A DNA stretch of 35,210 bases, from IMG/VR virus record IMGVR_UViG_3300022200_000171, positions 1 to 35,210 of that record, one strand, 5' to 3'. The DNA comes from a virus. The stretch's first letter is position 1, and each line of letters begins with the position of its first letter. The notes beneath the pieces are model-generated. The model saw nothing but the letters and a program-made list of their open reading frames with translations. It was not told the DNA's origin and made no database searches. Positions 1 through 35,210 of the stretch are shown here, in pieces. The position numbers and the translations under genes are program-made.

Positions 1-2
1 GT

Positions 3-83
3 GCAATGACGGCTTCGAAGCTTATCGAAGACGGGGACACCCTTCAGTTCGATGCCGGGAATATCGACCTCACCCTAGCTTAA
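3..83 (+). CDS. 3' end of an unidentified (probably structural) protein, truncated by the window edge
   Basis: Frame 3 is open from the window edge to TAA at 81-83 and gives about 26 residues ending in FDAGNIDLTLA. An ATG at position 6 exists but nothing shows that it is a start, so this is treated as the tail of a longer gene. The next gene starts 15 bases downstream on the same strand behind an AGAGG ribosome-binding site, which places this fragment in the tail-appendage operon. Function cannot be told from so short a piece. Confidence 0.5.
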   Translation, partial: AMTASKLIEDGDTLQFDAGNIDLTLA

Positions 84-97
84 GTTAGAGGTCTTTG

Positions 98-1252
98 ATG
101 GCTGACGGCTACCGGATAACAGAAACCGGTGATTTCAGGATCACCGAGTCGTCAGACTCAAGGGTTACTGAAAATATCCTTTTCGGTAATGCTGCTCTGT
201 CTGGTGCAGGCAGTAAGATGTCTGTCGGGGAGGCAACAAGGTTTGGTGCTGTTGCTCTATCCGGTGTCGGAACACTAGCAGCCATAGGCTACAGTATTGT
301 ACCGGCAAGTTTTGCACTGTCTGGTGCAGGTACTCTTGCTTCTGTAGCCGTTTTTTTTGTTCTCGGTAATGCTGCTCTGTCTGGTGCAGGTACTCTTTCT
401 TCTGTAGCCGTTTCTTCTGCTATCGGAAATGCTGCTCTTTCGGCAACAGGTAGTAAGATGTCTGTCGGGGAGGCAACAAGGTTTGGTGTTGTTGCTCTAT
501 CCGGTGCCGGAACACTAGCAGCCATAGGCTACAATATTGCACCGGCAAGTTTTGCACTAACCAATACAGGCACTCAAACAGCTTCTGGGGATAGGACCAG
601 ACCTGCCGTAACAGCCCTAACCAATACAGGCACTCAAACAGCTTCTGGGGATAGGACAAGACCTGCTGTAACAGCCCTTACAGGTACCGGCACAGAGACA
701 GCTTCTGGGGATAGAACAAGACCTGCTGTAACAGCCCTTACAGGTACCGGCACAGAGACAGCTTCTGGGGATAGGACAAGACCTGCTGTAACAGCCCTTA
801 CAGGTACCGGCACAGAGACAGCTGGTGGGGATAGAACAAGACCTGCTGTAACAGCCCTTACAGGTACCGGCACAGAGACAGCTTCTGGGGACAATATAAG
901 GCCGGGTGTCTCTAGTCTATCCGGTGCAGGCACCCAAGCAGCGACGGCCACAAGAATACTAAGTGGGGTCTTCGAGCCTATAGTTGACGATGCTGTCATA
1001 AGGCTTACAGAGGCTGGTGATACAAGAGTTACAGAAGACGGTGCTGATACCCGTATTGTAACCTACAAATACAATATTGCAGAAGGCTCCGTACAGTTTG
1101 ATGGGGTACGGATACAACACCCGAGGTTGGCTTGGGTAAACGTAGCAGGAACATGGAAAGCCTCGACCATTTATGTAAAGTACAATGGTTCTTGGAAGCA
1201 ACCTTTGGCAGTGTATAAAAATATAAGTGGAAGTTGGAAAAGGGTCTACTAA
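98..1252 (+). CDS. Repeat-rich tail fibre / appendage protein (thirteen 20-aa repeats)
   Basis: ATG at 98 is chosen over the TTG at 95 because AGAGG lies 7 bases upstream; the product is 384 aa. Residues 1-30 carry three R-[IV]-T-E motifs (GYRITETGD, FRITESSD, SRVTEN). Residues 31-290 are thirteen consecutive 20-residue units with consensus xxALxGxGTxxAxGxxxxxx. Residues 300-312 repeat the RLTEAGD/RVTEDG motif, and the last 40 residues hold three W/Y-x(n)-G-x-W-K units (AGTWK, NGSWK, SGSWK) ending in KRVY. Low-complexity beta-type repeats with a terminal W-K module are common in phage tail fibres and receptor-binding appendages, so adhesion or host recognition is inferred. Neighbouring appendage genes and an assembly-chaperone-like gene support this. 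No enzymatic motif is seen. Exact role (fibre shaft versus tip) is unknown. Confidence 0.7.
   Translation: MADGYRITETGDFRITESSDSRVTENILFGNAALSGAGSKMSVGEATRFGAVALSGVGTLAAIGYSIVPASFALSGAGTLASVAVFFVLGNAALSGAGTLSSVAVSSAIGNAALSATGSKMSVGEATRFGVVALSGAGTLAAIGYNIAPASFALTNTGTQTASGDRTRPAVTALTNTGTQTASGDRTRPAVTALTGTGTETASGDRTRPAVTALTGTGTETASGDRTRPAVTALTGTGTETAGGDRTRPAVTALTGTGTETASGDNIRPGVSSLSGAGTQAATATRILSGVFEPIVDDAVIRLTEAGDTRVTEDGADTRIVTYKYNIAEGSVQFDGVRIQHPRLAWVNVAGTWKASTIYVKYNGSWKQPLAVYKNISGSWKRVY
188..967 (+). repeat. Array of 60-bp tandem repeats with a 240-bp higher-order duplication
   Basis: Thirteen in-frame 60-bp units encode the 20-residue repeats of the fibre-like gene. Six units at 554-613, 614-673, 674-733, 734-793, 794-853 and 854-913 are nearly identical; four of them share the core caggtaccggcacagagaca. 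The first half is more diverged, but units 1-2 (from about 188) recur almost exactly 240 bases later as units 5-6, so a four-unit block was duplicated before the six-copy run expanded. The array is contiguous and has no spacers, so it is not CRISPR. Confidence 0.92.
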
Positions 1253-1960
1253 ATGGCTAACGTAAAAATCTCAGACCTTACAGCAGCAGCATCAGTAGCT
1301 GATGCCAATGAGTTTGAAATCAATGAGGCTGGTACTTCAAAGAAAGTAACAGGAGCACAGATTTCAACCAAGGTCAGGGGGGACATCACTAGCACTGACG
1401 TACAGACTGCTGGGGCCTTGATGGACTCTGAGTTGACTAACATTACTGCTGTCAAGGCTTTAGATCAAGGGGTAGCCACAACTGACAGTCCTCAGTTTGC
1501 TGGTGTAAACGTAGGTCATGCCACAGATACAACGATCACTCGTACCGGTGCTGGTGTTATTGCAGTTGAAGGTGTAGAGGTAACGACCAACACTGCGACA
1601 CAGACACTGACCAACAAGACTCTGACAGCCCCGGCTATCTCCAGCCCGACCATGACAGGGACAATCCTTGAAGACGTATTTACACTTCCGGGGCTAACCC
1701 CGTCGCTGAACCCGGACAACGGCTCTATTCAGGTGTGGACCCTGACCGGCAACTCTTCGCTGACTAACAACCTGTCTGCTGGTGAGTCGATCACCCTGAT
1801 GATTGACGATGGTGCAGCCTACACGATCACATGGCCGACGATGACCTGGGTGAATAATGGCGGGTCTGCACCGACACTTGCTACGACTGGATACACTGTT
1901 GTCGCCCTCTGGAAGGTAAGCACCACGCTCTATGGCGCACTGGTCGGAAATGGGTCGTAA
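1253..1960 (+). CDS. Phage tail appendage protein with a TLTNKTLT collar motif
   Basis: The 235-aa product starts at ATG 1253, directly after the TAA of the preceding fibre-like gene. Residues 1-120 include a short ISDLT start typical of phage structural proteins and a TQTLTNKTLTAP segment, a motif recurrent in phage tail-fibre proteins just before the variable tip. Residues 130-235 (from about LTPSLNPDNGS) form a predicted beta-rich domain with SITLMIDDGAAYTITWP and end in ALVGNGS. Base composition rises in GC from roughly position 1620 onward, as in the next gene, suggesting that the distal domain was exchanged. It most likely forms part of the tail fibre or tip; no precise role can be assigned. 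Confidence 0.65.
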   Translation: MANVKISDLTAAASVADANEFEINEAGTSKKVTGAQISTKVRGDITSTDVQTAGALMDSELTNITAVKALDQGVATTDSPQFAGVNVGHATDTTITRTGAGVIAVEGVEVTTNTATQTLTNKTLTAPAISSPTMTGTILEDVFTLPGLTPSLNPDNGSIQVWTLTGNSSLTNNLSAGESITLMIDDGAAYTITWPTMTWVNNGGSAPTLATTGYTVVALWKVSTTLYGALVGNGS

Positions 1961-1962
1961 GT

Positions 1963-2652
1963 ATGTTGTGGCATAAGATTCAGGGTGCAGGCGGGGCTGG
2001 CGGCTCGACGACGTTGGTGTACCAAACAAGCACGACTGCCGCCAATTACAACAGCACGATCACCATGCCGACGTTGAATGTCGGGGACATCATTGTCGTG
2101 GCGCAGATTGCGGACAGCGGCGGCGGCACGGTCCCGACGGAGCTATATGGAACCGGGTTCACTTCTCTGCAAACTAGCACTGGAAGCTATTCCGTTGGTC
2201 CCGGCGACTTCGGCGTTCGCACTTGCCTGTCGTACCGTGTGGCGCAGTCTGGCGACAGCGGGTCGGGCATCGGCGGGTTCATGAATGGCAACGTATCGGA
2301 AACCGCCGTCGTCGCCGTCTACCGCCCGTCATGGAGCAGCGCATCCGTGGCCCTTCAGGGGGGGTATGTCACCGGTACTTCGGGTGATCCGACTGGCACC
2401 ACCATCGCCGCTTCTGGTTCCTCCGAGTTGAACATTACCTATTCATTCGCCTCGTCGGTGCGTGTCGGGTCAATCACCGGCCACACGTTCGGCCTGACAC
2501 CGGATGCGACGCTTACCCATGCGGCCACCAACCTGAGCGCCGTTTCCTTGAAGGTTCTGGGCCAAGGCCCGTCCTCAACGGATTGCTCGACTGATGTCGG
2601 GGACAGCAACCGTTACAATTTCCTTCTGTCTGGCTACTTGGAGATCACATAA
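1963..2652 (+). CDS. GC-rich beta-structured tail tip / appendage protein, probably acquired
   Basis: The 229-aa protein begins MLWHKIQGAGGAGG and is rich in Gly, Ser, Thr and Val with predicted beta strands throughout (for example VGDIIVVAQIADSGGG). It has no hydrophobic signal and few charged residues, which fits a virion surface protein. The gene is distinctly more GC-rich than its neighbours (one 60-base line at 2101 has about 68% G+C by count, against about 45% in the terminase gene) and prefers GGC, CGC and CCG codons, so recent transfer is likely. It sits between a fibre-like gene and an assembly-chaperone-like gene and its TAA overlaps the next ATG by one base. A role in receptor recognition is inferred; the family is not recognised. 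Confidence 0.6.
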   Translation: MLWHKIQGAGGAGGSTTLVYQTSTTAANYNSTITMPTLNVGDIIVVAQIADSGGGTVPTELYGTGFTSLQTSTGSYSVGPGDFGVRTCLSYRVAQSGDSGSGIGGFMNGNVSETAVVAVYRPSWSSASVALQGGYVTGTSGDPTGTTIAASGSSELNITYSFASSVRVGSITGHTFGLTPDATLTHAATNLSAVSLKVLGQGPSSTDCSTDVGDSNRYNFLLSGYLEIT

Positions 2653-3092
2653 TGAAACAGTACGTTAAAATTACCAACGGTAATCCTGAGATTTACACAA
2701 TTAAGCAGCTGTACAAGGATAACCCAAACGTATCTTTCCCAGCTGAGTTGACAGATAAGGCACTCAAGGATCGTAACATCTTTGAGCTTGTCGTTGACGA
2801 AATGCCCGCTGTAGATACAAATGTGCATCACGTTGTTCCCGGCGAATATTACGTCGGTAAAGATGCTAAGTGGCACCGTGGGTGGAACTTGGAACTGAAG
2901 GCTGAGGAGACTGTCGCTGCTGACGTAAGAAATAAACGCAACGCAAAATTGTTTGATTCAGACTGGACGCAGCTTATGGACATACCAGAAAGTGTCCGTA
3001 TCCCTTGGGCGCAATACCGTCAAGCACTTCGTGATGTTCCACAGCAAGAGGGCTTTCCTCAAAATGTAGTCTGGCCTGTACTCGATCAATAG
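2652..3092 (+). CDS. Tail fibre assembly-like protein (DUF4376-type C-terminus)
   Basis: The 146-aa product starts at an ATG overlapping the preceding stop (TAATG). The C-terminal half has the sequence pattern of phage tail-assembly / DUF4376-type proteins: RNAKLFDSDWTQLMD, then WAQYRQALRDVP and a terminal FPQNVVWP. In known phages such proteins are fibre chaperones or short virion-associated proteins encoded directly after the fibre gene, as here. The N-terminal half (residues 1-75) contains PGEYYVGKDAKWHRGW and is not recognised. I infer that it helps to fold or attach the appendages encoded at 98-2652. Confidence 0.65.
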   Translation: MKQYVKITNGNPEIYTIKQLYKDNPNVSFPAELTDKALKDRNIFELVVDEMPAVDTNVHHVVPGEYYVGKDAKWHRGWNLELKAEETVAADVRNKRNAKLFDSDWTQLMDIPESVRIPWAQYRQALRDVPQQEGFPQNVVWPVLDQ

Positions 3093-3117
3093 TGACTCTT
3101 TCTTTGGAGCAGTGTAA

Positions 3118-3324
3118 ATGCCACAACTGACTGATGAAGAGGTAGAGGCTCTGAAGAAGTTGATCCCAGTTGCGGACCAGCTTGCTGAAGAAGCTAACTA
3201 CAGAGCCGCCCAACGACTTGTGTTAAAGACGTGGCGACAGACGATTATTCTTTTGTCAGGTCTTATTGCTGCTGCTTTTATTCTTCGAGACCAACTTGCT
3301 AGGCTTTTAGGAGTTGGTGGTTGA
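3118..3324 (+). CDS. Small single-pass membrane protein, holin candidate
   Basis: The 68-aa protein has a charged helical N-terminal half (residues 1-40, LTDEEVEALKKLIPVADQ) and one hydrophobic segment at about residues 43-57 (TIILLSGLIAAAFIL), followed by a short basic-then-glycine tail. GGAG lies about 10 bases upstream of the ATG. In T7 the holin gene 17.5 (67 aa) lies between the tail fibre and terminase genes, and this gene has the same place and size. The single clear membrane span would fit a class III holin or an unrelated membrane anchor; the holin call is position-based inference. Confidence 0.45.
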   Translation: MPQLTDEEVEALKKLIPVADQLAEEANYRAAQRLVLKTWRQTIILLSGLIAAAFILRDQLARLLGVGG

Positions 3325-3375
3325 TGGTTAGGGGTTTAGAACGTCTGTCTATGAACAAAAACTGGAGGTGATGGA

Positions 3376-3594
3376 ATGACCTTTCTCTTTGTTGTCTCTG
3401 CTTGCATTACGTTAAATGAAGAACTGAAGTGCATTTCTAAATTATCCAATGAGCTTTATCGAACTGAGGAGGAGTGTATTGCTCAACTCTCTAACAATCT
3501 TTATTACCTTTTAGAAGGTATAGACCAAATCCAAGGTGCAAAACTTTACTGGATGGAAGCCGAGTGTAAACGGATTGATAACGAAGAAGCTTAA
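3376..3594 (+). CDS. Small cysteine-containing protein with a hydrophobic N-terminus, function unknown
   Basis: The 72-aa product follows a good ribosome-binding site (GGAGG at 3364-3368). It begins with a short hydrophobic stretch (MTFLFVVSACITL) and has four cysteines at about residues 10, 19, 34 and 64, suggesting export and disulphides or a lipid-modified cysteine. It occupies the position of the T7 small terminase gene, immediately before the large terminase and overlapping it by one base (TAATG). It has neither the basic helix-turn-helix nor the length expected of a small terminase, so that role is not assigned. A periplasmic or lysis-related function is possible but unproven. Confidence 0.55.
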   Translation: MTFLFVVSACITLNEELKCISKLSNELYRTEEECIAQLSNNLYYLLEGIDQIQGAKLYWMEAECKRIDNEEA

Positions 3595-5126
3595 TGTCAA
3601 ACCCTGTTGAACAGATCAGAGATGCAGCAGAAGCAGACCTTGTAACCTTTATCAAGCTTGTTGCACCTGAACAAGTGCTAGGACAATGCCATGAGGACGT
3701 ATGTAATTGGTGGACTCGCCAAGGTGCAAAATCTCATCAACTACTACTTTATCCCCGAGACCACGGCAAGTCTCGTCTTATTGCCTATAGAGTTGCTTGG
3801 GAACTAACCAAAGACCCTACTCTTCGTGTGTTGTATATTTCTGCTACAGCAAATCTCGCAGAGAAACAGCTAGGCTTTATTAAAGGTATCCTGACTTCTC
3901 GGGTGTACCAAAGGTACTGGCCAGAGCATGTCAATGCCGAGGAGGGAAAACGGGCCAGGTGGACAACATCAGAGATTATGTTGGATCACCCTAAACGAAA
4001 AGAAGAGAATGTTCGAGACCCTTCTATCTTTACTGGCGGGTTGACGACTTCACTGACTGGCCTTCACTGTGATATTGCAGTTCTGGACGATGTTGTCGTT
4101 TACGAGAACGCATACACAGGTGAGGGCCGACAGAAGGTGAGTAGCCAATACTCCCTTCTGTCCTCTATCGAAGGGGCAGAAGCAAAGGAGTGGGTGGTTG
4201 GTACAAGGTACCACCCGTTAGACCTTTACAACAGTCTTCTTCAAATGTCCGAAGACATCTATGATGATGATGGAGAGAAGGTCAGTGAAGACAATATCTA
4301 CGAGGTTTTTGAACGACCGGTAGAAAGCTATGGGGATGGCACCGGAGAATTTCTCTGGCCTCGACAGCAAAGAAAAGACGGAAAGTGGTTTGGCTTTGAT
4401 ATGAAGATTCTGGCCAAGAAAAGGGGTCAGTACCTTGACAAGGGCCAGTTCCGAGCACAGTACTACAACGATCCTTCTGATCCAGACAATGTACCGGTCG
4501 GCTCTGACAAGTTTCAGTACTATGAACGTAAACACCTGAAGCAGGATGAAGGCTACTGGTACTACCAAGACAGTCGTTTGAATGTCTTTGCTGCCGTTGA
4601 CTTCGCATTTAGCCTGTCAAAGAAGGCAGACTATACAGCTATCGTCGTAATAGGTATTGACAATTCTGGGAATATCTATATACTTGACATCGACAGATTT
4701 AGAACTGACCGTATTTCTGATTACTTTGAACACATACTTCACCTAGTAAACAAGTGGAGCTTCCGTAAAATCAGAGCAGAAGTTACCGTAGCACAGAAAG
4801 CTATTGTCCGTCAGTTGAAAGAACTTATCAAGGAGCATGGACTAGCTCTCAGTGTTGATGAGTTCAGACCTAATAACGGGACTAAAGAAGAACGTATTGC
4901 AGCTATTCTTGAACCCAGATACGACAACCTTTCTATCTGGCATTACCGAGGTGGTAATATCCAGACACTGGAAGAAGAACTTTCCAGCCGTAATTCACCT
5001 CACGATGACGTAAAGGATGCCCTTGCTGCCGTAGTAGACATGGCGGTAAAACCAGCTAAGACATATAACAGGGCAAGAAGAACAAACATAGTCTGGGCTA
5101 ATAATAGATTCAGAGGTACTGGGTAA
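3594..5126 (+). CDS. terL: Terminase large subunit (DNA packaging ATPase/nuclease)
   Basis: The 510-aa protein is the motor that pumps phage DNA through the portal and cuts concatemers. The N-terminal ATPase carries a Walker A-like PRDHGKSR at residues 54-61 and a Walker B IAVLDDVV with D165/D166, followed by a coupling region near VVGTRYHPLD (201-210). The C-terminal RNase H-like nuclease shows VFAAVDFAFS (D336), an acidic residue at about E396 and the last catalytic aspartate in SPHDDVKDAL (about D471-D475). Length and motif order match the T7 gp19 / SIO1-type group. It is coupled by one-base overlaps to the gene before it and to the portal gene after it, a normal packaging module. No adjacent small terminase is recognisable. 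Confidence 0.95.
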   Translation: MSNPVEQIRDAAEADLVTFIKLVAPEQVLGQCHEDVCNWWTRQGAKSHQLLLYPRDHGKSRLIAYRVAWELTKDPTLRVLYISATANLAEKQLGFIKGILTSRVYQRYWPEHVNAEEGKRARWTTSEIMLDHPKRKEENVRDPSIFTGGLTTSLTGLHCDIAVLDDVVVYENAYTGEGRQKVSSQYSLLSSIEGAEAKEWVVGTRYHPLDLYNSLLQMSEDIYDDDGEKVSEDNIYEVFERPVESYGDGTGEFLWPRQQRKDGKWFGFDMKILAKKRGQYLDKGQFRAQYYNDPSDPDNVPVGSDKFQYYERKHLKQDEGYWYYQDSRLNVFAAVDFAFSLSKKADYTAIVVIGIDNSGNIYILDIDRFRTDRISDYFEHILHLVNKWSFRKIRAEVTVAQKAIVRQLKELIKEHGLALSVDEFRPNNGTKEERIAAILEPRYDNLSIWHYRGGNIQTLEEELSSRNSPHDDVKDALAAVVDMAVKPAKTYNRARRTNIVWANNRFRGTG

Positions 5127-6865
5127 TGAAAGAAATCAATATTGCAACTATTCTCAACCCGGATACTCTGGCGGTAGAGATAGGCAATCGGTGGTTCCAG
5201 TGGAATACTTATCGCCTGAAGTGGATGGAGCAAAAGAAAGAACTCCGTAACTACCTGTATGCTACGGACACTCGGACCACTTCTAATGCCATGCTTCCCT
5301 GGTCTAACTCTACGACCACCCCAAAGCTGACTCAGATCATGGATAACCTCCATGCTAATTACTTTGCTACCCTGTTCCCCCGTCAACAGTGGATGAAGTT
5401 TGAGGCTCACTCGGAAGACCCGTTGATTAAAGATAAACGGCAGACTATCCAAGCATACATGGACACCAAACTCCGTCAGTCCAGTTTCATTAATACTGCT
5501 TCTGACCTTCTGTACGATTGGATTCAATATGGAAACTGCTTTGCTACGGTTTCTTGGGAACAAAAGTACTTGACAAAAGAAGATGGTGAGGTTACTATTG
5601 ATTATGTTGGTCCGAAGCTTGTTCGTATCTCTCCTTTCGACATTGTATTTAACCCAACTGCTGCTAACTTCAAATCAACACCAAAGATTGTCCGTAGTCT
5701 TAAAACCCTCGGTGAACTCAAAAGACTGATTGATGAGAACCCAACAAATAATTTCTACAAGAAGGTTCTTGAACGTAGTCTTTCTGCCCGTACCACAGTT
5801 TTGAATAGTGGGGATGAACGGTACAAAGACGATGGGTTTGTAGCAGATGGCTTCAGCAACATCCGTCACTACTACGAATCAGACTATGTAGAAATCCTGA
5901 CGTTCTACGGTGATGTCTACGACAAGGAAGCCGGTAAGCTTCATACCAATCGGATCATTACCATTGTAGACAGGGCATACGTTCTGGACAATGCTCAGAA
6001 TCCTAGCTGGCTTGCAGGCTCACCTGTGTACCATGCAGGGTGGAGGGACCGACCGGATAACCTTTACTCTATGGGACCACTGGATAATCTCGTAGGTATG
6101 CAGTACCGGATCGACCACCTTGAAAACCTCAAGGCAGATGTCTTCGATCAGATTGCATATCCCGTACTCAAGATTAAGGGGGACGTAGAGGACTTTGAGT
6201 TTGAGCCAGGTGCTCGTATCTACATGGGTGAAGAGGGTGATGTAGGATACCTTGCACCCGACCCTACGGCCCTTCAGGCAGACCTCCAAATCCAGATACT
6301 TGAGAACAAGATGGAGGAGATGGCTGGTGCCCCGAAGCAAGCCATGGGCTTCCGTACTCCGGGTGAAAAGACTGCCTTCGAAGTACAGATGCTACAGAAC
6401 TCTGCATCCCGCATCTTCGAACACAAGACGGCACACTTTGAGCGCAGCTTCCTTGAGCCGGTCCTTAACAACATGCTTGAGATTGCTCGTCGGAATATGA
6501 ATATGTCGGACTTGGTACGGTCCATTGATGAAGACTACGGTGTAGAACTCTTCAAGACGATTACCAAAGATGACATCACTGCTTCGGGTAAGATTGTTCC
6601 TATTGGTGCTCGTCACTTTGCGGAACGAGCCAGACGGGTACAGAGCTTGCAGCAACTGTATCAGATCAAACTAGCTGATCCTTCTGTTGCTGCCCATATG
6701 TCGGGTAAAGAATTTGCGAGGATACTTTCTGAAGAGCTTGGGGAGCCGACATTGTTTGGTGAAAACATCATGGTGGCGGAACAACTGGAAACTCAACAAG
6801 CGGTGCAGGAAGCTGAAATGATGAACCAGCAACAGCTTATGGCTAAACAGGAGATGGGAATATAA
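5126..6865 (+). CDS. Portal (head-tail connector) protein
   Basis: The 579-aa product follows the large terminase with a TAATG overlap. It shows the features of podoviral portal proteins: a long helical stem and wing region, a central YRIDHLENLKADVFDQ segment, an FRTPGEKTAFEVQMLQNSAS region around residues 415-440 and a Gln/Met-rich C-terminal tail (QQAVQEAEMMNQQQLMAKQ). In this family twelve copies form the ring through which DNA is packaged and ejected, and which docks the terminase and the adaptor. The gene order terminase, portal, scaffold, capsid supports the call. Two small ORFs of unknown role separate it from the scaffold. Confidence 0.9.
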   Translation: MKEINIATILNPDTLAVEIGNRWFQWNTYRLKWMEQKKELRNYLYATDTRTTSNAMLPWSNSTTTPKLTQIMDNLHANYFATLFPRQQWMKFEAHSEDPLIKDKRQTIQAYMDTKLRQSSFINTASDLLYDWIQYGNCFATVSWEQKYLTKEDGEVTIDYVGPKLVRISPFDIVFNPTAANFKSTPKIVRSLKTLGELKRLIDENPTNNFYKKVLERSLSARTTVLNSGDERYKDDGFVADGFSNIRHYYESDYVEILTFYGDVYDKEAGKLHTNRIITIVDRAYVLDNAQNPSWLAGSPVYHAGWRDRPDNLYSMGPLDNLVGMQYRIDHLENLKADVFDQIAYPVLKIKGDVEDFEFEPGARIYMGEEGDVGYLAPDPTALQADLQIQILENKMEEMAGAPKQAMGFRTPGEKTAFEVQMLQNSASRIFEHKTAHFERSFLEPVLNNMLEIARRNMNMSDLVRSIDEDYGVELFKTITKDDITASGKIVPIGARHFAERARRVQSLQQLYQIKLADPSVAAHMSGKEFARILSEELGEPTLFGENIMVAEQLETQQAVQEAEMMNQQQLMAKQEMGI

Positions 6866-7071
6866 TGCCTAATCACTATCGTCAAACAATTACACCCGGT
6901 CCCCAAAAAAAGGGGCCTAAACCTAAAAAGGTACCGGCTACTATGGGTGACACTTGGGGTCAACTGGGCATAAAACCGGTGCCGCCAGTAGTTTCTGGAA
7001 GTCCAGGTGCTATGGAAAATTTTCTTAGGGGTCTAGAAAAAAAAGAAGTAAAAAATACTTTTAGGTTCTGA
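6865..7071 (+). CDS. Small basic, proline-rich protein of unknown function
   Basis: The 68-aa product starts at an ATG overlapping the portal stop by one base. It is rich in Lys, Pro and Gly (PGPQKKGPKPKKVP near the N-terminus) and ends KNTFRF. There is no membrane span or known domain. Its coupling to the portal gene and its position before the scaffold suggest a minor head or assembly protein, but nothing more can be said from sequence. Confidence 0.6.
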   Translation: MPNHYRQTITPGPQKKGPKPKKVPATMGDTWGQLGIKPVPPVVSGSPGAMENFLRGLEKKEVKNTFRF

Positions 7072-7073
7072 GG

Positions 7074-7313
7074 ATGAAACAATACTGGCTACAAGGACTA
7101 ACCGGTCCTGAAAAGGAACAACGAAAAAAAGAAGTTCTCGGGTACTCAAGAGCCTTCGACGAACTCAAACAAATTCTCGAAACACACTACAGAAAAAAGG
7201 AATGTGTCAGAGATTACGACACTCCTAACTGGGAGTATCGTCAGATAGCAGTCAACGAGTACAATGCTGCACTTGATGATATGCTGAACTTAATCACCTT
7301 AACCAAGGGGTAA
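7074..7313 (+). CDS. Small charged protein between portal and scaffold, unknown function
   Basis: The 79-aa product begins two bases after the previous stop. It is mostly helical and charged (GPEKEQRKKEVLGYSRAF, then NEYNAALDDMLNLITLTKG), with no recognised domain. Its position inside the head-assembly operon, two bases before the scaffold gene, is the only functional clue. Confidence 0.6.
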   Translation: MKQYWLQGLTGPEKEQRKKEVLGYSRAFDELKQILETHYRKKECVRDYDTPNWEYRQIAVNEYNAALDDMLNLITLTKG

Positions 7314-7315
7314 TA

Positions 7316-8062
7316 ATGTCAATTTTTGAGGAATCTCTAACCGGAGACACTACTGCACAAGAAACTAACCAATCGTATCTTGAGCAGCTTATAAGGACCA
7401 AGGGTGAAAACTGGAAAGACCCAGAGGTACTCGCCAAAGGGAAACTAGAATCAGATACCTATATTCAGTCTTTGGAGAGTCAGCTTAATGAACTCCGTAC
7501 TGATCTGAGTAAACAAGACTATGCTGCCCAGTTGATCCAAGAGCTTAGGGGAAAGGCTACAGACTCCAGCACTGTAAACCCTGCTCTGTCTAACAGTGAT
7601 AATGCTGACACCGATGTCTCTGGTACACCAACAGGACTAAGTGAGGTAGACCTGAAAAGCCTTGTAGAGAAAACACTCAAGGAAAAAGAACAAGACAGTT
7701 TGCTGCAACAAAACAGGAAATTTGTCGAGGAAGTAATGACGAAGCAGTTTGGGACCGAGGCTCAGTCCATGGTCAACAAACGGGCAAAGGAACTGGGTAT
7801 GAGTCTGGAAGAACTTCAGTCTCTCGCTTCAAAGTCTCCCAATGCCTTTATGTCCCTGATGGGGCAGAATGCCAAGTCTCTGGAGCCGATGATTAACTCG
7901 TCCATCCGTACCGAGAGTGTTACTTCGCAAGCCTCCTCTGACAGGGACTGGAACTATTACCAGAAACTTCGGAGGGAAAATCGTAACCTTTACTATCAAC
8001 CCAAGATACAACGGCAAATGATGGAAGACAAAGCCCGTCTTGGTGATAGGTTTGGAATCTAG
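7316..8062 (+). CDS. Capsid assembly scaffolding protein
   Basis: The 248-aa protein is acidic and largely helical, with a coiled-coil-like stretch at about residues 50-80 (LESQLNELRTDLSKQ), a low-complexity Ser/Thr/Asp-rich linker at about 85-105, another helical region (EVDLKSLVEKTLKEKEQ) and a basic C-terminal helix rich in Arg, Gln and Tyr. Scaffold proteins of T7-type phages have this layout, with the C-terminal basic helix contacting the capsid protein. It lies directly upstream of the major capsid gene, the conserved place for a scaffold. Sequence conservation in this family is low, so the call rests on composition and position. Confidence 0.8.
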   Translation: MSIFEESLTGDTTAQETNQSYLEQLIRTKGENWKDPEVLAKGKLESDTYIQSLESQLNELRTDLSKQDYAAQLIQELRGKATDSSTVNPALSNSDNADTDVSGTPTGLSEVDLKSLVEKTLKEKEQDSLLQQNRKFVEEVMTKQFGTEAQSMVNKRAKELGMSLEELQSLASKSPNAFMSLMGQNAKSLEPMINSSIRTESVTSQASSDRDWNYYQKLRRENRNLYYQPKIQRQMMEDKARLGDRFGI

Positions 8063-8073
8063 GAGAAACCTAA

Positions 8074-9030
8074 ATGGCTATGAATACTGCCAACATGAGT
8101 CTCCTTACTCGTACCGATCTTTGGTCTGCCGAGCTTAAGGAGATTCTCCGTGATGAGATGCAAGCACAGAAGTACGTCCGTATGCTGGACGGCTTCGGTG
8201 ACGGCAACACTCTTCACATCCCGTCGATTGGTCAAGCACAAGTCGATAACTACAGCGAAGATCAGGCTGTAGTCTACCGTCCGATGGACACTGGTGAGTT
8301 CACTTTCACCATTGACAAGTACCTCGTGTCGGCTACTTACATGACGAAGAAGGCCGAACAGGATGCCTTCTACGCCAATGAAATGATGTCCCGCTTTGTT
8401 CCCGAACAGGAACGGTCCATCATGGAGCACTTCGAACTGACGACCTTTGCTGCACCGCAATCGGGTGTCTCGGCAAACTCAAACGAAAGCATTGACGGTG
8501 TTGAGCACCGTTGGGCTGGCGTCTCGGGTACGATTGCGGTAAATGACTTTGCCCGTGCTCTTCATGCTCTGAAGAAGGCGAATGTTCCGCAACGTAATCT
8601 GGTTGCAGTCGTTGACCCGTCTGTTGAGTACGACATCAACTCCATCTCGAACATTACCAACGTCTCGAACAACCCCCAGTGGGAAGGTATCGTTTCGTCG
8701 GGTATTGCTTCGGGTATGAAGTTTGTCCGTAACATCTTTGGCTTTGACGTTTATACTTCGAACTTCCTTGCCACCGTTACTGACAGTGCTCTGCCTGACC
8801 GTGACAACAGTAACGTGGACTTCTCGTCCGTAAACGGTAAGGCCAACCTGTTCTTCTCGGCTGATGCCTCGGTTAGCCCGTTTGTGGGTGCTTGGCGTCA
8901 GATGCCCCAGGTGGACTACGAGTACAACAAAGACTTCCAACGGCATGAGTGGGTGACCACGGCTCGTTACGGTATCAAGTTGTACCGTCCTGAAAACATG
9001 GTTGTCGTTGCAACCAAAGACACTGTGTAA
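8074..9030 (+). CDS. Major capsid protein (HK97-fold type)
   Basis: The 318-aa protein follows an AGGAG ribosome-binding site. Its N-terminus (MNTANMSLLTRTDLWSAELK) and the segment with GDGNTLHIPSIGQ, followed by YSEDQAVVYRPMD, are typical of capsid proteins of T7-like marine podophages. The C-terminal part (ARYGIKLYRPENMVVVATKD) fits the last strands of an HK97-type fold. Codon choice is strongly biased (frequent CGT, CTG, TCG), as expected for the most highly expressed virion gene. A scaffold gene upstream and a decoration-type gene downstream support the call. No protease gene is seen, consistent with T7-type assembly without maturation cleavage. Confidence 0.93.
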   Translation: MAMNTANMSLLTRTDLWSAELKEILRDEMQAQKYVRMLDGFGDGNTLHIPSIGQAQVDNYSEDQAVVYRPMDTGEFTFTIDKYLVSATYMTKKAEQDAFYANEMMSRFVPEQERSIMEHFELTTFAAPQSGVSANSNESIDGVEHRWAGVSGTIAVNDFARALHALKKANVPQRNLVAVVDPSVEYDINSISNITNVSNNPQWEGIVSSGIASGMKFVRNIFGFDVYTSNFLATVTDSALPDRDNSNVDFSSVNGKANLFFSADASVSPFVGAWRQMPQVDYEYNKDFQRHEWVTTARYGIKLYRPENMVVVATKDTV

Positions 9031-9043
9031 GGAGGAATAAATA

Positions 9044-9526
9044 ATGTCTTACACTAACGCAGATGGGCTTAAAGTCCTTACTGACGGTGCGGCTGGTGTG
9101 GCTGCTACCGATGGTGTTACCGTTGTCGGTGTTCGTAAAGCCCTCATCGTAGAGCTTAATGATGCAACGGCACTTGTTGACACCTACTCGTCGGCTTCTT
9201 CGGCTACTGCTGCCTTCATTCCGGCTAATGCTCTGATCGTCTCGGCACACTTCGTCGTTGACACGGCCTTTACCTCGGGTGGTGCTGCCACTCTGGATAT
9301 TGGTCTGTTCAACGCCGCAGGTACTGCCATCGACGCAGACGGTATCGACGCTGACATTGCTCTTGCTGCCATGGCTGCTGACTATGCTGTTGTCTGTGAT
9401 GGCGTTCTGGCTGATGGTACCCAGAATGTTGGTGCTGCCAATGCCTACGTTGGCTTCAGCTACGAAACCGCAGCCTTTACTGCTGGCTCGGGTAAGCTGG
9501 TCATTGAGTACATCGAAGTACTCTAA
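9044..9526 (+). CDS. Probable capsid decoration or head protein
   Basis: The 160-aa protein has a near-perfect ribosome-binding site (AAGGAGG about 9 bases before ATG) and shares the capsid gene's biased codon use, so it is probably abundant in the virion. It is rich in Ala, Val, Thr and Asp and looks all-beta (ALIVSAHFVVDTAFTSGG, then ATLDIGLFNAAGTAIDADG, ending LVIEYIEVL). No membrane segment or catalytic motif is visible. Position directly after the major capsid gene and before a strong terminator suggests a head decoration or stabilising protein; the family is not recognised with certainty. Confidence 0.65.
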   Translation: MSYTNADGLKVLTDGAAGVAATDGVTVVGVRKALIVELNDATALVDTYSSASSATAAFIPANALIVSAHFVVDTAFTSGGAATLDIGLFNAAGTAIDADGIDADIALAAMAADYAVVCDGVLADGTQNVGAANAYVGFSYETAAFTAGSGKLVIEYIEVL

Positions 9527-9534
9527 CTAAAAAA

Positions 9535-9566
9535 GGGAGACTCCTTCGGGGGTCTCCCACTTTTTT
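9535..9566 (+). terminator. Strong intrinsic terminator after the capsid genes
   Basis: A 10-bp stem (9535-9544 with 9549-9558, one G-T pair) closes on a TTCG tetraloop and is followed by AC and six T (9561-9566). Six A precede the stem, so it could also act on the other strand. It starts 8 bases after the stop of the decoration-type gene and should end or attenuate the capsid transcript. Confidence 0.92.
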
Positions 9567-9567
9567 C

Positions 9568-9595
9568 TTGACAGGATTTTTTTAACCTGTATAAT
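9568..9595 (+). promoter_or_regulatory. Consensus sigma70-type promoter for the tail/ejection genes
   Basis: TTGACA at 9568-9573 and TATAAT at 9590-9595 are both perfect consensus hexamers separated by 16 bases. The promoter begins one base after the T-run of the preceding terminator and lies 23 bases before the next ATG (9619). An inverted repeat ACAGG (9571-9575) / CCTGT (9586-9590) overlaps both hexamers and could be an operator. It implies that host RNA polymerase restarts transcription for the downstream tail and ejection genes. Confidence 0.85.
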
Positions 9596-9618
9596 CTAAC
9601 ATCAGAGGTCCAATAAAA

Positions 9619-10182
9619 ATGGTTACTGTTACTCATGCTTCTCTCACTGGTTCTGAGTGCCATGAACCTAAAGGGGCCACCACTGCTTCTGCTAACCAAG
9701 TCTACCATGCAGACGGCCTAGGCTCTGGTGCTTGGTATTCTACAATGGCTCATGGTAGTTGGAGGTATAACGACATTGGTACTGGAACTACGTTTACTAC
9801 ACCTTCTTCGTACACTGTTTGTAACGTAGCTGGCACGGCATCAACTCTGCATGAATTCACTTTCAACAATGCCGGTCGTCTGACGTACACAGGAACCCCC
9901 AACCGAAGCGCCATTGGTGTGTTCGACCTTTCCTTCAAACACAGTACTGGTGCCGGTCAAGATGTTTACTTTGCTGGTTACAAAAACGGAAGTATCATTC
10001 AGACTGGCTCCTTCAATGCGGAAATAGTAGATACTGCCGACTCGGGTAACTATAACCATGTTTCTGCTAACTTCAGTGCAGACATATCCACCAACGATTA
10101 CTTTGAGTTTTACTTGAAAACTGCTTCGGGTAACGTAATTGTTCACTCTGCTTATATGAATGTTATGGGGATGACTCAATAA
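9619..10182 (+). CDS. Structural protein, possible head fibre, function unknown
   Basis: The 187-aa product is the first gene after the internal promoter. It is rich in Thr, Ser, Gly, Asn and Tyr and looks beta-stranded (EFTFNNAGRLTYTGTPNRSA, DLSFKHSTGAGQDVYFAGYK, ISTNDYFEFYLKTASGN). Such sequences are usual in phage head fibres or trimeric knob proteins, and the gene lies between the capsid and adaptor genes. No enzymatic motif is present. The TAA overlaps the next ATG (TAATG). A virion location is likely; the precise role is inference. Confidence 0.6.
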   Translation: MVTVTHASLTGSECHEPKGATTASANQVYHADGLGSGAWYSTMAHGSWRYNDIGTGTTFTTPSSYTVCNVAGTASTLHEFTFNNAGRLTYTGTPNRSAIGVFDLSFKHSTGAGQDVYFAGYKNGSIIQTGSFNAEIVDTADSGNYNHVSANFSADISTNDYFEFYLKTASGNVIVHSAYMNVMGMTQ

Positions 10183-10910
10183 TGAAATCAACTCTGCTCC
10201 AAATGGTACAGTCTATCCTCTCTGATATGGATGCAGAGGATGTCAACAGCATTGCAGATACCGTAGAGGCGCAGCAGATTGCTTCTGTTATCGAAGATGT
10301 GTACTACAATATCATTGCCGGTAGGGAAATTCCAGAGCACAAGCAACTGGCACAACTTACTTCCCTTAGTAACTCTGCTCGTCCTACTCACTTTACCTAT
10401 CCTGCTAACCTGAAGAGCCTTGTCAAGATTTCGTACAACGTATCAACGGGGGCTACACCTAGTTGGCGGGAGATCAAGTATCGCCAACCGGATTACTTCT
10501 TGGAGAACATGGACGAGACTGGCCTTGCCGTAACAACCGTGGTTGGTGGTGTGACTATCTATGTATCTAATGATAAGATGCCTAGCTACTATACGTCCTT
10601 TGACGATAACTACATTATCATGGATGCCTATGATGCAAATGTAGAAACAAACCTACAACAGTCCAAGACACGGGCCTATGCTTCTGCGTTTCCTACTTTC
10701 TCTCAGACCGATGCCTTTGAACCTGATCTGGACGAGACACTGTTTCCTTATTTCCTTGCTGAAGCCAAGTCAACCTGCTTCTCTCTTTTTAAGTCTGGGT
10801 CTGACCCAAAAGTAGAGCAAGCTGCTCGTCGTCTGAAGTCGTATATCCGAAACGATATGTGGAAGACCAAGCAGGCCAACAAGCTTGTACGGCCAAATTA
10901 TGGAAGATAA
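10182..10910 (+). CDS. Head-tail adaptor (T7 gp11-like, tail tubular protein A)
   Basis: The 242-aa protein begins with a helical segment (LLQMVQSILSDMDAEDVNSI, then AQQIASVIEDVYYNII) typical of podoviral adaptor proteins, has a beta-rich middle (WREIKYRQPDYFLENMD) and a C-terminal helical region (EPDLDETLFPYFLAEAKSTC, KVEQAARRLKSYIRND). T7 gp11 (196 aa) binds beneath the portal and carries the nozzle. Gene order (capsid, adaptor, nozzle) and length support the call. It is coupled by TAATG overlap to the small gene after it. Confidence 0.85.
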   Translation: MKSTLLQMVQSILSDMDAEDVNSIADTVEAQQIASVIEDVYYNIIAGREIPEHKQLAQLTSLSNSARPTHFTYPANLKSLVKISYNVSTGATPSWREIKYRQPDYFLENMDETGLAVTTVVGGVTIYVSNDKMPSYYTSFDDNYIIMDAYDANVETNLQQSKTRAYASAFPTFSQTDAFEPDLDETLFPYFLAEAKSTCFSLFKSGSDPKVEQAARRLKSYIRNDMWKTKQANKLVRPNYGR

Positions 10911-11242
10911 TGGTTACCTTAAATCACAATACAGAAAAGCAAACCTGTAAGATTACATCCGAGAATATGGCTACAGCCATAAACGTACAGAAGAAACCTA
11001 ACGACCACCACTTCTTTGAAATCAGATTTGAGACGGGTTCTGTCCCAGAAGAATTGAGTGGACGTTATAGTAGTGTACAGGCTGCTGTTAAAGCAGTAGA
11101 GAACTATCTAAGAAATAAACGACCTACTGCTGCTGTACGCAGGGATGCTTATACAGAAGAACGGAAGCAACGTAATGCCACAGAGACTCGGACAGAAGGC
11201 GGTAAATACATTCGTAAAGGGTCTGATAACCGAAGCGGGTGA
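10910..11242 (+). CDS. Small basic protein between adaptor and nozzle, overlapping the nozzle gene
   Basis: The start is the ATG at 10910 that overlaps the adaptor stop (TAATG), giving 110 aa; an in-frame ATG at 10859 lies inside the adaptor gene and is not preferred. Residues 1-75 look like a compact alpha/beta domain (HHFFEIRFETGSVPEELSGR, then SVQAAVKAVENYLRN); the last 35 are basic and probably disordered. The 3' 68 bases overlap the nozzle gene in another frame, so the basic tail is partly constrained by that gene. Function is unknown; position suggests a minor tail or assembly protein. Confidence 0.65.
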   Translation: MVTLNHNTEKQTCKITSENMATAINVQKKPNDHHFFEIRFETGSVPEELSGRYSSVQAAVKAVENYLRNKRPTAAVRRDAYTEERKQRNATETRTEGGKYIRKGSDNRSG

Positions 11243-13379
11243 GCTTACTTTTCCGCAAGATGCTTCTATTGACGAGTTGAATTGCCTGCTACAACGAGAT
11301 GGTTCCCGTCGTCGTAGGCTTGCCGTAGAGTACGAGACCTCTGCCTCCGACTCTTCGTTTACTGTTGTAGAAAGCTCTGTCTTTACGACCGGCATTTGGA
11401 AAAACGTCGGTGGTACTGCTGGTAAGAACTGGCTTGTGGTACAGAATGGGGCTAATCTGTACTTCTACAGTACGGCAGCAGAGCCTTACTCTGGAAACGA
11501 ACTTGCTGCAACAATCAGTCTGACAACCTTTGCTGCCCCTGCTTCTTCGTACTCTGTTGCATCGACAAAGATTGAGATGGCCAGTATCAATGGTAATCTT
11601 GTTATTGTCTCCCCGGCTATTGAGCCTGCCTATATCGAGTATGTAAGTGACAGCAGTGTTACAGGCACTATCATTACTCCAAGGGTAAGGGATTTTGCTT
11701 GGCAAAGTGATAAGTCTGCTTTCAATGAAAAATCTAGTTCTCCAAGTGCAGGCCGTAAGTATGATACCGCCAACACCGGCTGGACTATGGCAAAGGGTGC
11801 TGCGGCACTAACTACATTCAAGTCTGCTAACTCTAACAACTATCCTCCCCTTACTCACCCTTGGTATAGTGGTAAGAATAGTAGTGGAGACTTTGACGAG
11901 GGAGAGTGGCAGAAGATATTTTCCGGTTCTTCGATTATCGGTAATGGGCACTTCATCCTAAACTTCTTTGACAAGAACCGTTATGAGGCCTTCAACGCCA
12001 GCGTAGAAGCTCAACCCGATACTATAGACACTTCCCTAGACGAAACTGAAGATAGCCGCTTCAAGGCCGTTGCAGCCTTCTCTGGAAGGTTGTTCTATGC
12101 TGGTCTTGAAAGTGCCAAGAACTCTGGCCGTATTCTGTTCAGCCGGTTGCTTGAAGACATCACCGAAGCAGGAGACTGCTTCCAGCTAAACGACCCCACC
12201 TCTGAAGAGATTCCTGATCTCTTGGATACAGATGGTGGGGTTATTAATATTCCAGATGCAGCAAACATCCAGAAGCTTACAGTTGTTGGATCAAACCTTG
12301 TTGTCTTTGCAGAAAATGGTGTATGGTCTGTCTCAGGTATCGACAACGTATTCTCTCCAACTGGCTATGCTGTAGCTAAGGTATCGTCTGTTGGCATGGT
12401 GAATAGTAAAACCTATGCAGACATGGACGGTACCCCAGTATGGTGGTCTCGGTCAGGCATTCATGTCATGCAGGCAGATAAAGTATCTGGTCGTCTGGTT
12501 GAGCAGAACCTTTCTATTGGAACTATTCAATCTTTCCTTGATGTTCTTGACAATAATGCCAAGCTTCAGTGTGAATCTGTATTTGATAAGATCAACAAAA
12601 GAGTTTTCTGGTTCTACCCGAACAATGGTGAAGGAACTCTCAACAAGAAGAACAACGCCCTTATCCTAGACCTTGTGACTCAGAGCTTCTATCCTTGGAA
12701 GATTACAGACGAAGCAGCTAATACAGACTATGTAATGTCTGGACAGTTCTTTGAGAGCCTTAGCTCAGAGATTGTAGAGATCGATATTACCAAGAATGAT
12801 CTCACCACAACACTGACTAAGTTGGACACCACAACAGATATTGTCGTACAAAGGGCTACTCAGGCATCCTCTGCTACGGCTGCTATTGTTCTGATGATCT
12901 ACAACAAGGGTACCGGGAAAATGACAATGGGTCTGTTCTCAGGTATCGACTTCCTTGATTGGGGTTCTGCTAACTACAGCAGTTATGCAGAAGCAGGCTA
13001 CGACTTCATGGGTGATCTTCTTCTGAAGAAGACTGCACCATATATTACTGTGTACCTTCGTCCCACCGAGGAAGGTTGGACGGACAATGGTGATGGAAGC
13101 TACAGCATTATCAGGGACTCGTCCTTGCTTATTTCTACTTACTGGGATTTCAGGAAGACAGTATCCTCGGCAGCACAGGAGGCATACCGTAGGAAATTTA
13201 CGGCTGTTGTTGATCCAGGAGACTTGACAGACTTTGATTATCCTGATAGTATTGTTGTATCAAGGTTGAAATGCAGGGGCACTGGCCGTAACATGCGACT
13301 AAGGTTCGAGTCTTCCCAAGGTAAAGACTTTGTACTGCTAGGGTTTGGGGTTCTCCAAGGTGTCAACAAAAGATTTTAA
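11175..13379 (+). CDS. Tail nozzle (T7 gp12-like, tail tubular protein B)
   Basis: The start at ATG 11175 gives 734 aa; an ATG 30 bases upstream has a purine run too close to it, whereas 11175 has GGAAG at 7 bases and yields the typical N-terminus MPQRLGQKAVNTFVKGLITE. The following LTFPQDASIDELNCLLQRDG is characteristic of gp12-like nozzles, which form the six-subunit distal tail tube and gate DNA release. T7 gp12 has 794 residues. The centre is beta-propeller-like and rich in aromatic, Ser and Asp residues (VVFAENGVWSVSGIDNVFSP). It follows the adaptor gene, as in T7. Confidence 0.9.
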   Translation: MPQRLGQKAVNTFVKGLITEAGELTFPQDASIDELNCLLQRDGSRRRRLAVEYETSASDSSFTVVESSVFTTGIWKNVGGTAGKNWLVVQNGANLYFYSTAAEPYSGNELAATISLTTFAAPASSYSVASTKIEMASINGNLVIVSPAIEPAYIEYVSDSSVTGTIITPRVRDFAWQSDKSAFNEKSSSPSAGRKYDTANTGWTMAKGAAALTTFKSANSNNYPPLTHPWYSGKNSSGDFDEGEWQKIFSGSSIIGNGHFILNFFDKNRYEAFNASVEAQPDTIDTSLDETEDSRFKAVAAFSGRLFYAGLESAKNSGRILFSRLLEDITEAGDCFQLNDPTSEEIPDLLDTDGGVINIPDAANIQKLTVVGSNLVVFAENGVWSVSGIDNVFSPTGYAVAKVSSVGMVNSKTYADMDGTPVWWSRSGIHVMQADKVSGRLVEQNLSIGTIQSFLDVLDNNAKLQCESVFDKINKRVFWFYPNNGEGTLNKKNNALILDLVTQSFYPWKITDEAANTDYVMSGQFFESLSSEIVEIDITKNDLTTTLTKLDTTTDIVVQRATQASSATAAIVLMIYNKGTGKMTMGLFSGIDFLDWGSANYSSYAEAGYDFMGDLLLKKTAPYITVYLRPTEEGWTDNGDGSYSIIRDSSLLISTYWDFRKTVSSAAQEAYRRKFTAVVDPGDLTDFDYPDSIVVSRLKCRGTGRNMRLRFESSQGKDFVLLGFGVLQGVNKRF

Positions 13380-13686
13380 ATTCTTTAGGGGCATAAAAGG
13401 TGACGGGTTTGAGGTTTCTTTAGAATACAACTCTGAACTTGTCTTCTTACACCTAGACTCTGTAGACAAGATGAACACAAAAACATTTAGGGAGTTGAAA
13501 AGGTTTCTAGACCAGAGCTACGAGTTATTTACCACCGTTGGGTACAAGGCCTTATTCACTAATGTCCCTTTAGATAGACAGGACATAATAAGGTTGGACA
13601 AAATGCTTGGCTTTAAACCTTTTGGGTATCTTGCTAATGTACAACTAGTCAACGAATCCCTGTTACTAGTCTTTGAAGGAAAATAA
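13360..13686 (+). CDS. Small internal virion protein, gp13-like / GNAT-fold-like
   Basis: No ATG is available at the 5' end. GTG at 13360 is preferred (GGGG about 9 bases upstream, product beginning MSTKDFKFF, 108 aa) over TTG at 13345; both overlap the end of the nozzle gene. The order of strands and helices (VFLHLDSVD, TFRELKRFLDQSYELFTTVG, ALFTNVPLDRQDIIRLDKML, GFKPFGYL) resembles a shortened acyltransferase (GNAT) fold, with 'xLGF' late in the chain as in that superfamily. The place between gp12-like and gp14-like genes matches T7 gene 13, whose product is needed for virion assembly. No acetyl-CoA loop is clear, so enzymatic activity is doubtful. Confidence 0.6.
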   Translation: MSTKDFKFFRGIKGDGFEVSLEYNSELVFLHLDSVDKMNTKTFRELKRFLDQSYELFTTVGYKALFTNVPLDRQDIIRLDKMLGFKPFGYLANVQLVNESLLLVFEGK

Positions 13687-13687
13687 A

Positions 13688-14074
13688 ATGGGTATTGAAA
13701 CAATTCTTCAACTTGGTCTTGGTATGGCCCAGGTTGATCTTCAACGAAAGGCTGCTAATAAACAAGCGGAAGCAAGCAGAGTACAGCAACGAGCACAGGC
13801 TCGTAGTGTCCTGAGGCAGGCCCAGATTCAAAGGGGTCGTATGGCTGCTGTAGGTCAGACTCTAGGGGCCACTACAACCAACACTCTTGGTGCTCAGTTT
13901 GGTGCTAATGCCGGTCTTGCCACCCAGCTTTCTGGCTTGAGTGGGGATATTTCTAGGCTTAATACGCAGGCCGGTGCCTTTGGTTTGCTTGGGAAGATTC
14001 TTCCTAGTATAGATTTTAATGCTATGTTCAAAGGTGCCTCCAAGGGTGGTAGTGGCAGTTCGGTCATTGACTAA
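13688..14074 (+). CDS. Internal virion (ejection) protein, gp14-like
   Basis: ATG 13688 (AAGGA upstream) gives 128 aa; an in-frame TTG five codons earlier lies inside the previous gene. The protein is a long Ala/Gln/Arg-rich helix (residues 12-55, VDLQRKAANKQAEASRVQQR) followed by a Gly/Ala/Thr-rich segment with hydrophobic character (TLGAQFGANAGLATQLSGLS) and a short tail. T7 gp14 and its relatives have this layout; gp14 inserts in the outer membrane as part of the DNA-ejection channel. Position directly upstream of the large ejection protein supports the call. Confidence 0.75.
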   Translation: MGIETILQLGLGMAQVDLQRKAANKQAEASRVQQRAQARSVLRQAQIQRGRMAAVGQTLGATTTNTLGAQFGANAGLATQLSGLSGDISRLNTQAGAFGLLGKILPSIDFNAMFKGASKGGSGSSVID

Positions 14075-14103
14075 CTGTTCTTATGTAGATAATAAGAGAT
14101 GAC

Positions 14104-17100
14104 ATGGTAGAATTTCTAGGTGAAAACAACTCTGTCTTTTTTCTAGGAGAGGATGTTGTTACTGAAGCAGCAACTAAGAAAAAGCCGGAACCTTTCAAGA
14201 GTTCCGACCTAGAGTCTATTGTTGTTTCTGGTAAAACCATTGATGAAACTACGCCAGAGGACATTGCAGCCACTGTACAAGAAACCAACAACCATGTGCT
14301 TGTTACTGTAGACAAGGCTATTAATGAGAAGGAAGACTCAGAGAAAGCTCTGGGTAAGCTTACCAGTACTCAAAGAAAACAGAACCAGATTTCACCTACT
14401 GATTATTGGGCTATGCAGCTAGAGGCTTTCAGGAACGATGAGTTGCCTGACCTAGCTGCTTTGTCCGCTTCTAAAATCCAGTACACCGTTGATGCTATTA
14501 ACAAGGCCAGTGAAGACCAATCAAACCGTTATGGGGTTATTGCCAACTTTGCTGACCGGGTACTCCGGGATATTGTCTACGAAAGCTGGGTAAAGGTTTT
14601 CAAGAAAGACGACTTTAAGGAAGCAGAGAAAATATTCGGTGCTATCTCGGGCACCATGTCTCTTGAAGAGTACAAGAAGTTCTTTGATGGTATTATCACT
14701 GACTACTCCAAGCAGGGTATCTTCATTGATAGCAACCCAATGGCTTTCGAGGAGCTAAGAACTATTGCTCTTAGTCTTGGGGACACAGACCCCATGACAA
14801 TCAACTTCCTGTTTGCTCTTCTTGACGTAGTTCCTTCTATTGGCGGTCTTGCCAAGACGGGTGTCAAGGGTGGTAAAGCTGTAGCTACAGCTACCGTTAC
14901 TAAAGAAGTTGCTGCTGATGCAAAAGCTATTGCTCAAATTTCAGAGGACTTAGCCAAGTCTCCGACTACAGCAGCTAGGGTTGGTGCCGTTGCCGAAAGC
15001 AAAGAAGTGGCAGAAGAAGCCGCAAAGAAGATTGCCCTGAAGACGGACGATCCAGAGAACCTTGCTGACCTTGGTCCTGCTGCCCTCAATCCCGTCTCCC
15101 CCAATGCTCCGTACTCTCCGACTATCAATGCTGCTATCAAAGATACTCGGCTCAAGGAGTTAACTAAAGAAGTCTATGACTATGCAAAAAGGGCACTCGG
15201 TTCTGCATTTGATGAAAGCTCTGTGGCAGCTTATGTATCGAAACGTCAGGAAGCTCTTGACAATTTCTTTAACCGTTCTCTTTCTGACTTTAGTCTTGAT
15301 CTTAGGACTGGTGTTCTTCGGGCCACTATCGGGCATTACAAGACGGGCCTACCGGTTACTAAACGGACTGCTGAGAAGATTGCAGCCAAAAGCCCAGAAG
15401 CCAAGGTAATCCCCGTCAATGCTGAAAAGAACCAGTACCTTGTGCAGGTAGAGGAGGTTCTGAACACCGACAAATTCATTCGGGTGGCCGATGACACAGA
15501 ACAACTGTCTACCATGGTTTCCCGTCTGACCGACAAGCTACTACAGGCAACTAAAATTGCTTCTGCCCATGCTGTAGATAACAAGACCCTTGCTAACCTT
15601 GCTGAACGGGCTGAGACCGGTGTAGTAAAGCTTGGCAATATTGCTGCTAAGGCTCTGGGTAAAGACATCAACAAGCTGTCCTCTAAAGAGCTTGACCAAG
15701 TTGGAAAGGTGGTTAACAAACTCCAGTCAGAGGAACTTGCCAGCCAACGTACTTGGCTTACGGAAGAACAGTTTGTCAAGGAGTGGGTCAAGCAGAACGG
15801 CTCTATGCCTAGCCAGAAGGTAGTCAAGGGTTACAATGCTTTTGTAGACGCAAGCAACTTGGCCTACGTTATGAAGTCTGGTATGCTGATCCAGAGACTG
15901 CACAGAGAAGGTGTCCGTAGGATTACGGTAAAGCTTAACGAGACCGTGGTTCCTATGGCTGCAAAGAAACATGCAGCTATTCCAGATAACGTAGAGTTTG
16001 TTGTTGATGCTGCCACCGGTAGGCTGGACAGGCTAAAGGATTTGAAGAAGAACAAGAGCTTCCAACCTAAGAATGTCTTTGAAGTAGACATGGATATTCA
16101 AGGGGGTTATGGTTCTTCTCGTTGGGTGTACAATGCTGACACAATTCGTCCCCTGGAACCCGAGGATGTGCTAGGCTTTAATGCAGGCGGTCCTCGTATC
16201 AACCCTGAGGCACAGTACTTCCTTGCTATCCAGTCTGATACTGATGACATTGTGGACATCATACTTTCCACCTCGACTAAAAAAGAAGCTCAAAAAGCTA
16301 CTGAAGAAATTGGTAGGCTTATGGAAGCCCTGAAGAAGGGTACTATTACCGACGAGATGGTGGAAAAGAATACGTCTTGGAACAAGTACATCAACACCAA
16401 GGAAGACTTCATCAAGTTTGTCTCTGACGCCAAGCTGGACGTAAACAAGGTTGGCAAGGTTGTATTTAAAATACGGGACGATATTGTTTACAAGTCGGCA
16501 GATGGACAAGCTTTCGTAAACGGTGGTAGTCTTGACGAGTTTGTAACATTCAGCCAACGTCGAAGCAACAAACCACTTACTCACTACGGCGGTGAGCCTA
16601 CGTTTAACGAGAACCCTGTCAAGTCTATCCAGTCTCAGTTGAATACTGCAAGTCGTCAACTTGCCTACTCACAGTACAATACTGCGGCAGAGGTGTCCCT
16701 CGGACGTAAGGTCAAGGAGACCGTAAACAAGTCTGGTGGGGCCAAGGACTATATTGGCTGGACAGACAGGGACTATCTAGATGTCCTAGACAGCCCTAAG
16801 CTGGCCAATACCCAAGACCCCATGATCCTTAAACTCAAGGAACTGAAACGTATCTTTGAGATGCGGAAGGGTGTTAAGACTGAAGGTGATAAGTGGCTTG
16901 CCAACGCAGTAAACAATGCTACCGAAGGTCTTACCGGTGGCAAGGTACGTCTGGATAGTCTTCCGAATATCTTCAACAAGTATGGTTTCTACTCCACCTT
17001 TATCCTAGACCCGTTCCAGTTTATACTTCAGGGTATGCACAGCATAAACATCGTAGCCATGGCTGGCCTTGACGATGGTATCAGGGGTGCAGCACTAGGC

Positions 17101-18507
17101 TACTATACCACTCGATCTCTCGGCCTTAAACAAGGTGCTGAACTTGACCTGTGGTATGCTCGTATGGCCAAGCAGTTTGATATGTCTGTCCAAGATATGA
17201 AGGACATTCGTCAAATCTTTATTGACTCGGCTCGTTACGAGATTAATCCTGAAGTTATGGCAGAGGGTTTCACCACTGGTGCCAGTACCTTCCGCCCTCG
17301 TTCTAACCTTGGCAAGGTTGCACTCCACAGCACAAAGAAAAACTGGGATGTAGCAAGTAAGTACGGTATGTTCTTCTTTAACAAAGGGGAACAGATGAGC
17401 CGGGTTACTGCCTTTGGTGCTTCCATAATGAAGTTCAAAGGTAAGAACCCTAGTGTCCGATTTAACTCTGAGCAAGCTCGTAAGTTCATCACAGACAAGG
17501 AGCAAGCTTATACTCTCCGTATGACACAAACGAACAAGGGTCAAATACAGCATGGCCTGATGCGGGTGCCGTTGCAGTTCTATTCGTTCATGTTCCGATC
17601 CTTTGAGAGTATCTTTGTTGGTCGGGGTCTCACAGGAGCAGAGAGACTGAAGCTGGCCGGTATGTTGATGCCTATGTACGGCACTGTTGGTGTTGGCATT
17701 GTCGATTCTGAGAGTGTCAAAGAAGCTATCAACTACGTTCTTCCAGAAGACATGAAGATTACTTCAGATAGCTTTACATACGACCTTATTAAACGTGGTC
17801 CTATTGATGCTATCACAGAGTGGGCTGGTGTGGGTACAGCTATTGCAGAAAGACTTTCGGTGTCTGACGGTGTGAAGGACACCATCAGAGGTTTCCAAGA
17901 AGACACCTTGATTGAAGCTGTTCTTGGTGCGGGTGGTGGCAAGACAATGGAGACTGGCTCCAAAGTCTTCTCTGCCTTTGCAAACCTTGTCTCTGGGAAT
18001 ACTGAAACTTCCAAGATCAAACTTGCAGAAGCTTTCCGTAACGTCAAGTTCATTGACAATGCGGCTAAGATCAGAGGCATCATGTTTGATGATGTGCTTC
18101 GTACTAAGACCGGTAAACAAATCCATGGTCTCGACATCACCATGGGTGAGACTATTGCTCTTGCTCTTGGTATTCCGATCAAGGAAGTAGAAGAACACTA
18201 CGGTGCCATGGACCTTATCTATGCCTCTGGTGCTGAGTACAAAAGGGTCAGCAAGGGTGTTGAAGGTCTTATCAACGAGTTCTGGCAGGCAGTAGAAGAC
18301 GGTAATGAAAACCGTTCTATTCGACTGACAGAAGAAATCGAATCAGTAATCAGGTGGTCAAGCCTTACGGAAGCCCAAAAAGGCTCTATTCGTATGCGGC
18401 TGTTTAATGGGCCAACGGGTCAATTCACTTGGGATATTTACAAAAAGCTTCTCGACCTTGGTCTTGTCAGTGAAGCAGAACGATATGCTAACTCAGTAGG
18501 AAACTAA
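14104..18507 (+). CDS. Large internal virion / DNA-ejection protein (gp16-like, no lysozyme domain seen)
   Basis: The 1467-aa protein is the largest in the window, mostly helical, with a hydrophobic segment at about residues 230-255 (INFLFALLDVVPSIGG) and a C-terminal part with VPLQFYSFMFRSFESIF followed by TGAERLKLAGMLMPMYGTVG, a pattern seen in gp16-type ejection proteins. T7 gp16 (1318 aa) spans the periplasm during ejection and carries an N-terminal transglycosylase. I see no E-S or G-L-x-Q lysozyme signature here, and a lysozyme is instead encoded separately at 20547-22100. Order differs from T7: the large protein precedes the mid-sized internal protein. Confidence 0.8.
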   Translation: MVEFLGENNSVFFLGEDVVTEAATKKKPEPFKSSDLESIVVSGKTIDETTPEDIAATVQETNNHVLVTVDKAINEKEDSEKALGKLTSTQRKQNQISPTDYWAMQLEAFRNDELPDLAALSASKIQYTVDAINKASEDQSNRYGVIANFADRVLRDIVYESWVKVFKKDDFKEAEKIFGAISGTMSLEEYKKFFDGIITDYSKQGIFIDSNPMAFEELRTIALSLGDTDPMTINFLFALLDVVPSIGGLAKTGVKGGKAVATATVTKEVAADAKAIAQISEDLAKSPTTAARVGAVAESKEVAEEAAKKIALKTDDPENLADLGPAALNPVSPNAPYSPTINAAIKDTRLKELTKEVYDYAKRALGSAFDESSVAAYVSKRQEALDNFFNRSLSDFSLDLRTGVLRATIGHYKTGLPVTKRTAEKIAAKSPEAKVIPVNAEKNQYLVQVEEVLNTDKFIRVADDTEQLSTMVSRLTDKLLQATKIASAHAVDNKTLANLAERAETGVVKLGNIAAKALGKDINKLSSKELDQVGKVVNKLQSEELASQRTWLTEEQFVKEWVKQNGSMPSQKVVKGYNAFVDASNLAYVMKSGMLIQRLHREGVRRITVKLNETVVPMAAKKHAAIPDNVEFVVDAATGRLDRLKDLKKNKSFQPKNVFEVDMDIQGGYGSSRWVYNADTIRPLEPEDVLGFNAGGPRINPEAQYFLAIQSDTDDIVDIILSTSTKKEAQKATEEIGRLMEALKKGTITDEMVEKNTSWNKYINTKEDFIKFVSDAKLDVNKVGKVVFKIRDDIVYKSADGQAFVNGGSLDEFVTFSQRRSNKPLTHYGGEPTFNENPVKSIQSQLNTASRQLAYSQYNTAAEVSLGRKVKETVNKSGGAKDYIGWTDRDYLDVLDSPKLANTQDPMILKLKELKRIFEMRKGVKTEGDKWLANAVNNATEGLTGGKVRLDSLPNIFNKYGFYSTFILDPFQFILQGMHSINIVAMAGLDDGIRGAALGYYTTRSLGLKQGAELDLWYARMAKQFDMSVQDMKDIRQIFIDSARYEINPEVMAEGFTTGASTFRPRSNLGKVALHSTKKNWDVASKYGMFFFNKGEQMSRVTAFGASIMKFKGKNPSVRFNSEQARKFITDKEQAYTLRMTQTNKGQIQHGLMRVPLQFYSFMFRSFESIFVGRGLTGAERLKLAGMLMPMYGTVGVGIVDSESVKEAINYVLPEDMKITSDSFTYDLIKRGPIDAITEWAGVGTAIAERLSVSDGVKDTIRGFQEDTLIEAVLGAGGGKTMETGSKVFSAFANLVSGNTETSKIKLAEAFRNVKFIDNAAKIRGIMFDDVLRTKTGKQIHGLDITMGETIALALGIPIKEVEEHYGAMDLIYASGAEYKRVSKGVEGLINEFWQAVEDGNENRSIRLTEEIESVIRWSSLTEAQKGSIRMRLFNGPTGQFTWDIYKKLLDLGLVSEAERYANSVGN

Positions 18508-18508
18508 T

Positions 18509-20545
18509 ATGGTCGGTGAACTTCAGCCTATCCTTAATACTCAGATCAGCCCTATTCCGGTAATCCCTGCCCCTGATTACTCTTCGGCCTTTGCTGGTTT
18601 CTTCCGGTCTATTAATAAAGAAGGTCCAAGTGTAGCAGAAATGGATAAGCAGGCAGAGCTTGCTTATGGGAATGCTATCAAAAAAGCACTTGCAATCCGA
18701 GATAAGAACCCTGTAGCTGCTGCTAAATTGGCAGACCAAGCATACCTTGACCTTGTAGCTTCTGGTGTAACACCGAACTCTGGTCAGGATAATATGTACA
18801 CTACTGCTACTGGTAAGACTCCAGCAGCTTTTGGGTTTGAAGACCAAGAAGCTTACAATATTGATGTCTGGTCTAAGTCAGAGGAGTCTGTAGGCTATAT
18901 GACTATGGCCAGAAAGTACGCACAGCTTCACCCCAATCTTAATTGGGATGAGACTCAAATCAGTGCCTATGCCAGGTCTATTTTTGAAGACCATAAAGGA
19001 AGTTCTACTGCTTTGCAGATTGAAAAGCAACGTCTTGAAATGGGGATTACCCCTGACGGGGCTAAGGTAACAACCTCTCTTCAAGCAGACTTTAATTATC
19101 TACTTGGTATGACTGACTCTATGCTTGCAGATGGTAGGGCCACTCAAGAAGAAATCAAGCAAGCCTCTAATGCTCTTTCCCAAATGATCGTTACTAAGTA
19201 TGCTCCGTTTATGGATGCAAACCCTGAGGTCAAGAATACTGTAGATCAAATGACCAAGCTTGTAACCCGGCTTGGTGATAGCAAGTTTGATTCCACCAAA
19301 GCTCTTGTGGACCAGATTTTTGAAGCTGCTCAAAAGAGCAAGCTTGACCCTTTGATGACCAGCCTTCTTATCAATCTTCTCGAAACACCCCAAGGTCAGG
19401 AACTTCTTTTGAAACAGGGTGGTAAACTTTCGGATATTACCACCGACCTTCAAAAAGTTTTTGAAAACATGCGTCTTTCAGAGGAGGGTGAAGAACCAGA
19501 AAATGGTGGAGTAAATGTAGGTGACATGAACCTTGGTGAAGTAACCAAAACCGATGACACCAAGGCCACCACTTCGGCTATCAACTTCTTTTCAGAAATT
19601 GCTTCCACTGATATTACAGTTGGTGATACCACCATCTTTACTAATGAAGCAGTTCGAAAGCAATTCACTGAGGGTGCTCTTGCCGCATCTGCTGTTGTTG
19701 CGGCACAGACAGATGCTGTTCTGTCCAAGCAACTTTTGGACAAGTTTGGCAGTCCACAGTTTGTTAAAAACCTTTCTGCACTATTCAAGGTTGATGAAAT
19801 CAGTGCCGTAAAGATTGCAGAAAGCTACCAAGGTGCTCTTGCCTCGCAGCTTAATAAAACCATGGTTTCTATGGAATCGTTGAAATCAAATCGGTTTGGG
19901 TCTGCTGTTACGGTAACCGAAGGTGGTGTACTAGAACTAGACTTTACCACTATTGATGCTAAGGTAAAGCAGTCCGATGATGAGAGGTTCAAAGACAATT
20001 GGGAGAACATCAAAGCCCTAATCATTAATGAAGGTTTTGAATCCTACCTTCGTAACACCAAGTATCTAGGAGATCGTAGCCGAGATATTGACGCCTTTGC
20101 TGGAACTAACTTCAGAGATGTCTTGAAGCTTCAGGATACTGCTCGTAATATTGACAATAAGATGACACAGGTCCAGAAAATTATCGACGGTAATTTGGAA
20201 GCTTTTGAACTTTACTCCGTTAAAGGTTCAAACACTGGTGTTGATATTGAAGAAGAAATTAAACGGGATATGGAAGCGGTTAAGATTGCCGAGGATACAG
20301 TTCGGACACTGGCAGAAACTCCTGTAGGTATTACACAGGAGACTCTTCCACCAATGGAACAGGTGACAGCAGATGAGTCGCAGCAGGCAGCAGAGGGGAC
20401 CGAACAGAATCCATTACGTCCTGCCTGGACGGGTAACAGAGAACAAGATATGGCTATTTACAATAGCCTTCCTAATGGTGCCTTCTTCCTTGATGGAAGA
20501 GGAAACCTTGCCAAGGTGGTCAAGCCAGTGGTCGGAGGCGAATAA
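18509..20545 (+). CDS. Internal virion protein, possibly gp15-like
   Basis: The 678-aa protein starts two bases after the preceding stop (TAA T ATG). It is acidic and largely helical, rich in Ala, Asp, Glu, Lys and Thr, with no membrane span: AKLADQAYLDLVASGV in the N-terminal region, TKYAPFMDANPEVKNTVDQM in the middle, RFGSAVTVTEGGVLELD as a short beta-like insertion and a Pro/Glu/Gln-rich C-terminal linker. T7 gp15 (747 aa) has similar size and composition and forms the periplasmic part of the ejectosome. The match is by size, composition and context. It ends with GGAGG, which is the ribosome-binding site for the next gene. Confidence 0.65.
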   Translation: MVGELQPILNTQISPIPVIPAPDYSSAFAGFFRSINKEGPSVAEMDKQAELAYGNAIKKALAIRDKNPVAAAKLADQAYLDLVASGVTPNSGQDNMYTTATGKTPAAFGFEDQEAYNIDVWSKSEESVGYMTMARKYAQLHPNLNWDETQISAYARSIFEDHKGSSTALQIEKQRLEMGITPDGAKVTTSLQADFNYLLGMTDSMLADGRATQEEIKQASNALSQMIVTKYAPFMDANPEVKNTVDQMTKLVTRLGDSKFDSTKALVDQIFEAAQKSKLDPLMTSLLINLLETPQGQELLLKQGGKLSDITTDLQKVFENMRLSEEGEEPENGGVNVGDMNLGEVTKTDDTKATTSAINFFSEIASTDITVGDTTIFTNEAVRKQFTEGALAASAVVAAQTDAVLSKQLLDKFGSPQFVKNLSALFKVDEISAVKIAESYQGALASQLNKTMVSMESLKSNRFGSAVTVTEGGVLELDFTTIDAKVKQSDDERFKDNWENIKALIINEGFESYLRNTKYLGDRSRDIDAFAGTNFRDVLKLQDTARNIDNKMTQVQKIIDGNLEAFELYSVKGSNTGVDIEEEIKRDMEAVKIAEDTVRTLAETPVGITQETLPPMEQVTADESQQAAEGTEQNPLRPAWTGNREQDMAIYNSLPNGAFFLDGRGNLAKVVKPVVGGE

Positions 20546-20546
20546 C

Positions 20547-22100
20547 GTGGTAGACTGGGTACAAAAAACTATTGCTGAAGACCCTATGCTTGCTAAAGTA
20601 TTTCTTGATCTTTACCTACAGGATGGGGTAAAGCCACCTGTCTGGTTGGAAGATTTTGCTAAGGAACGTAAGCAAGCAGACTTGGGCAAAGCAGAGAAGA
20701 GGGGCTTTCAGGCAGTACTCAACGAGCTTGGTTTTAACTCAGGTCGGCCTGATGGTGTTATTGGAACTAAGTCAATTGCTGCTATCAAGGCATTTCAGAA
20801 AACTTACGGGCTTGAGGAAACTGGAGAACTTGACACTACCACCCAGTTTATGTTAGACTATGCCGAAGAGACTGGTGGTAAGGCAGTAGCTGTACGAATT
20901 GGTCGTCAACAAGACCCTAGAAAAGAAACTACTCCGGGTGTAGTCGAACCACAGAGAGGTTCTTGGGAAAAGACAAACGATATTGCCTCTCGTTTGATGA
21001 GAGACTTGATGAAAGACTTTGGACTTACCCGTACCCAAGCATCAGCTTTTGTTGGAAACCTAGCCCATGAGTCTGGTAATTTCAAACAGCTTCAGGAAAT
21101 TAAGCCTCTAGTTAAAGGAAGCAAAGGCGGTTGGGGTTTTGCCCAATGGACTGGTGCTCGTAGGAAAGCTTTCGAGGCTTGGGCTGACGAAATGGGCCTT
21201 GATCCTCGGTCTTATGAAGCCAACTATGGCTACCTGAAAAGAGAGTTGAGTGCTAAAGACCCTATCATTATGAATATGGGTGTTAATACTATAAAGAATC
21301 TACAGAAAACCACCACTCTTGGCCAAGCAACAAAGTTGGTAATGGACTCTTTCCTTCGTCCTAGTGCAGAACATGCCGGTCTTGACTCAAGAATTTCATA
21401 TGCTAAACAATTTTCTGGCAAGAACATAGACGAAGAGGTGTTCACACCGAATCAGGAAACTTTTTCGGTGTCTGACAAAAACCTTTCTGGTGCCCCCCTT
21501 ACCTCACCAAGACCACGACAAAGGCCGATAGTACCAGGAGAAGGTGGTGGGGAAGGCGTCGGTGGGCTTACGGTGATGAAAAGTTCAAAGACACTTGGGA
21601 GGACATCACTGCCTGATCCTAAAAATCTTGGTATGATTGGTGGTGTAAAGGATGCTGCTTCTGGTACTGTCTGGCAGGGATTTGGAAGCTCTGGCATGGC
21701 CCATGATCCAACGTACAAGGACTACAGCCAGCTATTCAGGGAGTACACCACTACAAAAAAAGCTGGCTATGTTGCTGTAGGGAAGACCCAAGACGGTCAA
21801 GCAGTCTATGCTGCACCTGACTATGCAAAGGATAAGCAAGGCAACTATCTTATGGTAAACAAGGTAGATGCAGTGAACATGGCTAGGCAGATGGGTTCTC
21901 TTATCCCAGAAAGAGAGTGGGTAAAGAGCCTTTATGGGCAAGCAAAGCTTATCCCAATGCAGATACAGTCTATTTACAAGACACCTGGAAGTACTGGTGA
22001 CTCTGTGCTATACACCCAAAAGGTGAATGAGGTTATGAAAAAACTGGGCTACACTGGTGGATTAGTTGCACACGGTAAAGAATTTTTCTGGTTGAAGTGA
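20547..22100 (+). CDS. Virion-associated lysozyme with peptidoglycan-binding domain
   Basis: A GTG at 20547 is chosen as start: GGAGG lies 8 bases upstream inside the previous gene's end, and the earlier in-frame ATG at 20373 is inside that gene. The product is 517 aa. Residues 52-102 form a peptidoglycan-binding domain (VLNELGFNSGRPDGVIG, AIKAFQKTYGLEETG). Residues 145-290 match phage tail-lysozyme type domains: TQASAFVGNLAHESGNF with likely catalytic E175, then KGGWGFAQWTGARRKAFEAW. Residues 385-517 form a separate unrecognised domain (YVAVGKTQDGQAVYAAPDYA). It most likely cuts glycan strands at the injection site. It is followed two bases later by an amidase gene with a related binding domain. 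Confidence 0.82.
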   Translation: MVDWVQKTIAEDPMLAKVFLDLYLQDGVKPPVWLEDFAKERKQADLGKAEKRGFQAVLNELGFNSGRPDGVIGTKSIAAIKAFQKTYGLEETGELDTTTQFMLDYAEETGGKAVAVRIGRQQDPRKETTPGVVEPQRGSWEKTNDIASRLMRDLMKDFGLTRTQASAFVGNLAHESGNFKQLQEIKPLVKGSKGGWGFAQWTGARRKAFEAWADEMGLDPRSYEANYGYLKRELSAKDPIIMNMGVNTIKNLQKTTTLGQATKLVMDSFLRPSAEHAGLDSRISYAKQFSGKNIDEEVFTPNQETFSVSDKNLSGAPLTSPRPRQRPIVPGEGGGEGVGGLTVMKSSKTLGRTSLPDPKNLGMIGGVKDAASGTVWQGFGSSGMAHDPTYKDYSQLFREYTTTKKAGYVAVGKTQDGQAVYAAPDYAKDKQGNYLMVNKVDAVNMARQMGSLIPEREWVKSLYGQAKLIPMQIQSIYKTPGSTGDSVLYTQKVNEVMKKLGYTGGLVAHGKEFFWLK

Positions 22101-22101
22101 C

Positions 22102-23721
22102 ATGGCAGAGATAAACACAGACTGGCTATATTCCGAAAAGCTTGCTTTCAAGGTTGGTGCTGGACAGGATTGGCCTGAGCACTCGACTACGTTTGCAGAA
22201 GAGCAGGATAGGGATAGAAGTATTTTTCTAAGGGCCAGACCTGACATAGTTCAAAGGCTTCGTAAAGCTTATGAGGATGCTAGGAGAGAAATCCCTGCAT
22301 GGCTATCGGACTACCCCAGTTTACCTCAAGAAAAAATTTTACTGCCTACTGCTCCGACAACGGAGCCTTCACCTGTAGTGCCTCAAGAAGATGTTACTGG
22401 ACGGCCAGATATGGGAGGCTTGAGTCAGCCAAGTGTAACAACCCAAGAAGAGGTACCGTCTGAGGTTACTGCACCAACACCGTCAGAGCTTCCAGCTACT
22501 CCAGAGCCTGTACTACCACAGGAAGGTCCAACTAGTAGTCTTCCACAGCAAGGTGCAGTTGAAGGAAGGTCTATTCCAGAGGGGCCTAGAGTGGGTGAGA
22601 TTACTCAACCAGAGTTTCAAGAACCTCTGTTCGACACTAAGGCTATTAGAGAAGCAGAGACCTCTGTACAAGTATCCGGTGAACCTCCCAAATATACTAT
22701 GCCCACTTCAAAATTGTCTGGGTCTGATTACAAAGACATCCAATCCTCTCTAAATGTTTTAGGGTTTTCTGTAGGATCGGTAGATGGTGATTGGGGTCCG
22801 AAAAGTAGGGCAGGTCTAGAGGCTTATCAAAAGTCTAGGGGCTTAGAGGTTACAGGTAACATGAACCAAGAAACCTATGAACAGATGTCCAGAGACTTGA
22901 ATGATCCAGACGTTCAGCTAACCATGACTTCTGGGCCAAACTTCTATAGGGCACCTAAGTTAGAAATTGAGTCTGACGTAGAGACTAAGGGTGAGGGGAA
23001 GGACTTCGTAGGAGGTACTCCATGGCAATCTTGGACGTTCAAAAACGGTAAAAAAGCTGCTATTACCGGGAAGGAGTACAGCTTCGATATTAGAGGTGAC
23101 GAACGATCTATCATTTTCCTAGACGAAGTAGACTTCTTTAAGACAGGGGCAGGTTCAAGTAGGAAAAAAGTCCCTCCTAAGAGGATTGTTTTCCATAATA
23201 CTGCTAAAATCTACGGAGACAAGGGTGTAGCAGGATTTATGGATGCGGCCAGTGTACCCCAAGCCCACTTCTTTATTGATAGGAAGGGTCAAATTTACCA
23301 GCTATGGGACCCAGAAATTGCGGGCCAACATGCTGCGAATATGAACACAGGCAGTATAGGTATTGAGGTTGAAGGTTTCCCTACATCACACGAAGATACT
23401 GGTAAATCCTTCAAGAAGTCTGACTGGACTACCCCCGAACAACATGCTGCTGCTGCTTGGTTAGGTGAGTACCTTCTAAACAAGTACAGTACTATTGAAC
23501 ATGTGGTTTCCCACCGTGAGATAGGTTACGACAGAGAAAAAAAGGGCCCGTCACGCAAGGTGGACGGATGGAAAGAACTCCAAGCCTTTAGGAATCGTAT
23601 GGGTATGAAAGGTACATACGGGATGAATAGGGAAGGGGACACTACTGCTGATTCTAGTTCGCTTCTCTTTTTTGGAGATACGTCCGTATGGGGTCAGGGT
23701 TACTTCGGACAATCCAAGTAG
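22102..23721 (+). CDS. N-acetylmuramoyl-L-alanine amidase with peptidoglycan-binding domain
   Basis: The 539-aa protein has an N-terminal region of about 70 residues, a Pro/Glu/Thr-rich linker (80-200), a peptidoglycan-binding domain (207-262, SLNVLGFSVGSVDGDWGPKS) and a type 2 amidase domain (about 355-505). Zinc-site candidates are H365 (RIVFHNTA), H471 (VVSHREIG) and D488 in SRKVDGW; K486 matches the catalytic lysine of T7 lysozyme, where a Cys stands in place of D488. H410 in AGQHAANMN and the IGIEVEG strand are also typical. It should cleave the amide bond between muramic acid and the stem peptide. Size and linker suggest a virion enzyme or an endolysin. The C-terminus may be frameshifted (see the alternative extension at 23669-23788). 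Confidence 0.85.
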   Translation: MAEINTDWLYSEKLAFKVGAGQDWPEHSTTFAEEQDRDRSIFLRARPDIVQRLRKAYEDARREIPAWLSDYPSLPQEKILLPTAPTTEPSPVVPQEDVTGRPDMGGLSQPSVTTQEEVPSEVTAPTPSELPATPEPVLPQEGPTSSLPQQGAVEGRSIPEGPRVGEITQPEFQEPLFDTKAIREAETSVQVSGEPPKYTMPTSKLSGSDYKDIQSSLNVLGFSVGSVDGDWGPKSRAGLEAYQKSRGLEVTGNMNQETYEQMSRDLNDPDVQLTMTSGPNFYRAPKLEIESDVETKGEGKDFVGGTPWQSWTFKNGKKAAITGKEYSFDIRGDERSIIFLDEVDFFKTGAGSSRKKVPPKRIVFHNTAKIYGDKGVAGFMDAASVPQAHFFIDRKGQIYQLWDPEIAGQHAANMNTGSIGIEVEGFPTSHEDTGKSFKKSDWTTPEQHAAAAWLGEYLLNKYSTIEHVVSHREIGYDREKKGPSRKVDGWKELQAFRNRMGMKGTYGMNREGDTTADSSSLLFFGDTSVWGQGYFGQSK

Positions 23722-23788
23722 TCCTGTAGCTAAGAACGGGACAGCCACACCACCTGTTAAGCCTGAGGAGTTCTCTGTCTCAAGATGA
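23669..23788 (+). other. Alternative-frame C-terminal extension of the amidase, ending in the spanin start
   Basis: In the +1 frame relative to the amidase, the sequence is open from the T6 run at 23668-23673 past the amidase stop to TGA at 23786-23788. That TGA overlaps the ATG of the next gene (ATGA), the junction style used throughout this genome. The extension after the annotated stop reads SSPVAKNGTATPPVKP and is protein-like, and it fills an otherwise unexplained 63-base gap. A one-base slip, either on the T6 run (UUU re-pairs with UUU) or later, would join the frames. It may reflect recoding, a natural mutation or a sequence error. Confidence 0.5.
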
Positions 23789-24147
23789 AAAAAGCTATAG
23801 CCCTTACGACTGTTCTTTTCTTGTCAGCCTGTGGAGGAGGCGGTGCTTTGTCCCTATTAACAGGAGGTGGTCCTAACGTAGCTGCCAACGTACAGGCTGG
23901 CAAGGAAAATAACCAGGGTGCAAACATACAGACAGGGGAGGAGAACAACCAAGCCCTGTCTCAGTTCGAGACAACGAACACAGAAACCACCAGCATCAAC
24001 AGTGACAAAGTAACCATACTGAACCAGCAGGTTCCTATGTGGTACATCTTGTTGTTGATCCTTGGCTGGATGTTACCCTCACCGAGAGAAATCTGGAGGG
24101 GTGTCACAGAACCTTTCAGAGGTCTGTCAATTAGAAAGAAAAAGTGA
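23785..24147 (+). CDS. Probable one-component (u-)spanin lipoprotein
   Basis: The 120-aa protein has a lipoprotein signal (MKKAIALTTVLFLSAC, lipobox Cys at 16), a Gly-rich segment, a periplasmic Asn/Gln/Glu/Thr-rich region (residues 30-80) and a C-terminal membrane segment at about 85-98 (MWYILLLILGWML) followed by a basic cytoplasmic tail (RGLSIRKKK). An outer-membrane lipid anchor plus an inner-membrane C-terminal span is the architecture of unimolecular spanins such as T1 gp11, which fuse the two membranes in the last step of lysis. The gene follows the muralytic genes, which supports a lysis role. Family membership is inferred from topology. Confidence 0.65.
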   Translation: MKKAIALTTVLFLSACGGGGALSLLTGGGPNVAANVQAGKENNQGANIQTGEENNQALSQFETTNTETTSINSDKVTILNQQVPMWYILLLILGWMLPSPREIWRGVTEPFRGLSIRKKK

Positions 24148-24148
24148 T

Positions 24149-24421
24149 ATGGCTGAACGACTAGACAAATCAAAGATGAAGTGCAATAGCCCGAAGGCTA
24201 CCCCCAGCCATGGAACAAAGTCTCATGTTGTCAAGGCATGTGAGAATGGTAAGGAAAAGATTATTCGGTTTGGTCAGAAGGGTGTAAAGGGTTCTCCAAA
24301 GAAAGCTGGTGAGTCAGAAGCTTATGCTAACAGACGTAAGTCCTTCAAGGCTCGTCATGCCAAGAACATCAAGAAGGGCAAGATGAGTGCGGCCTACTGG
24401 GCAGACAAGGTGAAATGGTGA
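24149..24421 (+). CDS. Conserved small basic phage protein (DUF5872-like)
   Basis: ATG 24149 gives 90 aa; an earlier in-frame TTG at 24062 lies inside the spanin gene. The sequence is strongly basic with the conserved run KMKCNSPKATPSHGTKSHVV, then KIIRFGQKGVKGSPKK, RRKSFKARHAKNIKKGKMSA and a final AAYWADKVKW. Proteins of this pattern recur in marine phages and have been given a domain-of-unknown-function label (I believe DUF5872). Basic charge suggests DNA binding or a virion-internal role. The stop overlaps the next ATG (TGATG). Confidence 0.65.
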   Translation: MAERLDKSKMKCNSPKATPSHGTKSHVVKACENGKEKIIRFGQKGVKGSPKKAGESEAYANRRKSFKARHAKNIKKGKMSAAYWADKVKW

Positions 24422-24546
24422 TGCCAGTCAAAAAAGTTAAAGGTGGTTATCGTTGGGGTAGGACTGGGAAAGTCTACAAAGAAAGATGGAAAGCTGAGAA
24501 GCAGGGTAAAGCAGTAGAAGCTTCCAAAAAGAAAAAGGCCACCTAA
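24421..24546 (+). CDS. 41-aa lysine-rich protein ending inside the terminator loop
   Basis: ATG 24421 overlaps the previous stop by one base (TGATG). The 41-residue product starts MPVKKVKGGYRWGRTGKVYK and is one-third Lys/Arg; a K-G-G-Y-x-W-G-x-x-G-K-V-Y core is a familiar element of short phage proteins. Its TAA stop (24544-24546) lies in the loop of the following terminator hairpin. Function is unknown; its charge suggests nucleic-acid binding. Confidence 0.6.
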   Translation: MPVKKVKGGYRWGRTGKVYKERWKAEKQGKAVEASKKKKAT

Positions 24547-24564
24547 ATGGTGGCCTCTTTTTTT
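24525..24564. terminator. Bidirectional terminator between the converging arms
   Basis: A perfect 7-bp stem GGCCACC (24537-24543) / GGTGGCC (24549-24555) with a 5-base loop is followed on the + strand by TCTTTTTTT and preceded by AAAAAGAAAAA, which supplies the U-run for the opposite strand. The rightward gene's stop codon lies in the loop and the leftward gene's stop (24563-24565) lies in the T-run. It should end both transcripts. Confidence 0.9.
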
Positions 24565-25006
24565 ATACAGTGATAAGCTCTGCCCTACTCACTGGTATGT
24601 GGAAGAACTTCTCCCCCTTTATTATGTTCCTGCCCTTGGCTTCTCTCAGACGACTCGGTGTTAGCTCACTGTCCTTGATCCTCCAGCACTGCTTCATGTC
24701 TGACCGGAAGATATAGAAGTTAAGAACCTCTTTCTCATGTAGCTTCAGAAGTCTGGCCTTACGTTCTGGGATACGGATTTCTTCCCAGTGCTCAGGCCAA
24801 TCTCCTTTCCACGCAAGCTTTATCTCTGCTTCACTGAAGTACTCGATACCAGCCTTGGAAGAATGTATATCAACCTTGTAGTTTTCCTTGGCGTTGATGA
24901 TGGTGTGGCCCCGGCCAACAAGAAGTTTGGTTAGTACTTCCTTTGCCGGTCCATCACACAGATCATAGGCTTGTCTACTGAATGGCTTTTTGACCACACC
25001 AACCAT
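24563..25006 (-). CDS. Putative PD-(D/E)XK nuclease-like protein
   Basis: The 147-aa product has GGAGG ten bases upstream of its ATG and is the last gene of the leftward arm. Residues 40-63 contain D46 (YKVDIHSS) and E61-I-K63 in SEAEIKLAWKGDW, a spacing that fits the D...(D/E)-x-K core of restriction-endonuclease-like folds, followed by IRIPERKARLLKL and a strand LNFYIFRSDMKQCW. Phage proteins of this pattern are known to me only as hypothetical. If the core is real it may process or degrade DNA; otherwise function is unknown. It is convergent with the 41-aa gene and shares its terminator. Confidence 0.6.
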   Translation of the reverse strand: MVGVVKKPFSRQAYDLCDGPAKEVLTKLLVGRGHTIINAKENYKVDIHSSKAGIEYFSEAEIKLAWKGDWPEHWEEIRIPERKARLLKLHEKEVLNFYIFRSDMKQCWRIKDSELTPSRLREAKGRNIIKGEKFFHIPVSRAELITV

Positions 25007-25007
25007 G

Positions 25008-25097
25008 TTAACCTCCGACTACATCTTTAATAACAAGAAGGGTAATGACACCCAAAAAGATGTACGGAATGTACTTCTTTAGTTTTTCCATGTCCAT
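25008..25097 (-). CDS. 29-aa single-pass membrane micro-protein
   Basis: ATG at 25097 has an ideal AAGGAG site 7 bases upstream, overlapping the RNR stop region. The 29 residues are MDMEKLKKYIPYIFLGVITL then a hydrophobic end and KDVVGG: one membrane span with a positively charged N-terminus. It fills the 102-base space between RNR and the next gene, and its last bases (GGAGGT) supply that gene's ribosome-binding site. Function is unknown. Confidence 0.6.
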   Translation of the reverse strand: MDMEKLKKYIPYIFLGVITLLVIKDVVGG

Positions 25098-25108
25098 TTT
25101 TTTTCTCC

Positions 25109-27004
25109 TTAGCTAAGGTCCACGATTTCACAGACCTCACCACTACAGGCATAGGTCTGGCTTGACTTGGTAGTGTCTTCCTTTTCATACTCGGATAGAC
25201 GACCCCAGTCAACGCTGGTCGGCATCTTTGCCAACATTTCTTCGTACTGCTCTTTAGTACATTCTTGATACGGTGCCTGTTGATACACATGGTCTGAGTA
25301 GGGCAGGAAGGAAACACCAGACATATCGTCAAAGTGTTTGTAGACAAAGCTACCTACTTCCAACCATTCATCATCCCTTACAGACACAGTAATCGAAGGC
25401 TTGTGTTCACACCAATGATGTTGGTAGATAAGCCACAACTCAAGCTGGTCAAGGGCAGTCGTATCCTTTCTTGTACGGCCAAGAGGGGAGGCAATGGGGA
25501 AAGAGAAAACAGTAGTCGTCTCTTCCTTACCAAGGGCAGGTTCACTAGGGATACCAGTGTCTTTCATAAACTGCGTCAGTGGGTCTTTGTTGTCCCCCCT
25601 TACAGTACGGATGTAGTACTCAGAGTGTCGAGGATGAATACCAGAGGCACTGTCAACAAGTTGTGACACAGTACCACTGGGCTTGACACAGGTTATAGCA
25701 GTGCTTGGCTTAATGTCAAGACGACTAGCCCACTCAGCATTAGTATCAATAGCCACTTTTCGAAGGTGCTCAAGGGTTTTCTCCAGTCCTGCATTTGCCT
25801 TAGTCATCAGTGGGTTGTCCATGATACCAGTCAGGGATACACCGAGTAGACGTTCTTCTTCAGTATTAGTCTGCCAGATTTTTCGTAGGTATGGAAACTT
25901 CGTGTAGCTTGATTGTATTGTCCCCAACACTGTTGCAAGCCGTACCTTTCGTTCAAGGTCTTCAATTATGTCTCCAGATCGGATGACTACTTCCGTAAGA
26001 TTGCAGAACTGATACGGTCTAAGGATGATTTCAGAGCATGGATTAGTTCCAAACTCCCACTCAGTATCTCGTCGTCCATTCTTTGCCGCCTGTTTCTTTG
26101 ATGCTTGTCTGCTGAAGATGCCTCGTTCACCTGACTTGCTTTCGATAAGGGCAAGCCACTCCCGCATGAAAGTTTCAGCATCAGGCTTCTCAGTGTAGCA
26201 GGCAGAGTTGTTGGCCAGCGCCCTGAACCCAGTGCCTTCCCACCAGTTGCCTGACTTGGCATGTCTCATACGATCATCAGACAGGTTGGACAGGGAGATC
26301 ATGGCAGACCTACGGACACCACCAACAACAACAACGTCACCTATCTTGCACATCAAGTCATGACACTCAATGCTGTTAAGCTTTCGTCCTTGAGCACCCT
26401 TGAATACACCTACGGCAAAGTTGAACAGCTCGACAAGAGGTCCGGGACCAGAGGCTCGTCCACCAAAGGTCTTCAGCCTGGCACCGGCAGGACGAACAGC
26501 AGAGACATCCCACTTGGGAATCTCACCAGACCACAGGAGAGCAAGTACTTGACGAAGAGCCTTAGCCCACCCCTCTTTACTGTCCTTGACGACAACTGTT
26601 GTATCACTGACGAACAGTTGGGGGACTTCAGGAAGCTTGGAAATGAACTGCCTCTCAACAGAGAAGCCGACACCAGTACCACAGAGGAGAATGAACATCG
26701 CCTCATCGAAGGACTTAGGGTCATCTACGGGTAAGTAACTACAGTTGTACCCACAGGTATTGTCTCTGTGCAGTGCCTTACCAGCAGTCATTAAAGCCCT
26801 CATGGAAGGCATAACCTCTAGGCTGATGATGGCCTCTTTCAGTTCATCAACCACTGGATCATCGACAGATGGGGTCAGTATATTGGACACATACCTCTCT
26901 ACTGTTTCCTCCCAAGTCTCTCTACGTTGTTCATCTTCAAGCCACCGAGAGTAACGAGAGGTGGCAATAAAGTGTTGGTAATCAGTTGGTAGGTAGTTGC
27001 TCAT
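25109..27004 (-). CDS. nrdJ: Class II (adenosylcobalamin-dependent) ribonucleotide reductase, monomeric type
   Basis: The 631-aa enzyme reduces ribonucleotides to deoxyribonucleotides using a radical from coenzyme B12, supplying dNTPs for phage DNA. Key residues are visible: NTCGYNCSY near 83-90 (first redox Cys), NPCSEI with radical Cys C323 and E325, and C334 in YQFCNL. The spacing C323/C334 equals that of C408/C419 in the Lactobacillus leichmannii triphosphate reductase. CVKPSGTVSQLVDSASGIHP forms the phosphate/active-site loop, and the C-terminal CSGEVC (C620, C625) is the disulphide relay. It is shorter than the 739-aa Lactobacillus enzyme. B12-dependent RNR is a hallmark of cobaviruses; the phage would depend on cobalamin in its host. 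Confidence 0.95.
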   Translation of the reverse strand: MSNYLPTDYQHFIATSRYSRWLEDEQRRETWEETVERYVSNILTPSVDDPVVDELKEAIISLEVMPSMRALMTAGKALHRDNTCGYNCSYLPVDDPKSFDEAMFILLCGTGVGFSVERQFISKLPEVPQLFVSDTTVVVKDSKEGWAKALRQVLALLWSGEIPKWDVSAVRPAGARLKTFGGRASGPGPLVELFNFAVGVFKGAQGRKLNSIECHDLMCKIGDVVVVGGVRRSAMISLSNLSDDRMRHAKSGNWWEGTGFRALANNSACYTEKPDAETFMREWLALIESKSGERGIFSRQASKKQAAKNGRRDTEWEFGTNPCSEIILRPYQFCNLTEVVIRSGDIIEDLERKVRLATVLGTIQSSYTKFPYLRKIWQTNTEEERLLGVSLTGIMDNPLMTKANAGLEKTLEHLRKVAIDTNAEWASRLDIKPSTAITCVKPSGTVSQLVDSASGIHPRHSEYYIRTVRGDNKDPLTQFMKDTGIPSEPALGKEETTTVFSFPIASPLGRTRKDTTALDQLELWLIYQHHWCEHKPSITVSVRDDEWLEVGSFVYKHFDDMSGVSFLPYSDHVYQQAPYQECTKEQYEEMLAKMPTSVDWGRLSEYEKEDTTKSSQTYACSGEVCEIVDLS

Positions 27005-27006
27005 GG

Positions 27007-27126
27007 TCAGTCTTTCTTCTTGCTTACAAAGTTTCGGATAGTTTCAGCAGCTTCCCAACCAAACCTAAAACCAAAGCCAGCTATGATCCAGCCGGGGACA
27101 TCTTGAATAAGAGTTGTATTTTCCAT
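27007..27126 (-). CDS. 39-aa micro-protein between MazG and RNR
   Basis: The ATG at 27126 overlaps the MazG stop (TAATG) and the TGA at 27007-27009 ends two bases before the RNR start. The product begins MENTTLIQDVPGWIIAGFGF, continues RFGWEAAETIRN and ends FVSKKKD: a short amphipathic or membrane-associating helix with a basic tail. Perfect packing between two real genes supports coding. Function is unknown. Confidence 0.6.
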   Translation of the reverse strand: MENTTLIQDVPGWIIAGFGFRFGWEAAETIRNFVSKKKD

Positions 27127-27488
27127 TATCGTTTATCTCCACTACCGCCTAGAGTTCCTCGTTCCATCCTGTCGTAAAGCTTCTCAAGGTTCCTCTTTGC
27201 TACGTCACCCATATCAATATTGAGGTCTCGACACAAGGCCGAGATGTACCAGAGTACGTCACCAAGCTCATCAGCAATAGCTGACCTGTCAAGTTTAGTG
27301 CTATCCCTGAGAAGTTTCTTTACCTTGTTAGCAACCTCTCCTGCCTCACCGGCAAGGCCAAGGGCAGGATACAGTATTTGATAAGCCATAGAGTAGATGG
27401 CAGTCCTTGATGCTTTTCTTTGGTAGTCATTAAAGGACAGGCTGTCCCCGTAGTAACCAAACCCCTCCAAGTCGTCTTCATTAATCAT
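27126..27488 (-). CDS. mazG: MazG-type nucleotide pyrophosphohydrolase
   Basis: The 120-aa protein has the MazG/all-alpha NTP pyrophosphohydrolase signature: GLAGEAGEVANKV with E48 and E51, then IADELGDVLWYISAL with E74 and D77, which together bind magnesium. Such enzymes hydrolyse nucleoside triphosphates to monophosphates. In phages they have been proposed to act on (p)ppGpp or, from cyanophage work, to prefer GTP/dGTP and so feed the dNTP pool. It sits in the RNR-ThyX nucleotide cluster and is coupled to neighbours by an 8-base overlap upstream and TAATG downstream. Confidence 0.88.
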   Translation of the reverse strand: MINEDDLEGFGYYGDSLSFNDYQRKASRTAIYSMAYQILYPALGLAGEAGEVANKVKKLLRDSTKLDRSAIADELGDVLWYISALCRDLNIDMGDVAKRNLEKLYDRMERGTLGGSGDKR

Positions 27489-27663
27489 TATCTAGCTCCC
27501 AGATAGTTTCTTCTGCGTCGGAATAGAAATAGTCTTCTGTATCAAGAAGACCAGCATTGACTAGATGTTTGATAACATCTTCTTCTGTCAGGTCGTTCTG
27601 CTCCATGAGAAGCTCAAGCCCATAGTTGTTCACCAAGGCATCAATCATGTCTTCAAACATCAT
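27481..27663 (-). CDS. Small acidic protein of unknown function
   Basis: The ATG pair at 27663/27660 is preferred over an in-frame TTG at 27678; the product is about 60 aa. It is very acidic (MMFEDMIDALVNNYGLELL, then DLTEEDVIKHLVNAGL, ending in a Glu/Asp-rich tail) and largely helical. Strong negative charge could make it a DNA mimic or a partner-binding adaptor, but there is no direct evidence. It overlaps both neighbours by a few bases. Confidence 0.6.
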   Translation of the reverse strand: MMFEDMIDALVNNYGLELLMEQNDLTEEDVIKHLVNAGLLDTEDYFYSDAEETIWELDND

Positions 27664-27925
27664 GGCTGCTAACCCCAACCCTAGTGCCTACAGTGAAGGC
27701 TGTCTTTACACCAATGAGTTCAAGAGGAACAGGAAGTATACTTGTTCTGAACATCTCTGTCAACATGTCTTTCTCCTCTGCCGACTCAAATTCTAAGAAA
27801 GCTGTCACCATAAAGCCATTAATCTCGGCTTCTACTAGAGCACCCCATACTCCTTTTTCTTCTGGGTCTTCCTTTGGTGCAGTACCAGGAGTAAACCTGT
27901 GTAGCAGTACATCTTCAGCTTTCAT
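27653..27925 (-). CDS. Small alpha/beta protein of unknown function
   Basis: The 90-aa product starts in an ATGA overlap with the preceding nuclease gene. It has a strand-helix pattern (VWGALVEAEINGFMVTAFLE, then EEKDMLTEMFRTSILP) and no recognised motif or membrane span. It lies in the operon of recombination nucleases and nucleotide enzymes; nothing else indicates its role. Confidence 0.6.
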   Translation of the reverse strand: MKAEDVLLHRFTPGTAPKEDPEEKGVWGALVEAEINGFMVTAFLEFESAEEKDMLTEMFRTSILPVPLELIGVKTAFTVGTRVGVSSHDV

Positions 27926-28260
27926 TTGACCATCTCCATAAATGTGTCAAGGTCTAGCATGACCATAGGTTTCTTTCTGTTAGCCTTGAATATGACAAGA
28001 GGTTTTGTTCCCTTCTCTGTGTTAGCCGAAGCCTGTTCATAGAACGAGTAGACGGCTATCTTAGCCAGAGACTTACACTCAATAGAGAAGGGAAACAACT
28101 TCCTAGCTTTTGACGACAGCTTTACATCACAGCCTGTCTCACCCATGATAGCACTACGAACATCTGTCTCTGCCTCAAGGGTCGGGAACTTCTCTAGTAT
28201 CTTGTCTCTGACAAGCTGCTGAAGTTTCCGACCCTTTGCCTTTGCACTAGAAGGCCGCAT
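27922..28260 (-). CDS. PD-(D/E)XK nuclease, probable Holliday-junction resolvase
   Basis: ATG 28260 (AGAGG seven bases upstream, 112 aa) is preferred to a GTG at 28287 that would overlap the previous gene by 41 bases. The N-terminus AKAKGRKLQQLVRDKILE and the core GCDVKLS (D45) followed by FSIECKSL (E61-C-K63) form a PD-(D/E)XK active site like those of archaeal Hjc-type resolvases and the T7 endonuclease I group. It would resolve branched replication and recombination intermediates before packaging; SIO1-type phages are also reported to encode an endodeoxyribonuclease I. It follows the Cas4/RecB-like exonuclease gene with a 14-base overlap. Confidence 0.8.
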   Translation of the reverse strand: MRPSSAKAKGRKLQQLVRDKILEKFPTLEAETDVRSAIMGETGCDVKLSSKARKLFPFSIECKSLAKIAVYSFYEQASANTEKGTKPLVIFKANRKKPMVMLDLDTFMEMVK

Positions 28261-29107
28261 CAGTAACCTCTGGTACGTTAGGCTCACTAACTACATCAAC
28301 CAGATAGACAGGGCCATTGCTATACTGGAACACCCTCATCTCAGGCCAGCAGGTTTTCTTATGTCCACAGAAAGTACAGGAAGTACACAGCTTTGTATTA
28401 GGTGATGTCTTGCTCATGGGTACAGTAGCAAGACGGTCAGGCATCTTGTCACTTTTAACCATAGCCCTGACTTTGGAAATCTCTTGAGGCTTTTCTTCAA
28501 GAGTGTTCGAGAAGTCATGGATGTCTAAGCAGATTTCCCCAGAGACCTTGTTGATTACAAGAAAAGCTCCACGGTTTTTGTCGGTTACAAGTGGGTCATT
28601 CTTTGCTGCATAAACATAGGAAGATAACTGACTGAGGTACCCGAAAGAATCCTCTTGGTGCAGAGTACCTTCTACAAACTTCTTGAAGGAGTAGGGTGAT
28701 GCAGTCTTGACATCAACTGTCATACCGTCAATAACACAGTCCCTATGACCCCTGACCCCATCGACAACAAGTTCGTCTTGTTGACCTACAACACTATGTC
28801 CAGCAGCCGAAGCAAGACTTAGCACAAGCTCTTCAACCATATCGCCATAGAAGAACTTCAACAGGTCTGGCCCAGATACTTCTTCCTCAGGATCAACACC
28901 GTTGATACGGAGCCAGAGTTTACGTTCACAGCTAGAACCTACTGAAGAAAGTGACAGGTACCTACGAGGCTTGTTTTGTTTAGAAAACCTACGGTTAGAA
29001 CTGAAAGCAATAGCTTCCCCCAAGAAAGAACCGTTGTTCCCAGACCATCCGTTGCCGCCTTTAAGTACACTATAAATGTCTTCTACTAGGGTGTCGATTG
29101 TCTTCAT
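28247..29107 (-). CDS. Cas4/RecB-like PD-(D/E)XK exonuclease with Fe-S cysteines
   Basis: The start at ATG 29107 forms an ATGA overlap with the DUF3310-like gene's stop and has GGGAG upstream; 29122 would add five residues. The 286-aa protein has a first cysteine in GSSCERKLWL (C60), a nuclease core with GHRDCVID (D123) and TVDVKTAS (D132, K134), a QLSSYVYA helix, and a C-terminal cysteine cluster CTSCTFCGHKKTC (C241, C244, C247, C253). Cas4/AddB-type nucleases hold a 4Fe-4S cluster between one N-terminal and three C-terminal cysteines. It probably resects or degrades DNA ends (T7 gp6-like job). There is no cas1/cas2, so no CRISPR adaptation role is implied. Confidence 0.85.
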   Translation of the reverse strand: MKTIDTLVEDIYSVLKGGNGWSGNNGSFLGEAIAFSSNRRFSKQNKPRRYLSLSSVGSSCERKLWLRINGVDPEEEVSGPDLLKFFYGDMVEELVLSLASAAGHSVVGQQDELVVDGVRGHRDCVIDGMTVDVKTASPYSFKKFVEGTLHQEDSFGYLSQLSSYVYAAKNDPLVTDKNRGAFLVINKVSGEICLDIHDFSNTLEEKPQEISKVRAMVKSDKMPDRLATVPMSKTSPNTKLCTSCTFCGHKKTCWPEMRVFQYSNGPVYLVDVVSEPNVPEVTDAAF

Positions 29108-29334
29108 TGTTTGTACTCCCATATCAGTCGATCAAGATACCACTGTGCTTTCTTCAAGTCTTCTAATGGTTTACCTTTGTACCTGAACCGATGCAAGTAC
29201 TTTTTTACATTCCCCTCAAGATACCCCATAAACATAAGAGTATCCATATTGCTTTTCAAATAGTCGATACACTCAATACTTCCGTTGTTGTAATGAGGCG
29301 GCTTGTTTACGACATCTTCCTCTGGTTCATGCAT
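29104..29334 (-). CDS. DUF3310-like small protein
   Basis: The 76-aa protein has the DUF3310 pattern: DVVNKPPHYNNGSIECIDYL at the N-terminus, GYLEGNVKKYLHRFRYKGKP in the middle and DLKKAQWYLDRLIWEY at the end. The family is widespread in phages and often lies among nucleotide-metabolism genes; biochemical function is not established. It is coupled by overlaps to both neighbours. Confidence 0.88.
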   Translation of the reverse strand: MHEPEEDVVNKPPHYNNGSIECIDYLKSNMDTLMFMGYLEGNVKKYLHRFRYKGKPLEDLKKAQWYLDRLIWEYKQ

Positions 29335-29521
29335 CTTCTTCTCCTATTAAGTAGCCTTCTATCTCCAGGTCTTGGAGTCTGTCACACCAGTCTTCAAGTA
29401 TCTGATCGGGGTCATCTGCCCATAAGATGATACCAAACTTCTTGTCATCTTTAAACCCTGAGAGATTGATATTTAAGAATCAAACCTGGCTCGTTGTTCA
29501 GTCATCGCTTGTTAGGCTCAT
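29327..29521 (-). pseudogene. Interrupted small ORF between membrane protein and DUF3310 gene
   Basis: A frame beginning at ATG 29521 (ATGA-coupled to the preceding membrane gene) and ending at TGA 29327-29329 (overlapping the DUF3310 start) spans exactly 65 codons but has in-frame TGA at codons 8 and 14. The 50-codon remainder looks like real protein (INLSGFKDDKKFGIILWADD, QILEDWCDRLQDLEIEGYLI). Alternatively an ATG at 29505 in another frame gives MTEQRARFDS and stops just where a -1 shift would join the same remainder. Either way the gene appears frameshifted, interrupted or recoded. Function is unknown. Confidence 0.5.
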
Positions 29522-29661
29522 CTGTTTAACATCCTTGCACAGGTAAAGAAACTATTTTCTTCCAAACAGTCACCCCAAATATAAACCGTATACCATACAA
29601 TTAGTAATACGGCTAATACGGCCAATAAGAATATTGCAGTAGACTTTAGTACTTGTTTCAT
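29518..29661 (-). CDS. 47-aa single-pass membrane protein
   Basis: ATG 29661 overlaps the ThyX stop (TAATG) and has GGAAGGAG upstream. The product starts MKQVLKSTAIFLLAVLAVLL and continues IVWYTVYIW, one strong membrane segment (residues 9-29), then a short polar tail with two cysteines (about 32 and 41: DCLEENSFFTC) that could form a disulphide outside the membrane. Function is unknown. Confidence 0.62.
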   Translation of the reverse strand: MKQVLKSTAIFLLAVLAVLLIVWYTVYIWGDCLEENSFFTCARMLNR

Positions 29662-30380
29662 TACTTATCTCCTTCCGTTACAAGGCTTGCCCACGACACA
29701 GGGAACAACTCAGCCATCTTCTCACTGATCTGTTGTGCTACCAGTCGGGTCTCATACTGGGTATCGGGCTTAAGCCTCAAGCTGCACATATCTGCAAACG
29801 CATCAAGGCTACCACTCCAGTACCACTCGGTCATTGTGGACTGAGGTAAGACCATACGTGCTTGCTCAGGTGCTACTCCTGCTGTAATCATATCACGGTA
29901 GAGGTCTAGGGTGTGCATCTGGTGTTTGAATACACCGTCATTTACAGTCTGTTCTCCGAATCCCTGCATACGCAAAAAATCTACAGTGGTGTCAGAGGAG
30001 CCTTGCTTCTTATTCTTAGCTTTACCACGCCACACTTTAGGTACATAGAACTCAGGCTCTTCGTCTACATACCTACGACTGATCTCATTCCACCGCAGGA
30101 ACTTGTGCTTCACTAGCTGTCGAGCTACAAAGATAGGAGCCTTGACGTGGAAGGAAGCAAAGCAGTGGCCGAAGGGGCTGATGTGCCCGTGGTTGGCTAG
30201 GTAACTGATTAGATTTGCGTCCCGCTGGGAAACAACAGGAATGTCACCCGACCAATCACCCATTTCTACCCATCGTATCTCTTCACAATGTGATTTCTTA
30301 CCAAAGCTAACTCGTGCTGCATTTACGACAGACAAGTCTGACCCCATGTGGTCAAGATAGGTTACTTTGATCTGAGACAT
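29661..30380 (-). CDS. thyX: Flavin-dependent thymidylate synthase
   Basis: The 239-aa enzyme makes dTMP from dUMP using methylene-tetrahydrofolate and FADH2. The signature loop is RQLVKHKFLRWNEISRRY: K91-H92-K93 followed by seven residues and S101, a conservative variant of the classical R-H-R-x7-S motif, followed by the conserved RRYVDEEPEFY. NHGHISPFGHCFASFHVKAP upstream forms the flavin-binding region. Start ATG 30380 has AAGGA upstream. It works with the class II RNR and MazG in dNTP supply; ThyX with B12-dependent RNR is characteristic of SIO1/cobavirus-type phages. Confidence 0.93.
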   Translation of the reverse strand: MSQIKVTYLDHMGSDLSVVNAARVSFGKKSHCEEIRWVEMGDWSGDIPVVSQRDANLISYLANHGHISPFGHCFASFHVKAPIFVARQLVKHKFLRWNEISRRYVDEEPEFYVPKVWRGKAKNKKQGSSDTTVDFLRMQGFGEQTVNDGVFKHQMHTLDLYRDMITAGVAPEQARMVLPQSTMTEWYWSGSLDAFADMCSLRLKPDTQYETRLVAQQISEKMAELFPVSWASLVTEGDK

Positions 30381-30462
30381 TCTTTTGTTTCCTTGGTATG
30401 GTTTTCTTTTTGTTTGGTATAACCTGTGGGCGATACTTGGGTTGTCTCAAGTCCTTAGCCAT
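30352..30462 (-). CDS. 36-aa basic micro-protein overlapping thyX
   Basis: The ATG at 30462 opens a frame starting MAKDLRQPKYRPQVIPNKKK and ending KNVSDQSNLS. Short proteins of the M-A-x-D-L-R-x-P-K-Y-R type, Lys/Arg-rich, are common in phage genomes. AGGA lies 11 bases upstream. The last 29 bases overlap thyX in another frame. It accounts for most of the 120-base gap between thyX and the ssDNA-binding gene. Function is unknown. Confidence 0.5.
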   Translation of the reverse strand: MAKDLRQPKYRPQVIPNKKKTIPRKQKNVSDQSNLS

Positions 30463-30500
30463 AGGGTTTGGTTTCCTAGTACCGCCCACAACACCATTCC

Positions 30501-30968
30501 TTACGCAGCCTCAGACTCGAAAGCAATATGCTCAAGAACCTGAACCTTAGTCAGTGTAGTACGGCAACCTGTGGTACCGTCCGGTGCCTTGAAGAAGGAG
30601 AGGAGATTGGTGAGGACACAGACAGAACCGTTACCAATAAACTCACCATACCAAGGGTTGCCATCAGCATCTACAAGTTCTGGGGCACCAGATGCAGCCT
30701 CGACAAGTTCACCCTTGCCGTTAGTTACCCGGTTCTTGCGGACGAATTTGAGTACGATACGTCCATCCATGAGGTGTTTCTGGACAGGACGTTTCTGACT
30801 ACCAGCCTCCTTGAGCTTGGCAAACTCTTCCTTGCTCAACTCTTGGTCAATAGTGAAGGCACCATCGAAAGCCTCATAGGCTCCGAGGTATCCCATTTCT
30901 TCCTGACCAGGCATGACCTTAGCCCAAAAGACCGGACCAACAGTAGTGACAGACTTAAACTTTGACAT
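30501..30968 (-). CDS. Single-stranded DNA-binding protein, T7 gp2.5-like
   Basis: The 155-aa protein begins VGPVFWAKVM and has an OB-fold-like layout: DGRIVLKFVRKNRVTNGKGE, then GAPELVDADGNPWYGEFIGN and GSVCVLTNLLSFFKAPDG, ending TKVQVLEHIAFESEAA. The I-G-N-G-S-x-x-x-V strand and the final L-x-x-V-Q-V-L strand match gp2.5-type proteins, which coat ssDNA and recruit polymerase and helicase. It lies directly after the polymerase gene. The long acidic C-terminal tail of T7 gp2.5 is absent; only a few acidic residues remain. The assignment is from pattern and position. Confidence 0.7.
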   Translation of the reverse strand: MSKFKSVTTVGPVFWAKVMPGQEEMGYLGAYEAFDGAFTIDQELSKEEFAKLKEAGSQKRPVQKHLMDGRIVLKFVRKNRVTNGKGELVEAASGAPELVDADGNPWYGEFIGNGSVCVLTNLLSFFKAPDGTTGCRTTLTKVQVLEHIAFESEAA

Positions 30969-30982
30969 TTCGTTTTTCCTTT

Positions 30983-32011
30983 TCAGTGTGTTTCATTCCA
31001 GTTGGTACCGATGTCGGTGGAGCCAGCTAGAGGACACATTATACGCAGTTTGATTCCAGTGTCAACAATTGATTGACGTTGTATTGCACCTAGTTTTTTT
31101 GCTGTTTCTTTATCTCCTTCTACTTCTGTTTGCCATTCATCATGGGGCCAAGTCACCAGCTTGAACTTGATTCCCTTTGCCTTAGCTGTCCAGTCAAGGG
31201 CAGCATGTTTCATTACAGTTGCTTCACCATTCTGTAACATACCAGCCAGTGTCTTGTGTTCTGAGGGTACTGGTACCCGACGACCATCAAGACCAGTGAA
31301 CCAGCCAGCCTTGGCTACTGACGGGATAACCCTTTTTTTCAGGTCAGCAAGGCCAGGGATAGACTGCATGAAGTTCTCTACTGCCTGTGCTGCTTCTGTT
31401 GAATTGACCTTGAGTATCTCACCTACCTTGGCATTACCAGCACCAAGAAGGAAGGCATAGATAAAAGTCTTAGCCATGTCTCGGGTAACATGGGACATAC
31501 CCAGTGCTCGACGGTTGACGTTGTGGATGTCGGTTTCGTCTTCCTTCTTGCCGGATACGATAGCATGTACATATTCCTCAGACTTCATCAGATGGGCAAG
31601 GATACGAAGTTGAATACCCTCGGCGTCAGTACCGACTAGCCAGTGGCCATCAGGTACACACCACAGTGCTCTCATCCTGCCATCATAGTTAGCCTTGACA
31701 GCCTCTACAGCAGTCTTGGATTCACCATGGAAAGAAGCAGGGATGTTGGCTTGGTTGGGGCTGCTGTGTGCCATACGTCCAGTCCATGCACCTATATGTG
31801 TGAACCTTCCGTGAATACGGTGGTCGTCACCGCAGTGTCCTAACCATTCGACAAGAGAAGAACGTCTACCTTCCAGTGTCATCCACTCAGCTATGTTGTG
31901 AGCACCAGCAGGGGCTGTGTCAGGAACTGTGGAAAGGTTAACCTCATTACATTTCCAGCCGTACCTTTGGTAGTGCATACCCTTTTTAGTACCGTTGCTT
32001 TTCTCGTTCAT
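30983..32011 (-). CDS. Family A DNA polymerase, polymerase-domain ORF (split gene, C-terminal part)
   Basis: The 342-aa ORF carries all three polymerase motifs: motif A GTDAEGIQLR (D129), motif B RDMAKTFIYAFLLGAG (R177, K181, Y185) and motif C WPHDEWQ (H290, D291, E292), plus TGRMAHSSPNQANIP. Y185 matches T7 Y526 (E. coli 762 position); L189 stands where T7 has Y530 (E. coli Y766). The upstream ORF supplies the exonuclease and thumb start; the two overlap by 26 bases in different frames. ATG 32011 has AAAGGA about 10 bases upstream, so separate translation is feasible. Summed length (about 630 aa) is near T7 gp5 (704 aa). It may be a true two-subunit enzyme or one gene broken by a one-base insertion. 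Confidence 0.9.
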   Translation of the reverse strand: MNEKSNGTKKGMHYQRYGWKCNEVNLSTVPDTAPAGAHNIAEWMTLEGRRSSLVEWLGHCGDDHRIHGRFTHIGAWTGRMAHSSPNQANIPASFHGESKTAVEAVKANYDGRMRALWCVPDGHWLVGTDAEGIQLRILAHLMKSEEYVHAIVSGKKEDETDIHNVNRRALGMSHVTRDMAKTFIYAFLLGAGNAKVGEILKVNSTEAAQAVENFMQSIPGLADLKKRVIPSVAKAGWFTGLDGRRVPVPSEHKTLAGMLQNGEATVMKHAALDWTAKAKGIKFKLVTWPHDEWQTEVEGDKETAKKLGAIQRQSIVDTGIKLRIMCPLAGSTDIGTNWNETH

Positions 32012-32858
32012 AGTCCAAGTATCCTTTGGTCTTGTCTGTTGGTTGCCAGCCTGCCTCCCACAACCTGTCTATACGTTGCTGTGGTGAGCCGGGATTGAAG
32101 GGTACATAGTCAAAGCACAGAAGCATACCGTCCTTCACAGTGTGGATCATATACTTCTCTTTGGCCTTGGTGACAGAGGCAAATTCTTTGCCGTCCTTGG
32201 TAGTCCGGTAGGTAACAGAGTGAACAGGCTCCAGCTTTGGAGGGAAGTCCTTCTGGAATCCAGTCTCCAGTATATTCTTCCGTTCAGTAATCTCGGCAAG
32301 GATAGTCTCTGCCTCTGTCTTGTTGAAGTAGAAGCCGTTGTCTGTCATCTCTTCACACAGCCATTGAATGTCATGTTCTACCTGTAAGGCGGTGGCCTGT
32401 GTCTTGTCGTTGATGAACGGTAATAGCTTGGTGTACAGCCTATGTGTCACCCTTACATCCTGCTTACAATAGTCGATCATCTCTTGGGACAAGGTGTCAA
32501 ACTTCTTGAAGTAGGTCTTAGGGAACCCGAGTCTTTGGCCCCAAGCTGCAAGGCTATGGCCGTCTTCAATGCCGTAGTCCTTGAGCCTGGATACAACCAA
32601 AGTGTCTGTTATTCTATCGTTTCTAACAGACCATCCACAAAGCTTTCGTAAGACTGGTACATCGAAACCGATTCCGTTATGAAGAACATAACGATGACTG
32701 TCAGTACAAGTTTTATTGAAGCGTTCCTTTTCTTCTGGGATAGAGGTTGGGTTAAGGTAAGTCTGTTCCTCTCCTGTCTCTATATCCAGTGTACATATAC
32801 ACCAGATGTTAGATGGGGTGAGGGATTCAGTTTCGATGTCAAGTATGATGGTACTCAT
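31986..32858 (-). CDS. Family A DNA polymerase, 3'-5' exonuclease ORF (split gene, N-terminal part)
   Basis: The 290-aa ORF holds the proofreading domain: Exo I LDIETES (D7, E9), Exo II NGIGFD (N61, D66) and Exo III YCKQD (Y130, D134). Residues 150-290 correspond to the start of the polymerase domain (LQVEHDIQWLCEEMTDNGFY, NPGSPQQRIDRLWEAGWQPT) and end KGYLDYEREKQRY. In an unsplit T7-like polymerase the chain would run on at this point; here the continuation is in the +1 frame (EKSNGTKKGMHYQRYGWK). The start ATG overlaps the primase stop (ATGA). With the downstream ORF it would form the replicative polymerase. Confidence 0.9.
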   Translation of the reverse strand: MSTIILDIETESLTPSNIWCICTLDIETGEEQTYLNPTSIPEEKERFNKTCTDSHRYVLHNGIGFDVPVLRKLCGWSVRNDRITDTLVVSRLKDYGIEDGHSLAAWGQRLGFPKTYFKKFDTLSQEMIDYCKQDVRVTHRLYTKLLPFINDKTQATALQVEHDIQWLCEEMTDNGFYFNKTEAETILAEITERKNILETGFQKDFPPKLEPVHSVTYRTTKDGKEFASVTKAKEKYMIHTVKDGMLLCFDYVPFNPGSPQQRIDRLWEAGWQPTDKTKGYLDYEREKQRY

Positions 32859-34486
32859 AGTTCCTCTGGGTCATCAAGTGATGTAGGTTCCAAGGTGAAC
32901 TTATCAAAGTCAAAGTACAGGGAACCTGCATAGCCAGAGCCACCACCAGTTCTGTTCTTCCTGCCTACATAAACGAAGGTAGTGTTAGCCAGTGTCTCAT
33001 CAGAAGCATCAGGGTTACGTTTAAGAACGATCTCGAATGCAGCACCTTGGATGATGGATGCACAGTACTTGGCTTCACCTTCCTTGTTTGAGTGTGCAAT
33101 CACTACTATACCTACGTTCAGTTCTACAGCCAATCGTTTAAGCTGCGTCGTAAGTTCAGTCAAGAGACTTTCTTTCTCACTGGTGCTACGAGCCGACACA
33201 AAATCTTGGATAGGTTCAAGGAAGATGTAGTCTACACTCATAGCTACGGCAAGGAACCGTACTTGGTCTACAATGTCTTCGACAGAAGAACCAACTCGGA
33301 TAAGAAACTGGTACACATTTTCTTTGGACACCAGCTTCTTGACAAACTCGGTATACTTCTCTTGGTACTGTAGCTCTTCCACCTTGTCCTTGCGGGTGAG
33401 GTTCTTGCCCTCATGGTAGGAGAACAGACCAAGGATACCTCGGAGTTGTGACTCCTCACCATGACAGAAGGCAATCGAATAGTCTGTGTGGGTAATGGCC
33501 TGATGCTCAAGGAAACGGAAGAACTCTGTCTTACCAATGCCAGTCTCAGCAAGGACAACAGTGAAGGCTCCTTTGTGGATGCCCATGATCTTGTCGTCAA
33601 GGCCTGGAACATTGGTCTTGAAGTACTCATAGTTGGGTGAGTCGTTGAACAGAGATATGAAGTCTGCTTCTGTACACAGGATGTTATCCGGCTTCACCAG
33701 TTGAGCAGACCACCAGCTATTCCTGTATTCTGCTTCAGCACCAGCAGTCAGGAACTCATTGGCGTCCTTGTACTTGGTGTGTGGTACTTTGTACACTCTG
33801 CTTGGAAAGATACCCGCCAGCTTCTCAGCAATGTGGTCTGACTTACCGTCACTGTCAAACGAACAGTATATCTTTTCAAAGGATGAGAGGTAGTCTCTGC
33901 ACTTCTCAATAAGCTTCTTGCTAGGTGTAGCAGACGGCAAAGAAACAACAGGGTACTTGCTGCCTAGCATCTGGAAGGCAGACATAGCATCAAGCTCACC
34001 CTCGCAGATAGTGATAGCCTTGGCTGAACCAGAGTTGAACTTGTCCATACCAAACAGTTCGTCAGAACCAAAGCCAAGGGAAGTAGTGAAAGACTTGGGT
34101 AGCACCCTAGTCTTGGTGCCATGAGGGTACGGATATTCCTGTTTCACTTCTTCGTTGTTGATGAGGTTGACATAAGTCTTGACCCCGTACTTCTCCATCG
34201 TTTCTTTCTTGATACCCCTGTGCTCTCTGTGGATAGGGGTAAGCATAGGCTGAACAACAGCCCTGGGTTTTTCCATTGTCATATTCCTGTCTGGGGTTGT
34301 GATGTAGCTGTCATACTCCTGCTTCAGAGAGGAGTCAACAGAAGATTGTCTTGAGTGGAATGGGTAGTCTTTTCCACAGGAGTAGCAGTGGCCCTTGTCT
34401 TGAGAATGATACCAAGAGAAGGCATCACTACTACCACAGTCAATAAACGGACAAGGTAACTTGTCTGTTCTTTCTTTAGTATTCAT
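32855..34486 (-). CDS. Primase-helicase, T7 gp4-like
   Basis: The 543-aa protein combines RNA primer synthesis and 5'-3' DNA unwinding. A zinc finger (C12, C17, C34, C37) reads the primer template; the TOPRIM core has ICEGELDA (E162) and SFDSDGKSD (D211, D213). The RecA-like helicase has Walker A AETGIGKT (313-320), Walker B YIFLEPIQ with E424 where T7 has D424, a VVIAHSNKEG motif (H465) and GRKNRTGG (R509, R512). Length is close to T7 gp4 (566 aa). It is the first gene behind a consensus promoter and is coupled by ATGA overlap to the polymerase exonuclease ORF, forming the replisome operon. Confidence 0.93.
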   Translation of the reverse strand: MNTKERTDKLPCPFIDCGSSDAFSWYHSQDKGHCYSCGKDYPFHSRQSSVDSSLKQEYDSYITTPDRNMTMEKPRAVVQPMLTPIHREHRGIKKETMEKYGVKTYVNLINNEEVKQEYPYPHGTKTRVLPKSFTTSLGFGSDELFGMDKFNSGSAKAITICEGELDAMSAFQMLGSKYPVVSLPSATPSKKLIEKCRDYLSSFEKIYCSFDSDGKSDHIAEKLAGIFPSRVYKVPHTKYKDANEFLTAGAEAEYRNSWWSAQLVKPDNILCTEADFISLFNDSPNYEYFKTNVPGLDDKIMGIHKGAFTVVLAETGIGKTEFFRFLEHQAITHTDYSIAFCHGEESQLRGILGLFSYHEGKNLTRKDKVEELQYQEKYTEFVKKLVSKENVYQFLIRVGSSVEDIVDQVRFLAVAMSVDYIFLEPIQDFVSARSTSEKESLLTELTTQLKRLAVELNVGIVVIAHSNKEGEAKYCASIIQGAAFEIVLKRNPDASDETLANTTFVYVGRKNRTGGGSGYAGSLYFDFDKFTLEPTSLDDPEEL

Positions 34487-34514
34487 AGTTATATCCCTCA
34501 GGGGTGTTGATGAG

Positions 34515-34542
34515 AGTATACAGCAGTTTTTTCAGTTGTCAA
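34515..34542 (-). promoter_or_regulatory. Consensus sigma70-type promoter for the replication operon
   Basis: On the minus strand TTGACA (34542-34537) and TATACT (34520-34515) are separated by 16 bases, 29 bases before the primase ATG at 34486. The 65-base gap between genes is otherwise empty. A near-perfect inverted repeat AAGTACTA / TAGTTCTT lies just upstream of the -35 box. Its design matches the promoter at 9568, so both probably use host RNA polymerase. Confidence 0.85.
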
Positions 34543-34551
34543 GAACTATTT

Positions 34552-34746
34552 TTAGTACTTGGACACTCCTCTGAAACCACCGGCATATTGTATCTCCTCG
34601 TACTCATAGCCGTCATAGTATTGCTGAACTTCGTGGTTGGTCATGTTATCCACACATACTTCTTCACCGTCCTTCAGATAGTATGGCCGTGGGTTACGAC
34701 CCTTGCGGGCATCTTCCATACCGCATATCCTTGGGTTCCTATTCAT
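34552..34746 (-). CDS. Small acidic/tyrosine-rich protein of unknown function
   Basis: The 64-aa product begins MNRNPRICGMEDARKGRNPR and ends with a Tyr/Glu-rich stretch (EVQQYYDGYEYEEIQYAGGF). GGGG lies upstream of ATG 34746; an in-frame ATG nine codons later is an alternative. It is in the early region, upstream of the replication promoter. No motif or membrane span is recognised. Confidence 0.6.
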   Translation of the reverse strand: MNRNPRICGMEDARKGRNPRPYYLKDGEEVCVDNMTNHEVQQYYDGYEYEEIQYAGGFRGVSKY

Positions 34747-34751
34747 TTGCT

Positions 34752-34967
34752 TTACCCCCGTTGACAGGTATGTTTGACATCGCCCCTGACATGGCCCCCG
34801 ACATAGCCCTTGACATCGCCCCAGACATCGCCCCAGACATCGCCCAAGACACTGCCCTCGACATCACCCCAGACATTGCCCTTGAAATCCTTGACAGACA
34901 TACCGTTCTCAGTAAAGACGATGACCTCTTCAAGGTACTTGATCTGTTCCTCAGTAAATTTAGTCAT
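34752..34967 (-). CDS. G-x-V-x tetrad-repeat protein
   Basis: ATG 34967 is chosen: AAGGAG lies about 8 bases upstream and the ATG overlaps the previous stop (ATGA). The 71-aa product has a short acidic helix (residues 1-22, TEEQIKYLEEVIVF), a GMSVKDF hinge and then nine consecutive four-residue units from residue 30: GNVW GDVE GSVL GDVW GDVW, then GDVK GYVG GHVR GDVK. A regular G-[DNSYH]-V-x period suggests a narrow beta-solenoid or stacked-turn structure. A second gene at the window edge ends with the same repeat. Similar repeats occur in other phage early proteins, but no function is known to me. Confidence 0.65.
   Translation of the reverse strand: MTKFTEEQIKYLEEVIVFTENGMSVKDFKGNVWGDVEGSVLGDVWGDVWGDVKGYVGGHVRGDVKHTCQRG
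34773..34880 (-). repeat. 12-bp tandem repeat encoding G-x-V-x
   Basis: Nine in-frame 12-base units with consensus GGCGATGTCTGG on the minus strand encode the tetrads; several units are identical. Because 12 is a multiple of three and the unit lacks stops on either strand, the opposite strand is open too. A further run of the same unit is at 35164-35210. Confidence 0.88.
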
Positions 34968-35149
34968 TTGCTTTCTCCTTGATCTTGTTGCACTGCCTGC
35001 CAAGCATGTACAAGTTTGCTCATCCCATTCCCATCTACCTGAACCCTACACCTACCATCGTTTATGTAGGTTGTACCATCTTCGTAGATGTCTACCTTTA
35101 TTTTCTCGGCAACGAAAGACATTGCCATATTGTTGAATGATGGTGACAT
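34964..35149 (-). CDS. Small early protein of unknown function between two tetrad-repeat genes
   Basis: The 61-aa product (ATG 35149, AAGGA upstream) contains AEKIKVDIYEDGTTYINDGR and CRVQVDGNGMSKLVHAWQAV, a strand-strand-helix layout, and ends QQDQGESK. It is coupled by ATGA overlap to the tetrad-repeat gene. No recognised family. Confidence 0.6.
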   Translation of the reverse strand: MSPSFNNMAMSFVAEKIKVDIYEDGTTYINDGRCRVQVDGNGMSKLVHAWQAVQQDQGESK

Positions 35150-35154
35150 GATGT

Positions 35155-35210
35155 TTAATCCTTCATTTCGCCCTCGACATTGCCCCAGACATTGCCCCAG
35201 ACATTGCCCC
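35155..35210 (-). CDS. 3' end of a second G-x-V-x tetrad-repeat protein (truncated by the window edge)
   Basis: The minus-strand frame entering from the right edge reads GNVW GNVW GNVE GEMKD and stops at TAA (35157-35155). It shares the tetrad repeat of the protein at 34752-34967, indicating a duplicated gene pair. AAGGA at its end serves as ribosome-binding site for the next gene. Confidence 0.6.
   Translation of the reverse strand, partial: GNVWGNVWGNVEGEMKD

Follow-up and report, generated by a model that had tools for sequence, protein, structure and literature searches.

In Aeromonas phage 25, the two polypeptides gp43A and gp43B co-purify and have polymerase activity, and the seam of this split polymerase holds a homing endonuclease (PMC2988022). 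The split NrdA of Aeromonas phage Aeh1 is functional, with an endonuclease gene (mobE) between its two halves, and the split itself is ascribed to this endonuclease; in the T4-type polymerases that are split, the role of the endonuclease as maker or as invader has been left open (PMC2988022). Within the Zobellviridae, the MEP401-type phages of OM43 encode a family A polymerase in two ORFs with a small ORF between them, for which the authors suspect an intron (PMC10580990). The closest isolates to the locus described here are Lentibacter phage vB_LenP_ICBM2 (ICBM2) and Roseobacter phage CRP-5. The ICBM2 record already labels two parts as 'exonuclease domain' and 'polymerase domain', while the cobavirus papers on these phages do not discuss the split, and none of the papers searched contains 'cobavirus' together with 'homing endonuclease'.

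The stretch of viral DNA analysed here, referred to as the window (35,210 nucleotides), carries on its minus strand the gene order primase/helicase, exo, pol (Table 1). Judged on its replication genes, namely this primase, exo, pol order together with relatives such as ICBM2 and CRP-5, the window belongs to the Cobavirinae (Zobellviridae). The exo ORF matches Pfam DNA_pol_A_exo1 (PF01612) and contains all of the exonuclease residues (D7, E9, H60-N61, D66, Y130 and D134) in the motif strings D7/E9, HN..FD and Y..QD, while the pol ORF matches DNA_pol_A (PF00476, E 6e-33) and contains all residues of polymerase motifs A (D129), B (R177, K181 and Y185) and C (H290 and D291). This distribution of motifs had been claimed in the initial annotation together with the 26-base overlap of the two ORFs; the residues are located as it described, and the coordinates of the overlap are exact. 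The pol motif residues D129, R177/K181/Y185 and H290-D291 are invariant in 30 sequences, and the exo catalytic residues are invariant across the aligned split members with the exception of L174, which has an irregular exo motif I. Both active sites of the split polymerase are intact in sequence. The locus has the motifs, the exonuclease and the fold of a T7-type family A DNA polymerase, divided between two genes rather than held in a single polypeptide. Very probably it represents a split ('genes-in-pieces') polymerase of a cobavirus, encoded by two overlapping genes with their own starts and assembled from two chains in a non-covalent manner.

Table 1. Coordinates of the split polymerase locus in the window.
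Feature	Position	Strand	Support
exo: 3'-5' exonuclease domain and first half of the polymerase thumb, 290 aa	31986..32858	-	DNA_pol_A_exo1, AF2 model, catalytic residues
pol: remaining thumb, palm and fingers with motifs A, B and C, 342 aa	30983..32011	-	DNA_pol_A, T7 gp5 alignment
Seam: 26-base exo/pol overlap, pol frame +1 to exo frame	31986..32011	-	same geometry in all overlap relatives
AAAGGA: predicted Shine-Dalgarno of pol, also Lys-Gly codons of exo KTKG	32022..32027	-	codon conservation, spacing
pol start ATG, within exo codons TAT GAA	32009..32011	-	ATG kept 45/45
exo stop codon TAA	31986..31988	-	equivalent stop in occupied L234 directly precedes the endonuclease insertion
A4 run	31999..32002	-	length backed by independent assemblies L010-L013
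primase/helicase	32855..34486	-	stop overlaps exo ATG by 4 bases

Two further features of the window are recorded here as observations. Residues 129-136 of pol read DAEGIQLR, placing a Gln in motif A where T7 gp5 has a Glu (DASGLELR); this Gln is common to SIO1 and the whole group, and the position is the steric gate of family A enzymes. In addition, a small ORF near the window end (34752-35003, minus strand) carries a short repeat of the GDVWGDVWGDVKG type.

The junction is shared by many relatives. Four contigs from other metagenomes (L010-L013) encode exo and pol proteins ~99% identical to those of the window with the same 26-base overlap, and the split recurs at the window's seam, in the same +1 relation, in two isolates, CRP-5 (overlap of 35 bases) and ICBM2 (50 bases). 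Searches with both split and fused relatives as queries gave ~360 loci, which, once duplicate contigs are removed, comprise 197 fused loci, 101 loci with overlapping genes, 51 in which the halves are separated by other genes (endonuclease ORFs in 45 of these) and 5 with the genes kilobases apart. In phage T5S1, a member of a sister lineage, exo and pol are separated by the primase/helicase and small genes, and in four further relatives the two genes likewise lie kilobases from each other. The 'inserts' of the T5S1 group (L175, L176, L181, L182, L188 and L189) are small genes or the primase/helicase, not endonucleases. In L188, L189 and L006 of this group the primase/helicase lies between exo and pol, a change of gene order that the split would have made possible. 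The comparison with SIO1 and cobavirus relatives suggested in the initial annotation gives a divided answer, with CRP-5 and ICBM2 split in the same way and SIO1, CRP-4, CRP-9 and CRP-13 fused.

If a normal single gene had been broken by one wrong base in sequencing or assembly, or by a mutation that recently inactivated it, the two frames should together read as one uninterrupted family A polymerase, as they can, and fused relatives should exist, as they do; the initial annotation had pointed to a single inserted base in the A4 run. The same junction, however, recurs in the four independent 99% relatives, in CRP-5, in ICBM2 and in ~100 contigs, which refutes the inserted base, and the pol start is under selection, leaving this explanation with a negligible probability. 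The smooth join of the two frames after removal of one A, brought forward in support of an error, is uninformative because fused relatives have a linker at the corresponding stretch that differs in both length and sequence. The comparison of loci shows that the split is real and common to more than 100 related phages. The alternative named in the same annotation, a genuine two-subunit polymerase, gains support from the shared junction, the selection on the pol start and ribosome site, and the separated genes of T5S1.

To assess conservation around the pol start, loci that share a state and have pol proteins 95% or more identical are grouped and each group is represented once, which gives 45 representatives. 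All of them keep the pol ATG. The Tyr codon overlapping it is TAT in 43/43, against only 30% TAT among the Tyr codons of the exo body, and the two representatives with His at this position use CAT, so that the ATG is kept. Similarly, the Gly codon of KTKG, which forms the Shine-Dalgarno core, is GGA or GGG in all 45, compared with 28% in the exo body and with 10/16 fused relatives (Fisher p 1.4e-4 for the difference from split loci). Of the 155 loci with the motif, 150 place this codon 10 bases from the ATG; in the window AAAGGA ends 10 bases 5' of the pol ATG, which makes exact the approximate spacing given initially. Codon conservation beyond usage corresponds to p ~1e-23 for the start codon and 1e-25 for the ribosome site, values that are indicative since the rows share ancestry and the p-values overstate their independence. 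Collectively, these patterns show selection on the start codon of pol and on its ribosome site, and the locus consists of two ORFs, each with its own start, as expected of genes in pieces. Because some fused relatives already encode KTKG with AAAGGA, the ribosome site would pre-date the split, which may then have needed just an ATG and a frame change.

The +1 relation holds in 109/109 overlap loci, a uniformity far in excess of chance, as would be expected if programmed +1 frameshifting fused both frames into one polymerase, yet it is explained by the position of the ATG within TATGA. Overlap length ranges from 8 to 56 bases among relatives, the exo stop is TAA, TGA or TAG, and the exo tails and flanking codons differ, so that there is no shared slip site, in agreement with the initial remark that a good one was lacking. 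Moreover, a whole endonuclease gene separates the frames in 45 relatives, in any phase, the genes of T5S1 and of four relatives are far apart, and a conserved start with a ribosome site would be needless to a frameshifting ribosome. Frameshifting is therefore highly improbable, and the conserved start and Shine-Dalgarno, together with the gene separation in T5S1, point to separate translation of pol.

The position of the cut is defined by alignment and by structural models. In the sequence alignment, the upstream ORF spans T7 gp5 up to and including thumb beyond the thioredoxin-binding region, and the pol ORF corresponds to the remainder. For the exo chain, the AF2 model (pLDDT 90.5, 29 sequences, last 20 residues low) aligns with T7 gp5 residues 1 to 361-373 with Z 17-20; with regard to thioredoxin as a processivity factor, the segment between the thumb helices of this model is short. 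The model of the fused relative L194 (pLDDT 90.7) matches full T7 gp5 with Z 37.7 and rmsd 2.7 over 549 residues; the match to the T7 gp5 fold is established by model for the exo chain and the fused relative and by sequence for the pol chain. In the L194 model the seam (residues ~279-303) is formed by two short helices and a loop located between thumb helices, and this linker varies strongly in length and sequence among the fused, more distant relatives. On either side of the seam in split loci, the exo C-terminal thumb segment is conserved (FNP.SP..RI..LWEAGW.P..KTKGH), and the pol N-terminus has 1 to ~18 residues before a conserved RG.KF.RYGW. Since exo reaches T7 residues 361-373 and the linker of fused relatives is hypervariable, the T7-type family A polymerase is cut within its thumb (T7 ~361-373), in a tolerant linker. 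It does not fall at the exonuclease/polymerase domain boundary, where the initial annotation had placed it; the upstream ORF extends into the thumb and holds its first half.

Either chain might in principle be active on its own, and free exonuclease subunits of phage polymerases are annotated elsewhere (phrog_403, phrog_38876), as would suit products that stay apart, with the pol chain working by itself and exo serving as a free nuclease. The pol chain alone, however, would miss part of the DNA grip because the exo chain holds the first half of the thumb, and the C-terminal thumb segment of exo remains conserved, which makes such independence improbable. By analogy with gp43A/B and NrdA, the two chains most likely reassemble. 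Specifically, exo and pol would be translated from one presumed mRNA, each from its own start, with ribosomes starting pol at the ATG inside the exo end, aided by a Shine-Dalgarno that doubles as two exo codons. The chains would then assemble without a covalent link into one putatively proofreading polymerase. The break sits in the hypervariable thumb linker that is free to vary in length in fused relatives.

On a tree of exo and pol, the distribution of fused and split forms needs 4 changes, at least 3 of them forced by well supported branches, and the empty or occupied state of the seam needs at least 12. The data are compatible with the main split group having arisen once (AU p 0.286), and the number of splits or re-fusions is uncertain because some fused lineages (L192/L194/L201 and L183) are unplaced. 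The T5S1 group either is another split lineage cut at this seam or descends, together with the main group, from an older split that was followed by re-fusions.

Within the main split group, 45 relatives have an ORF placed exactly between exo and pol. Five endonuclease types occur at this seam, namely Endo VII-like, three HNH and GIY-YIG, and they are distributed as Endo VII-like (23), HNH with HVDHMWP (12), a second HNH (4), both of these HNH types in tandem (2), GIY-YIG/T5orf172 (3) and HNH_3 with an AP2-like tail (1). Nuclease domains are detected above Pfam cut-offs (PF02945, PF01844, PF10544/PF13455 and PF13392); HNH-I is weak in Pfam and matches PHROGs phrog_1035 with E 3e-25, and it is intact in L366. 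In nearly all cases the endonuclease begins with the same ATG from which pol is read in empty alleles, and the exo and pol ORFs stay whole in the occupied relatives. The seam of the window is without an endonuclease and is thus an empty allele. A group I or II intron in the occupied alleles is rejected, since no Rfam match at gathering score is found in ten occupied loci, nor any to E = 1 in seven more, and the gap is filled by the endonuclease ORF.

The empty allele L217 and the occupied allele L234 form a pair with identities of 99% and 95% to either side of the insertion, which starts directly after the exo stop and has a 14-bp repeat (GATCGTGGAGATAA) at both ends. The L234 endonuclease carries the first 13 pol residues (MTVNKDINKDRGD), and pol restarts at a new ATG (MIDRGDKF). 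This reuse of the first 13 pol codons and the duplication of 14 bp show that the endonuclease entered an already split locus. Furthermore, the endonucleases of L234 and L344 are 96-98% identical, compared with ~70-75% between their hosts otherwise and mostly 68-82% (one 53%) in individual segments of the host exo/pol flanks, while exo/pol of L344 is ~90-100% identical to its own empty relative L332 and that of L234 ~88-100% identical to empty L217. Such a pattern is a signature of homing with co-conversion, from which we infer that endonucleases home into the seam.

Several details of the seam endonucleases are recorded separately. L239 contains a frame-broken copy (4754-5148) of the HNH endonuclease that is intact in L234, seemingly an occupied allele in decay. 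In L042 (4993-5998), tandem seam ORFs encode HNH-I followed by an HNH protein with a recombinase-type helix-turn-helix, and the ORFs overlap each other and pol. The HNH-I of L015 (5145-6038) has a long array of ~13-residue repeats (KAYRQENKEKIAE) between its zinc-binding and HNH parts, the copy number of which varies among HNH-I endonucleases. Most Endo VII-like and some HNH-I seam endonucleases start with a leader such as MKDSQLELF or MKDNQLDLF, seen in the first 10 residues of L050, L058, L075, L078, L042, L351 and others. Its QLELF/QLDLF part resembles the bacterial sliding-clamp binding motif QL[SD]LF; a leader shared through recombination could also account for it.

The frequency of endonucleases at the seam and the Aeh1 nrdA precedent (PMC2988022) would be in line with a homing endonuclease having made the split by entering a fused gene, the window becoming empty later. 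HNH-I is present in both of the nearest diverged neighbours of the window, L015 and L028, and the window may accordingly have lost an endonuclease; its pol N-terminus, GMHYQRYGW, is a possible endonuclease remnant and also resembles L195 and T5S1. Against this origin, the locus was split before the L234 endonuclease arrived, none of the fused relatives surveyed has a seam insert, the deepest split rows of the main group (L195 and L037) are empty, and a simple mutation is enough, as the AAAGGA site is already present in fused relatives. An endonuclease origin is thus doubtful; it concerns how the split arose and is compatible with the preferred account of two reassembling chains. A tentative reading of the occupied loci is that the seam of an already split polymerase offers a standing safe harbour, where unrelated endonucleases may replace each other, take the pol start and ribosome site and give pol a new start, the clamp-like leader possibly tying the mobile gene to replication.

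The polymerase of the window is a conserved two-gene family A enzyme of the genes-in-pieces kind, whose chains, by analogy, would assemble. New here is the recurrent endonuclease occupancy of the same seam in relatives of a marine phage with a split polymerase. Order and direction of events are readable because fused, split-empty, split-occupied and gene-separated forms exist together with pairs a few percent apart. A natural two-chain T7-type polymerase cut in the thumb may suggest where such enzymes tolerate a break, and annotation pipelines and marine polA marker-gene surveys should expect two ORFs.

Among known systems, ICBM2 and CRP-5 (Veravirus, Cobavirinae, Zobellviridae) share the seam, the +1 overlap and the start/Shine-Dalgarno layout of the window, with 68-72% aa identity in pol, but differ in overlap lengths and tails and in a single small gene that separates primase from exo. 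The fused polymerases of CRP-4, CRP-9, CRP-13, SIO1 and T7 (gp5) share fold and motifs with the window, and fused cobavirus-type records also have a primase gene upstream of the polymerase gene; these enzymes are single polypeptides with a hypervariable linker at the seam. The MEP401 polymerase is cut further downstream, inside the catalytic half (387 aa + 236 aa), whereas the window is cut in the thumb, and the intron suspected there contrasts with the window-type seam, where Rfam searches of occupied relatives found none. Compared with Aeh1 NrdA, at least one insertion among the window's relatives entered an existing split. An endonuclease is present at the split in Aeh1 and phage 25 and absent in 44RR and the window, while 45 relatives of the window are occupied. 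Phage 25 gp43A/B resembles the window in dividing a replicative polymerase between two polypeptides; it is a family B enzyme of a T4-type phage, whereas the window encodes a family A, T7-type enzyme with directly overlapping genes, and five endonuclease types at one seam are a feature of the window's relatives, unlike gp43A/B.
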